Positions 1 through 64,000 of a DNA stretch of 64,000 bases are shown piece by piece. A program made the position numbers and the translations under genes. Within the stretch, counting starts at the first letter, position 1. Each line of letters opens with the position of its first letter. Below the pieces are notes generated by a model. It was not told the DNA's origin, did not search any database, and saw nothing but the letters and a program-made list of their open reading frames with translations. Origin of the DNA: Clostridiales bacterium (lineage in GTDB: Bacteria > Bacillota > Clostridia > Caldicoprobacterales > DTU083); contig DUOA01000013.1 of the NCBI GenBank assembly GCA_012839095.1, positions 1 through 64,000 of the forward strand, given 5' to 3'.

Positions 1-72
1 ATCTCACCGGATTCTCCATATACAATAGAAAGATTTAAGGTGATCCGTTACACAGGGGATAAAGATGATTAA
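1..72 (+). CDS. C-terminal end of an AMMECR1-type protein (AmmeMemoRadiSam protein A), partial
   Basis: An open frame enters at base 1 and stops at TAA 70-72, leaving 23 residues that include ERFKVIRYTG. It overlaps the start of the next gene by 8 bases, which indicates translational coupling. The end is similar in style to the C-terminus of AMMECR1-domain proteins, and those are normally encoded next to the radical SAM gene that follows here. The identification therefore rests mainly on gene context. The rest of the gene lies outside the window. Confidence 0.5.
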   Translation: MSPDSPYTIERFKVIRYTGDKDD

Positions 73-1051
73 GAAGGCTTTGTATTGGAAAAAGGATGGG
101 GAGCGGATTCACTGTCTGCTGTGTCCGCATAATTGTCTTATAGCTGAAGGGAAGAGTGGAATATGCTCCGTCAGGGTCAATAAAGAGGGAGTTTTACAGA
201 CGATAAACTATGGTGAAATCGCAACCCTGTCCCTGGATCCTGTGGAAAAGAAACCTTTTTATCACTATAAGCCGGGAAAGAAAATTCTGTCTGCGGGAAC
301 TTTTGGCTGCAATTTTTCCTGCCGCTTCTGTCAGAACCATACTATCTCCCAGAATCACTGCCGGACCGAATTTATGTTACCTGAACATTTAGCTGCCGGC
401 AGCACGGTTTCGGATGACAACATAGGCATTGCTTTTACATACAATGAGCCAACAATATGGTATGAGTACATCCTGGATACTGCAAAGACATTAAAGGAAG
501 CCTTTCCTGAAATGAGTGTAATTCTGATCACCAACGGATACATTGAGACTGAGCCTCTTGCTGAACTTCTTCCATTTGTTGATGCTCTTAATATTGACCT
601 GAAATCCATGGGGGGGCAGTTTTACCGCAGGTTATGCGGTGGTGAAATAAAGCCTGTGCTGCGCACTATAGAGGCAGCTTACCGGAAATGTCATTTGGAA
701 ATTACAGCCCTGCTGATCAATGGATTAAATGATTCTGAAGAGGAAATCGAAAGGCTTGCCTCTTATCTGTCCGGGCTGGATGAAAATATACCGCTTCACC
801 TGAGCCGTTACTTTCCTGCATACAGAATGACCCGTCCGCCGACTGACATCGATGTAATGAAGAAAGCAAAGGATATTGCCGGTAAATATTTGAATTACAT
901 ATATCTGGGGAATATGCCGCAGCAGGACAATTCAACCTATTGCCATGTCTGTAATGAATTATTGGTTCAGAGGACGGCTTATTTTGTCAGATCGCTGATT
1001 AATCAGGCTATATGTCCGAAATGCGGTGCACATGTACGTATAGTTTTTTAA
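65..1051 (+). CDS. amrS: AmmeMemoRadiSam system radical SAM enzyme
   Basis: This 328-residue protein has the radical SAM CX3CX2C cluster motif as C82-NFS-C86-RF-C89, which should bind a [4Fe-4S] cluster and S-adenosylmethionine. An N-terminal Cys group (CLLCPHNC, about residues 17-24) resembles that of pyruvate formate-lyase activase-like enzymes. A C-terminal CX2C pair set (CHVC about 293, CPKC about 316) looks like a zinc ribbon. The family is typically encoded with AMMECR1 and MEMO proteins, and the preceding partial gene fits that. The substrate of the system is not known. A purine-rich site (AGGGGAT) lies just before ATG 65. Confidence 0.9.
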   Translation: MIKKALYWKKDGERIHCLLCPHNCLIAEGKSGICSVRVNKEGVLQTINYGEIATLSLDPVEKKPFYHYKPGKKILSAGTFGCNFSCRFCQNHTISQNHCRTEFMLPEHLAAGSTVSDDNIGIAFTYNEPTIWYEYILDTAKTLKEAFPEMSVILITNGYIETEPLAELLPFVDALNIDLKSMGGQFYRRLCGGEIKPVLRTIEAAYRKCHLEITALLINGLNDSEEEIERLASYLSGLDENIPLHLSRYFPAYRMTRPPTDIDVMKKAKDIAGKYLNYIYLGNMPQQDNSTYCHVCNELLVQRTAYFVRSLINQAICPKCGAHVRIVF

Positions 1052-1103
1052 ACCAAGCTAGTAATATGCATTAAGCATAAGAAACTTAAATGAGGTGATT
1101 GTT

Positions 1104-1970
1104 TTGGAAAGCATTGGCTTTATAGGAGTAGGCGTGATGGGGAAGTCCATGGTACGCAATCTGATGAAAAATGGATTTTCTGTATCCATATATACCAGAA
1201 CAAAAAGCAAAGCCCTGGATGTAATTGATGAAGGTGCAGTCTGGTATGATACCATTGCCGAATGTGTTCATAGTGTTGATGCGGTGATTACCATCGTAGG
1301 ATATCCCGGGGATGTAGAAGAAGTATATTTTGGTGATGATGGAATACTGAAAAATGCAGCTGCCGGTACATATCTGATAGACATGACCACCACAAGCCCC
1401 AAGCTGAGCAGACGCATCTATGACGCTGCAGCAACAAAAGGCATGTCTGCATTGGATGCCCCGGTTTCGGGAGGTGATACAGGCGCAAGAAATGCTGCCC
1501 TGTCCATTATGGTGGGCGGAGATCGGGATGCTTTTGATGCCTGTCTCCCAATTTTCAGGGCCATGGGTAGCAATATAATCTATGAAGGTCCGGCAGGTTT
1601 CGGACAGCATACCAAGATGGCCAATCAGATTGCAATTTCAGGCACCATTGCGGGAGTATGTGAAGCCTTGTCCTACGGGCGAAGATTCGGATTGGATTTA
1701 CATAAAATGCTGGACAGCATATCGACAGGGGCAGCAGGCAGCTGGCAGATGAGCAATATGGCTCCTCGTATGCTGAAGGAAGATTATGCAGCCGGCTTTT
1801 ACATAAAACATTTTATCAAGGATATGATGATTGCAGTGGAGGAAGCAGAGACAGCAGGTTTGGATCTGAATATATTGAAAAATGTACTGGAAATGTACAG
1901 AAAACTTGCAGACAATCAGAACCTGGGGGATCTTGGCACACAGGCTCTTATTAAGTATTATGAAGACTGA
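1104..1970 (+). CDS. NAD(P)-dependent beta-hydroxyacid dehydrogenase (3-hydroxyisobutyrate dehydrogenase family)
   Basis: The 288-residue protein begins with the Rossmann motif GFIGVGVMG, which binds NAD(P). It then shows the family substrate-binding motif DAPVSGG and the catalytic lysine in GQHTKMANQ. Length and motif order match 3-hydroxyisobutyrate, tartronate semialdehyde and glyoxylate reductases, and the sequence alone does not decide the substrate. I chose TTG 1104: GAGGTGAT at 1092-1099 is then a well-placed ribosome binding site, whereas the in-frame GTG at 1095 lies inside that site. No partner gene adjoins it. The following 300 bases are non-coding. Confidence 0.85.
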   Translation: MESIGFIGVGVMGKSMVRNLMKNGFSVSIYTRTKSKALDVIDEGAVWYDTIAECVHSVDAVITIVGYPGDVEEVYFGDDGILKNAAAGTYLIDMTTTSPKLSRRIYDAAATKGMSALDAPVSGGDTGARNAALSIMVGGDRDAFDACLPIFRAMGSNIIYEGPAGFGQHTKMANQIAISGTIAGVCEALSYGRRFGLDLHKMLDSISTGAAGSWQMSNMAPRMLKEDYAAGFYIKHFIKDMMIAVEEAETAGLDLNILKNVLEMYRKLADNQNLGDLGTQALIKYYED

Positions 1971-2288
1971 GGCGCATATTTACAGTTTGTTAATATTTTG
2001 CTCATATACAGTTAATATTTGTTGATTAGAATAAAGATGCAAGGTTAACAATAAACTTTTTTCTATTTTGCCTCCTTAAAATAAGTTCCCCTATGTACGA
2101 GCCCTGGTCTTAAGATCAGGGCCTTTTGTTATATTTTAGGTCTTATCGTCATGAGTGCACAAGTTGATAAATCTGAGCATAAGCAGTTGTATAAAATATG
2201 ATGAAGATTGTTTTGATAAAGTCTAATGGTTTACCAATATTATATTCAGATATAAAACTACATCATTGACAGAAGGAGAATGAAAAAC
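1971..2288. other. Intergenic region with an isolated hairpin and an inverted repeat before fprA
   Basis: No gene is visible here. It is AT-rich. Two structures stand out: the hairpin at 2101-2131, listed separately, and the inverted repeat TTATAT-N4-ATATAA at 2240-2255, about 33 bases before the fprA start. The repeat could be an operator. It resembles a PerR box only loosely, having 16 bases rather than 15 and different half-sites. Confidence 0.5.
2101..2131 (+). terminator. Rho-independent terminator-like hairpin
   Basis: The arms GCCCTGGTCTT and AAGATCAGGGC pair over 11 bases with one G-U pair, and a CCTTTTG tract follows. It sits 130 bases downstream of the dehydrogenase stop, so it either ends a long 3' untranslated region or terminates a short separate transcript. 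Confidence 0.65.
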
Positions 2289-3518
2289 ATGCATGCAACA
2301 AAGGTAACAGATGACACTTACCTGCTTTCCGTTAATGTTGAAAATATACTGTTTGAGGGTCTTTGGGAGATTCCAAATGGTGTGGCCCTGAACTCCTATA
2401 TTGTAAAAGGTGAAAAAACTGCCATTATTGACGGTGTATGCGGCTGGGAAGGTGTACCTGAAAAGCTGTATAAACTTCTGGATGAACTTCAAATTGATCC
2501 TATGTCCATCGAATACTTGATCATTAACCACATGGAGCCTGATCACTCAGGATGGATTGAAGATTTTAAACAGATTCGATCAGATTTTAAAGTAGTATGC
2601 AGCAGGAAGGCTGCAGAATTGCTGGAGCACTTTTACGGTCATACTGAAAATGTGATCTGTGTTGGGGACAAGGATACGCTGGATCTGGGCAATGGTCATC
2701 TTCTGAAATTTTATGAGATCCCCAATGTACACTGGCCTGACACCATTGTAACCTTCGACAGCCTGACAGGAGCCCTGTTTTCATGTGATGCCTTCGGAAC
2801 CTTTGGAAAGGCAGATACAGCCAACTATGACGATTTGCTGACGGAAGAACAACTGCTATTCTTTGAAAAGGAAGCAGAAAGATACTATGCTAATATTGTG
2901 TCAGCATTTTCGGGTCCGGTAAAAAAGGCTATAGAAAAATGCAGCACGCTGCCCATTCGCCTGATAGCACCGGGCCACGGCATTGTGTGGCGCAAGGATC
3001 CTGCTCGTATTGTGCAAAACTATACAGACTTTGCTTCTTTTCAGAAAGGGCCTGCCCGTGAGGAAATTACCATAATTTGGGGCTCTATGTATGGTATGAC
3101 TGAAAAAGCCGTAAATCATGCTGTAAAGATTCTGGAAGACGAAAAAATAAGGCATCACGTGCACAGAATGCCTGAAAGTTCATGGGGAACTGTTCTGACC
3201 TCTGCCTGGACCTCTACGGGTATAATATTGGCTATGCCAACCTATGAATATAAAATGTTTCCACCTGTAGCTGCCATATTGGAGGAAATAGGGAAGAAGA
3301 AAGTACAGAATAGAAAGGCATTCAGGATGGGTTCATATGGGTGGTCCGGGGGAGCTCAAAAGGAACTTGATGAGATTCTGGACAGAAACCGCATGAACTG
3401 GGACTTCCTGGATCCTGTGGAGTTCAGAGGCAATGCTTCTGAGGAAGATTTCAAGCAGATAGAGTATGCAGTCAGGGAGTTGGTCCACCAGGTAAGAGAA
3501 GCAGTAAAAACCGGATAA
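2289..3518 (+). CDS. fprA: FprA-family A-type flavoprotein (flavodiiron protein)
   Basis: This 409-residue protein has an N-terminal metallo-beta-lactamase-like domain with the di-iron ligands HMEPDH, a CDAFGTFG segment and APGHG. A C-terminal flavodoxin domain follows (WGSMYGMTEKAV about residue 262, then TYEYKMFPP). Flavodiiron proteins reduce O2 to water, or NO to N2O, in the cytoplasm of anaerobes, usually with electrons from rubredoxin. No rubredoxin gene adjoins it. I chose ATG 2289 because AGAAGGAG at 2271-2278 then has a 10-base spacing, while the upstream in-frame ATG 2280 is only one base from it. The gene ends at an inverted repeat, facing osmC. Confidence 0.93.
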   Translation: MHATKVTDDTYLLSVNVENILFEGLWEIPNGVALNSYIVKGEKTAIIDGVCGWEGVPEKLYKLLDELQIDPMSIEYLIINHMEPDHSGWIEDFKQIRSDFKVVCSRKAAELLEHFYGHTENVICVGDKDTLDLGNGHLLKFYEIPNVHWPDTIVTFDSLTGALFSCDAFGTFGKADTANYDDLLTEEQLLFFEKEAERYYANIVSAFSGPVKKAIEKCSTLPIRLIAPGHGIVWRKDPARIVQNYTDFASFQKGPAREEITIIWGSMYGMTEKAVNHAVKILEDEKIRHHVHRMPESSWGTVLTSAWTSTGIILAMPTYEYKMFPPVAAILEEIGKKKVQNRKAFRMGSYGWSGGAQKELDEILDRNRMNWDFLDPVEFRGNASEEDFKQIEYAVRELVHQVREAVKTG

Positions 3519-3533
3519 ACTCTGGATAAGTTG

Positions 3534-3580
3534 TAAACACTGAACAGGAAGTTTAGAAATTTGCCTGTTCAGTGTTTATA
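3534..3580. terminator. Inverted repeat between convergent fprA and osmC
   Basis: TAAACACTGAACAGG (3534-3548) is repeated in inverted form as CCTGTTCAGTGTTTA (3564-3578), a perfect 15-base stem. It lies between the stops of two convergent genes and probably ends transcription from both sides. The T tract is short on either strand. Confidence 0.7.
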
Positions 3581-3611
3581 CTATATTTTATGTACACATG
3601 TTATCTGAGGC

Positions 3612-4031
3612 TTATTCTTCAGCTATAATATCATAAGTTATAGGAGCAGCATGTCTAAGCATAGCAGAGACACCGCAATATTTTTCCTGAGACAGGCTGA
3701 CCGCCCGCTCAAGTTTGTCCTTAGGCAGATCCTTTCCCTTAAATCGATAGGTAAGATGAATTTCGGTATACACTTTTGGGTGTTCTTCAGAACTTTCTGC
3801 TTCTACTTCCAGACTCATGTCCTCAAATTCCACCTTCATCTTTTTCAGGATGGATACCACATCAATACCAGTGCATCCAATCAGTCCTGCTAAAAGCAGC
3901 TTTTTTGGCCTGGGACCAAGATTTTCCCCGCCAATTTCGGTGCTTGCATCCGTTATGAATTTATGTCCGTCCAAATCCATTTGAAATGCCATATTACCGG
4001 TCAGTCCTGCTTTAACTATTGTTTTTGCCAT
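3612..4031 (-). CDS. OsmC/Ohr family peroxiredoxin-like protein
   Basis: This 139-residue protein is full length for the OsmC family. The two redox cysteines are visible in the family's setting: one in GLIGCTGIDV (helix start) and one in KYCGVSAMLRH. OsmC and Ohr proteins reduce organic or hydroperoxide substrates with a thiol donor, in the cytoplasm. The start at 4031 is preceded by TGAGGTGAT. It is transcribed away from the MATE exporter, with a 265-base shared upstream region that holds an 18-base perfect palindrome. A stress role beside fprA is an inference from context. Confidence 0.88.
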   Translation of the reverse strand: MAKTIVKAGLTGNMAFQMDLDGHKFITDASTEIGGENLGPRPKKLLLAGLIGCTGIDVVSILKKMKVEFEDMSLEVEAESSEEHPKVYTEIHLTYRFKGKDLPKDKLERAVSLSQEKYCGVSAMLRHAAPITYDIIAEE

Positions 4032-4193
4032 TATATAATCACCTCAATATATTCTTTATTGTATACATAAGGCATAAGTTCCTTTTTCAAACATAGTACT
4101 GGAATTAAATAGACTTTTAATGAGCCAATATCTATAGAAAAACATACTCCTGAGCAAGTCAAACAGTACGAAAACAAAGAGAATACTATTATT

Positions 4194-4211
4194 AATTTAT
4201 ACGTATAAATT
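4194..4211. promoter_or_regulatory. 18-bp perfect palindrome (candidate operator)
   Basis: AATTTATACGTATAAATT reads the same on both strands. It lies between the divergent osmC and MATE genes, directly upstream of a possible MATE promoter (TAGACA 4217-4222, 18 bases, TATGAT 4241-4246). The position suits an operator for one or both genes. The regulator is unknown and none is encoded next to it. Confidence 0.55.
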
Positions 4212-4216
4212 TGCAT

Positions 4217-4246
4217 TAGACAAAATACTTTCCTTCATGATATGAT
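4217..4246 (+). promoter_or_regulatory. Candidate promoter of the MATE gene
   Basis: TAGACA at 4217-4222 and TATGAT at 4241-4246 are 18 bases apart. Transcription would begin near 4253, so the TTG codon at 4252 cannot be the translation start if this promoter is real. Confidence 0.4.
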
Positions 4247-4296
4247 ATTAATTGTATGAATGTGCAAGCAACTTGTTTGAGGAAGTGAATCACTTA

Positions 4297-5790
4297 GTGG
4301 ATATAGACTTGCGCAGGATTCTGCGTCTGACAAAAAGTAATGAAAAAAAAGTAAGTAATCCAAATCAAATGGCTTTGGATTTAGTCGAAGCCGGTAATAA
4401 TGATAATGATTACGGAATTATGGAAAGGGTCACCAATCATATCCCGGATGGCATTTCACCGAGATTGTTATATCGTGACATTATCAGAATTGCCTGGCCT
4501 TCATTTTTGGAACTGACCCTGACTCAGTTGACATCAATGGTTGATATGATGATGGTAGGAGGCCTGGGTTCCTGGGCAATAGCGGCAGTGGGTCTGACAA
4601 CCCAGCCCAAATTTCTCCTGATGATCATGTTTATGTCCATGAACGTAGGCTCCACGGCTCTGATTGCAAGATACAAGGGGGAAGGTTCTCCCGATAAAGC
4701 CAATATGGTATTAAAACAGGCCCTGATGCTGACCTTTGCCTTATCTGCCATCGCTTCCCTGATAGGTTTTGTTTTCTCCGAATCTTTTGTACGTTTTATG
4801 GGTGCTGCTGACGAGATAACTCTAAAACAGGGAAGCATATATTTAAAAATTCAGATGATAGGATTTGTTCCTTTGGCCCTAACCAGCACTGTAACAGCGG
4901 CACTGCGGGGTGTCGGTAACTCCAGAACTGCCATGGCCTATAATCTGCTGGCAAATGCAGTAAATGTTGTTTTCAACTACCTCCTTATCAATGGAAAATT
5001 CGGTTTTCCCAGAATGGAAGTGGCAGGAGCATCGCTTGCTACAATAATAGGTCAGTCTGTAGCTTTCCTGCTGGCAATGCTGGTTATACTGCGGGGTAAT
5101 CAGTATTTGTCATTTCATTTCCGGAACGGAATGAAACCGGATTGGCAGACAGTTAAATCCATATTCAACATAGGTATTCCCGCCATGGTGGAACAAATAT
5201 TCATGCGGATTGGCATGATAATGTATGTGAAGACAGTGGCTACACTGGGAACCGTTGCCTATGCAACTCACCAGATTTGCATGAATATTCAGGCTATGTC
5301 CTTCATGAACGGGCAGGCATTTGCTGTATCAGGCACCTCTCTGGTCGGCCAGAGCCTTGGAAAACGCCGTCCTGATATGGCACAGGCATACAGCAGCCGG
5401 ACAAGAAGAGTGGGAATGCTTGTTTCCATAGTCCTGGGTATGGTTTTTTTCTTTCTGGGCAGGCCAATTGTTTCATTATATACAAAAGAGGCTGAAGTCA
5501 TAGCACAAGGAGCAAAGATCCTTAAACTTGTGGCATTGGTACAGCCCCTTCAGTCTTCTCAGTTTATTCTGGCAGGTGCCTTAAGAGGAGCGGGGGATAC
5601 AAGGGCAACTGCTTTAATATCATTTATTACAATACTAATAATCCGGCCGGGAGTTGCGATTCTGGCCGTTAACCTGTTGAATCTGGGACTGGAGGGAGCC
5701 TGGTACGCTTTGCTTATCGATCAGGCAATTCGCTCAATGCTTGTCTTGCTCCGATATAACAGTGGAAAATGGAAAAGTATAAAGGTATAG
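4297..5790 (+). CDS. MATE family multidrug/toxin efflux transporter
   Basis: The protein has about 497 residues and 12 predicted membrane helices in two related halves. Each half has family features: an early LTSMVDMMMVGGLG segment, and LRGAGDTRATAL near the end matching LRGVGNSRTAMA in the first half. MATE transporters exchange drugs or metabolites for Na+ or H+ across the cytoplasmic membrane. The substrate is not predictable. The start is uncertain: GTG 4297 follows GAGGAAG at 4279-4285, a TTG exists at 4252, and the first recognisable family sequence begins only around 4450. A long hydrophilic N-terminus precedes the first helix. A strong terminator follows. Confidence 0.88.
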   Translation: MDIDLRRILRLTKSNEKKVSNPNQMALDLVEAGNNDNDYGIMERVTNHIPDGISPRLLYRDIIRIAWPSFLELTLTQLTSMVDMMMVGGLGSWAIAAVGLTTQPKFLLMIMFMSMNVGSTALIARYKGEGSPDKANMVLKQALMLTFALSAIASLIGFVFSESFVRFMGAADEITLKQGSIYLKIQMIGFVPLALTSTVTAALRGVGNSRTAMAYNLLANAVNVVFNYLLINGKFGFPRMEVAGASLATIIGQSVAFLLAMLVILRGNQYLSFHFRNGMKPDWQTVKSIFNIGIPAMVEQIFMRIGMIMYVKTVATLGTVAYATHQICMNIQAMSFMNGQAFAVSGTSLVGQSLGKRRPDMAQAYSSRTRRVGMLVSIVLGMVFFFLGRPIVSLYTKEAEVIAQGAKILKLVALVQPLQSSQFILAGALRGAGDTRATALISFITILIIRPGVAILAVNLLNLGLEGAWYALLIDQAIRSMLVLLRYNSGKWKSIKV

Positions 5791-5794
5791 GTAT

Positions 5795-5836
5795 AAAAAA
5801 CCGCTGACTACTCTGTTCAGTTCAGCGGTTTTTTGT
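5795..5836 (+). terminator. Rho-independent terminator after the MATE gene
   Basis: AAAAAACCGCTGA (5795-5807) pairs with TCAGCGGTTTTTT (5822-5834), ending in a T tract. Confidence 0.88.
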
Positions 5837-5883
5837 TATTATGTATAATATGAAGGAAAACAAAGGTTGGGAAGAAGCAAACA

Positions 5884-7050
5884 ATGAAGTTCAATTTCGA
5901 TGAGCCGATAGACAGGAAAGATACTTTATCGATAAAGTATGATTTTCACAGAGAAAGGATGCCGGAAAATGTTATTCCTCTTTGGGTAGCAGATATGGAT
6001 TTCCGGACTGTCCCTGCCGTTATTGAGGCATTGGAGAAGGCTGTTCTCCACGGTATCTATGGTTATTCCTCTGCAAAAGAAGAATACTATGAAGCGGTAT
6101 CCTCATGGTTTCGGAGCAGATTTGACTGGAATCCCGACAGCTCCTGGCTTATTATAACTTCCGGTGTTGTCTACGCTATTGCCACCGCCGTCAGAACATT
6201 CACCAATGAAGGGGATGCCATAATTATTCAACCTCCTGTTTATCATCCTTTCAGCAGGTATGTACTAATTAATAATAGAAAGCTTGTAACCAATCCTTTG
6301 ATTCTAAAGAATGGACGTTATGAAATTGACTTTGATGATTTTGAGAGAAAGATCAGGCAGGAAAGGGTAAAAATGTTCATACTGTGCAGTCCACACAATC
6401 CGGTTGGCAGGGTATGGACCAGGGAAGAACTGATCAGGCTTGGTGATATTTGTGTAAAGTATGGAGTGCTTGTAATATCAGATGAAATTCATTCAGATTT
6501 CACCTACTATGGAAAAAAACACACAGTTTTTGGAAGCCTGAAACCTGAATTCAGAGAATCGTCCATTATCTGCACCGCGCCGACAAAAACATTTAACCTG
6601 GCCGGACTGCAGGTATCCAATATCTTTATTGCCAATAAAAAACTGAGGGATGACTACCTGGCAGAGATTAGTCGAAGTGCTTCCGGTCATGTCGGTACAA
6701 TGGGCCTGATTGCCTGCCAGGCAGCTTATGCCCATGGGGCTGAATGGCTGGACGCCTTGAAGAAATACCTGGAAGGCAATATTGAGTTTGTAAGAAGCTT
6801 CTTGTCCGCCAGGCTGCCTAAAATTAAACTTATTGAGCCGCAGGGCACCTATCTGCTCTGGCTGGATTTCAGGCAGCTCAACATGTCGGAAGAGGAAAGG
6901 GAGGAATTTCTTATCCAAAAAGCAGGAATCTGGTTAAGCAAAGGAACCATTTTTGGGCGCGAGGGAACCGGCTTTGAGAGAATGAATATAGCCAGCCCGC
7001 GTTTGATTCTGAAAAAAGCCTTACTGCAGCTTGAACGTGCTCTTATATAA
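5884..7050 (+). CDS. patB: PatB/MalY-type PLP-dependent C-S lyase (cystathionine beta-lyase family)
   Basis: This 388-residue fold-type I PLP enzyme carries the pyridoxal lysine in APTKTFNLAGLQ (about residue 235). Other family marks are PLWVADMDF near the N-terminus, CSPHNPVGRVW, and SDEIHSDF. PatB/MalY enzymes cleave cystathionine or cysteine to release a thiol or sulfide, pyruvate and ammonia. The sulfur substrate here is inferred from the family only. The gene stands alone between a terminator and a convergent gene. GGAAGAAG precedes ATG 5884. Confidence 0.87.
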   Translation: MKFNFDEPIDRKDTLSIKYDFHRERMPENVIPLWVADMDFRTVPAVIEALEKAVLHGIYGYSSAKEEYYEAVSSWFRSRFDWNPDSSWLIITSGVVYAIATAVRTFTNEGDAIIIQPPVYHPFSRYVLINNRKLVTNPLILKNGRYEIDFDDFERKIRQERVKMFILCSPHNPVGRVWTREELIRLGDICVKYGVLVISDEIHSDFTYYGKKHTVFGSLKPEFRESSIICTAPTKTFNLAGLQVSNIFIANKKLRDDYLAEISRSASGHVGTMGLIACQAAYAHGAEWLDALKKYLEGNIEFVRSFLSARLPKIKLIEPQGTYLLWLDFRQLNMSEEEREEFLIQKAGIWLSKGTIFGREGTGFERMNIASPRLILKKALLQLERALI

Positions 7051-7154
7051 CGTTTGACTTATTATGGAAACTCGAGTATGCCAAGCATACAAGGCAGAAA
7101 ATTATGCATCATATATATTAACCGAATCTTCTGTACGGGATTTTTTCAGATTTC

Positions 7155-7853
7155 TTACTTGAAGACAGCATTATAAAACATTACCATGGCACCGGCAGTA
7201 GTTCTTTGCGATAGAGGAAGATTACAGCTGGTGATCCGATAATAACGCTCTTCATCGTTTGCTATACCTTTATATCTCTTATATATCTTAAGAGCGATTC
7301 GAGCATTGAATCTTATATATTCTTCTACGGTATCAAGTAAGTAGGCACCATTTTTTGCCTGGAACTCCTTTACATAATGGTAGGTACGTTTGACAAAGGT
7401 TTCGTATTGACGATGGTTGTCAAGCAGACGTATATTAGCATGCTGAGGGATTGTCATATCATGTATGAGATGAAGAACGGCACCGAAAAAGAAGGCTGAT
7501 TTATTAAAGTCTCCTTCATCCCAAAGCGTGACTGCATTGGTGTAATACTTATTTGCCAGATCCATCGCGTTTTTTCGTCCATACAGCCCCTTTTTCATAT
7601 ATGGGTGATAAAAATGGTGAGTGCTTTTAAAGTCCTGATCCGCCCATACCGCACCTTTGTTGATATTCTCGATATAGCTGACGAAGAAGTTGTATTCCCG
7701 TTCAAACCCATCATTAGCGAGAATAGTAAGTGCAAGAATATTAATGAACTTATGAACATTACAATGAGTATTTATAACAGACCTTTTTACCGGGTTTAAT
7801 GCACCGAATACGAGATTAAGAATACTATCATAGGAACTTTCCAAAATCTTCAT
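7155..7853 (-). CDS. Zinc-dependent phospholipase C/P1 nuclease-fold protein, no signal peptide
   Basis: The 232-residue protein shows the trinuclear zinc ligand pattern of the PC-PLC/P1 nuclease fold: NTHCNVHKFI near residue 29, an Asp in AVWADQDF, STHHFYHP, and HLIHDMTIPQHAN (HX3DX6H). Family members from Bacillus and Clostridium are secreted and hydrolyse phosphatidylcholine. This one lacks a signal peptide and begins MKILESSYDS, so it should be cytoplasmic or exported by another route. The substrate is unknown. AAAAAGGCGG precedes the start. A short perfect hairpin (7880-7894) lies in the leader. The neighbours give no hint of its job. Confidence 0.75.
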   Translation of the reverse strand: MKILESSYDSILNLVFGALNPVKRSVINTHCNVHKFINILALTILANDGFEREYNFFVSYIENINKGAVWADQDFKSTHHFYHPYMKKGLYGRKNAMDLANKYYTNAVTLWDEGDFNKSAFFFGAVLHLIHDMTIPQHANIRLLDNHRQYETFVKRTYHYVKEFQAKNGAYLLDTVEEYIRFNARIALKIYKRYKGIANDEERYYRITSCNLPLSQRTTAGAMVMFYNAVFK

Positions 7854-7879
7854 ATGCCGCCGCCTTTTTAATCTTCATT

Positions 7880-7894
7880 CAGGCAAAGTGCCTG
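7880..7894. promoter_or_regulatory. Short perfect inverted repeat upstream of the PLC-like gene
   Basis: CAGGCA-AAG-TGCCTG forms a 6-base stem with a 3-base loop, about 27 bases before the minus-strand start. It could be an operator half or a leader hairpin. Nothing else supports a function. Confidence 0.3.
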
Positions 7895-8060
7895 TAAAAA
7901 TATTGTGCCGGATGATGAAGACATTATACAAGGTTTGTTAAGGCAGTGCTGTAATGCAGAAACTGTTGAGAATTCTTTCATCAGGGTTTATGGCAGCTCA
8001 AATAAGCACTGATATAAAACGAATGGAAGATTTACGATACAGTGGGGAGTGAACAGTAAG

Positions 8061-8759
8061 ATGAGAATCATGATTGCGGACGGTGACAAACTCATACGCA
8101 GCGAACTGAAGACCCTGCTGACCGGGGAAGGGTATGATGTGGATCTTATAGCAGATGGAATTACAGCAATAAAATACTTCAGGCGATATGAATACTGTCT
8201 GGTCATTCTGGATTTTCAGCTGCCGGAACTGGATGGAAGGAGTGTAGTGCGTCAGCTGCGAAAAATATCAGCTACCCCTTTTATTATACTGTCAGCCCTG
8301 GATGATGAAGAAAACATTTTGAAAGCTTTTGATCTGGGTGCTGAAGATTATATCCGCAAACCCTATTATCCAAAAGAACTGCTGGCAAGAGTAAGGGTTG
8401 TACTTCGCCGGTATGCTGCCAGCCAGAGCAGACTCCCTAAGAACCTCTCATATGACGGGCTTTACATAGACACTTCCTCCCACAGGGTATTTGTGGAAGA
8501 CAGGCTTATATCTTTGACTCCAAAAGAATATGAGCTCCTGCTTCTTATGGCAAGCAATCCAAATCAGGCCTTTACCCGGGAAATGCTGCTCAATGAAATA
8601 TGGGGGCTGGACTATACCGGAACTGATCGTACTATAGACACCCACATCAAGACCCTGCGGGACGCACTCCGTCCAAGAGACTATTATATTGCAACAGTAA
8701 GGGGAGTTGGCTATAAGTTTGATGAGTTCAGCCAAATCCCCTTTAGGCATGAAAGGTAA
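8061..8759 (+). CDS. OmpR/PhoB-family response regulator, orphan
   Basis: This 232-residue protein has an N-terminal receiver: Asp in IADGD near residue 7, phosphoacceptor D51 in VILDFQLPELDG, Ser in ILSALDD, and Lys in IRKPYYP. A C-terminal winged-helix DNA-binding domain ends in TVRGVGYKF. No histidine kinase gene is beside it, so its sensor is elsewhere. GGGGAG at 8044-8049 favours ATG 8061 over an in-frame GTG 8049 inside that site. The gene runs convergently into the hydrogenase operon. Control of that operon is possible but unsupported by sequence. Confidence 0.9.
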   Translation: MRIMIADGDKLIRSELKTLLTGEGYDVDLIADGITAIKYFRRYEYCLVILDFQLPELDGRSVVRQLRKISATPFIILSALDDEENILKAFDLGAEDYIRKPYYPKELLARVRVVLRRYAASQSRLPKNLSYDGLYIDTSSHRVFVEDRLISLTPKEYELLLLMASNPNQAFTREMLLNEIWGLDYTGTDRTIDTHIKTLRDALRPRDYYIATVRGVGYKFDEFSQIPFRHER

Positions 8760-8763
8760 AGGC

Positions 8764-8785
8764 AAGGGGCGAAAGCCCTCCAATA
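8764..8785. terminator. Possible hairpin between convergent genes
   Basis: AGGGGC-GAAA-GCCCT forms a short stable hairpin with a GNRA-type loop between the stop codons of the response regulator and hydA. ATTTTTG follows a few bases later on the plus strand. It may act on the regulator transcript. Confidence 0.35.
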
Positions 8786-10810
8786 CTATTTTTGCTGTAT
8801 ATAATCGGATATTACCATCTTGAGAATGTCAATCGTTTCCATGGCGTCTGACAACTTATTTTTGAGATTCTTATTTTCTGCCTCCAGATTAAGAATTTTC
8901 AGGGACTCCGGTTCCTCCCGAATTAGCGGTGTACCTGTTTCTGATCTTGTGTGAGGCTTTTTAGAAATAATACTATCTTGTGTTCCTATTATTTGTTTTT
9001 TATGTTTCGGAGCTTCCTGAATAAAAGTTTCCTTGCTGTATTCATTGAAAATTCCCCTTCTGACATAATGGGTATGAAGCAATTCCTTAGCCTTATAGCT
9101 GTTGGGCTCTCCCAGGTAATCACTGTAAAAAGCCCGGATGTAAGGATTTTCATGAGACTTTCGTATTACCTTGCTTTCATCCTCGCTGTATAGATTTTTC
9201 ATTCGTTTTTCCCGAACCAGAGGATCCTGATTTCTCGGCTGTCCGCCTCCGGTAATACATCCGCCCGGACAACCCATTACTTCTATAAAATGATAGGGAG
9301 ACTTGCCTTCGGCAATTTGACGCATCAGATATCCTGCGTTTTTTAACCCGCTGGTGACAGCAACTCTTATGTCAACACCGTCAAGATGTTTGAATGCATC
9401 TACAGGACTTTCTATTCTGACAACTGCTTCTTTCACATCATTCAGGCCCATAATGGGTGAAACATGAAGATTATCAAAGGGAAGTTCCCGGCCGGTTACA
9501 ATTTCATACACAGTGCGTAATGCAGCCTCCATGACACCGCCTGTTAAGCCGAAGATATCCGCTGCGCCTGATGAAATGCCAAGGGGTTTGTCAAATTCCC
9601 TGTCAGGAAGGCTGACAAAATCAATTCCTGCCTGTCTTATCATGGCTGCCAGCTCACGGCAGGTAAGTACGGCATCTACGTTGGGCAAATCGTTATTTCT
9701 TAAATCAGGACGTACTATTTCAAATTTCTTGGCAGTGCAGGGCATAATGGAAACAACAAAGAGACTTTCAGGATCAATATTCAGTTTTTCTGCATAATAG
9801 GATTTTACCACAGCTCCCATCATCATATGGGGAGACTTGCAGGTAGAGAGATGGGGAAGGTAATCCGGCCAAGTATGCTCAATGTATTTGATCCATCCGG
9901 GACTGCAGCTTGTTATCATAGGCAAAACAGTCGCTTCACCTGAAAACGCTCTGTTCAGCCGGTTCAGAAACTCAGTGCCCTCCTCCAAAATCGTAAGGTC
10001 GGCTGCCCAATTGGTATCGAAAATGTCATCAAAACCAAGCATTGACAAAGCGCTGGCCAGTTTTCCTGTGCACCGGGTACCTGCCGGCAGCCCGAATTCT
10101 TCACCAATGGCTACTCGAATGGCCGGTGCTACCTGTACAACCACTCGTTTATCTGGATCGTTTATTGCCTGCCAAACGTTTTGTAGTGATGATGTTTCCT
10201 TAATGGCATCGACAGGACATACAACGGAACATTGTCCGCAAAAGGCACAGCTAACGGAACCAAGGGACAGGTCCATTCCAGGACCAATAACAGTATCAAA
10301 ACCGCGATTCTGTGGATTCAGGATGCCTGTTCCCTGGATTTCATTGCATACAGCAACACATCGCCGGCATAAAATACACTTTGAAAGATCCCGGGTCAAA
10401 GAAACAGAGACATCCAGATTCGTTGATGAGTTTTCACCGATAAAACGGGATTCTTCCACATTCAGTTGTTTGCCAAGGGATTGCAGTTCGCAGTCCGTAC
10501 TGCGGCTGCAGTTCAGGCAGTCCTGATTATGGTCAGACAACAGCAGCTCATACAGCACTTTTCGGGCTCTCTGAACCCGGGGGCTGTTTGTGTAAATTAC
10601 CATACCATCAGCAGCCTTGGTAATACAAGATGCCTGCAGGTTTTTATAACCTTTGACCTCCACTACGCATATACGGCAGGCACCGGCAGAATGAACATTT
10701 TCCTTATGACAGAGACTAGGGATTTGTATATGGTTCAGCCTGGCTGCTTCCATAATGGTGCTCCCCTTTGGGGCAGAAACCTTTTGATCGTTAATTGTTA
10801 ATTGCAGCAC
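8786..10810 (-). CDS. hydA: [FeFe]-hydrogenase catalytic subunit with coiled-coil C-terminal extension
   Basis: The 674-residue protein has, in order: a [2Fe-2S] domain (C34, C45, C48, C62), a His-Cys3 [4Fe-4S] site (SDHNQDCLNC), two ferredoxin motifs (CILCRRC, CAFCGQC), and the three H-cluster motifs TSCSPGWIKY, MPCTAKKFE and EVMGCPGGCITGGG. It should make or oxidise H2 with NAD(P)H and ferredoxin as partners, as in trimeric HydABC enzymes. The usual sequence ends near ELLHTHY (about residue 580). Here about 90 more residues follow: a polar linker, then a heptad-like helix (LKILNLEAENKNLKNKL). The start is GTG, with GGAGG placed inside the end of hydB. Confidence 0.95.
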   Translation of the reverse strand: MLQLTINDQKVSAPKGSTIMEAARLNHIQIPSLCHKENVHSAGACRICVVEVKGYKNLQASCITKAADGMVIYTNSPRVQRARKVLYELLLSDHNQDCLNCSRSTDCELQSLGKQLNVEESRFIGENSSTNLDVSVSLTRDLSKCILCRRCVAVCNEIQGTGILNPQNRGFDTVIGPGMDLSLGSVSCAFCGQCSVVCPVDAIKETSSLQNVWQAINDPDKRVVVQVAPAIRVAIGEEFGLPAGTRCTGKLASALSMLGFDDIFDTNWAADLTILEEGTEFLNRLNRAFSGEATVLPMITSCSPGWIKYIEHTWPDYLPHLSTCKSPHMMMGAVVKSYYAEKLNIDPESLFVVSIMPCTAKKFEIVRPDLRNNDLPNVDAVLTCRELAAMIRQAGIDFVSLPDREFDKPLGISSGAADIFGLTGGVMEAALRTVYEIVTGRELPFDNLHVSPIMGLNDVKEAVVRIESPVDAFKHLDGVDIRVAVTSGLKNAGYLMRQIAEGKSPYHFIEVMGCPGGCITGGGQPRNQDPLVREKRMKNLYSEDESKVIRKSHENPYIRAFYSDYLGEPNSYKAKELLHTHYVRRGIFNEYSKETFIQEAPKHKKQIIGTQDSIISKKPHTRSETGTPLIREEPESLKILNLEAENKNLKNKLSDAMETIDILKMVISDYIQQK

Positions 10811-10816
10811 TTATAT

Positions 10817-13800
10817 CTACCTCCTGTCACAATGCAGGCAGCGCATGGCTTCTGCTATGGCATTCAGTTTATGGTAACCAAGAACAACTTCATCGAAGGT
10901 GTTTCCCCTTTGTTCAAGCGGAAGCAAATCTACCGGAAATCTTGGGTGGGATACAAGATCATCTTCATCTATAACTTCAGGTATTTCAATTTTCTCTCCC
11001 TTGTTCAGTATGCCGCTTCCGTTAAGATAAAGATCAATGGAACGGGCTGCATTTTTACCGTCGGCTATGGCCCGGATTACTTCATCCGGTCCTCTGGCAA
11101 CATCCCCGCCGGCAAAGACACCGGGCATGGTTGTCATTTGTGTTTCCTGATCGATGATAAATGTGCCCCAGGGTGTAACGCCGATTTCTTCTTTTTTTAC
11201 AAAGGGCAGATCAGCATATTGGCTTACTGCTGTTATCACCGCATCCACTTCTATAAAAAAGTTTGAGCCTTCAATCCGGCTGGTATTTCTCCGCCCCTTG
11301 CTGTCAAAATCACTAATTCGCCTTCGCACGCACTCGATTCTGGCTACATTCCCGCGTTTGTCGGATATAAACTGCACAGGTGAAACCAGTTCATGAAGCT
11401 CGATGCCTTCATGAATTGCTTCTTCGATTTCCGTATCATATGCAGGCATAAACTGGCGGGTTCTGCGATACAGAATCATCACCTTCCTGGCACCAAGCCG
11501 TACGGCTGTACGGGCAGAATCAATTGCAGTGTTGCCGCCTCCTATGACTGCAACAATCTTATCATTTAAATCAGTGTTTCTGTTTAGCTTGACATCCTTC
11601 AGGAAACTGATGCCTGGAAGAACTCCCTTCAAATTTTCACCAGGTATATTAATCTTTTGAGGAATCTGAGTGCCGGTGGCAATATAGATGGCATCATACA
11701 TTGCACGCAGTTCTTTAAAGCCAATATCCCGTCCTACTTCCGTGTTATACAGTATGTTGACACCCGAACGACAAATTAGGTCTATTTCGTGTTTCAGTAT
11801 GTCACCGGGCAGACGATATTCCGGTATGCCAAAAGCGAGGACTCCGCCTGCTATGGATTCCTTTTCATACACATCAACCTCATAACCTGTACGAGCCAGA
11901 TAATAAGCACAGGTCAATCCGGAGGCACCGGCTCCGATAACGGCAATCTTCTGGCCATTCTTGGTATATACAATATCATGGACATAGACACCTTCATTTT
12001 TCATTGCATAATCTGCTGCAAAACGTTTCAGATAGCAAATAGCCACCGGCTCGTCAACTGTACCCCTTCTGCATCTGCTTTCGCAGGGATGAGTGCAAAT
12101 TCGCCCGCATACGGAGGGAAAGGGATTTTCCTGACGGATGAGGTTGTATGCGTCGATAAATCGTCCTGCTGCAATTAATGACAAGTAACCGGGTATGTTC
12201 ACATTGGCCGGGCAGGAGTTTTCACAGGGGGAGATAAAAAGGTCGCTGCATATACCGGCACGACAATACTTGTTTTTAATATGTTCTTCATATTCTGCTC
12301 TGAAGTTATTAATTGTGCTTAAGACCGGATTAGGTGCAGTCTGGCCAAGACCGCATATGGCTGTATCCTTTATGACATTTCCCAGTTCTTCCAGAAGCTC
12401 AATATCACCATTCTGTCCATTTCCGGCAGTGATGCGTTCCAAAATTTCCAGCATTCTTTTTGTACCAACCCGGCAGGCTGTGCATTTGCCACAACTCTCG
12501 TCCCGAATGAATTCCATAAAATAACGGGCTGTATCCACCATGCACGTGTCTTCATTCATAGAAATAAGGCCGCCGGATCCTATAATGGCACCCAGTTCGG
12601 CTAGTGATTCATAGTCAGTAGGTGTATTTAGATTATCCTGAGTAATGCAGCCTCCGGAAGGGCCTCCTATCTGGGCTGCTTTGAACTGCTTTTTATCAGG
12701 GATCCCTCCACCCAGTCTGAAGATGATCTCACCCAGTGGCATACCAATAGGCACCTCTATGATACCGGTATTTTCTATATTTCCCGCCAGTGCAAACACC
12801 TTAGTGCCAGGTGCTTTTTCTGTTCCATACTGGGTATACCATTTACCTCCCATTTCAATAATTTTGGGTATGCTAGCCAGAGTTTCCACATTGTTTATAA
12901 TTGTCGGCTTATCATAGAGCCCTTTTTCACTGGGATAAGGAGGCTTTTGTCTTGGCTCACCCCGTTCTCCTTCGATGGATGATATCAATGAGGTTTCCTC
13001 ACCACAGACAAAAGCTCCTGCTCCTATCCTGATCTCCAGGTCAAAATCAAAACCGCTTTCAAATAGATTGGAGCCAAGCAAACCATATTTTCTGGCCTGA
13101 CTGATGGCATCAGACAACCGCTCAACAGCAAGCGGGTATTCAGCGCGTACATATACATATCCTTTTGATGCGCCTATAGCATATCCGCCAATAATCATAC
13201 CTTCGATCAGGGTATGCGGATCACCTTCAATGATGCTCCGATCCATAAAAGCACCCGGATCTCCTTCATCAGCATTACACACAATATACTTTTCTGTTCC
13301 AATAGCCTTACGTCCAAAATCCCATTTCAGCCCTGTCGGGAACCCGGCTCCGCCTCGTCCCCGCAGCCCGGATGTTTTAATTTCACGGATTACATCATCC
13401 GCTGTCATTTGCGTCAGAACCCTGGCCGCTGCAAAATAGCCATTTGATGCTATATAAGCATCTATGCTGCTATGTTCAATAATTCCGCAGTTTCGGAGCG
13501 CAATGCGAACCTGATCCCGGAAAAAACTTATATCATCAATTTTAGGTATATGTTTCTGCAGTGTATGATCATAAAACGTATATTCTGTCAATATTACTTG
13601 TTCATTCAAATGGGATTTTATTATTTGTCTGGTTTTTTCAGGCGTAAGATTTGTGTAAAACGTACGGTCAGGAAGAATCAACATAACCGGTCCTGCAGCG
13701 CAGATACCCATACATCCGGTTTCATAAACTTTGACTTCCTTCTCCAGTGAAAGCAGTCTAATCTGCTCTGCTGCTGCATCCCTTACCAATTCACAGGCAG

Positions 13801-13918
13801 ATGATATACAGCCGGCACCTGAGCATATTAGTACCTGATACTTGTAACCGGAGATATGCTTGTTGTAATTATCCTTAATTTGCAGCAGTTGAGCAATACT
13901 GGTAACGGGTGCTGTCAT
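10817..13918 (-). CDS. hydB: HydB/NuoF-like flavoprotein fused to a GltD-like NAD(P)H oxidoreductase
   Basis: The 1033-residue protein joins two known modules. Residues 1-110 are a thioredoxin-like [2Fe-2S] domain (ICSGAGC, GCMGIC). Residues 150-530 are NuoF-like, with the FMN/NADH site GLRGRGGAGFP and the [4Fe-4S] motif ESCGKCTACRVG near 483. From about 560 the usual C-terminal ferredoxin domain is replaced by a glutamate synthase small-subunit-like region: cysteines in PCENSCPANVNIPGY and CGRICTHPCESRC, the FAD motif VIGAGASG near 656, and the NAD(P) motif VIGGGNTAID near 789. It is the diaphorase of the hydrogenase operon. The added flavoprotein could give it a second pyridine nucleotide site. 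GGAAAGGAAGGTGA precedes the ATG. Confidence 0.9.
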   Translation of the reverse strand: MTAPVTSIAQLLQIKDNYNKHISGYKYQVLICSGAGCISSACELVRDAAAEQIRLLSLEKEVKVYETGCMGICAAGPVMLILPDRTFYTNLTPEKTRQIIKSHLNEQVILTEYTFYDHTLQKHIPKIDDISFFRDQVRIALRNCGIIEHSSIDAYIASNGYFAAARVLTQMTADDVIREIKTSGLRGRGGAGFPTGLKWDFGRKAIGTEKYIVCNADEGDPGAFMDRSIIEGDPHTLIEGMIIGGYAIGASKGYVYVRAEYPLAVERLSDAISQARKYGLLGSNLFESGFDFDLEIRIGAGAFVCGEETSLISSIEGERGEPRQKPPYPSEKGLYDKPTIINNVETLASIPKIIEMGGKWYTQYGTEKAPGTKVFALAGNIENTGIIEVPIGMPLGEIIFRLGGGIPDKKQFKAAQIGGPSGGCITQDNLNTPTDYESLAELGAIIGSGGLISMNEDTCMVDTARYFMEFIRDESCGKCTACRVGTKRMLEILERITAGNGQNGDIELLEELGNVIKDTAICGLGQTAPNPVLSTINNFRAEYEEHIKNKYCRAGICSDLFISPCENSCPANVNIPGYLSLIAAGRFIDAYNLIRQENPFPSVCGRICTHPCESRCRRGTVDEPVAICYLKRFAADYAMKNEGVYVHDIVYTKNGQKIAVIGAGASGLTCAYYLARTGYEVDVYEKESIAGGVLAFGIPEYRLPGDILKHEIDLICRSGVNILYNTEVGRDIGFKELRAMYDAIYIATGTQIPQKINIPGENLKGVLPGISFLKDVKLNRNTDLNDKIVAVIGGGNTAIDSARTAVRLGARKVMILYRRTRQFMPAYDTEIEEAIHEGIELHELVSPVQFISDKRGNVARIECVRRRISDFDSKGRRNTSRIEGSNFFIEVDAVITAVSQYADLPFVKKEEIGVTPWGTFIIDQETQMTTMPGVFAGGDVARGPDEVIRAIADGKNAARSIDLYLNGSGILNKGEKIEIPEVIDEDDLVSHPRFPVDLLPLEQRGNTFDEVVLGYHKLNAIAEAMRCLHCDRR

Positions 13919-13935
13919 ATTGTCACCTTCCTTTC

Positions 13936-14418
13936 CTAAAAGTTGGACAATAGCTCATTTACCTTTACGGGCGTCATTTGCTTGTAAACAACATCATCAA
14001 TCATGATGGCAGGTGCAAGTCCGCAGGAACCGATGCACCTTGCCACCTCCAGTGTGAATTTGCCATCTGCTGTTGTATCCCCCGGCTCTACATCCAGGGT
14101 GTTCATAAGGTGCTCTAGCAGCTTTTTTCCTCCCCGAACATAACAGGCTGTACCCATACAGATTCGTATTGTGTGCTGTCCTCTTGGTTTTGTTGAAAAA
14201 AAGGAATAGAAGGATATAACACCGGATACTTTTGACAGGGGAATACCTAATCTGACGGCTATCGTCTGTTGAAGATCAAGGGGAATGCACCCATAGGCAT
14301 TTTGAACCGCATGCAGTATCTGTATCAGATTTTCTTTCCTGTTTTCATAAAGGTCTAGAATATTGCTCAGGACACTGTATTTATTGTTTTCAATACCACT
14401 TACTTGATGAGAATGCAC
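13936..14418 (-). CDS. hydC: HydC/NuoE-like [2Fe-2S] subunit of the hydrogenase
   Basis: This 160-residue protein has the thioredoxin-like [2Fe-2S] fold of NuoE, with cysteines in ICMGTACYVRGG and ARCIGSCGLAP. In HydABC-type hydrogenases this subunit links the NuoF-like flavoprotein to the catalytic subunit. It is the first gene of the operon, 17 bases before hydB. The start is GTG, with GGAGG 8 bases upstream. The 12-base palindrome at 14453-14464 lies just before it. Confidence 0.92.
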   Translation of the reverse strand: MHSHQVSGIENNKYSVLSNILDLYENRKENLIQILHAVQNAYGCIPLDLQQTIAVRLGIPLSKVSGVISFYSFFSTKPRGQHTIRICMGTACYVRGGKKLLEHLMNTLDVEPGDTTADGKFTLEVARCIGSCGLAPAIMIDDVVYKQMTPVKVNELLSNF

Positions 14419-14452
14419 TAACTTACCCTCCTCTCAAATATGGTTTGATATA

Positions 14453-14464
14453 TAACAGCTGTTA
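14453..14464. promoter_or_regulatory. 12-bp perfect palindrome upstream of hydC
   Basis: TAACAGCTGTTA is self-complementary and ends 35 bases before the hydC GTG. It is a candidate operator for the hydrogenase operon. It does not fit the Rex consensus, where the half-sites point the other way. Confidence 0.4.
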
Positions 14465-14648
14465 AATTGATAATATAGTAACAATGTTAAGTATAGATGA
14501 AAATTTTTCTATTTTTATTGAAAAATTCTTATGAATATTTTGATAATAATGGCATTTTCAGTGTTTTGCTTAACAATAAGCTAATATTTCATACTATACA
14601 TTCCTATATAGTAAAATTGGTAAACTGTAAAAGAATATTTTTTCAGTA

Positions 14649-14677
14649 TTTACTTTAGCATGCTAATGTGATAATAT
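14649..14677 (+). promoter_or_regulatory. Promoter with a palindromic operator in its spacer
   Basis: TTTACT (14649-14654) and TAATAT (14672-14677) are exactly 17 bases apart. The spacer begins with the perfect 12-base palindrome TTAGCATGCTAA (14655-14666). A protein bound there would block RNA polymerase, so repression of the downstream transporter operon is likely. Confidence 0.6.
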
Positions 14678-14727
14678 AACAAACAGATAAAGTGAAGACA
14701 ATAAATAGAGATAAGTGAGGGGTTATA

Positions 14728-15525
14728 ATGAAAAAAAGACTGACATTAATTTTGGCAATAGCTGTTGCACTATTCCTGTTGGGAGGATGCGCTGCTTCAA
14801 GTTCAAAGCAGTCCCTGACTGTTGCAGAGGGCAAATTTACAGTAGGATTCGATCAAAGCTTTCCGCCAATGGGCTTTATAGGCGATGATGGTGAGTTTAC
14901 GGGTTTTGATCTGGAGCTGGCTGCGGAAACAGCAAAGCGTTTGGATTTGGAACTTGTACTTCAGCCCATAGCATGGGATTCAAAAGATAATGAATTGTCC
15001 AGCAAAAATATCGACTGCATTTGGAATGGCTTTACCATGAATGGCAGAGAAGACGGATATACATGGACCGAACCTTATATGGCCAATACACAGGTTTTCA
15101 TGGTTCGTGCCGACTCTGATATCAGAACATTGGAGGATCTGGCAGGGAAATCTGTTGCGGTTCAGGTGGATTCCAGTGCAGAAGCAGCTCTGGAAGACAA
15201 TCCGGATCTGCTTAACTCCTTTGGTGAAATTGTCAAGGCATCAGATTATAATCAGGCTCTGATGGATCTGGAATCCGAGGGTGTAGATGCTGTTGCCATT
15301 GACAGGGTTGTTGCCGAATACCGCATGCAAAAGGCAGAAGGAAAATTTGCCATTCTGGAGGAAACACTCCAGGAAGAAAAATTCGGCGTGGGTTTTCTTC
15401 TGGGAAATGAGGCATTGAGGGACAAGGTGCAGAAGGCATTGGAAGACATGGCAGAAGAAGGTGTTCTGAAAGAGATTTCAGAAAAATGGTTTGGCAGGGA
15501 TGTTACTATTATAGGAAAGAACTAG
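14728..15525 (+). CDS. Polar amino acid ABC transporter substrate-binding lipoprotein
   Basis: This 265-residue protein has a lipoprotein signal ending LLGGC21. The mature part is a type II periplasmic-binding fold of the SBP_bac_3 family: FTVGFDQSFPPMGF, FTGFDLELA, and a C-terminal LKEISEKWFG. It should bind a polar amino acid outside the membrane and deliver it to the permease encoded next. The ligand is not deducible. GTGAGGGG precedes the ATG. It is the first gene of a three-gene operon. Confidence 0.9.
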   Translation: MKKRLTLILAIAVALFLLGGCAASSSKQSLTVAEGKFTVGFDQSFPPMGFIGDDGEFTGFDLELAAETAKRLDLELVLQPIAWDSKDNELSSKNIDCIWNGFTMNGREDGYTWTEPYMANTQVFMVRADSDIRTLEDLAGKSVAVQVDSSAEAALEDNPDLLNSFGEIVKASDYNQALMDLESEGVDAVAIDRVVAEYRMQKAEGKFAILEETLQEEKFGVGFLLGNEALRDKVQKALEDMAEEGVLKEISEKWFGRDVTIIGKN

Positions 15526-15579
15526 CCTATTCTAAAATAAACAGCAGCAGATAATCACAGGAAACGGAGTGGCCATAAT

Positions 15580-16230
15580 TTGGATTTATCGATGATTCTG
15601 ATGAAGCTGGCAGAAGGAATGCTGGTGTCAATTGAAATTTTTGTACTGACCTTGCTGTTTTCCCTGCCTCTGGGTTTACTGGTAGCATTTGGACGCATGT
15701 CTAAATGCTTACTTCTCAGTCTTCCAATAAAATTGTATATTTCCATAATGAGGGGCACTCCGCTTATGCTGCAGCTTATGGTAGTCTATTACGGGCCTTA
15801 TTATCTGCTGGGAATCAGTCTGCCGAGGGGATACCGGTTTATTGCCGTTATTGTTGGATTTGTGATAAACTATGCTGCGTACTTTTCTGAAATTTACAGA
15901 GGCGGTATAGAATCCATATCACTGGGGCAGTACGAAGCTGCCAAAGTATTGGGGTATAGCAGAACCCAAACCTTTTTTCGAATTATCCTGCCCCAGGTGA
16001 TCAAACGCATACTGCCCTCTGTTACAAATGAGACCATTACTTTGGTGAAAGATACTTCCCTGGCTCAGGTAATTTCGGTATCTGAGATGTTCATAGCAGC
16101 CAAGGCACTGGCTTCAAAAGAGCAATCGGTTGTCCCATTCTTTGCTGCAGGAGTTTTCTATTATATTTTTAATTATCTTGTCGCCTTCGTGATGGAATGG
16201 CTGGAAAACAAGCTGGCATACTACAGGTAG
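15580..16230 (+). CDS. Amino acid ABC transporter permease
   Basis: This 216-residue membrane protein belongs to the HisM/GlnP type. The ABC-interaction loop is visible as EAAKVLGYSRTQTFFRIILPQ, of which EAAKVLGYS and the following Gly-type turn contact the ATPase. RGTPLMLQLMVVYYG is a family signature in the first half. I chose TTG 15580, 10 bases after GGAG at 15566-15569; an in-frame ATG lies at 15592. Normally two copies form the channel. Only one permease gene is present, as in many homodimeric systems. Confidence 0.88.
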   Translation: MDLSMILMKLAEGMLVSIEIFVLTLLFSLPLGLLVAFGRMSKCLLLSLPIKLYISIMRGTPLMLQLMVVYYGPYYLLGISLPRGYRFIAVIVGFVINYAAYFSEIYRGGIESISLGQYEAAKVLGYSRTQTFFRIILPQVIKRILPSVTNETITLVKDTSLAQVISVSEMFIAAKALASKEQSVVPFFAAGVFYYIFNYLVAFVMEWLENKLAYYR

Positions 16231-16239
16231 GAGGCTGCC

Positions 16240-17001
16240 ATGAAATTACTGGAACTGAAAAACATGAAAAAGGGCTTCGGAAGTCTGGAAGTGATCAGGG
16301 ACATTTCACTGGAAATTTACCAGGGAGAAGTAGTTGCAGTAATCGGTCCGTCCGGTTCCGGTAAATCAACGCTTCTTCGCTGCCTTACCTTCCTTGATAC
16401 CATGGATTCAGGTGAACTAACATATATGGGAAGGAAGGCTGTTACCACTGATCGTTCCGGCAGAGCCGTGTATGCTCCCCCCGAGACGCTTAGGGAGATA
16501 AAGGGATATTTTGGATTGGTGTTTCAGAATTTCAATTTGTTTCCTCATTTTTCAGTAATAAGAAATATTATAGATGCTCCTGTTGTCGTTCAAAAAAAGA
16601 GCAGGGAAGAAGCATTAACGGAAGGGCGGGGGCTTCTTAGCAAAATGGGTTTGGCCGACAAGGAAAACGCCTACCCATACCAATTGTCGGGCGGCCAGCA
16701 GCAACGGGTCTCCATAGCCAGAGCATTGGCACTTAATCCAAAGATTCTGTTTTTTGATGAACCCACCTCTGCCTTGGATCCGGAACTGACCGGAGAAATT
16801 CTGAAAGTCATCAGAGATTTGGCTGCAGAAAAGATGACCATGGTTGTTGTTACCCATGAGATGACCTTTGCAAAGGACGTAGCCGATCGCGTTATTTTCA
16901 TGAGTGACGGTGTTATTGTCGAAGAGGGAACACCTGATCAGGTGCTGGGCAATCCGAAACATGAACGTACCAAAGCCTTTCTGAGCAGGCTGGAAAGTTA
17001 A
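16240..17001 (+). CDS. Amino acid ABC transporter ATP-binding protein
   Basis: This 253-residue ATPase has Walker [10 protein letters not shown], a Q-loop (GLVFQNF), the signature LSGGQQQR, Walker [14 protein letters not shown] and the switch His in VVTHEMTFA. It matches the GlnQ/HisP group in length and sequence. It powers the importer encoded by the two genes before it. TAGGAGG lies before the ATG, 9 bases after the permease stop. Confidence 0.93.
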
Positions 17002-17158
17002 TGGAGAAGATGGTAATTTTTGTTTCTATTGCTGTGCATTAGTGTATATATATTCTAGTTTTTTTAAAATTATAAATTATCGTAAATATATATGCTTGTA
17101 TAGTTCCACAATAATGATTAAATATGCATAAGCAATATATATTTATCACCTTTTGCTA

Positions 17159-17188
17159 TTGACAGATGAATTATACCTATAGTAAATT
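17159..17188 (+). promoter_or_regulatory. Candidate promoter of the liv operon
   Basis: TTGACA at 17159-17164 and TAAATT at 17183-17188 are 18 bases apart, 34 bases before the livJ start. The other bases between 17002 and 17221 show no gene and no clear terminator. Confidence 0.5.
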
Positions 17189-17221
17189 ATTAATAATATT
17201 TTAAATTAGGAGGAGAGTAAC

Positions 17222-18379
17222 ATGAAAAAAATAGCCTTGTTGTTAACTGCAGTAATTGTCAGCATAGCCGTTTTTGCAGGCTGCACACCATCTGCCGGCA
17301 ATTCTGATACAATCAAGATTGGCGTAAACTATGAATTGAGCGGTGATGTGGCAACCTACGGACAAAGCTCGGTCCACGGCATCGAGCTGGCAATTGAAGA
17401 AATCAATGCAGCCGGCGGCATCAACGGCAAACAGATTGAACTGGTAAAGTACGACAATAAGTCTCAGGAGGCAGAAGCTACTACCTTAACCACCAAGCTC
17501 ATGACTAATGACAAGGTTCTGGCGGTTATGGGGCCGGCTACCTCAGGAGCTTTCAAAGCCACCATACCTGTAGCCCAGCAGCATAAGATTCCTGTGGCAT
17601 CCGGTTCTGCAACAGCAGATGATGTTACTGTGGATGCAAACGGTGTTAAGGAATATGCTTTCAGAATCTGTTTCAGTGATTCCTATCAGGGTACAGGCAT
17701 GGCCAATTATGCACTCAACAACCTTAATAAAACCAGGGCAGTAGTAATCCTGGACAGTTCCAGTGATTATGGCAAGGGCCTTGCAGCAAACTTTGTAAGC
17801 ACATTTGAAGCAGGCGGCGGCGTTGTAGTTGCCCAGGAGGCTTATGTTGAGGGCGATACTGACTTTAATTCCATTATCACTAAGATTAAGGGCGAAGACT
17901 TTGATGTTATGTTTATTCCCGGGTATTACGAGGAAGTAGGTCTTATTATCAAGCAGGCAAGGGAGCAGGGTATAGACGTTCCCATCCTCGGCGCTGACGG
18001 ATTTGACTCACCGGATCTGATAAAACTGGCCGGAGCAAGTGCTTTGAATGAAATCTACTTTTCCAATCATTACTCATCATTGGATCAGGATCCCGTAGTT
18101 CAGGACTTTATAAAAGCCTTCGAGAAAAAGTATGACAGACAGCCTGATGCTTTTAATGCACTGGGCTATGATTTGGCCAGATTCATAGTGGACGGCATAA
18201 GAAGAGCAGAAAAGCTGGATGGTGAGTCCGTTAAGGAAGCTCTGGCTGCCACAACCGAATTTAATGGCGTAACCGGTAATTTCAGCGTTGATGAAAACCA
18301 TAATGCTGTTAAGGCGCTGGTTGTTATTGAATTGAAGGACGGGGTACAGCATTCCAGTGAAAGACTCAGCATGGATTAA
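17222..18379 (+). CDS. livJ: Branched-chain amino acid ABC transporter substrate-binding lipoprotein
   Basis: This 385-residue protein has a lipoprotein signal ending VFAGC21. The mature part has a type I periplasmic-binding fold of the LivJ/LivK family: IKIGVNYELSGDVATYG, EEINAAGGINGK, and AVMGPATSGAF. It should capture branched-chain amino acids, or related ligands, at the outer face of the membrane. AGGAGGAG precedes the ATG. A stable hairpin separates it from the permease genes, as is common where the binding protein is needed in excess. Confidence 0.92.
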   Translation: MKKIALLLTAVIVSIAVFAGCTPSAGNSDTIKIGVNYELSGDVATYGQSSVHGIELAIEEINAAGGINGKQIELVKYDNKSQEAEATTLTTKLMTNDKVLAVMGPATSGAFKATIPVAQQHKIPVASGSATADDVTVDANGVKEYAFRICFSDSYQGTGMANYALNNLNKTRAVVILDSSSDYGKGLAANFVSTFEAGGGVVVAQEAYVEGDTDFNSIITKIKGEDFDVMFIPGYYEEVGLIIKQAREQGIDVPILGADGFDSPDLIKLAGASALNEIYFSNHYSSLDQDPVVQDFIKAFEKKYDRQPDAFNALGYDLARFIVDGIRRAEKLDGESVKEALAATTEFNGVTGNFSVDENHNAVKALVVIELKDGVQHSSERLSMD

Positions 18380-18437
18380 AACCATTTATTAATGCTATTT
18401 AACTCTATTGTTTTGTGAATAGTTGTCTGATAATATG

Positions 18438-18467
18438 TATAAGTGAGGATCCATGTCCTCACTTATA
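18438..18467 (+). terminator. Hairpin between livJ and livH
   Basis: TATAAGTGAGGA (18438-18449) and TCCTCACTTATA (18456-18467) form a perfect 12-base stem with a 6-base loop. A weak T run follows. It could partly terminate or protect the 3' end of the livJ message, so that livJ is made in excess over the membrane genes. Confidence 0.65.
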
Positions 18468-18508
18468 TGTATTTCTTAAGGCGGCAGGTTTAAAGAAGGA
18501 GAGGAGAC

Positions 18509-19393
18509 ATGGAACAGCTTATCCAACAGATTATTAACGGCATTTCGCTGGGCAGCATTTACGCTTTAATAGCTCTGGGATATACGATGGTTTATGGAAT
18601 AATAAAGCTTATAAATTTTGCTCATGGGGACATATATATGCTGGGTGCCTATATCGGTTACTTCTGCATGACAACACTGAAGCTTGGTTTCCTGCCATCA
18701 TTGATTGCTGCCATGCTGATTTGCACTCTGATAGGAATGGCAGTTGAGAAAATTGCATACAAGCCATTGCGGAACGCTACCCGAATAGCTGTTCTGATAA
18801 CTGCCATTGGCGTTTCGCTCTTTATTGAATACGGGACCATGTTCTTTGTCGGAGCAGGTGTTCGTACTTATCCCGAAATTACCGGACTGCTGGCCAAACG
18901 CTTTCAATTTGGCAGCATGGTTGTCAGCATGCAGCAGATAATGATAGTTGCTACCACAATTGTTTTAATGACAATCCTGCAGATCATAGTCAGGAAGACA
19001 AGGATTGGAAAGGCCATGCGTGCGGTATCCCTGGACAAAGATGCTGCGCAACTGATGGGCATCAACGTGAATACCACCATCTCCTTTACTTTTGCCCTTG
19101 GCTCTGCCCTGGCAGGTGCAGCAGGGATTCTGGTCGGAGTTTACTATAACTCCATAAACCCGTTGATGGGTGTTATGCCTGGTTTGAAGGCTTTCGTTGC
19201 TGCAGTTCTGGGCGGAATAGGTATAATCCCAGGAGCAATGATCGGCGGATATCTGATTGGGATAGTGGAAGTTTTTGTTTCAGGTTACGGCAGTTCCATG
19301 TATCGAGAGGCAGTGGTATTTGCTATTCTGATTTTGATTCTCATAGTGAAGCCTGCCGGTATCCTGGGCAAAAATATAAGAGAGAAGGTGTAG
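18509..19393 (+). CDS. livH: Branched-chain amino acid ABC transporter permease LivH
   Basis: This 294-residue membrane protein starts with the family signature GISLGSIYALIALGYTMVYG and INFAHGDI. Later it has RAVSLDKDAAQLMGIN, the ABC-contact loop. It forms the channel with LivM. GGAGAGGAG precedes the ATG. It is the first of four closely packed transporter genes. Confidence 0.94.
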   Translation: MEQLIQQIINGISLGSIYALIALGYTMVYGIIKLINFAHGDIYMLGAYIGYFCMTTLKLGFLPSLIAAMLICTLIGMAVEKIAYKPLRNATRIAVLITAIGVSLFIEYGTMFFVGAGVRTYPEITGLLAKRFQFGSMVVSMQQIMIVATTIVLMTILQIIVRKTRIGKAMRAVSLDKDAAQLMGINVNTTISFTFALGSALAGAAGILVGVYYNSINPLMGVMPGLKAFVAAVLGGIGIIPGAMIGGYLIGIVEVFVSGYGSSMYREAVVFAILILILIVKPAGILGKNIREKV

Positions 19394-19395
19394 AT

Positions 19396-20370
19396 GTGGT
19401 AAAAGGGCTGAAGGAATTATTATCCCTGAGAAAATGGTTTTTATTGCTGTTCACCTTCGTGATTGTACAATTCTTAGTGCAGATAAATGTTATTAACGAT
19501 TACCTGCAGGCTACCATCGCTACCATCTGCATAAATATTATACTGGCAGTCAGTTTGAACCTGATAACAGGTTTTACAGGACAGTTTTCATTGGGGCATG
19601 CCGGATTTATGTCTATTGGTGCCTATACATGCGCCATCATTCTATTACGAGTTCCTTCCACAGGCGGCTTTCTGGCTGGATTGTTGTCCGGGGCTGTTCT
19701 GGCTGCTTTGGTCGGTTTTCTTGTGGGACTGCCTACCTTGCGTCTGAGAGGTGACTACCTGGCCATAGCCACCCTGGGCATGTCAGAAATTATAAGAATA
19801 ATATTCCTTAACCTGGAAATAACAAATGGAGCTGCAGGTCTCAGCGGAATCCCCAGATTCACCAATTGGTTTTATCTCTTTGTCTTTATGGCGGGAACCA
19901 TACTGCTGATATCAAATTTTTTAAGGTCATCTCATGGCAGAGCCTGTATCTCTGTCAGGGAGGATGAGATAGCTGCAGAAGCCATGGGAATCAATGCAAC
20001 CAGGTACAAGGTAACAGCATTTACAATCGGCGCATTTTGTGCTGGAATTGCCGGCGCTCTGTATGCAGGATATTTTTACTTTCTTAAGCCAAGCACCTTC
20101 GGTTTTTTGAAGTCTATTGATATCCTTGTCATTGTAGTTCTTGGTGGTATGGGCAGTCTCTCGGGCTCTGTCCTTGCTGCTATTCTGCTGGCTCTGATAT
20201 CCACCTTCCTGCAGGATTTTCCCGATCTGCGCATGGTTTTATATTCACTTATGCTGATCATTATAATGATTTTCCGTCCTCAGGGACTGATGGGTTCCAA
20301 AGAACTCTCTCTGAAGATGCTGACCGGGCTGGGAAGAAATCTGTTACCTTCCAGAAAGGGAGGGGAGTAA
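19396..20370 (+). CDS. livM: Branched-chain amino acid ABC transporter permease LivM
   Basis: This 324-residue membrane protein carries LivM signatures: NLITGFTGQFSLGHAGF, LRLRGDYLAIATLG and the ABC-contact loop REDEIAAEAMGIN. The start is GTG 19396, two bases after the livH stop. The ATG two bases upstream runs into a stop at once. It pairs with LivH in the membrane. Confidence 0.93.
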   Translation: MVKGLKELLSLRKWFLLLFTFVIVQFLVQINVINDYLQATIATICINIILAVSLNLITGFTGQFSLGHAGFMSIGAYTCAIILLRVPSTGGFLAGLLSGAVLAALVGFLVGLPTLRLRGDYLAIATLGMSEIIRIIFLNLEITNGAAGLSGIPRFTNWFYLFVFMAGTILLISNFLRSSHGRACISVREDEIAAEAMGINATRYKVTAFTIGAFCAGIAGALYAGYFYFLKPSTFGFLKSIDILVIVVLGGMGSLSGSVLAAILLALISTFLQDFPDLRMVLYSLMLIIIMIFRPQGLMGSKELSLKMLTGLGRNLLPSRKGGE

Positions 20371-20371
20371 A

Positions 20372-21157
20372 ATGGCAATTCTTAATATCAACAAGTTAAC
20401 AAAGTCCTTTGGTGGTCTCACCGCAGTTTCCAATGTGACCATGGAGTTGCGGGAAGGTGAACTGGTTGGACTGATCGGCCCTAACGGAGCCGGAAAAACA
20501 ACAGTATTCAATCTCTTATCCGGCCTGTATGTGCCCTCCAGTGGAGAAATCCTCCTTAATACAGGGGGGAAAACAATAGCTGTACAAGGGAAGAATCCGC
20601 ATGTAATATGTAAATCCGGCATAGGCAGGACCTTCCAGAATATTCGTTTATTCAGGGATCTTACGGTGATGGACAATGTTAGAATTGCCATGCATCATAA
20701 TGTGAAATACGGTCTCTTGTCAGGTTTCCTGCATCTTCCTTCCTACAGGCGTGAAGAAGGACGTCTTAAAGAAGAGAGCATGGAGCTCCTTGAACTTATG
20801 GATCTGGGCGACAAAGCGGGTGAGCTGGCAAAAAACCTGCCTTATGGCGAACAACGGCATCTGGAAATTGCCAGAGCTCTGGCTACCAAACCGGACCTGC
20901 TCCTGCTGGATGAGCCGGCAGCAGGCATGAATCCTGCAGAAACAACCCAACTGACTAAGTTGATCCAATGGATACGCGAACGGTTTAGATTGACCATACT
21001 GTTAATTGAACATGATATGTCGCTCGTTATGAGAATATGCGAGCGAATCTATGTATTGGATCACGGAATGCTTATAGCAGAGGGAACACCGGAAGAGATA
21101 AGAGCAAATAAACGGGTAATTGAGGCTTATTTAGGGGAGGATGTGACCGATGCTTGA
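20372..21157 (+). CDS. livG: Branched-chain amino acid ABC transporter ATP-binding protein LivG
   Basis: This 261-residue ATPase has Walker A GPNGAGKTT, the signature LPYGEQRHLEIAR (the usual form for LivG), Walker B LLLDEPAAGMNP, and the switch His in LIEHDMSLV. It has the long insertion after Walker A that marks LivG. It overlaps livF by 8 bases. Confidence 0.94.
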   Translation: MAILNINKLTKSFGGLTAVSNVTMELREGELVGLIGPNGAGKTTVFNLLSGLYVPSSGEILLNTGGKTIAVQGKNPHVICKSGIGRTFQNIRLFRDLTVMDNVRIAMHHNVKYGLLSGFLHLPSYRREEGRLKEESMELLELMDLGDKAGELAKNLPYGEQRHLEIARALATKPDLLLLDEPAAGMNPAETTQLTKLIQWIRERFRLTILLIEHDMSLVMRICERIYVLDHGMLIAEGTPEEIRANKRVIEAYLGEDVTDA

Positions 21158-21854
21158 AATAAATAATATAAATGTGCATTTCGGGGTCATTCATGCATTG
21201 AAGGATGTTTCCCTGACAGTAAATGAAGGAGAAATTGTTACGCTTCTGGGTGCAAATGGAGCGGGTAAGACTACTACTCTTCGAACTGCATCCGGATTAA
21301 AAAAGCCCACAGATGGAAATATTTTATTGAATGGGAAAGACATTACACAAACTTCCGCCCAGGAACGGGTAAAAATGGGGATTTCCCATGTACCGGAAGG
21401 ACGCCGTGTCTTTCCGGCCATGACCGTACTGGAAAATCTGGAACTGGGAGCTTATCTTCGCAGAGACAGGGCTGAAATAAACAAGGATCTGAAAATGGTA
21501 TATGATCGGTTCCCGATTCTGTACGACAGAAAAAAACAATCAGCCGGAACGCTGTCCGGGGGCGAACAGCAGATGCTGGCCATTGGACGGGCACTTATGA
21601 GCAGGCCGAAAATCCTCTTTCTGGATGAGCCTTCCATGGGACTGGCGCCCTTGCTGGTTCAGGAAATATTTAGTATAATAAAAGATATAAATGAAACAGG
21701 TACAACGATATTGCTGGTGGAGCAAAACGCCAGCATGGCACTGCAGATTGCACATCGGGCCTATGTTCTGGAAACCGGTTCCATTGTCCTGTCAGGAACA
21801 GGCTCTGAACTTATGCAAAGTGAAGACATACGAAAAGCGTATCTAGGAGGTTAG
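21150..21854 (+). CDS. livF: Branched-chain amino acid ABC transporter ATP-binding protein LivF
   Basis: This 234-residue ATPase has Walker A GANGAGKTT, the signature LSGGEQQMLAIGR, Walker B FLDEPSMGLAP, and LVEQNAS in place of the switch His region, which is usual for LivF. It forms the heterodimeric motor with LivG. The ATG overlaps the end of livG. Confidence 0.94.
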   Translation: MLEINNINVHFGVIHALKDVSLTVNEGEIVTLLGANGAGKTTTLRTASGLKKPTDGNILLNGKDITQTSAQERVKMGISHVPEGRRVFPAMTVLENLELGAYLRRDRAEINKDLKMVYDRFPILYDRKKQSAGTLSGGEQQMLAIGRALMSRPKILFLDEPSMGLAPLLVQEIFSIIKDINETGTTILLVEQNASMALQIAHRAYVLETGSIVLSGTGSELMQSEDIRKAYLGG

Positions 21855-21859
21855 TGTCT

Positions 21860-22510
21860 ATGTTTGTCAAAACGAAAATGACCACCAATCCCTTTACCGT
21901 CTCACCGGATCAAACAATACCGGAAGCCCAGGAGCTCATGATGCAGCATGGTGTCAAGCGTCTTCCTGTGATGCATAAGGGCAAGCTGGTTGGAGTTGTT
22001 TCAAAAGAGGATATCGATCGTTATTCGCCCTCCAAGGCTACTTCCCTCAGTATGGGGGAGATTACCTACCTGCTTTCCAGAACCAGGATTAAACAGATTA
22101 TGACCAAAGATTTGATTACCATTTCTCCTGATGCTCTTTTGGAGGAAGCAGCTATACTCATGAGAGACAACAAGGTCAGCTTTCTTCCCGTCGTTGACAA
22201 AAAATCCAGGATGGTCGGCATTATTACCGAAAGCGATATTTTTGACTCCTTTATCGAATTACTCGGTTTCCGGGAACCCGGTACCCGTCTGACCATTGAA
22301 GCGGTGGATGAACCGGGTATCATGTCTAACCTTACCAGTATCATAGGCAGACACGGTGCCAATATTACAAGGGTCGCCGTATACCGGGGGGCAACCGGCA
22401 AGAGCGCCGTTGTGGTTGGCATCAGTTCATACAACACCACCGAAATTGAAAAAAGCATGGAGGAGAATGGGTTTACCATCCTGCACAAACTCCAAAACTT
22501 TAAGGACTGA
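21860..22510 (+). CDS. CBS-pair protein with a C-terminal ACT domain (AcuB-like)
   Basis: This 216-residue protein has two CBS motifs (about residues 1-60 and 75-135), which usually bind adenine nucleotides or SAM. A C-terminal ACT domain follows (RLTIEAVDEPGIMSNLTSIIGR), which usually binds an amino acid. It ends the liv operon. ATG 21860 has AGGAGG 9 bases upstream, whereas GTG 21854 is too close. A soluble sensor combining nucleotide and amino acid signals for this transporter or its pathway is an inference. AcuB-like proteins are often linked to acetate or amino acid metabolism. Confidence 0.85.
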   Translation: MFVKTKMTTNPFTVSPDQTIPEAQELMMQHGVKRLPVMHKGKLVGVVSKEDIDRYSPSKATSLSMGEITYLLSRTRIKQIMTKDLITISPDALLEEAAILMRDNKVSFLPVVDKKSRMVGIITESDIFDSFIELLGFREPGTRLTIEAVDEPGIMSNLTSIIGRHGANITRVAVYRGATGKSAVVVGISSYNTTEIEKSMEENGFTILHKLQNFKD

Positions 22511-22543
22511 GAACAGCCATATTCCCGTATCTCTGTTCGACTG

Positions 22544-23725
22544 TCAGTAAAATTCCTTTGCCAGTGCCCTGAAGGCAGGAATTGATCTCCTGATGACAGA
22601 CATGTCCACACTGTAAGAAATTCTGATATGACCTGGGCAGCCAAATCCTGTTCCTGGAACGAGCAAAATATTATATTTAAGTGCCCTGTTTACAAATTTA
22701 ATATCATCTTCTATCGGAGCCTTTGGAAACAGGTAGAAGGCACCTTTGGGCTTAATACAGGTAAATCCCAGGTCAATCAGATGATTATAGAGGAAATCTC
22801 TTCGCTCCCGATACAGCTCCGTATTTATTTTTTCCTCCAGACATTCAGCAATCACCTTCTGAAAGAGACTGGGAGCATTAACAAACCCAAGAATCCTGTT
22901 GGATAAGATCATGCCGTCAACTAGCAAATCTGAATCTTCTGCATCCGGATGTATTGCGATATAACCAATCCGTTCACCCGGTAAAGCCAGGGATTTGCTG
23001 AATGACGTAACGATTACCGAGTTTTTAAATGTGTTAAATACAGAGGGAACGGTAACACCATCGTAAACCAATTGGGTATATGGTTCATCAGATATAACAA
23101 GAATATTTATATTATATTCCTTTTCTTTCCTGTGAATCACTTCTGCTACTTCTCTCAGGGTTTTCTCACTATAAACCACGCCGGTAGGATTATTGGGAGA
23201 ATTCAACAGAATGGCTTTGGTTGAATGAGTAATACGCTTCTCCAAGTCTTCCGGAAGGGGTTCAAATGTATCACGGCTGCACGGGGAGACAACAGTTTTT
23301 CCTCCATAATTTTCAATGTATGATAAATACTCGGGAAAATAAGGAGAGAAAAGAATTACTTCATCATCAGGGTTCAGAATGGTTTTTAGTATGACATTCA
23401 GTCCGCCGGCTGCACCACAGGTCATGATGATATGTTTTTCAGTAATGGCAATATCTGTTTCCTGATGAATATGTGCAGCAATCTTCCCGCGGACATCGGG
23501 GTAACCGGCATTGTTCATATATTTATGCAGATTTGGCTCATGTGAGTTTATCAAATCCTTTAGCGCAGAGATAACCCCGGCAGGCGGTTCTGTATCCGGA
23601 TTGCCCAGAGAAAAATCAAAAACCCTGTCAGCACCGTATAGTTTTCGTCGTTTCTCCCCTTCTTCAAACATGGCACGTATCCAGGAGGATGAGGCCATTC
23701 TTGCTGAAATCCAGTCTGATAACAT
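22544..23725 (-). CDS. Class I/II pyridoxal phosphate-dependent aminotransferase
   Basis: This 393-residue enzyme has the PLP lysine in SFSKSLALPGERIGY and family marks FSLGNPDTEPP, NSPNNPTGVVYS and VISDEPYTQLVYDG. Sequence like this is found in aspartate and aromatic aminotransferases and in uncharacterised clostridial homologues. The substrate is undetermined. It converges on the liv operon with a 33-base gap, so a role in branched-chain or aspartate-family metabolism is possible but unsupported. GGAGG lies before the ATG. Confidence 0.87.
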   Translation of the reverse strand: MLSDWISARMASSSWIRAMFEEGEKRRKLYGADRVFDFSLGNPDTEPPAGVISALKDLINSHEPNLHKYMNNAGYPDVRGKIAAHIHQETDIAITEKHIIMTCGAAGGLNVILKTILNPDDEVILFSPYFPEYLSYIENYGGKTVVSPCSRDTFEPLPEDLEKRITHSTKAILLNSPNNPTGVVYSEKTLREVAEVIHRKEKEYNINILVISDEPYTQLVYDGVTVPSVFNTFKNSVIVTSFSKSLALPGERIGYIAIHPDAEDSDLLVDGMILSNRILGFVNAPSLFQKVIAECLEEKINTELYRERRDFLYNHLIDLGFTCIKPKGAFYLFPKAPIEDDIKFVNRALKYNILLVPGTGFGCPGHIRISYSVDMSVIRRSIPAFRALAKEFY

Positions 23726-23789
23726 TTGGAAAACCTCCTGTTTTTTTCATATTATATCATCATTATTAAAAAATGCCACAAAATTTGAG

Positions 23790-23818
23790 TTGACAAATAA
23801 TCTTTTAGGATCTTTAAT
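23790..23818 (+). promoter_or_regulatory. Candidate promoter of the GDT1-type gene
   Basis: TTGACA at 23790-23795 and TTTAAT at 23813-23818 are 17 bases apart. The leader shows no manganese riboswitch that I can recognise. Confidence 0.5.
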
Positions 23819-23885
23819 ATAGGTTATAGTATTTTTGTATTTCTTAGTTAATAAAACCTTCCCTGCATCGTCTTATGGAGGAAAA

Positions 23886-25016
23886 ATGATTAAAGAGTTT
23901 TTGGAAGCTTTTTTGCTGGTTTTTATAGCTGAATTTGGGGACAAGAGTCAAATTCTGGCCATGACTTTGGCAATAAGGTATCCTGTAAAAAAAGTTCTGC
24001 TTGGGATCCTGATTGGTGCTTTTCTGAATAATGGCCTGGCTGTCCTGTTGGGCAGTCTTCTTTCTGCTTTCATACCCTTGAACGCAGTGCAAATCGCAGC
24101 AGGCTTTATTTTTATTGCATTTTCTTTATTGACTCTCAGGCCTGAGGAAACTGAGGAAAACGGGAAAGAGCATAAGATACCCCTGGGTTCTTTGCTCACC
24201 ATTGCCTTTGTTTATTTTATTGGTGAATTTGGGGACAAGACTCAGCTGACGGCAATTACCCTTACTTCACAGGCAGCTTTTCCACTGATGATCCTGGGAG
24301 GTACTGTAATGGGCATGTTAGCTTCCGGCGGCATGGGGATTATAATAGGAAGAAAACTCGGCGATAAAGTGCCTGAAACAATAGTACGTCTTTTATCTTC
24401 AATTGTTTTTTTCTTTTTTGGGGTATCCAGGCTGGCCCGGCATCTGCCTCAAAAATATCTGACTGTACCCGGCATTATTCTGTTTGCCCTTGTATATACA
24501 GTTCTCGCTGTATTGTTAATCAGACCCATGCTCCGAGCATACAAGCAGGGCTATGAATCAGAGTGGATTCGCAGATCACGGGAACTGCATCAATACTATC
24601 ACCGCATGCAGCAGGATTTTGACAGCATATGTCTGGGTACAGAGAATTGCGGCAGGTGTCAGGGAAACAGATGCATTGTTGGATATGCCAAAACCCTGGC
24701 TCTCTTCGGACTGGATGAAAAGTCAGAAGGCCATATGGCAAATGAGAAAATTAACAGCTGTTTTCGAAATAAACCATTCAGCAGGGAACAGGCAGCTGAC
24801 AGCCTGCTGACAACCTTGGATTATTTGAAGAGACATCCTTCTGACAGTAATTCAGAGCTAATCCATGAGATCAGAAGAAGCCTGGAAATAATTATATTTG
24901 GTAAATGTGTTCAGGAAATTAACAATTGGGAAGAATATGAGCATAGATTGTTAAGGGCTTTAGATGATAATGGAATAATCTTGTCAAACAAATATCACAA
25001 ACCTTATTCTTATTGA
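23886..25016 (+). CDS. GDT1/TMEM165-family transporter with a Cys-rich cytosolic tail
   Basis: The 376-residue protein has the two family motifs, E16-FGDK and E114-FGDKTQ, in two three-helix repeats. Bacterial members (MneA-type) export Mn2+, and eukaryotic ones carry Mn2+/Ca2+ and H+. After residue 190 there is an extra membrane helix (IILFALVYTVLAVLLI) and then about 160 soluble residues. These carry C249-x5-C255-x2-C258-x4-C263, a plausible metal site, and a helical end. Most family members stop after the sixth helix. I chose ATG 23886 after GGAGG 23877-23881. The protein probably moves a divalent cation. The tail could sense metal or redox state. Confidence 0.83.
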   Translation: MIKEFLEAFLLVFIAEFGDKSQILAMTLAIRYPVKKVLLGILIGAFLNNGLAVLLGSLLSAFIPLNAVQIAAGFIFIAFSLLTLRPEETEENGKEHKIPLGSLLTIAFVYFIGEFGDKTQLTAITLTSQAAFPLMILGGTVMGMLASGGMGIIIGRKLGDKVPETIVRLLSSIVFFFFGVSRLARHLPQKYLTVPGIILFALVYTVLAVLLIRPMLRAYKQGYESEWIRRSRELHQYYHRMQQDFDSICLGTENCGRCQGNRCIVGYAKTLALFGLDEKSEGHMANEKINSCFRNKPFSREQAADSLLTTLDYLKRHPSDSNSELIHEIRRSLEIIIFGKCVQEINNWEEYEHRLLRALDDNGIILSNKYHKPYSY

Positions 25017-25141
25017 CAGAAAAAAATCAAAGTTAAGCCTTTTCTGATCAGCCCTGCTGCCTAAAACAAGCTTTTTCAAAAACTGCAATTCATATATACA
25101 AGTTTAAATATGTATATTTGATAAATCTTTTTAACATATGA

Positions 25142-25170
25142 TTGTCTAGTACAAAACGATATGGTATAAT
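25142..25170 (+). promoter_or_regulatory. Promoter of the duplicated lipoprotein gene
   Basis: TTGTCT at 25142-25147 and TATAAT at 25165-25170 are 17 bases apart, with a TGG just before the -10. Transcription would start near 25177. This places the true start codon at 25217 and not at the upstream in-frame codon at 25142. Confidence 0.7.
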
Positions 25171-25216
25171 ACTTTTGTTTTTAATCTACATATATTTATT
25201 TTGGAGGGAAAGAAGT

Positions 25217-26263
25217 ATGAAAAAACTGCTTTCAGTAGTACTTGTGCTTGCCCTGATATTGATTATGTCAGTAAGCTGCACAGGTTCCAACAATTCCACA
25301 CCAACGCCAACGCCGGACCAGAGCACCGGCAGCAACAATTCAGGCGGCATAGTAAAGCTTGGTCTGGGTCAGAACATATCCATAGCCAGCTCAAAGAATG
25401 CAGACGACGAAAATGGCCCTGTCGGGCAGGCTGACACTGTTATGGCTGCTGTCGGCATTGATGCAGAAGGCAAGGTGGTTTCTGTCACAATTGATACTGC
25501 ACAAGCCCGGGTTAACTTTGACAAGGACGGCAATATGACAACCGATCCTGCTGTAGAGCTGAAAACCAAGGCAGAGTTGGGCGACGACTATGGAATGAAA
25601 GCCAGATCTGAAGTAGGAGAATGGTATGAGCAGATTGCAGCGCTGGAAAAATGGATGACAGGCAAAACAATAGACGAAATAAGGAGCCTGAAAACCAATG
25701 ACAAAAATGCTCCGGATGATCCTGAACTCACTTCTCTTGTTACCATAAGTGTACAGGATTATATTGCCGCTGTTGCTGAAGCCTTTGAAAATGCCAGAGA
25801 AGTAAACGGTGCTGAAAAGGTTGGTTTGGGACATGTTATCTCTGTAGCCAAATCCAAAGGCATAGACGGCGAAAACGGTCCTGTTGCTCAGGTTGATACA
25901 GTAATGGCAGCTGCTGCCTTTACTGCAGATGGTAAAACTGCAGGTGTCATAATCGATACGGCTCAGGTACGCGTAAACTTTGACACAGATGGAAAATTGT
26001 CATCTGATCCCGCTGCAGAGCTGAAAACCAAGGTAGAGCTGGGTGATGACTATGGCATGAAAGCAAGGTCCGAAGTCGGAGAATGGTATGAACAGATTGC
26101 TGAACTGGAAAAATGGATGGCAGGTAAAACCATTGAGGAAATCAGGAACTTGAAAACCAATGAAAACTCTGCACCTGATGTTCCCGAGCTGACTTCCCTT
26201 GTAACCATCAGCGTTCAGGATTATATAGCTTCAGTTTCAGAAGCATACGATAAAGCAAAATAG
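25217..26263 (+). CDS. Lipoprotein with a tandemly duplicated FMN-binding-like domain
   Basis: The 348-residue protein has a lipoprotein signal ending MSVSC21, a Ser/Thr/Pro linker, and two near-identical domains, residues 47-194 and 201-348 (period 154). Each repeats GQADTVMAA or AQVDTVMAA, LGDDYGMKARSEVGEWYEQ and LTSLVTISVQDYIA. The last motif sits where FMN-binding domains carry the ApbE target [ST]GA[ST]x[ST]. Here it reads SLVTIS (173-178 and 327-332), with the Thr and last Ser kept and Gly-Ala changed to Leu-Val. ApbE is encoded next. An extracytoplasmic flavoprotein is a reasonable hypothesis; the function is unproven. GGAGGGAAAG precedes the ATG. Confidence 0.7.
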   Translation: MKKLLSVVLVLALILIMSVSCTGSNNSTPTPTPDQSTGSNNSGGIVKLGLGQNISIASSKNADDENGPVGQADTVMAAVGIDAEGKVVSVTIDTAQARVNFDKDGNMTTDPAVELKTKAELGDDYGMKARSEVGEWYEQIAALEKWMTGKTIDEIRSLKTNDKNAPDDPELTSLVTISVQDYIAAVAEAFENAREVNGAEKVGLGHVISVAKSKGIDGENGPVAQVDTVMAAAAFTADGKTAGVIIDTAQVRVNFDTDGKLSSDPAAELKTKVELGDDYGMKARSEVGEWYEQIAELEKWMAGKTIEEIRNLKTNENSAPDVPELTSLVTISVQDYIASVSEAYDKAK

Positions 26264-26296
26264 AAGGTCAACTGCTTTATAATTCAGCACTTTACT

Positions 26297-26326
26297 GACT
26301 CCCCTTAAAACGGGGAGTCTTTATTA
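26297..26326 (+). terminator. Rho-independent terminator after the lipoprotein gene
   Basis: GACTCCCC (26297-26304) pairs with GGGGAGTC (26312-26319) and TTTATTATT follows. Confidence 0.88.
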
Positions 26327-26391
26327 TTGGTACAGCCCAAAACGCTTAAATTAAACAAGATGTGAAGCCGGTTTAAATCCTGACCGCCAAG

Positions 26392-26420
26392 TTTACAAAT
26401 ATTATCAGATTTGCTATTCT
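26392..26420 (+). promoter_or_regulatory. Promoter of apbE
   Basis: TTTACA at 26392-26397 and TATTCT at 26415-26420 are 17 bases apart, 17 bases before the apbE start. The lipoprotein terminator lies between the two genes, so they are probably separate transcripts. Confidence 0.55.
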
Positions 26421-26436
26421 GAATACAGGTGATAAA

Positions 26437-27519
26437 ATGAAAAAGATACAGGTTATGCTATTGGTTTTAGTTCTATTAGCTGTAGTGCCCACAGGATGCA
26501 GACAGAGAAAGTATGAGAGATTCAGTGGAAGCTTTTTTGATACTTTCGATACCTATACTACATTTATAGGTTATACAAGAAATAAAGAGGAGTTTGATCG
26601 CTATTTTGACATGGTGCAGTCCCGCTTCCGCGAACTGCATAAATTATTCGACAAGTATAATAACTATGAAGGAATAAACAATATTAAAACAATAAACGAC
26701 AATGCAGGAATTCAGCCTGTAAAAGTAGAAAAGGCAATAATAGATCTCATCCTTTTTTCCAGGGAATGGTATGCTGAAACCGGCAGAAAAACCAATATAG
26801 CCATGGGGCCTGTACTTGAGATATGGAAAAGGTATTTTGATGATGCATCATACGATCCTGTCAATACCGATATTCCTTCTTTGAAGGAACTTGGGGCTGC
26901 CTCCATGCTTGTAGATTTGGACAGAGTGATAGTAGATGAGGAGGACCATACAGTTTACCTGCCGGACAAAGGGATGAGTCTGGATGTAGGAGCTGTAGCC
27001 AAGGGTTTTGCCACTGAATTGGTTGCCAGGGAATTAAAAGAAGCAGGCTTTCTTTCAGGCATTATAAGTCCGGGCGGCAATATCCGCACCATTGGAAAGC
27101 CTCTTGACAAAACACGGCAACGCTGGGGAATTGGCATACAGGATCCTGATATGCCTATAATCAACGATGCTCAAAACACATTGGACACGATTTTTGTGGG
27201 CGAAGCTTCAGTGGTAAGCAGCGGAGATTATCAGCGTTACTACATGTATGAGGGCAGAAGAATTCACCATATTATTGATCCCGATACCCTTATGCCCGGT
27301 GAAAATTTCAGAGCGGTTACAGTTGTTGCCGAGGATGCAGCTACAGCTGACTTTTTGTCCACCACCCTCTTTCTGCTTTCTCTCGAAGAGGGCATGAGTC
27401 TGCTGGAAGACCTGGACGGGGTGGAGGCAATTTGGGTTATGCCTGACAGGTCAGTGCATTTCTCTGAAGGTTTGCAGGATATGCTGAAGAGTCAGGGAGC
27501 CTCCGGGGTTTCTGATTAA
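26437..27519 (+). CDS. apbE: FAD:protein FMN transferase (ApbE), lipoprotein
   Basis: This 360-residue protein has a lipoprotein signal ending VPTGC21 and the ApbE fold: FDTFDTYTTF near the start, LDVGAVAKGFATE, ISPGGNIRTIGKP, and HHIIDPDTLMPG near the end. ApbE cleaves FAD and attaches FMN covalently to a Thr or Ser of exported target proteins. The usual targets are FMN-binding lipoproteins and the NqrC/RnfG subunits; none of the latter is in the window. The upstream duplicated lipoprotein is the only candidate substrate seen here. AGGTGAT precedes the ATG. Confidence 0.92.
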   Translation: MKKIQVMLLVLVLLAVVPTGCRQRKYERFSGSFFDTFDTYTTFIGYTRNKEEFDRYFDMVQSRFRELHKLFDKYNNYEGINNIKTINDNAGIQPVKVEKAIIDLILFSREWYAETGRKTNIAMGPVLEIWKRYFDDASYDPVNTDIPSLKELGAASMLVDLDRVIVDEEDHTVYLPDKGMSLDVGAVAKGFATELVARELKEAGFLSGIISPGGNIRTIGKPLDKTRQRWGIGIQDPDMPIINDAQNTLDTIFVGEASVVSSGDYQRYYMYEGRRIHHIIDPDTLMPGENFRAVTVVAEDAATADFLSTTLFLLSLEEGMSLLEDLDGVEAIWVMPDRSVHFSEGLQDMLKSQGASGVSD

Positions 27520-27558
27520 AGCCGGATTTCAGAATACATGAAAGGAGTTTTATCAGGT

Positions 27559-28731
27559 ATGAACAACTTTACATTTCAAAGCGCCACCAGAATTGTCTTC
27601 GGGAAGGATACGGAGTGTTTAGCAGGCACTGAAGTGAAGAGGCATGCAGACAGGATACTGCTTCACTATGGCGGTGGCAGCATAAAGAAAAGCGGTTTGT
27701 ATGATCGGGTCATTGCTTCTCTTAATGAAAGCGGAATCGAGTTTATAGAATTGGGCGGGGTTCAGCCAAATCCAAGGGTTTCACTGGTACGCAAGGGGAT
27801 TGAGCTTTGCAGGGAACATGACATTCCTTTTATTCTTGCTGTAGGAGGCGGAAGTGTCATTGATTCAGCAAAGGCAATTGCAGCAGGAGTGCCTTACAGT
27901 GGTGATGTTTGGGATTTCTACAGCGGTGAGGCAAAGATAGAGGAGGCCCTTCCGGTAGGTGTTGTACTTACTCTGCCTGCCGCAGGAAGTGAAGCCAGTT
28001 CCAGTTCTGTATTGACTAATGAAGACGGCTGGTACAAAAAGGGAACCGGCAGCGACTTGATTCGGCCTCAGTTTGCAATTATGAATCCGGAACTTACCTA
28101 TACCCTGCCCAGCTATCAAACAGCATGCGGTGCTGCTGATATCATGGCTCATATAATGGAGCGGTATTTTACAAATACCGCTGATGTAGATTTTACCGAC
28201 AGGCTTTGCGAAGCAACACTCAAAACAATTATTGAAAATATTCCCCTGGCTATCCGAAATCCTGAGGACTATGCTGCCCGTTCCCAGATCATGTGGGCAG
28301 GCACTATAGCCCACAACGGCTTGCTGGGCACCGGAAGAGAGGAAGATTGGGCATCCCATGCCATTGAACATGAATTAAGCGCTTTGTACGATGTTGCACA
28401 TGGAGCCGGTCTGGCAGTCATTTTTCCTGCCTGGATGAGTTATGTCTGTCAGCATAACATTCCCAGATTTGTTCAGTTTGCTGTCAGGGTATGGAATGTG
28501 GAGCAGGACTTCCTCAATCCGGAAAGAACAGCACGCATGGGGATAGAAAAAACAAAGGAATTTTTTGCATCTATAGGATTGCCGGTAACTTTGGAACAAC
28601 TGGGTATAAAAGATGACAGACTGGAAGAAATGGCAGACAGATGCACCAACGAGGGTACGCTGACAAGAGGTAGTCTGGTAAAGCTGGGTAAATCTGATAT
28701 CATTGAGATATACAAGCTTTCCAGGGAATGA
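27559..28731 (+). CDS. Iron-containing alcohol dehydrogenase (YqhD/BdhA type)
   Basis: This 390-residue enzyme starts MNNFTFQSATRIVFGKDTE, typical of clostridial butanol dehydrogenases. It has the nucleotide motif LAVGGGSVIDSAKAIA and metal-ligand positions in DIMAHIMERYF and HAIEHELSALYDVAHGAGLA. It should reduce aldehydes to alcohols with NAD(P)H. AAAGGAG at 27541-27547 supports ATG 27559 rather than the in-frame ATG 27538. The gap to apbE is 39 bases and the two may share a transcript. A terminator follows. Confidence 0.92.
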   Translation: MNNFTFQSATRIVFGKDTECLAGTEVKRHADRILLHYGGGSIKKSGLYDRVIASLNESGIEFIELGGVQPNPRVSLVRKGIELCREHDIPFILAVGGGSVIDSAKAIAAGVPYSGDVWDFYSGEAKIEEALPVGVVLTLPAAGSEASSSSVLTNEDGWYKKGTGSDLIRPQFAIMNPELTYTLPSYQTACGAADIMAHIMERYFTNTADVDFTDRLCEATLKTIIENIPLAIRNPEDYAARSQIMWAGTIAHNGLLGTGREEDWASHAIEHELSALYDVAHGAGLAVIFPAWMSYVCQHNIPRFVQFAVRVWNVEQDFLNPERTARMGIEKTKEFFASIGLPVTLEQLGIKDDRLEEMADRCTNEGTLTRGSLVKLGKSDIIEIYKLSRE

Positions 28732-28760
28732 ACTCTTTCAGCCTGAAATAAATGTATACA

Positions 28761-28797
28761 AAGCATGTGCATGAAAATTTATGTGCATGCTTTTTTT
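28761..28797 (+). terminator. Rho-independent terminator after the alcohol dehydrogenase gene
   Basis: AAGCATGTGCAT (28761-28772) pairs with ATGTGCATGCTT (28781-28792), with two G-U pairs, and is followed by seven T residues in all. Confidence 0.85.
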
Positions 28798-28853
28798 ATG
28801 AGCTTATAAACAAGCAGGTAATTACTTTTTACTAAACAATCTGAAAAACAGGA

Positions 28854-28882
28854 TTGACATTTCTTACAAGTAATTGTATTAT
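28854..28882 (+). promoter_or_regulatory. Promoter of the Rrf2-type regulator
   Basis: TTGACA (28854-28859) and TATTAT (28877-28882) are exactly 17 bases apart. Transcription would start near 28889. The sequence ATAGGAATACTAGG just after it may be an autoregulatory site, which I cannot confirm. Confidence 0.7.
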
Positions 28883-28927
28883 ATAAATCATATAGGAATA
28901 CTAGGTTTAATTATGGCGGTGATTCAC

Positions 28928-29368
28928 TTGAAAATTTCAACCAAAGGTCGTTATGGATTACGGGCTATGATAGATCTGGCTGTCAACAGCACAGAGGAGC
29001 ATATCCCTCTCAGTACCATAGCAGAAAACCAGCAAGTTTCGGTCAGCTATCTGGAACAGGTCTTTTCCGTACTGCGAAAAGCCGGGCTGGTTAAGAGCAT
29101 AAAAGGAGCGCAGGGCGGATATATACTGGGAGATCAGCCCTATAATATTACGGTTGGAATGGTTTTGCGGGTGTTGGAAGGTGATTTGCATGTAGTGGAG
29201 GAGCAGGAAAAGGATAAGAGCGACAAAATGCAATACTGCATTCAAAAGAATGTTTGGGACAAAATAAACAACTGTATCAATGAGCTTGTTGATGATATAA
29301 CCCTGGAGGACCTGGCAGTCAAATATCAAAAAATGAATGGTATGGATAATCATATGTACTATATTTAG
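28928..29368 (+). CDS. Rrf2-family transcriptional regulator (CymR-like)
   Basis: This 146-residue protein begins MKISTKGRYGLRAMIDLA, the standard Rrf2 start, with a winged helix that continues STIAENQQVSVSYLEQVFSVLRKAGLV. The end resembles CymR (ITLEDLAVKYQ) and it lacks the three close cysteines of IscR. CymR represses sulfur and cysteine genes in Firmicutes and binds CysK as co-repressor. metY and cysK follow, so control of cysteine and methionine synthesis is likely. GGTGAT at 28919-28924 supports TTG 28928; ATG 28913 is an in-frame alternative. Confidence 0.85.
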   Translation: MKISTKGRYGLRAMIDLAVNSTEEHIPLSTIAENQQVSVSYLEQVFSVLRKAGLVKSIKGAQGGYILGDQPYNITVGMVLRVLEGDLHVVEEQEKDKSDKMQYCIQKNVWDKINNCINELVDDITLEDLAVKYQKMNGMDNHMYYI

Positions 29369-29403
29369 AGACAATCTAAGACTATAGAGGGAGGAGAATA
29401 ATA

Positions 29404-30693
29404 ATGAAAAACAAAAAATGGAAGTTTGATACCCTGCAGGTCCATGCCGGACAAACGGTAGATCCGTCTACAGGCTCCCGGGCTGTTCCTATTTACCAGA
29501 CAACATCTTATGTGTTTGAAAACGCCGAACATGCAGCAGACTTATTTGCCCTTAGGCAGCAGGGCAATATCTATACCCGTATTATGAATCCCACAACTGA
29601 TGTGTTCGAACAGCGAATGGCAGCTTTGGAGGGAGGAGTAGGTGCACTGGCAGTTGCTTCCGGTTCAGCTGCGATTACCTATGCGATTCTTAATATTGCC
29701 GGTGCGGGAGACGAAATTGTTTCAGCCTCAACCTTGTACGGCGGTACTTATAATTTATTTGCTGCAACACTGCCCAAGTTTGAAATCAAAACCTTATTTG
29801 TTAATCCGGATGAACCCGGTGATTTTGAAAAGGTCATTTCAGATAAAACAAAAGCTTTCTTTATTGAGAGTATAGGAAACCCGGGAATCAACATACCCGA
29901 TATCGAAGCAATAGCAGACATAGCTCATAAGAATGGCATTCCTCTTATAGTTGACAATACCTTTGCCACACCTTACCTATTGAGGCCAATTGAATACGGA
30001 GCCGATATTGTTGTTCACTCTGCCACAAAATTTATAGGAGGTCACGGCACATCAATAGGCGGAATCCTGATTGATTCCGGAAACTTTGACTGGGCCGGCA
30101 GCGGGAGATTTCCTGAGCTTACCGAACCCGATCCCAGTTACAATAATATAAGATATGTGGAAGCTGCAGGACCGGCAGCATATATTACCAAAGCACGTGT
30201 TCAGCTTCTGCGTGACACAGGAGCCTGTCTGAGTCCCTTCAATGCCTTTCTGTTTTTACAGGGATTGGAAACACTTTCTCTACGGGTGGAACGGCATGTT
30301 TCCAATGCAGGGAAAATTGCATCATTCTTACAAAGTCATGAACGTGTCGCATGGGTGAATTATCCTTCCCTGGAAGGGAATAAATACAAAGAATTGGCTG
30401 AAAAATATCTTCCAAAAGGAGCAGGCTCTATCTTTACCTTCGGTATTAAAGGAGGTTTGGAAGCAGGAAAAGGATTCATGGAAAATCTTAACCTGTTTTC
30501 CATGCTGGCCAATGTAGCTGATGCAAAATCTCTTGTAATACACCCGGCCAGTACCACCCATGCTCAACTCTCGGATGAAGAGCAAAAGAATGCCGGTGTA
30601 ACACCGGATATGATACGCTTGTCTGTTGGTATAGAGGACGTCGATGATCTTATTGGTGATCTGGAGCAGGCACTGCATGCATCTACAAGATAA
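29404..30693 (+). CDS. metY: O-acetylhomoserine aminocarboxypropyltransferase/cysteine synthase
   Basis: This 429-residue Cys/Met-metabolism PLP enzyme has the PLP lysine in [18 protein letters not shown], an N-terminal [10 protein letters not shown], and [13 protein letters not shown]. Length and sequence match MetY, which makes homocysteine from O-acetylhomoserine and sulfide. It follows the Rrf2 gene by 35 bases, so the two are probably co-transcribed. GGGAGGAG precedes the ATG. Confidence 0.93.
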
Positions 30694-30708
30694 GCTGCTG
30701 ATAAAAGA

Positions 30709-30751
30709 CATACACCTGACATACAGTAAATATGTTTACAGGTATTTTTGC
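30709..30751 (+). terminator. Possible terminator between metY and cysK
   Basis: ATACACCTG pairs imperfectly with CAGGTAT, with an internal hairpin-like AT stretch, and TTTTTG follows. The structure is weak and may be only an attenuator. Confidence 0.4.
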
Positions 30752-30823
30752 TTTACATAGTATTCAGAGAATAATGAGTTATAAAAAAGGTATAAGCCAA
30801 GAAATAGGCAGGAGGAAATCAGA

Positions 30824-31759
30824 ATGTCAAAAATAGCTAAAAATCTGACTGAACTAATCGGTAACACTCCTTTGCTGGAAGCATCCAATTTTAGCAGGGC
30901 GGAAGGTGCTGAAGCCCGGCTGCTTCTCAAATTGGAATACTTTAATCCAGCCGGAAGCGTAAAAGACCGAATCGGTTACTCCATGATTAAGGATGCGGAA
31001 GACAGGGGCATTTTAAAGCCAAGTTCAGTAATAATAGAACCTACCAGCGGAAATACGGGTATAGCTCTGGCTTTTGTTTGTGCAGTGAAAGGCTACAGAT
31101 TGATAATCACTATGCCGGAAACCATGAGCCAGGAAAGAAGAAACCTTCTCAAATCACTGGGAGCGGAGCTGGTTCTCACACCGGGACCTGAGGGAATGAA
31201 GGGAGCTATTCGCACAGCAGAGGAAATTGCAGCAAAAACCCCCGACTCATTTATTCCACAGCAATTTGCAAATGCGGCTAATCCGGAAATTCACAGAAGG
31301 ACAACGGCAGAAGAAATCTGGAGGGATACCGACGGACAGGTGGACATTTTTGTAGGAGGGGTTGGAACAGGCGGCACTATAACCGGTGTGGGAGAAGTTA
31401 TCAAGAAGAGAAAGCCTGATTTCAAAGTGGTAGCGGTGGAACCAATGGATTCAGCCGTACTTTCCGGTGAAGAGCCCGGACCTCACAAAATACAGGGTAT
31501 AGGCGCAGGTTTTGTTCCACAGGTACTGAATACCTCTGTTGTTGATGAAGTATTAAAGGTGAAGAATGAACATGCTTTTGAGACATCAAGGGCTCTTGCA
31601 AGGCTGGAAGGGCTTATTGTAGGGATTTCATCCGGTGCAGCAGCTTATGCAGCCGCTCAGATTGCCAAACGACCTGAAAATAAGGGGAAAACAATTGTTG
31701 CATTGCTTCCTGATACCGGAGAAAGATATATTTCCACAGCCCTGTTTCAGGAAGACTGA
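30824..31759 (+). CDS. cysK: Cysteine synthase A (O-acetylserine sulfhydrylase)
   Basis: This 311-residue PLP enzyme has the lysine in [14 protein letters not shown], the substrate loop [12 protein letters not shown] and the phosphate loop [13 protein letters not shown]. Together with metY it makes up a sulfide assimilation unit. CysK is the known partner of CymR in Bacillus and Staphylococcus. GGAGG precedes the ATG. A terminator follows. Confidence 0.95.
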
Positions 31760-31804
31760 CTTTTTCACAACACCCCGAGCATGTCTGACCATATTCCGTA
31801 TATT

Positions 31805-31835
31805 AAAGCCCGGTACGAGACAGTATCGGGCTTTT
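31805..31835 (+). terminator. Rho-independent terminator after cysK
   Basis: AAAGCCCGGTAC (31805-31816) pairs with GTATCGGGCTTT (31823-31834), with one G-U pair, followed by T. It separates cysK from the DNA repair genes. Confidence 0.8.
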
Positions 31836-31908
31836 CAGATTCATGGGGCTATCGGTATAACAATCTTTTTCCTGCAGAAGATAGTAAAAAGGAAAGGAGC
31901 GGGACTTT

Positions 31909-32751
31909 ATGCATACCATGTGGAAGGGTTCGATTAGTTTTGGCCTGGTTAATATACCTATCAGGATGTTTGCTGCAACAGAGGACAAGGATATTAGTTT
32001 CAGATACCTGCACAGAGAGTGTAAGACACCTATAAAATATGAAAAAACATGTCCTGTCTGTAAGAAGGAAGTTTCACAGGACGATCTTGTAAGGGGTTAT
32101 GAGTATGAACCGGGCAGATTTGTGATAATAGAGGACGAGGAGCTGCAGTCACTTCAGCAGTCAAGGGGAAGAGCCATCGAAATTATGGATTTTGTTGATT
32201 TAAGAGAAATTGATCCTATTTATTTTGTTAAATCCTATTATCTGTCACCCCAGGAAACAGGTGAAAAAGCATATAATCTTCTCCGGGAGGCAATGAAGCA
32301 AACCGGAAGGATAGCTGTAGCAAAGATCACCATGCGCAACAAACAGTCTCTGGCAGCTCTCAGGGTATATCATAACATAATGATTATGGAAACCATCTTT
32401 TATCCGGATGAGGTGCGAGATCAGTCACATGTGCCCAATATACCGGTGGACAGCCAGCTTGATGAAAAGGAATTAGCTATGGCTGTTAAGTTGATTGAAA
32501 ACCTGTCTGCAAAATTTGATCCGGCAAAATATACAGATGAATACCGCAGGGAGCTGCTGGCGATGATACACAAGAAAATCGAGGGAGACGAAGTTGTCCG
32601 GGCCAGGGAATCCATCCCTCAAAGAAATGTTATAGATTTAATGCAGGCGTTGCAGGAAAGCCTTAAGGAAACAGAACATCTGAAACAGAGCAATTCCGCT
32701 CCCGCTAAAAAGACAGCAGCCAGGAAGAAAAATACCAACACAGCCGTATAA
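31909..32751 (+). CDS. ku: Ku protein, non-homologous end joining
   Basis: This 280-residue protein is full length for bacterial Ku. It begins MWKGSISFGLVNIPIRMF after a short lead and has RYLHRECKTPIKYEKTCP (residues about 30-47). The end is Lys- and Ala-rich (KKTAARKKNT), as is common in Ku tails that bind DNA and recruit the ligase. Ku homodimers ring DNA ends at double-strand breaks. It is the first of three end-joining genes, 16 bases before the ligase. AAAGGAG precedes the ATG. Confidence 0.95.
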   Translation: MHTMWKGSISFGLVNIPIRMFAATEDKDISFRYLHRECKTPIKYEKTCPVCKKEVSQDDLVRGYEYEPGRFVIIEDEELQSLQQSRGRAIEIMDFVDLREIDPIYFVKSYYLSPQETGEKAYNLLREAMKQTGRIAVAKITMRNKQSLAALRVYHNIMIMETIFYPDEVRDQSHVPNIPVDSQLDEKELAMAVKLIENLSAKFDPAKYTDEYRRELLAMIHKKIEGDEVVRARESIPQRNVIDLMQALQESLKETEHLKQSNSAPAKKTAARKKNTNTAV

Positions 32752-32767
32752 GGAACGAGGAAATAAA

Positions 32768-33730
32768 ATGGATTGGATAACTCCTATGGAGCCCATATCT
32801 TCCAGCAGCATTCCAAGTGGAGAAGAGTGGATATTCCAAATTAAGTGGGACGGAATCAGGGGACTTACCTACTATCAAAGGAGACAGGGCGAAGATCATG
32901 TTCGCATATTCACAAAATCAGGACGTGAAAGAACCGAATATTATCCGGAACTGCATCATATAGGCAATCTGGTTGCAGGTAACAATGCTGTACTGGACGG
33001 AGAGATGGTGGTGCCGGACAATGATGGCAAGCCGTCCTTTCATTTGAGTCTCATCAGAGAAAAGACAGGCAGGAAGGATAAGCTGCCTCATTATATACGA
33101 AAATATCCGGTGATATATATTGTCTTTGATATATTATACCTGAATGATTGTCTTCTGACAGAACTGCCCCTGAAGGAGCGGAGAAATATACTTTATCAGT
33201 CGCTGAATCAGGACGGTAATATAGCAATTACAGAGGATTTTGAAGATGGTCCGGGCCTGTATGATTTAATGAAAAGGAAGGGCTGGGAAGGAATTGTATC
33301 CAAAAAGAAAAACAGCTTGTATTGTCCTGCCAAAAATCACAGCGAGTGGTTTAAACACAAAAACCTTAAGAAAATTCTGGCAGCCATATGCGGTATTCAG
33401 TGGAAGGACTCTTTACCAAACTCACTTATATTGGGTATTTTTCGTGACGACAGCTGGGTATATATCGGGAAGGCATCACAAGGCTTAACTTTTGAAGAAC
33501 GGCGGCAGCTTAAGCAGTATGCAGTGAGACACCGGAATGATGATTGCCCGTTCAGGGATGTCAGGTTATGCAAGGGTGAATCATTCACATGGCTGAAGCC
33601 TGCAGTAACCTGTTGGATTCGGTTTCTGGAATGGACCAATGATGGCACCATGCGCCACCCCGCTATTCTGGGTTTTTCCCACTTATCTGCTGAACAGGCA
33701 AACGGAAAGGAATGGTCAATAGATGAGTGA
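32768..33730 (+). CDS. ligD: ATP-dependent DNA ligase, LigD ligase domain as a separate protein
   Basis: This 320-residue protein has the adenylation lysine in FQIKWDGIRGL (motif I), later ligase motifs including VLDGEMVV and VSKKKNSLY, and an OB-fold end (FEWTNDGTMRHP-like sequence). It should seal breaks held by Ku. In many bacteria this domain is fused to the polymerase domain, sometimes with a nuclease. Here it is separate and overlaps the polymerase gene by 8 bases. No phosphoesterase domain is present. Confidence 0.92.
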   Translation: MDWITPMEPISSSSIPSGEEWIFQIKWDGIRGLTYYQRRQGEDHVRIFTKSGRERTEYYPELHHIGNLVAGNNAVLDGEMVVPDNDGKPSFHLSLIREKTGRKDKLPHYIRKYPVIYIVFDILYLNDCLLTELPLKERRNILYQSLNQDGNIAITEDFEDGPGLYDLMKRKGWEGIVSKKKNSLYCPAKNHSEWFKHKNLKKILAAICGIQWKDSLPNSLILGIFRDDSWVYIGKASQGLTFEERRQLKQYAVRHRNDDCPFRDVRLCKGESFTWLKPAVTCWIRFLEWTNDGTMRHPAILGFSHLSAEQANGKEWSIDE

Positions 33731-34622
33731 GATAGATGTAGATGGTCTGCCTGTTCGTATAACCAATCCGGAGAAGATCCTATGGCCGGAGCCGGGAATT
33801 CGTAAAATCGATTACATCACCAAACTGGTGGAATTAGCGCCTTACATGCTTCCTCATGCCAGAAATCGTTTGCTTACCGTCATCCGATACCCGGATGGAA
33901 TAAAGGGAAAGTTTTTTTTTCAGAAAGATACACCTGATTATGCGCCGGATTGGCTGGAAACTACCGAGTGGAGTGATAAGGATTTTATATTGCTTAATAA
34001 CCTCTCCACTTTAGTGTGGCTGGGAAATCAGGCTGCTTTGGAGCTGCATACCGGCTTTCATCGGATTGAAGAGAAAATCTGTCCTACGGATTTGGTATTT
34101 GATCTGGATCCTTCAGAGGGGCAGTTTTTCAATGAAGCGGCGGAAACAGCCCTGCTAATCAATGAAACCCTGATCAAATTAAGCATCAGAAGCTGGGTCA
34201 AGACCTCTGGTGCAACCGGGCTGCAGATATATATACCTACGGGCAGTCGTTATGATTATGAAACAGCAAGAAAAATAAATCGTTTCTTCGGATATTATTT
34301 TTCACAAAAATATCCTGAAAGGGTTACTATAGAGCGTAAAGTGAAAAACAGGGGTACCAGACTTTATTTTGATTACCTGCAGATGTGGGAAGGCAAAACC
34401 ATAACAATGGTCTATTCACCCCGGGCAAATCAGAATGCAAATGTATCCATGCCTGTTACCTGGGAAGAATTAGAAAAGGGAATTCACCCGGACGACTTTA
34501 ACCTGCTCAATGCAGCGGAAAGGCTGGAAGAAAAGGGTGACTTGTTCATGGCATTACTGGAAGAGGAACATGTCCAAAATTTGGATTTCCTGCTGGAACA
34601 TATAGAAAAAAATGATATCTGA
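33723..34622 (+). CDS. ligD: End-joining polymerase, LigD polymerase domain as a separate protein
   Basis: This 299-residue archaeo-eukaryotic primase-like polymerase has the metal-binding DXD in LVFDLDPSEG, the KTSGATGLQIYIP loop and YPERVTIERKVKNR. It should fill or extend ends with nucleotides, preferably ribonucleotides, as LigD polymerase domains do. The start overlaps the ligase stop. It is the last gene of the operon; the thymidylate synthase gene after it has its own promoter. Confidence 0.92.
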   Translation: MSEIDVDGLPVRITNPEKILWPEPGIRKIDYITKLVELAPYMLPHARNRLLTVIRYPDGIKGKFFFQKDTPDYAPDWLETTEWSDKDFILLNNLSTLVWLGNQAALELHTGFHRIEEKICPTDLVFDLDPSEGQFFNEAAETALLINETLIKLSIRSWVKTSGATGLQIYIPTGSRYDYETARKINRFFGYYFSQKYPERVTIERKVKNRGTRLYFDYLQMWEGKTITMVYSPRANQNANVSMPVTWEELEKGIHPDDFNLLNAAERLEEKGDLFMALLEEEHVQNLDFLLEHIEKNDI

Positions 34623-34642
34623 TATCCTTAAAGAAAGGTTTC

Positions 34643-34651
34643 TGTTATAAT
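34643..34651 (+). promoter_or_regulatory. Extended -10 promoter of thyA
   Basis: TG-T-TATAAT (34643-34651) is a strong extended -10 element, 46 bases before the thyA start. No good -35 is visible. It makes thyA-folA independent of the repair operon. Confidence 0.55.
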
Positions 34652-34696
34652 AGAAAGGGTATAAACACCTATGAAGTGGAAAAGGGGAAGGGAATA

Positions 34697-35527
34697 ATGA
34701 GTAAGGCAGATATTATATTCATTGATATGTGCAGGGACATTTTAGAAAACGGGTACACCACTGAAGGACAGAAGGTGCGTCCGGTTTGGGAGGATGGAAC
34801 ACCTGCATATACAATAAAAAAGTTCGGGGTTGTCAATCGCTATGATTTGTCGGAAGAGTTTCCAATACTGACACTGCGGCCCACTCCCCTGAAAAAGGCT
34901 ATCGATGAAATTCTCTGGATTTGGCAAAAGAAATCCAATAACATTCGTGATTTGAACAGCAGAATCTGGGATGCCTGGGCAGATGAGGAAGGCTCTATAG
35001 GCAAAGCTTATGGCTACCAGCTTCGCCAGAAGCATAAGTATAAGGAAGGGGAATTCGATCAGGTCGATCGAGTATTGTATGATCTGAAACACAATCCTTA
35101 CAGCCGAAGGATCTTAACCAATATATACAATCACAGTGATCTTCATAAAATGAATTTATATCCATGTGCCTACAGCGTGACTTTCAACGTAACAGGAGAC
35201 AGGCTAAATGCCATATTAAACCAAAGATCCCAGGATGTGCTCCCTGCAAATAATTGGAATGTTTGTCAGTATGCCATTCTGGTCCATATGTTTGCGGCAG
35301 TAAGCGGGCTGAAAGCAGGTGAACTGGTCCATGTCATAGCTGATGCACATATTTATGACAGGCATATTCCCATTGTCAGGGAATTAATTGAAAGGCCTCA
35401 GTATCCTGCTCCAAAACTGGTTATCAATCCTGACATCAGGGATTTTTATGAGTTTACAGCGGATGATTTTCATCTGGAAGGATACAGGGCAGGCCCTCAA
35501 ATCAAAAACATCCCCATAGCAGTGTAA
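34697..35527 (+). CDS. thyA: Thymidylate synthase
   Basis: This 276-residue enzyme has the nucleophilic Cys in LYPCAYSVTF. The His that follows the Cys in the E. coli type is Ala here, much like the Bacillus ThyA group (PCV). Other features are LWIWQKKSN, AYGYQLR, RSQDVLPANNWNV and HIYDRHI. It makes dTMP from dUMP and methylene-tetrahydrofolate. folA follows by 8 bases, closing the folate cycle. I chose ATG 34697 after AAGGGAA. An in-frame GTG 34676 is less well placed. Confidence 0.93.
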   Translation: MSKADIIFIDMCRDILENGYTTEGQKVRPVWEDGTPAYTIKKFGVVNRYDLSEEFPILTLRPTPLKKAIDEILWIWQKKSNNIRDLNSRIWDAWADEEGSIGKAYGYQLRQKHKYKEGEFDQVDRVLYDLKHNPYSRRILTNIYNHSDLHKMNLYPCAYSVTFNVTGDRLNAILNQRSQDVLPANNWNVCQYAILVHMFAAVSGLKAGELVHVIADAHIYDRHIPIVRELIERPQYPAPKLVINPDIRDFYEFTADDFHLEGYRAGPQIKNIPIAV

Positions 35528-35544
35528 AGAAAGCGGTGAAACTT

Positions 35545-36054
35545 ATGAATTTTATCGTTGCCGTTGATCAGGAATGGAATATTGGAAAAGATGGGGACCT
35601 GCTGCAGCCTATTTCGGAAGACCTGAAACAATTTAAAGCCAGGACACTTAACCGTATTGTTGTTCTGGGTCGTAAAACTCTGCATACATTTCCAGGGGGC
35701 AAACCTCTGAGGGGAAGGACCAATATCATATTAACCAGACAAAAGGATTTTTCTGCAGACGGAGCCATTATATGTAATTCCTTTGCTGAATTATTTGAGC
35801 AGCTGCGCTCATACAAGGATAATGACATTTTCATAGTAGGAGGAGGAGAAATCTACAAAGAGCTCATTCCGTACTGCAAAATCGGATATGTAACTAAAAT
35901 CCATAAAACCTTCAAAGCAGATACATCCATACCGAATTTGGATAAGACAGGTACCTGGAAAGCAGTCAGGAAAGACGGCCCATATCATTTCAGGGACGAT
36001 ATATATTACTCCTATCTGGAATACCGCAATTCCGAGCCTTTGCCCATGCCCTGA
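35545..36054 (+). CDS. folA: Dihydrofolate reductase
   Basis: This 169-residue enzyme starts MNFIVAVDQEWNIGKDG, which matches the family. It has the acid residue in PISEDLKQF, the NADPH motif VVLGRKTLHTFPGGKPL, and IFIVGGGEIYKELIP. It regenerates tetrahydrofolate for the thymidylate synthase encoded before it. ATG 35545 is preferred over GTG 35536 by family alignment. Confidence 0.93.
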   Translation: MNFIVAVDQEWNIGKDGDLLQPISEDLKQFKARTLNRIVVLGRKTLHTFPGGKPLRGRTNIILTRQKDFSADGAIICNSFAELFEQLRSYKDNDIFIVGGGEIYKELIPYCKIGYVTKIHKTFKADTSIPNLDKTGTWKAVRKDGPYHFRDDIYYSYLEYRNSEPLPMP

Positions 36055-36139
36055 AGGTGAGCTGAATATCCCCTTTTCACAAGTAGAACATCTCCAATGC
36101 TGATGCATATAATGTAACATATCCTATTGGAGGTGATAC

Positions 36140-37030
36140 TTGTATATGAATGGCAGGTATGATGTCAGGCAAGTCTGTCCCGCCGGTACTCAGCCATATA
36201 CCATCCGAGCAGGGGATACCTACTTTTCCCTGGCTATGCGATTCAATACTACTGTAGCAGCAATTATGGCTGCCAACCCCGGCGTTGATCCCAACAGATT
36301 ACAGATAGGCCAGGTAATATGCATTCCCGGTGCTCCACCTATGCCGGGTGAATGTCCGCAAGGCACCCAGCCCTATATTATTCAGGCAGGAGACACCTAC
36401 TTCTCTCTGGCCATTCGGTTCAATACCACGGTTGCGGCAATTATGGCTGCCAACCCCGGTGTTGATCCCAACAGATTACAGATTGGTCAGAGGATTTGCA
36501 TTCCCGGTGCCCCGCCCATGCCGGGTGAATGCCCGCAAGGTACCCAGCCCTATATCATTCAGGCAGGAGACACCTACTTCTCTCTGGCGAACAGATTTAA
36601 TACAACAGTGGAAGCAATTATAGCAGCGAATCCAAATGTAGATCCCAACAGGCTGATGATCGGCCAGCGAATCTGCATTCCCCGTCCCGGATTACCCCCC
36701 TGCCCCGGAGGTCAGTATTATACCATAAGAAGCGGTGACACTCTTTTCGCACTAGCAAACAGATTCAATGTAACCGTTAACGCAATTATTGCAGCCAATC
36801 CAGGTATAGACCCCATGGCCTTACGGGTAGGACAGATAATATGCATCCCGGCGCCGGCGCAGGGCGGCTGTCCCAGCGGCACCAGTGAATATATCATCCG
36901 TGCAGGAGATACCTTCTTTTCCATTGCCAGAAGATTTAACATCAGTGTGGATGCTCTCATAGCAGCCAATCCCGGCGTTGATCCGGACGATTTGCAGATT
37001 GGGCAGAGAATTTGTGTTCCCATGGCTTAA
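36140..37030 (+). CDS. Protein of five LysM repeats, spore-coat type
   Basis: The 296-residue protein is made of five LysM domains, starting at about residues 20, 79, 138, 194 and 251. Each has the core GDTYFSLA-RFN and the end IGQ-ICIP. Short Pro-Gly-Cys linkers join them. LysM domains bind N-acetylglucosamine chains. There is no signal peptide, so it may be made in the mother cell and added to the spore, as with SafA-type proteins. Copies 1-3 are nearly identical and recently duplicated. The start is TTG 36140 after TGGAGGTGAT; ATG 36146 is an alternative. Confidence 0.87.
   Translation: MYMNGRYDVRQVCPAGTQPYTIRAGDTYFSLAMRFNTTVAAIMAANPGVDPNRLQIGQVICIPGAPPMPGECPQGTQPYIIQAGDTYFSLAIRFNTTVAAIMAANPGVDPNRLQIGQRICIPGAPPMPGECPQGTQPYIIQAGDTYFSLANRFNTTVEAIIAANPNVDPNRLMIGQRICIPRPGLPPCPGGQYYTIRSGDTLFALANRFNVTVNAIIAANPGIDPMALRVGQIICIPAPAQGGCPSGTSEYIIRAGDTFFSIARRFNISVDALIAANPGVDPDDLQIGQRICVPMA
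36197..36690 (+). repeat. Three near-identical 177-bp tandem units inside the LysM gene
   Basis: LysM copies 1, 2 and 3 repeat with a 59-codon period. Long stretches match at the DNA level, for example the AANPGVDPNRLQIGQ segment in copies 1 and 2 and the QAGDTYFSLA segment in copies 2 and 3. Copies 4 and 5 differ more. This points to recent duplication or gene conversion. Confidence 0.7.
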
Positions 37031-37072
37031 GGCCATCAGATAAGCTATGCTGTTACGGACAGCAAAGAAAAA

Positions 37073-37116
37073 AAGCAGCAATCATGACATGGAAGTCACG
37101 ATTGCTGCTTTCTCAT
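37073..37116. terminator. Bidirectional terminator between the LysM gene and degV
   Basis: AAGCAGCAATCATGAC (37073-37088) pairs with GTCACGATTGCTGCTT (37095-37110) over 16 bases with one G-U pair. T-rich sequence lies on the plus side and an A run on the other, so it can end transcripts from both convergent genes. Confidence 0.85.
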
Positions 37117-37123
37117 GCTTTTT

Positions 37124-37999
37124 TCATCTTTTGTCTGCGAAAAAGAAAAGTGCGATGGTTCCCGGGCCGGAGTGAGCGCCAATTACCGGCCCAATATTAC
37201 TTATGATAACATCCTTGACAGAATAGCCGGACTTAATAAGATCTGCCAGGTATTGAGCATCTGCCGGCGAATCGCCGTGGCTTATAAAGATTACCTGATC
37301 TTCCGGGTTAACTATGGTCTCCTGCAGCCTTTCAAATAATGCACGAATGGATTTCTTTCTTCCCTTTACCTTGGAAACTGGGATAAGCCGGCCTTCATCA
37401 TCCACATGAAGAATGGGCTTGATATCCAGCATGGTACCTATAAATGCAGCTGCAACAGATACCCGGCCGCCTCTTTTCAAATGGTTCAGATCATCCACTG
37501 TAAACCAGTGAGCAACCTTGAGCTTGTTTCTTTCTATCCATTGCACCAATTCATCCTTGGAAGCACCTTCATCCAGCATCCGGATGGCATTCCAGGCAAG
37601 AAGTCCTTCTCCCATGGAAGCTGATTTGCTGTCTATTATGGTAAGGTCCGCATCCGGAAATTCTTCCAGGAGCATATCCCTGGCAAGCATGGCACTGTTG
37701 AAGCTGCCACTTAGAGCGGAAGAAAAGCAAAGATAGATGACGGACCTTCTATTCTCCAGATAAGGACGGAATTTTTCTATATATACATCGGTATTGACCT
37801 GGGAAGTAGTAGGCATTTCCCCGGAACGAACTGCATCATAGAAGGTTTTGGAATCTTTGCTAACAAAAAAGTCGTCAATATGTTCCCTGCCCTGAAAGTG
37901 GTAGGTAAAGTTTATGACAGGAATGTTATGCTTCTCAATATAGCTGTACGGCAGATCGGTACATGTATCAATAATTAATACCGGTTTTTTGGAATCCAT
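37124..37999 (-). CDS. DegV family fatty acid-binding protein
   Basis: This 291-residue protein has the DegV pattern: IIDTCTDLPYSYIEKHNI, TTSQVNTD, CFSSALSGSFNSA, IDSKSASMGEGL and LKRGGRVS. DegV (FakB-type) proteins bind a fatty acid for phosphorylation by FakA in Firmicutes. No FakA gene is nearby. It is monocistronic, with GGAGGAG before the ATG. Confidence 0.9.
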   Translation of the reverse strand: MDSKKPVLIIDTCTDLPYSYIEKHNIPVINFTYHFQGREHIDDFFVSKDSKTFYDAVRSGEMPTTSQVNTDVYIEKFRPYLENRRSVIYLCFSSALSGSFNSAMLARDMLLEEFPDADLTIIDSKSASMGEGLLAWNAIRMLDEGASKDELVQWIERNKLKVAHWFTVDDLNHLKRGGRVSVAAAFIGTMLDIKPILHVDDEGRLIPVSKVKGRKKSIRALFERLQETIVNPEDQVIFISHGDSPADAQYLADLIKSGYSVKDVIISNIGPVIGAHSGPGTIALFFFADKR

Positions 38000-38109
38000 A
38001 AGTTCTCCTCCTGATTGGCTTTATGATACGCCAATTATATTATAGAAAGACCAGTGTGACAAGAAAATAAATCATTTGCTTAGAGACAAGCAGCTGATTA
38101 GCAAAAAGG

Positions 38110-39381
38110 TTAAGGCAGAACAGGAGCTATATAGTCATTGAAGTTCCGCAGCAAGTCTTCCAGGGAATCCCGCCGTCTGATCAACTGATGCATACCATCA
38201 GCACGGATCAATATCTCTGCGGGTTTTAACCTGTTGTTGTAGTTGGATGACATGGAATAACCATATGCACCGGCATCCATTACCCCGAGAATGTCACCTA
38301 TGGACAAAGGAGGAAGCTCCCTGTCGCGGGCAACCACGTCTCCGCTTTCGCATATGTTTCCCACCACTGTTACTTTTTCTTTCGAGGAAGAAACAATACT
38401 CCCATGTTTTGGATAAACCTCGATATCATGCCAGGCATCATACATTACCGGACGGGCTAAAACATTGAATCCCAGATCCGTGCCCGCATACAGCACTCCG
38501 CTGTTTTCCTTCTTTGCATGAACCATGCCAAGCAGAATACCGCATTCTGCCACAACATAGCGACCCGGTTCCGACATAAATTCAATATCCGGGTTATAAC
38601 GGCGTGCCCAGGCACTCAGGATATCAGCGACTTGTTCACCAAACAGCTTCAGTTCCAGCGGTTTCTCCCCATCCTGTTTTTGATATGGAATACCAAATCC
38701 GCCTCCTAAATCGATAAAACGGAGTCCTTCGAATTGCCTGGCGATGTCCAGAATAGTCTGGACACTTTGAATATAGGGTTCTCCGTTCATAAACAGAGAA
38801 CCGATGTGCTGATTGATACCCACCAGATTCAGTCTGTATTTTTTTATCAATGCTTTGACCTCGTCTATACAGTCGTCATTGATTCCAAACTTCGTTTTAC
38901 TGCCGCCTGTTACTACCTTATCATGATGACCAATTCCAAAACCCGGATTAATCCTTACAGCCACATCCCCGCCTGGGTTATGTTCTCCAAATGTTTCCAA
39001 CTGAGAAAGGGAATCCACGCTTACGGTTATTCCCAGGTTGACAGCATACATCATTTCTTCCGCGGAAACATTATTGCTGATATAAAGTATTTGCTTCGGT
39101 TTAAACCCCGCGGCCAAAAGAACAAAAATCTCACCAGGAGACATGGCATCTGCGTTAAGTCCTTCTTCCCGAATAATTTTTAAAAGCTCCAGATTGGCAT
39201 TGGCTTTTACCGAGTAGTTGACCTTATAGTTTGGATAAGGAATAAAACCTGTCATATCTCTGCAGCGCCGGCGCAGTATGTTTTCATTATACACATAAAG
39301 GGGACTGCCATACCGGCTGACCAGCTCATGTGGGCTGGAACTGCCATAGAAATCAGTTTTTTCCGAAAAGTAAGTATGCAT
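38110..39381 (-). CDS. lysA: Diaminopimelate decarboxylase
   Basis: This 423-residue fold-type III PLP enzyme has the PLP lysine in VNYSVKANANLELLKI, the glycine-rich FIDLGGGFGIPY, the EPGRYVV phosphate site, and the active-site Cys in NICESGDVVA. It makes L-lysine from meso-diaminopimelate, the last step of lysine synthesis. CCGGAGG lies 5 bases before the ATG. A good minus-strand promoter (39500-39528) lies 119 bases upstream. No lysine riboswitch is apparent in the short leader. Confidence 0.93.
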   Translation of the reverse strand: MHTYFSEKTDFYGSSSPHELVSRYGSPLYVYNENILRRRCRDMTGFIPYPNYKVNYSVKANANLELLKIIREEGLNADAMSPGEIFVLLAAGFKPKQILYISNNVSAEEMMYAVNLGITVSVDSLSQLETFGEHNPGGDVAVRINPGFGIGHHDKVVTGGSKTKFGINDDCIDEVKALIKKYRLNLVGINQHIGSLFMNGEPYIQSVQTILDIARQFEGLRFIDLGGGFGIPYQKQDGEKPLELKLFGEQVADILSAWARRYNPDIEFMSEPGRYVVAECGILLGMVHAKKENSGVLYAGTDLGFNVLARPVMYDAWHDIEVYPKHGSIVSSSKEKVTVVGNICESGDVVARDRELPPLSIGDILGVMDAGAYGYSMSSNYNNRLKPAEILIRADGMHQLIRRRDSLEDLLRNFNDYIAPVLP

Positions 39382-39499
39382 TCTGGTTCCTCCGGTGTTA
39401 CGTTGATAATTATAAGCATTGACTCCATACGGTTCAAAGTTCCGGATTGATTCGGCCTTGAGAGTGTCCTGCTCTTAACTACAGGTAGTTCAGGATTAA

Positions 39500-39528
39500 A
39501 ATATACACCAGTTAAATTTTATTGTCAA
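39500..39528 (-). promoter_or_regulatory. lysA promoter
   Basis: On the minus strand TTGACA (39528-39523) and TATATT (39505-39500) are exactly 17 bases apart. The -35 overlaps that of the divergent tex promoter. Confidence 0.7.
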
Positions 39529-39552
39529 TAATTTTACCTATCTGTTTATAAT
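39522..39552 (+). promoter_or_regulatory. Candidate tex promoter
   Basis: TTGTCA (39522-39527) and TATAAT (39547-39552) are 19 bases apart, a long spacing. Its -35 shares five bases with the lysA -35 on the other strand. Confidence 0.45.
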
Positions 39553-39687
39553 CATATTTTGCATATTTATGCAAAATAAAAGACTGGAATGAGACCGAAA
39601 CAAAGATTTATTTTTACACAGCAGACTTTTTTTATGATAAACTTCTTTGTGTACAAGGAAGATGCACAGAAAAAGTGGAGGTATAAA

Positions 39688-41841
39688 ATGGAAAGCATAG
39701 TGCTTCAACTGGCAAAAGAGTTTCAACTTAAAGAGCTCCAGGTGGAAAATGCTATAAGGTTGATTGACGAGGGTAATACCATTCCATTTATAGCCCGTTA
39801 CAGAAAAGAAGTTACCGGGGGATTGGATGACAGTGTATTAAGAGAATTGTTTGATCGCCTTGCTTATCTCAGGAATCTGGAAAATCGCAGGCAGGAGATA
39901 AGGCATCTGATTGATGCTCAGGGAAAACTGACCGAAGAGCTTAAAAACAGCATAAATAAAGCCCAAAGCATAACGGAAGTGGAGGACATTTATCGTCCAT
40001 ACCGTCCCAAACGCAGAACGAGGGCTACTATAGCGAAGGAAAAAGGTCTGGAACCCCTTGCTCAAATAATATGGGATCAGTCAGTCCGGCAGGGCAGTGT
40101 TGAGGAACTGGCAAAAGCTTATGTTAACCCTGAAAATGAGGTGGATTCAGCAGAACAGGCTCTTACTCTTGCCTTGGATATTATAGCAGAGATGATTTCG
40201 GATAATGCCGATTATCGGAAATGGATAAGAGCTTTCACTATTCGGCATGGAATCCTGGAAACCAGGGCAGCAAAGGAGGAATCCTCTGTTTATGAAATGT
40301 ACTATGAATACAGCGAGGCAGTCAGCCGGATAGTGCCTCACAGAATTCTGGCTATTAACCGCGGCGAAAATGAAAAATACCTGACAGCAAAAATCAGAGT
40401 TGATGAAGACAACATCATTCAATATCTATGCAAGAGAGTTATTGTCCGACCAAGCATTGGTTCGGAGCTACTGAAAGAAGCAATTGAGGATTCCTACAAA
40501 AGGTTGATAGCGCCGTCCATCGAACGGGAGATTCGCAATATGCTGACAGAAAAAGCAGAAGAACAGGCAATCAGGGTATTCGGTGAAAATCTGCGTAATC
40601 TGCTCCTTCAGCCGCCGGTAAGAGGGAAAGTGGTGATGGGTGTGGATCCCGGTTTCCGAACCGGTAACAAAATCGCCATTGTTGATGATACTGGCATGGT
40701 ACTGGATACTTTTGTAGTTTATATGACTCTTCCCAACCATAATAAGGAAGAGGCAAAGAGAATCCTGAAAAAATTTGTGGAAAAGCACTGTGTCGAACTG
40801 ATAGCTCTTGGCAACGGAACAGCTTCGAGGGAAAGTGAGAAGGTTATAGCCGAGCTATGCGGGGAATATGCTGCAAAGCTGCAATATGTAATAGTCAATG
40901 AGGCAGGCGCTTCGGTTTACTCTGCTTCAAAGCTGGGCAGTGAGGAATTTCCGGATTATGAAGTGGAATTGCGCAGTGCCATATCTATTGCCAGAAGACT
41001 GCAGGACCCTTTGGCTGAACTGGTAAAAATTGATCCCAAGTCCATCGGCGTAGGCCAGTATCAGCATGATGTAAATCAAAAACAGCTGGCTGAGACATTA
41101 AGAGGTGTGGTGGAGGACTGCGTCAACAGTGTAGGAGTTGACCTGAATACTGCTTCCCCCTCTTTACTTCAGTATGTATCCGGAATATCTCCTGCTCTTG
41201 CCCGGAACATCGCTTCCTACCGTCAGAAGACGGGAAAATTTACAAATCGCAAACAACTGCTGAAGGTCAGCAAACTTGGCCCCAGGACCTTCGAGCAGTG
41301 TGCAGGTTTTCTTAGAATTTCAGGCGGTGATAATATTCTTGATAATACTGCCGTACACCCGGAATCCTATAACGTGGTCACTAAGCTGCTGGAGTTAAAA
41401 GGGAAATCCATAGAAATGATTAAAAACCATGAGAATCGGCAACACCTGGCTGCTGAAATCGATAAGTGGGATACAGCGGAATTGGCAGTGAATCTTGATG
41501 TAGGCCTGCCTACTCTTCAGGACATATTAAAAGAGCTGCAGAAGCCGGGAAGAGATCCCAGGGATGAACTGCCCCAGCCCATTTTGCGCACTGATATAAT
41601 GGAGCTGGAAGACCTGAAGCCCGACATGATTATGACCGGAACTGTGCGAAACGTAACAGATTTTGGAGCATTTGTAGATATTGGCGTTCACCAGGACGGT
41701 CTGGTCCATATATCCCAGCTTTCAGACAAATATGTGAAACATCCTATGGATATTGTGCAAGTAGGCGATATCGTCACTGTGAAGGTATTGGATGTGGATG
41801 TAATCAGAAAAAGAATAGCTTTGACAATGAAGAATATATGA
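39688..41841 (+). CDS. tex: Tex family transcription accessory protein
   Basis: The 717-residue protein has the Tex order: an N-terminal helical part (LQLAKEFQL, IPFIARYRKEVTGGLDD), a YqgF-like RNase H-fold region (VMGVDPGFRTGNKIA), helix-hairpin-helix motifs (VDLNTASPSLLQYVSGISPALA), and an S1 RNA-binding domain at the C-terminus (VRNVTDFGAFVDIGVHQDGL). Tex binds nucleic acids and affects transcription; its exact role is still open. I chose ATG 39688 after GTGGAGG. The upstream in-frame start at 39589 lacks a site. Confidence 0.93.
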   Translation: MESIVLQLAKEFQLKELQVENAIRLIDEGNTIPFIARYRKEVTGGLDDSVLRELFDRLAYLRNLENRRQEIRHLIDAQGKLTEELKNSINKAQSITEVEDIYRPYRPKRRTRATIAKEKGLEPLAQIIWDQSVRQGSVEELAKAYVNPENEVDSAEQALTLALDIIAEMISDNADYRKWIRAFTIRHGILETRAAKEESSVYEMYYEYSEAVSRIVPHRILAINRGENEKYLTAKIRVDEDNIIQYLCKRVIVRPSIGSELLKEAIEDSYKRLIAPSIEREIRNMLTEKAEEQAIRVFGENLRNLLLQPPVRGKVVMGVDPGFRTGNKIAIVDDTGMVLDTFVVYMTLPNHNKEEAKRILKKFVEKHCVELIALGNGTASRESEKVIAELCGEYAAKLQYVIVNEAGASVYSASKLGSEEFPDYEVELRSAISIARRLQDPLAELVKIDPKSIGVGQYQHDVNQKQLAETLRGVVEDCVNSVGVDLNTASPSLLQYVSGISPALARNIASYRQKTGKFTNRKQLLKVSKLGPRTFEQCAGFLRISGGDNILDNTAVHPESYNVVTKLLELKGKSIEMIKNHENRQHLAAEIDKWDTAELAVNLDVGLPTLQDILKELQKPGRDPRDELPQPILRTDIMELEDLKPDMIMTGTVRNVTDFGAFVDIGVHQDGLVHISQLSDKYVKHPMDIVQVGDIVTVKVLDVDVIRKRIALTMKNI

Positions 41842-41870
41842 TATATAATATTATTACAAAATAAACAACG

Positions 41871-41984
41871 AACTTTCAGGGCAGGGTGAGATTCCCGACC
41901 GGCGGTAAAGTCCGCGAGTCCTTACGAGGGCCGAATCGGTGGAATTCCGGTACCGACAGTATAGTCTGGATGGGAGAAAGTACG
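41871..41984 (+). promoter_or_regulatory. FMN riboswitch (RFN element)
   Basis: The conserved core is present: AGGGCAGGGTGAGATTCCC, GACCGGCGGTAAAGTCCG, CGAATCGGTGGAATTCC, GGTACCGACAGTATAGTC and TGGATGGGAGAAAGTACG. Helix P1 is ACTTTC (41872-41877) with GAAAGT (41976-41981). FMN binding should favour the terminator at 42007-42034 and so turn off the riboflavin transporter gene that follows. Confidence 0.97.
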
Positions 41985-42006
41985 TTTATTCTTTCTGTTT
42001 CCATGT

Positions 42007-42034
42007 GCCCCTGAAGTTTGTCAGGGGCTTTTTA
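42007..42034 (+). terminator. Riboswitch-controlled terminator before ribU
   Basis: GCCCCTGA (42007-42014) pairs with TCAGGGGC (42021-42028), followed by TTTTTATTT. The 5' arm GCCCCTGAAG can also pair, imperfectly, with CTTTCAGGGC at the 5' end of the riboswitch. This offers an antiterminator when FMN is absent. Confidence 0.85.
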
Positions 42035-42089
42035 TTTGATTCCCAGGTTCATTGTTTATTTCCCAATAATTTTTCAGGAGGAATTATAC

Positions 42090-42713
42090 ATGAACAAGAC
42101 TACTTACACTCAGCCGGGCAGAGGCATTCTCAGTATAAAGCTGAATACCAGGAACCTGATAAAGATCGCTATGCTGGCTGCCACAGCCTTTGTTCTGATG
42201 CTCATTTCCTTTCCGCTGGCAGCGTTTTTCCCGTCTTTTCTAGAGCTGGATATAAGTGATGTACCTGCTTTAGTCGGAGGTTTTGCATTAGGTCCGATTG
42301 CCGGAGTTCTTATTGAGCTTCTCAAAAACATACTCAAGGTACTAATCAAGCCTTCTCCCACCGGCGGGGTTGGAGAGCTTTCCAATTTTCTTGTGGGCAG
42401 CTTTTTCGTAGTACCGGCATCAGTCATCTATATGATCCGCAAAAGCAAGAAAAATGCAATGTTAGGTTTGCTGGCCGGATCCATATTTATGACTGTCAGT
42501 GCTTGCTTTTCCAACTACTTCATTATTATACCTCTGTATCAGCAATTTATGCCTCTTGAGCAAATCATAGCATTGTCACCGCTTAAGATCGTAAAGGATA
42601 TGAAGAGCTTCATATTGTATGCTATTGTACCTTTTAATCTGATAAAATCCATTGTAGTTTCTACTGTTACCTTGTTGATTTATAAGAAGCTTTCGCCTCT
42701 GCTCCATAGTTGA
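42090..42713 (+). CDS. ribU: Riboflavin ECF transporter S component RibU
   Basis: This 207-residue membrane protein has five to six helices and the RibU signature region ELDISDVPALVGGFALGP, then KNILKVLIKPSPTGGVGELSNF. It binds riboflavin in the membrane and works with a shared ECF ATPase module encoded elsewhere. The FMN riboswitch upstream confirms the ligand class. AGGAGG lies 8 bases before ATG 42090. A terminator follows. Confidence 0.95.
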   Translation: MNKTTYTQPGRGILSIKLNTRNLIKIAMLAATAFVLMLISFPLAAFFPSFLELDISDVPALVGGFALGPIAGVLIELLKNILKVLIKPSPTGGVGELSNFLVGSFFVVPASVIYMIRKSKKNAMLGLLAGSIFMTVSACFSNYFIIIPLYQQFMPLEQIIALSPLKIVKDMKSFILYAIVPFNLIKSIVVSTVTLLIYKKLSPLLHS

Positions 42714-42751
42714 AAAAGATACGGGGCACAGAAGAAATACAGAAACCCAGC

Positions 42752-42781
42752 AAAAAAATCGGAAGAATCCGATTTTTTTGT
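42752..42781 (+). terminator. Rho-independent terminator after ribU
   Basis: AAAAAAATCGGA (42752-42763) pairs with TCCGATTTTTTT across a short loop, ending in a T run. Confidence 0.88.
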
Positions 42782-42907
42782 TTTTGCGAATTTGCAGTAT
42801 AGATGCCGGACAATTATATGATATAATACGGGATATACTATTCAGTGGAAGATTTTCACTGATTTGCATAATGGAAAATATTAAGTAAGCAGCTGATGAG
42901 GTGTATT

Positions 42908-43384
42908 ATGTTAATATGGCTGTCCCGTTCCGAGGAGGATACATATCTATTCGGTAAATGGATAGGCTCAAACACAAAAGCAGGGGATATTATTCTTCTG
43001 TTCGGACAGATGGGAAGCGGGAAAACCGTACTGTCCAGAGGAATTGCACACGGAGCAGGTGTGTCAGGCATGGTGAACAGCCCTACATTTACCATTATGA
43101 ATTCATATTCCGCGCTTCATCCGGTTTTTCATTTTGATCTTTACCGCCTGAATGAGCCGGAAGAGCTGTATGATTTGGATTATGAAGATTATTTTTTCGG
43201 AATCGGAATTACAATAGTTGAATGGGCTGAAAGGTTGGACTATCTTCTTCCCGAAGAGTATTTAAAAATATCCATCAGCAGGGAACAAAAAGTGAATGAA
43301 AGGAAAATCACTGTATGCCCTGTAGGCAGCCGTTATGCTGCATGGAAGGAGGTATTGCAGAATTATGAAGGTATTGGCAGTTGA
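42908..43384 (+). CDS. tsaE: tRNA t6A modification ATPase TsaE
   Basis: This 158-residue protein has Walker A FGQMGSGKTVLSRG, PTFTIMNSY and FHFDLYRL, all TsaE features. It supports the TsaB-TsaD complex that makes N6-threonylcarbamoyladenosine at A37 of tRNAs read with ANN codons. I chose ATG 42908 after GATGAGGTG; an in-frame ATG 42896 lies before that site. It is the first gene of the operon and overlaps tsaB by 20 bases. Confidence 0.93.
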   Translation: MLIWLSRSEEDTYLFGKWIGSNTKAGDIILLFGQMGSGKTVLSRGIAHGAGVSGMVNSPTFTIMNSYSALHPVFHFDLYRLNEPEELYDLDYEDYFFGIGITIVEWAERLDYLLPEEYLKISISREQKVNERKITVCPVGSRYAAWKEVLQNYEGIGS

Positions 43385-44075
43385 TTCTTCATCTGTTGTG
43401 GCAGGTGTCGCCATCCTGAGTGAAGACCGGCTCCTGTATGAAGCCTATCATCATCACAGGAAAAATCATTCTGAATTGCTTATGCCTTTGGTTGAGGATG
43501 CACTTAATTCCAGCGATTTAAAGCCTGATGATCTGGATTTGCTTGCTGTATCCGGCGGGCCGGGCTCATTCACAGGCCTGCGCATTGGTATTTCTACAAT
43601 AAAAGGCTTAGCCCAGGCAATAGAGAAACCTGTTGTGTCCGTTCCTACCCTGGATGCCCTGGCATGGAATATTGCTGGTGTGAATGGCCTGGTGTGCCCT
43701 TTAATGGATGCAAGGAGAGAACAGGTATATACCAGCCTGTACAGACGGGAAGGCAGCGAGTGTATAAGGCTGATGCCCTATTCAGCTATCCCTGTCGTCG
43801 AACTTACAGAGCAATTGGCTGCCTACCGCCAGCCGATTATTTTTCTGGGAGATGGATTATGGGCATACCAAGCCCTTCTGCAGGAACAGCTGAAGGAATA
43901 TGCGCATTTTGCACCGGCTCATCTTATCTGTCAGAGAGCTTCTGCAATTGCCTGGCTGGGCAGAAAGGAAGCATTGGCCGGGAATGCTGTTCATTATAAA
44001 GAGCTTCGACCTTTCTATCTCAGGCAATCCCAGGCAGAGCAGAAAAGGCTTAAGCAGGCAGGTGACAGAACATGA
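43365..44075 (+). CDS. tsaB: tRNA t6A modification scaffold protein TsaB
   Basis: This 236-residue protein of the ASKHA fold begins MKVLAVDSSSVVAGVAIL and has SGGPGSFTGLRIGISTIKGL, the TsaB/TsaD family signature. It lacks the metal-binding His pair of TsaD and serves as its partner. I chose ATG 43365 with AAGGAGG upstream. It overlaps tsaE at its start and rimI by 4 bases at its end. Confidence 0.93.
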   Translation: MKVLAVDSSSVVAGVAILSEDRLLYEAYHHHRKNHSELLMPLVEDALNSSDLKPDDLDLLAVSGGPGSFTGLRIGISTIKGLAQAIEKPVVSVPTLDALAWNIAGVNGLVCPLMDARREQVYTSLYRREGSECIRLMPYSAIPVVELTEQLAAYRQPIIFLGDGLWAYQALLQEQLKEYAHFAPAHLICQRASAIAWLGRKEALAGNAVHYKELRPFYLRQSQAEQKRLKQAGDRT

Positions 44076-44524
44076 CACAAAGAATCCGTCCTATGACAAC
44101 AGAGGATGTTGAAGAGGTCAGCAAGCTGGAGCGTCTGTGCTTTCCTACGCCCTGGTCCCAGGAGGCCTTCCGGATTGAGGTGGAGCGAAACAGGTGTGCC
44201 AGATATTTTGTGGTCAGCGACAATAGTAAACTCATAGGATACGGAGGTATGTGGCTGGTAGTGGACGAGGCTCATATTACCAATATAGCCGTTCATCCGG
44301 ACCATAGAAGACAAGGAACAGGCCGCCTTATTATGAAAACCCTGATAGAAGAAGCTGTCCGGCTGGGTATGACTCGAATGACACTGGAGGTCAGAGTATC
44401 CAATAAAGCAGCCATCAATCTCTATCAATCCCTTGGGTTTGAAAAGGGAGGACTGCGAAAGGGCTACTACGCAAACGACGGCGAAGACGCACTGATTATG
44501 TGGAACTTTCATATTGGAGGATAA
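44072..44524 (+). CDS. rimI: Ribosomal protein S18-alanine N-acetyltransferase
   Basis: This 150-residue GNAT enzyme has the acetyl-CoA motif HPDHRRQGTGRLIM and a later LEVRVSNKAAINLYQSLGF, both as in RimI. It acetylates the N-terminal Ala of S18 and possibly other proteins. It is encoded between tsaB and tsaD, the usual arrangement in Firmicutes. ATGA overlap with tsaB. Confidence 0.92.
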   Translation: MTQRIRPMTTEDVEEVSKLERLCFPTPWSQEAFRIEVERNRCARYFVVSDNSKLIGYGGMWLVVDEAHITNIAVHPDHRRQGTGRLIMKTLIEEAVRLGMTRMTLEVRVSNKAAINLYQSLGFEKGGLRKGYYANDGEDALIMWNFHIGG

Positions 44525-44527
44525 AAA

Positions 44528-45256
44528 ATGGATATCCGTACCATGACTAATTATGCAATAGGATTTCTAATATCCTTGTTTATATTTCCAATACTGCTTG
44601 TAACCGGCATAGAGCTGGTTACTTATGACCAAACCTTCTATGCCGGACAGTACAAACGATTAAATACATCAGAAGAAATAGGCATGACCAGTGAAGAGCT
44701 TATACGGGTCACCAAAGAGTTGACCGATTATATCCGGGGAAGATTGGACACCATGGATCAGATTGAGGCAGATATAAACGGAGTAACAAGACCAGTTTTC
44801 AATGAAAGAGAAAAGGAGCATATGGTGGATGTTAGGGCATTATTCCGCTTTGCTTCCAATGTGAGGAATATCTCTTTACTGAGCCTCATTTGTCTTTTCA
44901 TTATATTATTCTATTTAAGCAACAAGAAACCATGGAAGTATTTTTCAGCTGCTTATCTGGTAACAGCTGCATCCCTTCTGCTGATTCTGATAGCAGCTGT
45001 ACCAATAGTAAAAAGCAACTTTACCTATTATTGGGATCAGTTTCATTACTTGTTTTTTGACAATGATCTTTGGATTTTAAACCCGGAAACGGATATTATG
45101 ATACAAATGGTACCTGAACCATTTTTTTATTCGGCGGTATTTCGTGTATTAGCTTATTTTGGATCAGGCTGCTTTGCCATTGGATTGGCTTCATTCCTGA
45201 TACTGAGAGCTGCCCGGAAAAGAAGCAGAAATCTTATAAGTGAGGAAGTAAAATGA
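44528..45256 (+). CDS. TIGR01906/DUF1461 family membrane protein
   Basis: This 242-residue protein has four predicted membrane helices, one at the N-terminus ([15 protein letters not shown]) and three later ones. An extracytoplasmic loop of about 75 residues between helices 1 and 2 contains [14 protein letters not shown], a typical family segment. The function is unknown. It lies between rimI and tsaD and overlaps tsaD by 4 bases, so it is made with the t6A enzymes, but a link is not established. Confidence 0.85.
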
Positions 45257-46323
45257 CATATCTTCAGCAAATGACAGAAAAAATTAGTACTTTGAGAGAT
45301 AAGAAGAGGATTACAATACTTGCATTGGAAACCTCGTGCGATGAAACCGCTGCTGCTGTCGTGAGAAACGGCAGAGAGGTGCTGAGTAATATCATTTCCT
45401 CTCAGATTGATACTCACAGGCTGTATGGAGGGGTAGTTCCTGAAATTGCCTCCAGAAAGCATGTAGAGGTAATCAGTCAGGTCGTAAGTCATGCACTTGA
45501 GGAATCCAATACTTCAATGGAGGAGCTGGACGCTGTGGCTGTTACCTACGGGCCGGGCCTGGTTGGGGCTTTGCTGGTAGGTGTTTCCGCTGCCAAGGCA
45601 ATAGCTTTCGGTTTATCTGTTCCACTGATTGGAGTACATCATATAGAGGGGCACATCAGTGCAAATTTTATCGAATACAAAGAGTTGGAGCCTCCCTTTG
45701 TCTGCCTCATTGTTTCCGGAGGTCATACCCAGATTGTTCATGTTAAGGACTACGGAGAATATGAATTAATAGGCCAGACCATGGATGATGCCGCAGGTGA
45801 GGCTTTTGACAAGGTGGCACGGGTTCTGGGTCTGGGCTATCCCGGAGGACCGGCAGTTGATCGTATTGCAAAGGAAGGCAATCCCGCTGCAATTTCCTTT
45901 CCCAGAGTTCATCTCAGGGAGAAGCCCTACGATTTCAGCTTCAGCGGCCTGAAAACAGCAGTCATAAACTACCTTCACAATCTGGAACAAAGAGGTGAAT
46001 CATACTGCCTTGAAGATGTTGCCGCCAGTTTCCAGCAGGCGGTGGTGGATGTTCTGGTTGAAAAAACCATAGATGCTGCCCTGAAGCTTAATCAAAAACG
46101 AATAGTTATGGCAGGAGGCGTTGCTGCCAATTCAGCTTTGAAAAGACAAATGGAAGCTGAGGCAGAAAAGCGGCAAATTCAGCTCTATTATCCTACACCT
46201 GTCTTATGTACAGATAATGCGGCCATGATTGCCTGTGCGGGTTACTATCGTCTACTGCAGGGAGAAATATCTCCTTTGTCACTGAATGCTGTCCCATATC
46301 TGCCAATCACTCAGATTCAATAG
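45253..46323 (+). CDS. tsaD: tRNA N6-adenosine threonylcarbamoyltransferase TsaD
   Basis: This 356-residue enzyme has [15 protein letters not shown], the metal ligands in [11 protein letters not shown], the [10 protein letters not shown] loop and [11 protein letters not shown]. It transfers threonylcarbamoyl to A37 of tRNA. The ATG overlaps the stop of the preceding membrane protein gene. A terminator follows. Confidence 0.95.
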
Positions 46324-46426
46324 CAGGGATGCTCCAGAATCCTTCAGGCAGGAAATTGAATTATTTTACCTCCTGAAATTCATTATCGAACTTTGACAGC
46401 CCTGGGTACAATTTTATGCAGAATTA

Positions 46427-46498
46427 TGTGGAAACCCTGCTACAATCTCATTAATGCGGGGTTTTTGCTGTGGATAACCCTGTGCATATTGTGGATAT
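46427..46498 (+). promoter_or_regulatory. Cluster of DnaA-box-like sites
   Basis: TGTGGATAA at 46469-46477 is an exact DnaA box. TGTGCATAT (46481-46489) and TGTGGATAT (46490-46498) each differ by one base from TGTGNATAA. TGTGGAAAC (46427-46435) is a weaker match. All four face the same way. The starts at 46427, 46469 and 46490 are 42 and 21 bases apart, close to whole helical turns. Confidence 0.5.
46433..46466 (+). terminator. Terminator of the tsa operon
   Basis: AACCCTGC (46433-46440) pairs with GCGGGGTT (46456-46463), with one G-U pair, and T residues follow. The loop is 15 bases. It overlaps the first of the DnaA-like sites. Confidence 0.7.
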
Positions 46499-46667
46499 GA
46501 GCCTTCAGTGAATTTTCAAACAAATGAAAGTATCCATAATTCTACAACATATCGTAAGTAATGACAAAAATACACCCTAATCGGTTAAGCATGTCCTGAG
46601 TATAGTTTCTCAATCAATGGTAATTCTATGATAAGAGAAGGATTTTATTCAGAGGAGTGTTTTTGTC

Positions 46668-47108
46668 ATGAAGATTAAAGAAATAATGACTACAAATATA
46701 GCTGCATTATCGCCGGACAATACCGTCCTGGATGCAGCAAAGGCGATGCAGGCACATAATATCGGTTGTCTTCCGGTTTGCATGCCCGATGGAAAGGTGA
46801 CTGGGATTCTAACGGATCGGGATATAGTTGTAAGGAGCATTGCCGGCAACGGCGATCCCAAATCCACATTGGTTAAGGATGTAATGACAAAGAATGTCAT
46901 TACAGCAGAGCCGGAAATGGATGCCTACACTGCTGCAGAGATTCTGGCCGAAAACAAAATCAGAAGGCTGCCTGTGGTTCAAAAGGGAAATCTGGTCGGT
47001 ATGATTTCCATTGGAGACCTGGCGACAAGACACATCTTTCATAATGAAGCCGGTCATGCACTGAGCGAAATTTCCCAACCCTCCCGCCCCATGAATATGA
47101 CACAGTAG
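46668..47108 (+). CDS. Stand-alone CBS-pair protein
   Basis: This 146-residue protein consists of two CBS motifs only (KIKEIMTTNIAALSPDNTVLDAA and VKDVMTKNVITAEPEMDAYTAAE begin them). Such proteins bind adenine nucleotides or SAM and are often energy or stress sensors. The partner is unknown. AGAGGAG precedes the ATG. It is monocistronic and ends at a terminator. Confidence 0.88.
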   Translation: MKIKEIMTTNIAALSPDNTVLDAAKAMQAHNIGCLPVCMPDGKVTGILTDRDIVVRSIAGNGDPKSTLVKDVMTKNVITAEPEMDAYTAAEILAENKIRRLPVVQKGNLVGMISIGDLATRHIFHNEAGHALSEISQPSRPMNMTQ

Positions 47109-47170
47109 CAGAATTATGCACTATTCGGATATTTTGGATAATAAGGGAACATACTATATTCTGCCTTAAA

Positions 47171-47211
47171 GAAAGAATCAAGGCTTAGCCCAAGCTGTTG
47201 ATTCTTTTTTT
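47171..47211 (+). terminator. Rho-independent terminator after the CBS gene
   Basis: AAGAATCAAGGCTT pairs with AAGCTGTTGATTCTT, with a small internal mismatch, ending in a seven-T run. Confidence 0.8.
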
Positions 47212-47264
47212 AAAGGCGAAGCATTCCCTGTCAACTGAAAGGTGCAAAGGAGTATTGTACGGTT

Positions 47265-50200
47265 ATGCAGAACTTGCAACAGATAAAACGGTACACAGAA
47301 GAAATGGCATCTGATTACAAAGCTGCAGCTGCCGGCAGAAGGATTAATACCAGGGTCCTCAAAGTTCCTAAACTGGATAAGGACTATCAAATCCTTATTC
47401 AGGCTTATCAATCGACCAATGAAGAGGTAAAATCCAGGAGAGATATAGTACCTGCTGCTGAGTGGCTGTTGGATAATTATTACATTATAGAAGAACAATA
47501 CAAGGAAATTCAATATAACACAGATAAAGACTTCTATAAGGATCTGCCTGTCCTTACCAGAGGTAAATACAGCGGATATCCCAGAATATATGGAATAGCC
47601 GCCGGCATGACAGAGTATCTCGACGGCAGGATAGAAGAAGAAACTATAGTTTTATTTATAGAAAGTTTTCAGGAACATTTTTCTCTTACCAGTAAAGAGT
47701 TATGGGCACTGCCCACCATGCTGCGCATATGTCTGTTGGAGAGAATAAAAAATATTGCAGTGTACATTTCCGAGTCCATGATTCTAAGAAGACAGGCAGA
47801 TCAATGGGCAGCCAGGCTGATGGAAAGCCTGGCAGAGTCCCAGGCTGACAGCTCAGGCAGGGATGAATTCCGAAAAGCCATAATGGAACACGATGCCCAA
47901 ATGGGGATAATGAAGCCTGCCTATGCGGAAAGGCTGCTGTCCCGTTTAAAAGAAGAGGGAGCAGATTCTGCTCCGATCATCAGATGGATAGACGGAAAGC
48001 TTGCCGTATTTCATACCGATGCCGAAAGCATAGTCCATCAGGAGCATCAGGATCAGGCTGATAAACAAGCATCCATGAAAAATGCCATAACCAGTCTTCG
48101 CATAATAAACGGTCTGAAATGGGAGGAAGTATTTGAGAAACTGAGCATGCTGGAACGCATTCTCAGCCAGGATCCGGCGGCTGTCTATCCACTTATGGAC
48201 TTTGCATCCAGAGATCACTATCGTCATAAAGTGGAAAAGCTGGCTGCGAAATATGATGTGGACGAACTTGATGTAGCTGTAAAAGCTGTGGAATGCTGCA
48301 GGGAAAATAAAGACCAGACCATGGAAAAATTCAACCATGTTGGATACTACATTGTTGACCAGGGAAGAGAACAGCTGGAAAAAAAGCTGGGAAAAAGAAA
48401 AAAAACTATATATGGAGCATCCTGGAATGCAGTATGGTATTTTGGCTCCATAGGATTTTTGACTATAGGCGGATGCTTAGCTTTTTTAACCGGCATATGG
48501 CTTACCTCCGGAAAACCGGGAATATGGAGTATGTTTTTGGCAGCGGTTATTTCTTTTCTGCCCATTTGGAGTATCTCTATCGGATTGGTTCATTGGCTTG
48601 TTACCCGGATATGCAAACCTCAATATATCCCAAAACTGGAATTGAAGGACGGTATACCTGAGGAATATCGGAGCATGGTTGTCATACCCACTCTCCTTAC
48701 TGACGAAAAAAGAGTTATGGAACTGGTGGAGCAAATGGAAGTCTTCTACCTGGCCAATCAGGAGGAAAACCTTCATTTCGCCCTGATTGGCGATTACAAG
48801 GATGGACCCAATGAACATGAGGAGAAGGATGAGAGCATAATTAATGCCGGAAGACGGCTTATTGGGGAGTTAAATAACAAGTATGACAGACAGGACATCT
48901 TTTACTTTTTCCATCGCCACCGGCAGTGGAACAGGAGTCAGAGTTCCTGGATGGGCTGGGAAAGAAAAAGAGGTGCTCTGACAGAATTCAACGCATTGCT
49001 GACCGGGAGCAAAAATACAAGCTTTTCCGTACAGGTAGGCGACTTGTCGATACTGGACAAAATCAAATATGTAATTACACTGGATGCGGATACTCAGCTG
49101 CCGAGAGATAATGCGAAAAAGTTAATTGGTGCTATGGCACATCCTTTGAATAAGCCGGTTTTGAATGATGAAGGAACCAGGGTGATTGATGGATACGGAC
49201 TTATGCAGCCTCGAATCGGTATATCGGTAGACAGCGCCAGCCGTTCCTTTTTCTCACTTACCTTTTCCGGCCAAACTGGGGTGGATCCCTATACTACCGC
49301 TGTCTCAGATGTCTACCAGGATTTGTTCCAGGAAGGTATTTTTACCGGGAAAGGTATCTATAATCCTGAGATATTCAACAAGGTATGCAGTGATGCCATA
49401 CCGGAAAACAGTGTATTGAGTCATGACCTGCTGGAAGGATCCTTTGTCAGGGCAGGTCTGGTGAGCGATATTGAACTGATAGATGGATATCCTGCCCATT
49501 ATATTGGTTTTTCTCTTCGTCTGCACAGATGGGTGCGGGGAGACTGGCAGCTGCTGCCCTGGCTGCTGCCAAAGGTACGTAATCGGAAAGGTGAAAAGAC
49601 TGCCAATCCCATAAATATGCTTTCCAGATGGAAAGTATTGGACAATATGCGGCGCAGCCTGCTGCCGATAGCTTTGTATCTGATGATTATACTGAGTTTT
49701 ATTGTACTGCCGGGATCTGTGGGACTTTGGCTTTTTCTGGCTCTGCTCACCCTTTTGCAGCCACTTGCAACCGATCTGACAGGCAGGCTTATTTCAGGCA
49801 GCGGAAATCACTCCCGGTCATCATTTTCATCCATATTTGAGGGAACCAGAAATATGGTTATACAAATTGTGCTGACTTTTGTCTTTTTAGCACATCAGGC
49901 ATATCTTATGACAGATGCTGTTCTTCGTTCCGTCTGGAGGGTGAGTATCTCTCACAGAAACATGCTTGAATGGGTTACGGCTGCAGATTCGGATCGCAAA
50001 TTTCGTGGAGAGTTACGGGACTATTGGAACAGGATGAAGGAGGCTGTATTTTTGTCCCTCATATTTTGTCTGACTGCTGCTTATATCCGGCCTGAAACCT
50101 GGTATCTTAGCATGGTATTTACTTTATCCTGGATATTATCACCCTATATTGCATATCAGACAGGCAAACCGAAAGGAAAACGAGTTCCCATGCTTTCAGA

Positions 50201-53200
50201 GGAACAGATTTTTCAGATCCGCCGGATGGCAAGAAAAACCTGGAAGTATTTTGAGGAATTGGTCAATGAGAAAGAAAACTGGCTGCCTCCTGACAACTAT
50301 CAGCAGGAGCCGCCCGTCGGCATTGCACACAGGACTTCGCCTACCAATATAGGGCTGCATTTAATGTCTGTTTTGTCAGCCCGGGATCTGGGTTATATTG
50401 GTACACTGAGCACGGTGGATAAAATGGAATCTACCATACGCACCATGACCAAAATGGAAAAATGGAAGGGTCATTTCTACAACTGGTATAATACGGTGAC
50501 ACTGGAGCCCATGCGGCCCCTGTATGTTTCAACCGTTGATAACGGTAATCTGGTGGGTTATTTGATTACTCTGCTTCAAGGATTGGATGAACTGCTGAAA
50601 CGCCCTTTGATTGGAAAGGAGCACATAATCGGGATCAGGGATATCCTTGTTGTCGATTGCGAAAGGGAAAATCTGGAACATCAGAGTCTGCTGAACATGC
50701 TGCTGAGCAGTGAAGAGATCAGCTTAACAGAATGGCAGATGCTGCTGGATGATTTAAAAGGCCAGGATGAGATATTGGATAAGCAAATTACCGATTATGA
50801 AAAAGAAATGGCATTATTTATCCCCTGGGTCAAGCAGTTGTTGAAGATACCTGCTCCTTTGCTGAATGAAAAAGGTGCTTACAGAGGAGCGGCACAGAAA
50901 TTTGCAGAATTACTGGATAAGCTTAACGGTTCACTGTCCATTCAATATCTGCATGACCATTATCTGGATGTTCTGAAGGATCTGTCTGAAACCATTGTAT
51001 ACCTGAACAGAGACGCCAAAAGTTCTCCCGGTTTTACAGAAGCAAGAAACTGGCTGAAGCAATTGGAGATCTCTCTGGGCAGATCATATTCTGCAGTAAA
51101 GGGATTTCATGCCCGCTGTCGTCAGCTTCGAAAGGCAATGGAAACCCTGGTAAGGGAAATGGATTTCAAACTGCTTTATGATGAAAAGAAGGAATTGTTT
51201 GTCATTGGATACAATGTAGAGGAAGGCCAGGCAAGCAAATCCTATTATGATTTACTGGCGTCAGAAGCCAGACAGGCCAGCTTTATTGCCATTGCCAAGG
51301 GAGACATCCCTCAGAAACACTGGTTTAAGCTGGGCAGAGCCCTTTCCCTTGTTGGAGACCTGCGGGTGCTTATCTCCTGGAGCGGTACCATGTTCGAATA
51401 CTTTATGCCTTTACTGATTATGAAAAACTACGAAAACACCTTGCTTGATGAAACCTATACTGCGGTAGTACGGGGACAGAAACAGTATGCAGAGCAGCAC
51501 CGCCTTCCCTGGGGTATCTCCGAATCGGGATTCTATGCCTTCGATCTGCATCTGAATTATCAATATAAGGCCTTTGGAATCCCCAAACTGGGACTGAAAC
51601 GCGGACTTGTAAACGACATGGTTGTGGCTCCCTATGCAACGGCACTGGCTTTACCTGTTGAGCCGTCTGTTGCCTTTAAAAACATGGAAGCCCTTATTAG
51701 CGAAGGCCTGGATGGCCATTACGGTTTTTATGAGGCAGTGGACTACACTCCTGAACGCTTGCCCAGGAAGAAGAAAAAAATGATAGTAAAGAGTTTCATG
51801 GCCCATCATCAGGGAATGATACTGGTGGCAATAAACAACTATTTGAACAATAACATTATGCAAAGGAGATTTCATTCAGTCCCCATTGTAAAGGCTACAG
51901 AACTCTTGCTGCAGGAGAGGATACCCAGACGGGAAGTATTTATAAAGGAATATGAGGATGAGGAATTCTTCTTCCATGATTTGGAGGAAGGTCGGCAGCA
52001 TCAGGAAATTCAGGCAAGGAGAACCTTTGCCTCGGTAGATACCCTTCTGCCTGAAACAAATCTCCTTTCCAATGGAAATTACAGTGTTATGCTGACCAAT
52101 CGCGGAGGAGGCTACAGCGAATATTTGGGACAGGCTGTTACCAGATGGAGAAGAGATCCCACCCTGGATGAATGGGGAATGATGTTTTACATCACTAACT
52201 TAAATTCCAATAACTACTGGTCTGCTGCATACAGTCCTGTTGGGATACAACCGGATGAATACAGAGTCACCTTCGAACCTGATCAGGTTGTATTCAACCG
52301 CAGGGATGGTAATATTGAAACCAAAATGGAGATCGTGGTTTCTCCGGAGTTCAATGGAGAAGTACGCAGAATTACTCTGACCAACCATAGCGGAAACGGG
52401 AGAATGATGGAGGTAACCAGCTATTTTGAAGTAGTGTTAAGCTCATATGAAGCGGATTTGGCTCATCCCGCTTTCAGCAACCTGTTTGTTCGTACGGAAT
52501 ACCTGTCTGATTCGAATACTATTTTAGCAAACCGCAGACCCAGGGATGTCAGTCAGAAGAAGCTATGGCTGTTCCATACCATTGCTGTGGAAGGGGAGAC
52601 AGTTGGAGCAATTCAGTATGAAACTGACAGGGCTAAGTTTGTAGGGAGAGGCAGAAGCCTGAAAAATCCTCAGGTAATGGATCCGGACTTTCCACTATCA
52701 AACACAGTCGGAGCTGTTCTGGATCCCATCGTAAGCATGCGCGCCAGAGTCTTTCTGCCGGCAGGTCAATCCACACGGATTTCCTTTGTTACCGGTGTAA
52801 CGGATTCCAGGGAAACAGCCATTTCTCTGGCCAGGGATTATCAGAACAGCAATTTGGCCAATCGTGCCCTTGAGCTGGCCTGGACTCACTCTCAGGTGGA
52901 ACTCAGGTATCTGGGAATTACCTCAGGTCAGGCAAACCTGTTTCAGGCAATGGCTTCCCAGATTCTGTTCATACAGCCGCCGGAGAATTGGAAGCAGGAT
53001 GCAATTTCAGCCAATCGTAAAGGACAAACTGCCTTATGGGCATATGGAATATCCGGAGACCTGCCTGTAATCTTGCTGCGTATCGGGCGTATGGAGCATA
53101 TGGAGATGGTGAAGCAGGTTCTTACAGCCCACGAATATTTCAGATTGAAAGGACTGCGGGTGGATCTTGTTATTTTAAACGAATATGGCAGCAGTTATGA

Positions 53201-55925
53201 GCAGCCGGTACAGGAGCGGTTGATGGAACTGACTGCAGTCAGTCATGCCAGGGAACTCATGGACAAACCCGGAGGGGTTTTTATACGACAAAGCTCTAAC
53301 ATACCGCAGGAAGATCTTAATCTGCTCTTCGCTTCGGCCAGAGTAGTGCTGAGCGGAGAAAGAGGCTGCATAGCAGAGCAGCTTGATGTCACTTATCAAC
53401 CCTGGAACCTGCCTATGCTGGAAACCAAGGAGATGGATTACAAAGTCGAAGAGCTGGATATTTCTCAGCCCTATGCCGACAGTTTACTCTATTACAATGA
53501 TTTGGGCGGGTTTTCTGAGGATGGAAAAGAATATGTCATACGGCTGACTAAAGACAAATATACTCCCTTGCCCTGGAGCAATATAATTGCAAACCGTGAT
53601 TTTGGCTTTCTGGTAACCGAGTCAGGCTCAGGGTACACCTGGTGCGGAAACAGCCGGGAGAATAAGCTTACACCATGGTCCAATGACCCTGTTCGGGATC
53701 CGTCCAGTGAGGTATTATATCTCCGTGATGACAATACCGGTGTTTACTGGACAACAACCGCGCTGCCCTTAAGAACAGATGCTTCCTATCTGATTCGTCA
53801 TGGACAGGGATACTCTGTTTTTGACTGCTTCCATCATGGAATCAGGACCAGTCAGACCATGTTTGTACCTTTGAATGTTCCGGTTAAGATTATCAAGGTA
53901 AATATAAAAAATTATGCTGATCAACCCAGGACTCTGTCTTTAATCTATTATGTTGAATGGGTTCTGGGTGTAAACCGCGAGATTAATGCACCGTTTATAA
54001 AATTGGAATTTGATAGAGAAAACAACTGCATGCTGGCATATAATTCTTATAATGAGGAATACCCGGGCAGACCGGCTTTTATATCCAGTAGTCTGCCCAT
54101 TCATTCCTATACATCTCTCAGAGATGAATTTATCGGACTAAACGGTTCTTATGCTCAGCCTGATGCCATGAAGGCAAAGAACTTATCCAACAGGACAGGT
54201 ATATACCATGATCCTTGTTCTGTAATACAGGTGAAGGCAGAGCTTGCACCTGGAGAAAACAAGGACGTGGTGTTTCTGCTTGGGCAGGGTAAAGATACCA
54301 ATCATGTGTATCAGATAATTGAAAGTATTAATTCAATGGAACAGGTTGATTATGCACTTGAGGAAGTTAAGAATTTCTGGGAAGCCAGGCTGGATGTGCT
54401 GAAGGTGTCCACGCCGGATCAATCCATGAATTTGATGCTTAACAGGTGGCTCCTATATCAGACCTATGCCTGCCGCATTCTGGCACGCACAGGCTTTTAT
54501 CAGGCGGGAGGTGCATATGGTTTCCGGGATCAATTGCAGGACAGCCTGGCGCTTGTTTACAGTGAACCTGAAAAAATGAGGGAACAGATACTTTTGTCTG
54601 CTGAACATCAGTTTTTGGAAGGCGATGTACAGCATTGGTGGCATCCTCCTTACAGAGGAGTTCGCACCAGAATCACCGATGATTTATTATTTCTGCCCTT
54701 TGTTACCACGGACTATATTGAAATAACAGGTGATTACAGCATTCTGGACGAATTGGCCGGCTTTCTTGAGGATGAGCCCCTCAAGCCGGATGAGCATGAC
54801 AGATATTCGATTCCCCGTGTTTCGGAAGAAAAAACCTGTATCTATGATCATTGTGTGCGTGCCATTGAAAAGGCCATGAAATTTGGGAATCATGGACTGC
54901 CTCTGATAGGCGGAGGCGATTGGAACGACGGAATGGATAAGGTAGGGATCAAAGGGAGGGGAGAGAGCGTATGGCTTGGATGGTTTCTGTATACTGTTCT
55001 TAATCGCTTTATCCCCATATGCCTGGCCAGAGAAGATGTGGAACGGGCAGAACGGTATAAGAAAACTGCAGAAGAATTGCTTTCAGCCATTGAAGGACAT
55101 GGCTGGGACGGCGGCTGGTACCGACGGGCCTTTTTTGACGACGGAACGCCTTTGGGATCAGAGTCCAATGCAGAATGCCGGATAGATTCCATTTCTCAAT
55201 CCTGGTCAGTCATTTCCGGAGGGGGAAGAAAAGAAAGGGTGCATGCAGCCATGCGAGCTGTTCGGCATTATCTTATAGATGAAGAAGCCGGCCTTATAAA
55301 GCTGCTATCGCCTCCCTTCGACCAATCCCCGCTGGAACCAGGATATATTAAGGGATATTTGCCGGGTGTCAGGGAAAACGGAGGTCAATATACCCATGCG
55401 GCAGCGTGGACTATCATGGCCTTTGCACGGTTGGGGGAAGGCAATCAGGCATGGAAGCTCTTTAATCTGATTAATCCCGTTAACCACACCAGGACGTATT
55501 TGGATACTGCAACTTATAAGTGTGAGCCATACGTTATGGCGGCAGATGTATATACTGTGCCGCCTCATACCGGGCGGGGAGGCTGGACCTGGTATACGGG
55601 TTCCTCGAGTTGGGTGTATCGGACAGGAATAGGAGAAATCCTTGGATTTAACCGAAATGGAAAGTTTATGACTATTAACCCCTGTATACCTGAAGAATGG
55701 CCCGGTTATAAAATTGAATACAAATTTGGCCGTACACTATATAGAATCGAGGTGGAAAATCCTCAAAGGATACAAAAGGGAATAAGAAAAGTCCTCTTGG
55801 ACGACAGGGAAATAGAAGATAATGTCATTCCTCTGACTGACGATGAAAAGGAGCATCATGTTGTTGTTACCATGGGAGTTGAGGAACTGCTGCATTCCGA
55901 TGAAGATCCTTTTACTGCCCAATGA
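47265..55925 (+). CDS. Cyclic beta-1,2-glucan synthase (GT84-glycoamylase-GH94)
   Basis: The 2886-residue protein matches Cgs/NdvB in length and order. Residues 1-380 are soluble. Two membrane helices follow (about 390-447). A GT84 domain has LDADTQLPRD near 605 and HRWVRGDWQL near 752. More helices lie at about 798-965. A glycoamylase-like domain (GISESGFYAFD near 1415, KSFMAHHQGM near 1508) comes next. GH94 phosphorylase modules end with the general acid in GGGDWNDGM near 2550 and HTGRGGWTWYTGS near 2770. It should make beta-1,2-glucan from UDP-glucose, trim it by phosphorolysis and close it to a ring. AAAGGAG lies 12 bases before the ATG. It is a single-gene unit. Confidence 0.88.
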   Translation: MQNLQQIKRYTEEMASDYKAAAAGRRINTRVLKVPKLDKDYQILIQAYQSTNEEVKSRRDIVPAAEWLLDNYYIIEEQYKEIQYNTDKDFYKDLPVLTRGKYSGYPRIYGIAAGMTEYLDGRIEEETIVLFIESFQEHFSLTSKELWALPTMLRICLLERIKNIAVYISESMILRRQADQWAARLMESLAESQADSSGRDEFRKAIMEHDAQMGIMKPAYAERLLSRLKEEGADSAPIIRWIDGKLAVFHTDAESIVHQEHQDQADKQASMKNAITSLRIINGLKWEEVFEKLSMLERILSQDPAAVYPLMDFASRDHYRHKVEKLAAKYDVDELDVAVKAVECCRENKDQTMEKFNHVGYYIVDQGREQLEKKLGKRKKTIYGASWNAVWYFGSIGFLTIGGCLAFLTGIWLTSGKPGIWSMFLAAVISFLPIWSISIGLVHWLVTRICKPQYIPKLELKDGIPEEYRSMVVIPTLLTDEKRVMELVEQMEVFYLANQEENLHFALIGDYKDGPNEHEEKDESIINAGRRLIGELNNKYDRQDIFYFFHRHRQWNRSQSSWMGWERKRGALTEFNALLTGSKNTSFSVQVGDLSILDKIKYVITLDADTQLPRDNAKKLIGAMAHPLNKPVLNDEGTRVIDGYGLMQPRIGISVDSASRSFFSLTFSGQTGVDPYTTAVSDVYQDLFQEGIFTGKGIYNPEIFNKVCSDAIPENSVLSHDLLEGSFVRAGLVSDIELIDGYPAHYIGFSLRLHRWVRGDWQLLPWLLPKVRNRKGEKTANPINMLSRWKVLDNMRRSLLPIALYLMIILSFIVLPGSVGLWLFLALLTLLQPLATDLTGRLISGSGNHSRSSFSSIFEGTRNMVIQIVLTFVFLAHQAYLMTDAVLRSVWRVSISHRNMLEWVTAADSDRKFRGELRDYWNRMKEAVFLSLIFCLTAAYIRPETWYLSMVFTLSWILSPYIAYQTGKPKGKRVPMLSEEQIFQIRRMARKTWKYFEELVNEKENWLPPDNYQQEPPVGIAHRTSPTNIGLHLMSVLSARDLGYIGTLSTVDKMESTIRTMTKMEKWKGHFYNWYNTVTLEPMRPLYVSTVDNGNLVGYLITLLQGLDELLKRPLIGKEHIIGIRDILVVDCERENLEHQSLLNMLLSSEEISLTEWQMLLDDLKGQDEILDKQITDYEKEMALFIPWVKQLLKIPAPLLNEKGAYRGAAQKFAELLDKLNGSLSIQYLHDHYLDVLKDLSETIVYLNRDAKSSPGFTEARNWLKQLEISLGRSYSAVKGFHARCRQLRKAMETLVREMDFKLLYDEKKELFVIGYNVEEGQASKSYYDLLASEARQASFIAIAKGDIPQKHWFKLGRALSLVGDLRVLISWSGTMFEYFMPLLIMKNYENTLLDETYTAVVRGQKQYAEQHRLPWGISESGFYAFDLHLNYQYKAFGIPKLGLKRGLVNDMVVAPYATALALPVEPSVAFKNMEALISEGLDGHYGFYEAVDYTPERLPRKKKKMIVKSFMAHHQGMILVAINNYLNNNIMQRRFHSVPIVKATELLLQERIPRREVFIKEYEDEEFFFHDLEEGRQHQEIQARRTFASVDTLLPETNLLSNGNYSVMLTNRGGGYSEYLGQAVTRWRRDPTLDEWGMMFYITNLNSNNYWSAAYSPVGIQPDEYRVTFEPDQVVFNRRDGNIETKMEIVVSPEFNGEVRRITLTNHSGNGRMMEVTSYFEVVLSSYEADLAHPAFSNLFVRTEYLSDSNTILANRRPRDVSQKKLWLFHTIAVEGETVGAIQYETDRAKFVGRGRSLKNPQVMDPDFPLSNTVGAVLDPIVSMRARVFLPAGQSTRISFVTGVTDSRETAISLARDYQNSNLANRALELAWTHSQVELRYLGITSGQANLFQAMASQILFIQPPENWKQDAISANRKGQTALWAYGISGDLPVILLRIGRMEHMEMVKQVLTAHEYFRLKGLRVDLVILNEYGSSYEQPVQERLMELTAVSHARELMDKPGGVFIRQSSNIPQEDLNLLFASARVVLSGERGCIAEQLDVTYQPWNLPMLETKEMDYKVEELDISQPYADSLLYYNDLGGFSEDGKEYVIRLTKDKYTPLPWSNIIANRDFGFLVTESGSGYTWCGNSRENKLTPWSNDPVRDPSSEVLYLRDDNTGVYWTTTALPLRTDASYLIRHGQGYSVFDCFHHGIRTSQTMFVPLNVPVKIIKVNIKNYADQPRTLSLIYYVEWVLGVNREINAPFIKLEFDRENNCMLAYNSYNEEYPGRPAFISSSLPIHSYTSLRDEFIGLNGSYAQPDAMKAKNLSNRTGIYHDPCSVIQVKAELAPGENKDVVFLLGQGKDTNHVYQIIESINSMEQVDYALEEVKNFWEARLDVLKVSTPDQSMNLMLNRWLLYQTYACRILARTGFYQAGGAYGFRDQLQDSLALVYSEPEKMREQILLSAEHQFLEGDVQHWWHPPYRGVRTRITDDLLFLPFVTTDYIEITGDYSILDELAGFLEDEPLKPDEHDRYSIPRVSEEKTCIYDHCVRAIEKAMKFGNHGLPLIGGGDWNDGMDKVGIKGRGESVWLGWFLYTVLNRFIPICLAREDVERAERYKKTAEELLSAIEGHGWDGGWYRRAFFDDGTPLGSESNAECRIDSISQSWSVISGGGRKERVHAAMRAVRHYLIDEEAGLIKLLSPPFDQSPLEPGYIKGYLPGVRENGGQYTHAAAWTIMAFARLGEGNQAWKLFNLINPVNHTRTYLDTATYKCEPYVMAADVYTVPPHTGRGGWTWYTGSSSWVYRTGIGEILGFNRNGKFMTINPCIPEEWPGYKIEYKFGRTLYRIEVENPQRIQKGIRKVLLDDREIEDNVIPLTDDEKEHHVVVTMGVEELLHSDEDPFTAQ

Positions 55926-55997
55926 CTATATAGGTAATAAACCCGAAAAGGACAACATAATTTTTATTAGTGATGTCAGAATAACGGGGGAATGCAA

Positions 55998-56732
55998 GTG
56001 AAATTTTTATATCTTTCAAAGCGCAGGCTGCTGGTGATATGGCTTATCTCGGGCATAATTATTCTGTTGGCTGCTTCAGCCGGACAGAAAGAGCAGGATA
56101 TGAAGGCTGTATTTTCCTCACCGGTAAGCAGCAGGGTGATTGTCATCGATCCCGGACACGGAGGATTTGATTCGGGAGCGGTCAGTCCTTCGGGTGCCAG
56201 GGAAGATGAGTTAAACCTGAAGGTAGCTATGAAACTCAGACAATATCTGTCAGAACACCGGGCTGTGGTGATATTGACAAGAGAAACCGACGAGGCATTA
56301 GGAAGCCGAAAATCGGAAGATATGAAAAAAAGGATTCAGATTATCAGGGAGAGCAATCCGGATGTCGTTATCAGCATACATATGAACAAATTTCCGCAAA
56401 GCCAGTACTTTGGCGGACAGACATTTTACATGACAGGCAGCGAAAAAGGGAAAAGGCTGGCAGAGTGCATTCAGAAAAGACTGGTCGAAGAATTGATAGA
56501 GGGAAATATAAGGAAGGCTAAAAATGCCGATAATCTGCTGATTCTGAAGGCTGACAGTGCTCCTTCGGTTATAGTGGAATGCGGGTTTCTTTCCAATCCG
56601 AAGGAAGAGGCATTACTTAAGACCGACGCTTATCAGGATCGGATAGCCTGGTCTGTTTTTAACGGTATACTGGACTATTTTGCAAATGAAAACTTGGAAT
56701 ACTGGGATGGAATCCAGTCAACTTCTCTTTAA
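55998..56732 (+). CDS. cwlD: Germination-specific N-acetylmuramoyl-L-alanine amidase
   Basis: This 244-residue protein has one N-terminal membrane helix (LLVIWLISGIIILLAASA) and an Amidase_3 domain: the zinc His in VIDPGHGGFDSGA, a Glu in DELNLKVAMKL, ISIHMN, and the Glu in VIVECGFLSN. CwlD removes stem peptides to allow muramic-delta-lactam in the spore cortex. This supports a spore-forming host. GTG 55998 fits GGGGG at 55986-55990; ATG 55992 is too close to it. Confidence 0.9.
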   Translation: MKFLYLSKRRLLVIWLISGIIILLAASAGQKEQDMKAVFSSPVSSRVIVIDPGHGGFDSGAVSPSGAREDELNLKVAMKLRQYLSEHRAVVILTRETDEALGSRKSEDMKKRIQIIRESNPDVVISIHMNKFPQSQYFGGQTFYMTGSEKGKRLAECIQKRLVEELIEGNIRKAKNADNLLILKADSAPSVIVECGFLSNPKEEALLKTDAYQDRIAWSVFNGILDYFANENLEYWDGIQSTSL

Positions 56733-56907
56733 GCCTGCATTTAAAGACAGAAACTGACAGACTGAAAAAGGAATACACAATCGGAATAATTAATTGCCAT
56801 TGCAGGGTTATTATGTCCGCTAATATGGTATAATTATCATAAAGGAGCGTTTGCTGCCGGCTTTTTGTTTTCTTCCGACAAAATATTCGGAAATTGCGAT
56901 TGAATTC

Positions 56908-56936
56908 TTTATGAACTGCCTTATATGTTATATAAT
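56908..56936 (+). promoter_or_regulatory. Promoter of cdaA
   Basis: TTTATG (56908-56913) and a perfect TATAAT (56931-56936) are 17 bases apart. The start point near 56945 rules out the in-frame ATG at 56925 and supports ATG 56973. Confidence 0.6.
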
Positions 56937-56972
56937 ATATATGTTTATCACACAAAAGAGGGGCGTGCCAGC

Positions 56973-57824
56973 ATGTGGGATGGGTTTTCCAGAATATTCT
57001 CCTATATCGATCCTTATATTCAGTTTCCGTGGGTCATCCAGCATGTTATTGATATTTCAATAGTTGCCTTTGTATTGTACAAGCTCTTGCTGCTTATCAG
57101 GGGAACCCGGGCTGAACAAGTTCTGAAAGGTCTTGCCATCCTGCTTTTTGCCACCAATTTAAGCGAGATTCTGCAATTCAATACTATTTACTGGATATTG
57201 AAAAATACAGCGACGGTAGGTGTTATAGCCCTGCTCATTGTTTTCCAGCCTGAACTGCGCAAAGCGCTGGAACAAATAGGGAGAGGTCAGCTGCTTGACA
57301 GATTCTTTCTCCAGGATGAGAAGGATCCCACCATACTTATCAATGAAATTGTTAGATCAGTACAAAACCTGGCCAGACTCAAAACAGGCGCTCTGATTGT
57401 AATTGAGCGAAAAACAGGGATAAACGAAATTATCGAAACTGGCGTTAAAATTGACGGTCAACTGTCAGGAGCACTTCTGGAAAATATTTTTGTTGTTAAT
57501 ACACCACTGCATGATGGTGCTGTTGTTATAAGGGGAGATCGGATAGCAGCAGCAGGCTGTTTTCTCCCTCTCACGGATAACACCAATATCAGCAAACAGC
57601 TTGGAACACGGCATCGTGCAGCTCTTGGAATATCCGAGATTTCTGATGCTATAGCAATTGTTGTATCTGAAGAAACCGGTGTTATTTCTCTCGCCAGCAA
57701 CGGCAAGCTGACCCGTTACCTTGATTCAAAAGCCTTGCGGGAGCTGCTGAAAAAAGTATACATCAGGGAAAAGGAACCGCGTTCCTTCCTTCCAAAAAAA
57801 TGGAGGTCGAGGAATGAACAGTAA
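56973..57824 (+). CDS. cdaA: Diadenylate cyclase CdaA
   Basis: This 283-residue protein has three N-terminal membrane helices, then the DAC domain with the two catalytic motifs DGAVVIRGDRI and GTRHRAALG. It makes c-di-AMP from two ATP at the membrane. AGAGGGGCG lies before ATG 56973. The cdaR gene overlaps it by 11 bases. In Bacillus and most Firmicutes glmM follows cdaR, which is not so here. Confidence 0.95.
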   Translation: MWDGFSRIFSYIDPYIQFPWVIQHVIDISIVAFVLYKLLLLIRGTRAEQVLKGLAILLFATNLSEILQFNTIYWILKNTATVGVIALLIVFQPELRKALEQIGRGQLLDRFFLQDEKDPTILINEIVRSVQNLARLKTGALIVIERKTGINEIIETGVKIDGQLSGALLENIFVVNTPLHDGAVVIRGDRIAAAGCFLPLTDNTNISKQLGTRHRAALGISEISDAIAIVVSEETGVISLASNGKLTRYLDSKALRELLKKVYIREKEPRSFLPKKWRSRNEQ

Positions 57825-59097
57825 TTTCTTAAAAAACAATTTGTCATTGAAAATCATATCCGTTATAGTAGCCATTATTCTCTGGTTGTATGCTGTAAGC
57901 GAACTGAATCCGGAAACAACAAAAACAATTACCGATGTTCCCGTTGAAGTAATCAATATGGATGCTCTGAACGAAAAAAATCTGACACTGGTGGATGATC
58001 CTGTAAGCAGTATTTCCATCCGCATCAGAGGTCTCGTTAATGATATCAGGAAGGTAAATATCTCCAATCTGAAAGCAGTCCTGGATTTAAGTGAAATAGA
58101 CTGGACCGGCACACGGCAGGTGGAGTTGAATGTAGAAGGTCTGCTTCCCAGGGAGGTGAAGTTGGATAAAACTCCGGAATTATCGCTTACCATAAACGAG
58201 ATTACAAGAAAACCCATACCTGTTGTTGTAGAATTAACCGGTGAGAGCGAGAAGAACTACCATGTACATGAGCCTGTCATCGAACCTCGCACCATAACCA
58301 TATATGGTGCCCAGTCACTGGTCGACAGCGTTGTACAGGGAGTAGTACAACTGGATTTGGATAAAGCCGTCAGTACTATTGAACAGTCTATCATTATCAA
58401 GTTGGTCGACGCAGCAGGGCGGAATGTAGATTCCAAATATCTTAATAAGCACCAGAGTTCCGCTTTGGTTACCGTGCCCATTTATCCTATCAGAAGCATA
58501 GAAGTTAGAGCCAACATAACCGGAGAGCCTGCCGCCGGCTTTGTTTTGGACAGTGTCTCAGTGGATCCCACGCAAATTGTGGTAAACGGGTATGCCAGCG
58601 TTGTAGAAAAGCTGACATATCTGACTACAGAGGCAGTGGATATAAGGAATGCTGTTGAGGACATACATACAACAGTTGATTTGGTCCTGGATAAGGGGCT
58701 TTATCTGGAACCGGGGCAGCCTTCAAAGATAAATGTTGTGGTTCACATAAGCGAGACTTCAATTACTAATACCATTCAAGTGATCGGGGCTGAAATATTA
58801 AATGTTCCTGATGGATTCACTGCTTTTATTGAAGACTTTTCCATGTCGGTTCAGCTGAGAGGTCCTTATACGGTAATCAGTCCGCTCACCATGGACGATC
58901 TGCTGCCGTCAGTTGATTTGTCGCAATTAATCACCGAAGATGGAGAATTGGTTCCCGGTCAGTACACCCTGCCTGTTGTTATCAATGTGCCGGATAGAAC
59001 CGAACTTGTTCAGGTTGCTAATGATATGGTTGTTGTAAATGTTCAGCTTATAGAGGAAACTGAAGGTACCGAGGAACCGCAGCAACCACAGGAATAA
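57814..59097 (+). CDS. cdaR: CdaR, YbbR-domain regulator of CdaA
   Basis: This 427-residue protein has one N-terminal helix (LSLKIISVIVAIILWLYAVSE) and four YbbR repeats outside the membrane (for example ITDVPVEVINMD, ITRKPIPVVVELTGE, SIEVRANITGEPAAGF). The end is acidic, rich in Glu and Pro. CdaR binds CdaA and changes its activity. The TGGAGGTCGAGG site lies inside cdaA. A terminator follows. Confidence 0.93.
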   Translation: MNSNFLKNNLSLKIISVIVAIILWLYAVSELNPETTKTITDVPVEVINMDALNEKNLTLVDDPVSSISIRIRGLVNDIRKVNISNLKAVLDLSEIDWTGTRQVELNVEGLLPREVKLDKTPELSLTINEITRKPIPVVVELTGESEKNYHVHEPVIEPRTITIYGAQSLVDSVVQGVVQLDLDKAVSTIEQSIIIKLVDAAGRNVDSKYLNKHQSSALVTVPIYPIRSIEVRANITGEPAAGFVLDSVSVDPTQIVVNGYASVVEKLTYLTTEAVDIRNAVEDIHTTVDLVLDKGLYLEPGQPSKINVVVHISETSITNTIQVIGAEILNVPDGFTAFIEDFSMSVQLRGPYTVISPLTMDDLLPSVDLSQLITEDGELVPGQYTLPVVINVPDRTELVQVANDMVVVNVQLIEETEGTEEPQQPQE

Positions 59098-59149
59098 AAA
59101 ATAAATGGCTGTTGCAGCCAGGGTTTATAATAATCAGCAACAGCCATTT
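59095..59149. terminator. Bidirectional terminator between cdaR and the receiver gene
   Basis: AAATGGCTGTTGC (59103-59115) pairs with GCAACAGCCATTT (59137-59149). The T tract lies on the minus strand (complement of the A run at 59095-59102), so it works best for the minus-strand gene. Confidence 0.8.
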
Positions 59150-59218
59150 GAATTATGTAATACTAAAAATGTTCATTATTCATCATCCCGATGCCGGCTT
59201 GTAAAAGCCGGTTCAAAT

Positions 59219-59617
59219 CTAGAAATACCTTCGTACATTTGTTTCGATCTCAGTTTTGGCTCTTTTCAGCACCTGGTTGATCTCATCTCTTTTTACCGGT
59301 TTTAAAAGATAATCATAAGCTCCAACCTTCATGGCTTGTCGGAGGTAGTCAAAATTATCATAATTGCTTACTATAACATATTTTATTTCAGGCCATCGCT
59401 TCTTCGCAGTTTCTATAAAGGTAATTCCATCCATTTTCGGCATGCGGATTTCCGTAAATATTACATGGGGAGAAACATGGGGTAAAAGAGCCAAAGCTTC
59501 TTCGCCATTGGAAGCCTCCCCAACCAATTCAAAATCATTTTCAACCCATCCTACCTTGCTGTCAATATCCCTACGCGCACTGAAACTGCTGTCCACTACA
59601 ACCACACGCAAATTCAC
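59219..59617 (-). CDS. Stand-alone receiver-domain protein with Glu at the phosphoacceptor site
   Basis: This 132-residue CheY-like domain has no output domain. It resembles the receiver of YesN-type regulators (NFDYLRQAMKVGAYDYLLKP). Switch Ser84 (IVSNYDN) and Lys106 (LLKP) are kept. The phosphoacceptor Asp is replaced by E56 in VIFTEIRMPKMDG, and the acidic pair is reduced to D9 followed by S10. It should not be phosphorylated normally, and Glu may mimic the active state. GTG 59617 fits GAAAGGAAGG; earlier in-frame codons lack a site. No kinase or partner gene is nearby. The role is unknown. Confidence 0.8.
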   Translation of the reverse strand: MNLRVVVVDSSFSARRDIDSKVGWVENDFELVGEASNGEEALALLPHVSPHVIFTEIRMPKMDGITFIETAKKRWPEIKYVIVSNYDNFDYLRQAMKVGAYDYLLKPVKRDEINQVLKRAKTEIETNVRRYF

Positions 59618-59867
59618 CGCTATTATCCTTCCTTTCAGTTTACCTATACGAATAATTATAACACCATCTTTCCAGGTTGGAAACATGCCATTTGATTATT
59701 TGGCAAATTGGCCAGATATTTGGTCGAAAAATCATGTAATTGATTAGATAATTCTGACAGGCGGATATGTTGGTAATGCTTTTATACTAGGATTTCACTG
59801 GACTTAATAAAGTGAAAATACTTGGCTAAAAATAGGTTAAAAATCGGCAAATTACCCATTTAACAGT

Positions 59868-59904
59868 AAAAGGAAACCCGCCGACCTTACGGACAAGCGG
59901 GTTT
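59868..59904 (-). terminator. Terminator downstream of the tRNA gene
   Basis: On the plus strand AAACCCGC (59874-59881) and GCGGGTTT (59897-59904) are inverted. Read on the minus strand the hairpin directly follows the tRNA, and CCTTTTAC comes next. The arm shares the CCA end of the tRNA. Confidence 0.75.
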
Positions 59905-59979
59905 GGTGCGTCTGGCAGGAGTCGAACCTGCGACCTTTCGAGTCGGAGTCGAACACTCTATCCACTGAGCTACAGACGC
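59904..59979 (-). tRNA. tRNA-Arg (anticodon CCG)
   Basis: The minus strand gives a full cloverleaf of 76 bases. The acceptor stem is GCGTCTG with CAGACGC. The D arm is GCTC-AGTGGATA-GAGT. The anticodon arm is TTCGA-CTCCGAC-TCGAA, with CCG at positions 34-36. The T arm is GCAGG-TTCGACT-CCTGC. Discriminator A and an encoded CCA end the gene. It reads CGG codons. Confidence 0.96.
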
Positions 59980-60028
59980 CTGACTCATTGAATTATAGCA
60001 TATAACATAAAAATCAACAAGGATAAAA

Positions 60029-61045
60029 TTATTCCACTTCGTATCTCTTAACACTGGATCTTTCAATCAAGGTAGTATTAATTTGAATACTGACAAAGGG
60101 CTCATCCGGATTCTTAATGCGGAATATTAACTGTTCCATAGCACGTTCCCCCATTTCCTTCTGCGGCACATTAATAGTAGTCAGAAAGGGAGAAAAAACG
60201 CTGGTTACGTTATCAAACCCAACCAGGCTTACATCGTCAGGTACCTTTATATTCATTTTTCGAAGAGCATTATGAAAGGCAAGAGCAGTATTATCATTTA
60301 CACAAATCCAAGCAGTGGGAAAATCAGGCTGATCATACAGTTCCCTGAGTTTTTCCGTATAATATTTTGTATCACTATAAACTGCATCAAGCCAGACATA
60401 TTCTTCCTTAACAGGAAGAAGAAATGTTTTCATATATTTCAGGTAAGCCTCATATCGTTGATTGAAGCTGTATGCACCTTCTCTGTTACTTATAAATCCA
60501 ATTCTTTTATGATTATTTTGTATCAGATACCTGATGGTTTTATAGATGCCCCGGCTGTTTGCAGAATTCACATAATCGCATTCTATATCATTGTTATAAT
60601 AGTCAACTACAACCATTGGCAGATGCATTTTCTTAACCTTAGTCAGCAGGTCATCGCTAATCGTACCCACAACCAAGAAACCATCACAGGATGCTCCAGA
60701 GGAAATGAGTGTAGAAAAGGAACTGCCTTCATTTTCCGAATTAACAGTAATTGTCTTTATACTCACATTATTCCTGCCGGAGCATTCCATAATGCCATAA
60801 AATACCTGTGACCAGAATGATGGCTGAGTAAAAAAATCTTTTCTGCATACCATGGTAACATTTATTTGATCATCGATCTGGGATTTCTTTAATGAGTTAT
60901 TTACATAACCCATTTCATTAGCATATTTAATAATACGCTGGCGAAGCCTATCGCTTACCCCGGGTAAGCCTCTCAATGCTTTGGATACTGTGTTCTTTGA
61001 TGTATTAAGTTCATTTGCAATGTCTTGTAACGTTACTTTTTTCAT
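60029..61045 (-). CDS. LacI family transcriptional regulator
   Basis: This 338-residue repressor has the N-terminal helix-turn-helix and hinge helix (VTLQDIANELNTSKNTVSKA, then VSDRLRQRIIKYANEMGY), and a sugar-binding-type core ending DDVSLVGFDNVTSVFSPF. It is divergent from a sugar ABC operon and most likely controls it. AGGGTGAT precedes the ATG. Its own promoter carries two perfect palindromes. Confidence 0.92.
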   Translation of the reverse strand: MKKVTLQDIANELNTSKNTVSKALRGLPGVSDRLRQRIIKYANEMGYVNNSLKKSQIDDQINVTMVCRKDFFTQPSFWSQVFYGIMECSGRNNVSIKTITVNSENEGSSFSTLISSGASCDGFLVVGTISDDLLTKVKKMHLPMVVVDYYNNDIECDYVNSANSRGIYKTIRYLIQNNHKRIGFISNREGAYSFNQRYEAYLKYMKTFLLPVKEEYVWLDAVYSDTKYYTEKLRELYDQPDFPTAWICVNDNTALAFHNALRKMNIKVPDDVSLVGFDNVTSVFSPFLTTINVPQKEMGERAMEQLIFRIKNPDEPFVSIQINTTLIERSSVKRYEVE

Positions 61046-61080
61046 ATAATCACCCTATTATCACCCTTTTTCTACTATAT

Positions 61081-61113
61081 ATAATAGTACTATTCCTTAA
61101 ATATTGCAATATT
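61081..61113 (-). promoter_or_regulatory. Promoter of the LacI-type gene with two palindromes
   Basis: On the minus strand TTGCAA (61109-61104) and TATTAT (61086-61081) are exactly 17 bases apart. The palindromes AATAGTACTATT (61083-61094) and AATATTGCAATATT (61100-61113) cover the -10/spacer and the -35. They are candidate sites for autorepression. Confidence 0.6.
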
Positions 61114-61148
61114 AAAGAGATGATTCTATTAAATGTTAACAAAACTTA

Positions 61149-61177
61149 TTGACAATGTATATTTATTATTGTATATT
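61149..61177 (+). promoter_or_regulatory. Promoter of the sugar ABC operon
   Basis: TTGACA (61149-61154) and TATATT (61172-61177) are exactly 17 bases apart. TGTATATTT occurs twice in direct orientation within it. The palindrome TGTAATTACA (61224-61233) lies 40 bases after the start point and may be an operator. Confidence 0.65.
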
Positions 61178-61293
61178 TGAGTTATTCTAAAGGGTGTTTC
61201 AAAGGATTACAAAAGGGTTACTATGTAATTACAAATTACCCCGATCTTAAGTAATAATATGGAACAGTATCTGACAAGAGGGGGCATTCATTT

Positions 61294-62232
61294 ATGAATA
61301 AACCTGTGGATTCAGGTGAATCAAAAACAACAATTATAAGTAAAAAGGTGAAGGAAAATTTTGAGTTTTGGTTGTTTGTTCTTCCTGGTATGATCATTAC
61401 CTTTATATTCCATTATGTGCCTCTTTATGGAATACAAATAGCATTTAGAAGATTTTCACCCAGAAGAGGAATTTGGGAAAGTGCGTGGGTTGGATTTGAT
61501 CACTTTGAGAGATTTTTCAATTCTCCATACTTTTTAACAACCATAACAAATACTTTTATTCTCAGTTTTTACTCTCTGGTTGCAGGATTTCCGATTCCCA
61601 TTATGCTTGCATTAATGCTGAATTCATTCAGACATAAGCGTTACAGGAAGATTATCCAAACGGTAACTTATGCACCAAATTTCATATCAACTGTAGTAAT
61701 GGCCGGAATGCTTCTGCTTTTTCTTTCACCGAGAGTAGGCATCGTCAATAATCTGATTGGAATTTTCGGTTTGGAGTCTATAAATTTCATGGCAGAAAAA
61801 TCCATGTGGCGTCATATATATGTCTGGTCAGGTATTTGGCAGAATACAGGCTGGAATTCGGTAATCTTCTTTGCTGCCCTGGCTGGTGTCAGTCCGGAGT
61901 TTCATGAGGCTGCAATAGTAGACGGTGCTACCAAGTTTCAGAGAATTCTATACATCGACCTGCCAACTATCTTGCCAACTGCAACCATACTGTTGATTCT
62001 AAACTGTGGCAGCATGCTTTCCGTAGGCTTCGAAAAAGCTTTTCTGCTGCAGAATGATTTGAACCTAAGTGTTTCGGAGATTATATCCACCTATACCTAT
62101 AAAGTTGGTCTAGTGCAAAACGATATGTCCTACTCGACAGCAATTGGATTGTTTAATTCAGTAATCAACTCCATACTGTTGTTAACAGTTAACCGGGTTG
62201 CTAACAAATTATCCGGACACAGTCTGATATAG
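61294..62232 (+). CDS. Carbohydrate ABC transporter permease, LplB type
   Basis: This 312-residue membrane protein has six helices and the ABC-contact loop EFHEAAIVDGATKFQRI. FWLFVLPGMIITFIFHYVPLYGIQIAF at the start is typical of LplB (long N-terminus, PLYGIQIAF). Such importers carry oligosaccharides, often plant polysaccharide fragments. The ligand is not predictable. GAGGGGG precedes the ATG. The second permease follows by 16 bases. Confidence 0.92.
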   Translation: MNKPVDSGESKTTIISKKVKENFEFWLFVLPGMIITFIFHYVPLYGIQIAFRRFSPRRGIWESAWVGFDHFERFFNSPYFLTTITNTFILSFYSLVAGFPIPIMLALMLNSFRHKRYRKIIQTVTYAPNFISTVVMAGMLLLFLSPRVGIVNNLIGIFGLESINFMAEKSMWRHIYVWSGIWQNTGWNSVIFFAALAGVSPEFHEAAIVDGATKFQRILYIDLPTILPTATILLILNCGSMLSVGFEKAFLLQNDLNLSVSEIISTYTYKVGLVQNDMSYSTAIGLFNSVINSILLLTVNRVANKLSGHSLI

Positions 62233-62248
62233 ATGGGAGGAGAAAAAC

Positions 62249-63187
62249 TTGAGTTTACAAAGGGCTGCAAGTATGAGAAAAGCAAAGCTGATGAAACGCA
62301 GTAAAGGCGACATAATATTCGATGCTGTAATATTTGTTATTTTGACTGTCATATTTTTAATTGTTGCCTATCCCCTTTATTTCATAATCATATCCTCTTT
62401 CAGTGATCCGGCTGCTGTAGCAGGGGGCATGGTGGTCTGGATTCCTATCAAGCCCAATCTCCGTGGCTATGAAGAGGTTTTCAGAAATAATGCGGTTGTC
62501 AGAGGATTTCTTAATTCACTGTTATATACTTCAGTTGGTACATTGCTGAATCTGGTTGTAACACTTCCTACCGCATTTGCGCTTTCCCGGAAGGAATTTC
62601 AAGGCAATCGGTTCGTAACAGTTTTTTATTTGATTACCATGTTTGTCAATGGTGGCATGATTCCAACCTATCTGGTGGTAAAGAGCGTGAAATTTCTGGA
62701 TACAATATGGGCATTAATAGTGCCAGGTGCACTGGGTGTTTACAATATGTTTATATGCCGAACCTATTTCAAAACAAATTTACCTAATGAGCTGATAGAG
62801 GCGGCAAAGCTGGACGGCTGTGGAAATACCCGTTTCTTTGTCAGTATAGCACTTCCTCTATCCGGTGCGCTTATAGCCATAATGGTTCTTTATTACGGTA
62901 TCGGCCATTGGAATTCCTATTTTTCAGCTTTACTTTATATATCCGATAAAAACAAATTCCCGCTTCAGCTGGTGCTCCGCTCAATTCTGATCCAAAATGA
63001 AGCACAACTTGCACAGCAGGGTGTGTCAACCGCACAACAGCTGAAGGAGCAGGCAAGACGCCGGGAACTGGTTGAATTGATGAAATACTCACTGATAATT
63101 GTTTCCAGTATTCCTGTTATGATTATCTATCCCATCATTCAGAAATACTTTGTTAAAGGTGTTCTCATCGGTTCAGTTAAAGGTTAA
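62249..63187 (+). CDS. Carbohydrate ABC transporter permease, YtcP/LplC type
   Basis: This 312-residue membrane protein has six helices, the ABC-contact loop ELIEAAKLDGCGNTRFF and NGGMIPTYLVVKSV, which is typical of the LplC/YtcP group. It pairs with the LplB-type permease. The start is TTG 62249, 8 bases after GGGAGG; ATG 62273 is in frame. No ATPase gene is seen; such systems share the MsmK-type ATPase encoded elsewhere. Confidence 0.92.
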   Translation: MSLQRAASMRKAKLMKRSKGDIIFDAVIFVILTVIFLIVAYPLYFIIISSFSDPAAVAGGMVVWIPIKPNLRGYEEVFRNNAVVRGFLNSLLYTSVGTLLNLVVTLPTAFALSRKEFQGNRFVTVFYLITMFVNGGMIPTYLVVKSVKFLDTIWALIVPGALGVYNMFICRTYFKTNLPNELIEAAKLDGCGNTRFFVSIALPLSGALIAIMVLYYGIGHWNSYFSALLYISDKNKFPLQLVLRSILIQNEAQLAQQGVSTAQQLKEQARRRELVELMKYSLIIVSSIPVMIIYPIIQKYFVKGVLIGSVKG

Positions 63188-63270
63188 GCAGGACGGTTTG
63201 CTTACACGATTCAACTACAGTTTTAACTGTTATCCTTTGTTATCAATTTTGAACCTTGACACGACAAGTC

Positions 63271-63279
63271 TGCTATACT
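63271..63279 (+). promoter_or_regulatory. Extended -10 element before the binding protein gene
   Basis: TG-C-TATACT at 63271-63279 is an extended -10. TTGACA lies only 12 bases before it, too close to act with it; TTGAAC lies 19 bases before it. This may give the binding protein its own transcript within the operon. The rest of 63188-63422 shows nothing else clear. Confidence 0.4.
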
Positions 63280-63422
63280 GATGAAAAAGATGAATACTGT
63301 GAAGTTGGAACAAAACCTGCAGGAAGTATTATCATCTTTCAACTAAAGAATTTACAAGTATGTGCAGCGGAATCGTAGAAGGGTTCATATAAAAAATATT
63401 ACCATAAAAAGGAGGATTCTTT

Positions 63423-64000
63423 ATGAGTCAAAGAAAAGCTTTAACTACTATGTTGGCTTTGCTGCTGGTTGTTTCGCTGCTGGCTTCCTGCACCAGCACA
63501 AATGATGTCAGCGACCCAACTCCAACTCCGGCTGTTACAGATCCAGATACATCGGAGGATATTGAAGACGGCAGGGAAAAAGTGGGGGTAATGTATACCG
63601 AAGGGCTGCCCATTGTTGATCCGGGTACTTACAGCTTTTCTCTCTTTGTCGACGACGCAAACGAAGATGATAACTTCGTTATGTTCGACATACTGGAGGA
63701 ACAGACAGGTGTTAAAGTAGAAGTCCTGCACTATCCATATACAGTAGCACAGGAGAAGCTGACCTTGTCATTGAATTCGGGTGACTACGCTGATTGTATC
63801 GGTGGATGGACATTAAGCAGTAATGATATTTTAACCTTGGGTATGGAAGAAGGCGTATATATACCATTGGACGATTATTTCGAAAAATATGCTCCCAAGA
63901 TTAACGAAATCCTTGATCTTGAAGGTGTTCGCGATACTATGACCACTCCTGATGGCCATATCTACACCATTCCCTATGTTTTGGAAGCTCCGTATGTTCC
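63423..64000 (+). CDS. Extracellular sugar-binding lipoprotein of the ABC transporter, partial
   Basis: The gene runs off the end of the window after 192 codons. It has a lipoprotein signal ending LLASC23, a Thr/Pro/Asp-rich linker (DPTPTPAVTDP), and the start of a type I-B family 1-like (LplA-type) binding domain: ILEEQTGVKVEVLH, KLTLSLNSGDYADCI, and a region with PLDDYFEKYAPKI and TTPDGHIYTIPYVL. It should bind the carbohydrate and hand it to the two permeases. GGAGG precedes the ATG. The C-terminal part is missing because of the window edge. Confidence 0.9.
   Translation, partial: MSQRKALTTMLALLLVVSLLASCTSTNDVSDPTPTPAVTDPDTSEDIEDGREKVGVMYTEGLPIVDPGTYSFSLFVDDANEDDNFVMFDILEEQTGVKVEVLHYPYTVAQEKLTLSLNSGDYADCIGGWTLSSNDILTLGMEEGVYIPLDDYFEKYAPKINEILDLEGVRDTMTTPDGHIYTIPYVLEAPYV

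Follow-up and report, generated by a model that had tools for sequence, protein, structure and literature searches.

A two-domain lipoprotein encoded beside apbE in Clostridia and the variant flavinylation site predicted in both of its domains

The lipoprotein gene and apbE

The window, that is, the whole stretch of 64,000 nucleotides that was analysed, contains a lipoprotein gene followed by apbE as the next gene, as an earlier note on this DNA had described. Both are real open frames that run in the same direction with 173 bases between them, and apbE is intact. The features of the region are listed below.

25142..25170, + strand: promoter-like site, TTGTCT-17-TATAAT with TG before the -10 (consensus match only)
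25217..26263, + strand: lipoprotein gene, 348 aa, with signal peptide, lipid-anchor site at Cys21 and two FMN-bind2-like domains
25349..25804, + strand: domain 1, residues 45-196 (AlphaFold2 pLDDT 95)
25724..25744, + strand: putative variant flavinylation site 1, E-L-T-S-L-V-T, residues 170-176, Thr176
25811..26260, + strand: domain 2, residues 199-348 (full-length model pTM 0.84)
26186..26206, + strand: putative variant flavinylation site 2, E-L-T-S-L-V-T, residues 324-330, Thr330
26297..26319, + strand: terminator-like hairpin between the lipoprotein gene and apbE, 8 pairs, 6 of them GC
26437..27519, + strand: apbE, FAD:protein FMN transferase, lipoprotein, 360 aa (PF02424, E 4e-64)

The promoter-like site lies upstream of the lipoprotein gene, and the position of the hairpin before apbE suggests that more substrate than enzyme would be made. 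A low-complexity linker separates the domains of the lipoprotein from Cys21, which is invariant in 35 full-length relatives. The description of the two domains as near-identical was right as to their number but overstated their likeness, since the identity between them is 71% (107 of 150 aligned residues). The site in each domain is PELTSLVTISVQDYIA (E-L-T-S-L-V-T-I-S), with the Thr at position 176 or 330, so that the reported SLVTIS, with Leu-Val in place of Gly-Ala, is indeed present in both copies.

Inspection by eye of the surrounding genes revealed a two-repeat UPF0016/TMEM165-like membrane protein encoded upstream (23835-25016), whose C-terminal extension holds Cys motifs (ENCGRCQGNRC); the same Cys-motif extension is encoded upstream of the lipoprotein in one other locus (L002). 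Adjoining Ku-like and LigD-ligase-like genes at 31909-33730 looked like an ordinary end-joining pair.

A conserved variant site in a family related to FMN-binding domains

Relatives of the lipoprotein were collected from a scan in which each species was represented by a single genome and from a survey of the window's class that covered 292 genomes. The scan yielded 20 relatives from Clostridia and closely related groups, the most distant with 27% identity, and the survey gave strong matches in 30 of the 292 genomes, the window's genome being counted among them; the family is widespread in Clostridia. The window, the 20 loci from the scan and 28 non-duplicate loci from the survey made up a set of 49 loci, from which 90 well-scored domains were taken for the site statistics. 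The number of domains per member is one, two or six.

The consensus of the site over the 90 domains is [DE]-L-x-[SA]-x-[VC]-[TS]-[IV]. The attachment position is Thr in 84 domains, Ser in 5 and a gap in 1, so that all 89 readable sites have Thr or Ser. Counting from it, position -6 is acidic in 86 domains and position -5 is Leu in 84, whereas position -3 is Ser (58), Ala (26) or Thr (4) in 88 of 89. Position -2 is the variable one (Ser 41, Leu 19, Gly 10, Lys 10, Thr 7), position -1 is mostly Val (79, with Cys in 8 and Ala in 2), and position +1 is Ile, Val or Met. Three elements of the published ApbE site, D-x-x-[ST]-G-A-[ST] (PMC12052999), persist at the right spacing, namely its acidic residue, the hydroxyl or small residue at position -3 and the Thr/Ser acceptor, and the family departs from it in the Gly-Ala alone, mostly towards x-Val; Gly is kept in a minority of sites (AGCT, AGVT). 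Because the Thr position is this constant across related domains, the SLVT motif is neither a product of chance nor of local decay.

The loss of Gly-Ala fits an alternative in which the flavin has been lost, the Thr is structural, the lipoprotein is a non-redox surface protein and the ApbE serves RnfG and similar substrates. The lack of any match of the window protein to Pfam FMN_bind (PF04205) over the gathering cut-off agrees with that explanation too. Conversely, the sole replacement of the Thr is Ser, which is also accepted by ApbE, and the appearance of a true loss can be seen in two Rnf-linked loci (L020 and L021), where ApbE is not adjacent and the first domain lacks any attachment site while the second retains SVTI.

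When the single lipoprotein sequence was compared with Pfam, NCBIfam and the sequences of the PDB, no match was found. PF04205 was matched weakly by 3 of 43 domain members (best E 1.7e-4), and in place of [ST]GA[ST] the window protein has SLVT in both copies and the family [SA]x[VC][TS]. The family profile, in contrast, matched PDB 2kzx with an E of 6e-8, the DAISGAT of 2kzx being aligned on the family Thr. The weaker matches of the class survey (E 1e-6 to 1e-12) mostly had canonical or near-canonical sites, and among them were lipoproteins with EWHEQA and TDAISGA[ST] motifs, homologous to 2kzx (E 2e-46), with one or two domains as described for PplA. Two of these weaker matches, L086 and L088, have AGVT sites; they matched the family profile with E values of 2.5e-12 and 3.4e-11 and also pass the Pfam FMN_bind cut-off; they come from the window's own order, and their loci are PPS-EetB-NusG-II-ApbE clusters. 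By hhalign, the family matched the EWHEQA/TDAISGA[ST] sister group (E 4e-13) and the group with the closest body sequence (TKRERGDxYxM...GKT; E 2e-14), in which the site is SGATM or AGATM. A direct profile comparison with RnfG-type domains was not significant; membership of the FMN_bind superfamily therefore rests on the bridges through 2kzx, L086/L088 and the hhalign comparisons. Judged from these alignments, the family shares ancestry with flavinylated FMN-binding domains via intermediates. It resembles PF04205 proteins (NqrC, RnfG, 3O6U) in having the attachment Thr before the last helix and in the homology bridged by 2kzx-type domains, and differs from them in motif and length and in the lack of a significant direct match.

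The AlphaFold models of the single domain and of the two-domain protein were confident (scores listed above), with the Thr of each domain in the loop preceding the last helix. Structural comparison with FMN-binding folds, which the earlier note had proposed as a check, did not lend support: the 50 best Foldseek hits in the PDB, for the domain model as for the full-length one, included no FMN-binding protein. The first rank was taken by IscU-like folds, with TM below 0.5 and rmsd of 5-12, and these hits were dismissed as meaningless. The fold search is the weakest point in the case for a flavin carrier.

The family may correspond to the FMN-bind2 domain, with which it was compared by description: a domain of about 160 aa, found by BLAST and not by Pfam, extracytosolic, often present in even number and forming a two-site unit (Huang et al. 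2024, PMC11334425). The window protein likewise has domains of 150 aa, in two copies and extracytosolic, and one relative has six copies (L012), although single-domain members exist in the lipoprotein family as well. In that paper and in a 2021 survey (PMC8238504), the sites are given as [ST]GA[ST]-like, and the passages on FMN-bind2 that were consulted do not discuss a loss of Gly-Ala (PMC11334425).

The ApbE subclade and the gene clusters of relatives

The window ApbE resembles ApbE/FmnB proteins in its match to PF02424 and in its conserved Asp-Ser-His and Arg residues (catalytic Ser262-His278-Asp305 and FmnB-type Arg267, by comparison with PMC12052999), and differs from them in belonging to a subclade marked by about 13 diagnostic swaps. 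An ApbE gene adjoins the lipoprotein gene in 40 of the 46 loci, out of 49, whose contig ends allow adjacency to be called. In three of the six loci without an adjacent ApbE gene, rnfC is directly downstream. In a tree, all 39 full-length ApbEs encoded next to the lipoprotein fell into one clade with full support, outside which were the ApbE paralogues of the same genomes and the ApbEs of PplA-like loci. The subclade shows nearly invariable swaps at about 13 positions, for example Asn120 (Asp elsewhere), Ala122 (Thr) and Leu285 (Gly).

An ApbE of this subclade was found in 29 of the 30 genomes with the lipoprotein compared to 16 of the 262 others (Fisher 2e-27, uncorrected for kinship), and the one lipoprotein genome without it, G218, is fragmented and has the gene at a contig end. 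Any ApbE was present in all 30 lipoprotein genomes and in 218 of the 292 (P 9e-5, also uncorrected for kinship), which is weak evidence because ApbE is common. The genome-wide link to apbE for which a survey had been suggested was found, and it is the subclade and the adjacency, not the general co-occurrence of ApbE, that carry the argument.

The subclade ApbEs of lipoprotein-free genomes share most of the diagnostic residues, and in an enlarged tree most of the added ApbEs were placed among those of the lipoprotein's neighbours, with no canonical ApbE among them and modest support (0.6). FMN_bind proteins are encoded in all 16 of these genomes, 15 of which lack any further ApbE; thus, the subclade probably handles canonical sites too. 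An exclusive dedication of the subclade to the lipoprotein was rejected, since 16 genomes carry the subclade and no lipoprotein, and a fair reading is that of a permissive or dual-specificity ApbE. In three related genomes (G123, G184 and G220), the subclade apbE has one in-frame stop within the aligned stretch and an open frame of 352-356 aa, probably reflecting a shorter C-terminus and not a broken gene.

The canonical FMN_bind proteins of the lipoprotein-free genomes mean that the ApbE has other work, in agreement with a non-flavin lipoprotein. Against this stands one relative (G023), a complete single contig in which the lipoprotein lies within a full cluster (L058) and its neighbour is the only ApbE encoded. 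A search of this whole genome gave no match for FMN_bind, NqrB/RnfD or Flavodoxin_4, whereas its five congeners all have further ApbEs and FMN_bind proteins; among the substrate types covered by this search, the lipoprotein was the sole candidate found for the G023 ApbE. The earlier note had offered either an ApbE that accepts a variant site or a domain turned into a non-flavin protein. The retained Thr, the adjacency, the bridged homology and G023 strongly favour the former, and the Thr taken together with the ApbE linkage, the subclade and G023 makes the loss of flavin improbable.

The gene order in many loci is NDH2, polyprenyl synthase (PPS), UbiA, NusG-II, EetB (PF07456), lipoprotein and ApbE. 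The NusG-II protein of these clusters is presumably EetA. This is the extracellular-electron-transfer cluster of Listeria (protein list in PMC8906456), in which EetB is the FAD-export subunit (PMC9973259), except that the lipoprotein occupies the position of PplA. Three loci of a sister genus (L125, L126 and L127) keep NusG-II, EetB, NDH2, PPS and the subclade ApbE and have no lipoprotein in the cluster.

A predicted two-flavin carrier and its electron donor

The lipoprotein is probably flavinylated by the neighbouring ApbE, as the sequence evidence suggests, and the most likely role for it would be that of a two-flavin, PplA-like electron carrier whose variant site is tolerated by the ApbE subclade. 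The ApbE would move FMN from FAD onto Thr176 and Thr330, using the variant [DE]-x-x-[SA]-x-[VC]-[TS] where the published site has D-x-x-[ST]-G-A-[ST]. The anchored protein with its two flavins would then act as an electron carrier at the outer surface of the membrane, as PplA does, receiving them in this organism from an NDH2/demethylmenaquinone chain or from Rnf and passing them to a presumed acceptor outside the cell. In the Listeria-Enterococcus extracellular electron transfer system, PplA (Cad) is a lipoprotein flavinylated on two Thr and encoded with ndh2, dmkA/B, eetA/B and the ApbE FmnB. The lipoprotein of the relatives occupies the same place in the locus, the flavin on the window protein being a prediction. 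The differences from PplA are the xVT site of the family in place of SGAT, of which one or two motifs were found in all the Cad/PplA orthologues examined (PMC7074142), and a partner ApbE from a subclade that excludes the ApbEs of the PplA-like loci analysed.

The variant site is chemically plausible, because in a model substrate the replacement of Gly by Ala or of Ala by Val each leaves about 50% of the flavinylation, whereas that of Thr by Ala leaves none (PMC12052999). As far as we found, no test of Gly to Leu combined with Ala to Val has been published, and no description of a non-canonical ApbE motif turned up in a targeted search of the open-access literature, a result that argues only weakly for absence.

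A flavin held without a covalent bond, with ApbE acting only as an FAD pyrophosphatase that supplies FMN, would be in line with the hydrolysis of FAD described for some ApbE homologues such as T. pallidum Ftp (PMC4767422). We consider it highly improbable, given that the precise residue of attachment, in the loop ahead of the final helix, is conserved as Thr or Ser. To our knowledge, moreover, there is no comparable carrier that holds its flavin by non-covalent means only.

For the window's organism, the donor is proposed with less confidence than the flavinylation. The window locus has apbE as its only adjacent partner and no electron-transfer neighbours. The earlier statement that no Rnf genes are in view holds for the window and not for the genome, in which there are two Rnf-type clusters with canonical TGAT RnfG outside the window; a third FMN_bind protein is a lipoprotein. 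Other contigs carry a second, canonical ApbE and a NDH2/NusG-II/EetB/polyprenyl synthase cluster without the lipoprotein. With Rnf and NDH2/EetB clusters elsewhere in the genome, the lipoprotein-apbE pair looks like an unlinked carrier module whose membrane parts are encoded at other loci.

The two Rnf clusters would also suit a flavinylated lipoprotein that serves as an Rnf accessory, a second exit for electrons from RnfG, in place of an NDH2/quinone-linked carrier like PplA. Rnf genes occur in seven of the clusters (L013, L014, L017, L018, L019, L020 and L021), and in L014, L020 and L021 rnfC lies directly downstream. However, the majority of loci with electron-transfer genes are Rnf-free clusters of the NDH2/PPS/UbiA/EetB type, and neither G023 nor a second genome (G123) has any NqrB/RnfD match, so that we regard an Rnf accessory as rather unlikely. 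Both donors, the NDH2 chain and Rnf, may feed the same lipoprotein family.

Flavin-based electron transfer has been surveyed largely by means of Pfam FMN_bind and the SGAT motif, and both miss the lipoprotein family, so that the ApbE genes adjoining it would look like orphans; 670 genomes with orphan apbE were left over in one survey (PMC8238504). Should the variant site be in use, ApbE would follow a wider substrate rule than stated, surface electron carriers would be present in more Clostridia than counted, and the subclade might provide a second, possibly separate flavin-tagging system. More tentatively, a changed or widened specificity of the subclade might constitute a second flavinylation code, [DE]-x-x-[SA]-x-[VC]-[TS], which canonical ApbEs would use poorly and on which the surface electron transfer of this branch of Clostridia would rely.

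Two further proteins were noted during the survey of relatives. The six-domain member (L012:1333-4257) is a secreted protein of 975 aa in which every site is xVT; its gene adjoins apbE, NusG-II and EetB-like genes, and the product is possibly a six-flavin protein. In a protein of 527 aa (L095:2662-4242), three 2kzx-like domains that read DTVASVS come after a single canonical FMN_bind domain (SGATLSS), apparently an independent loss of Gly-Ala.
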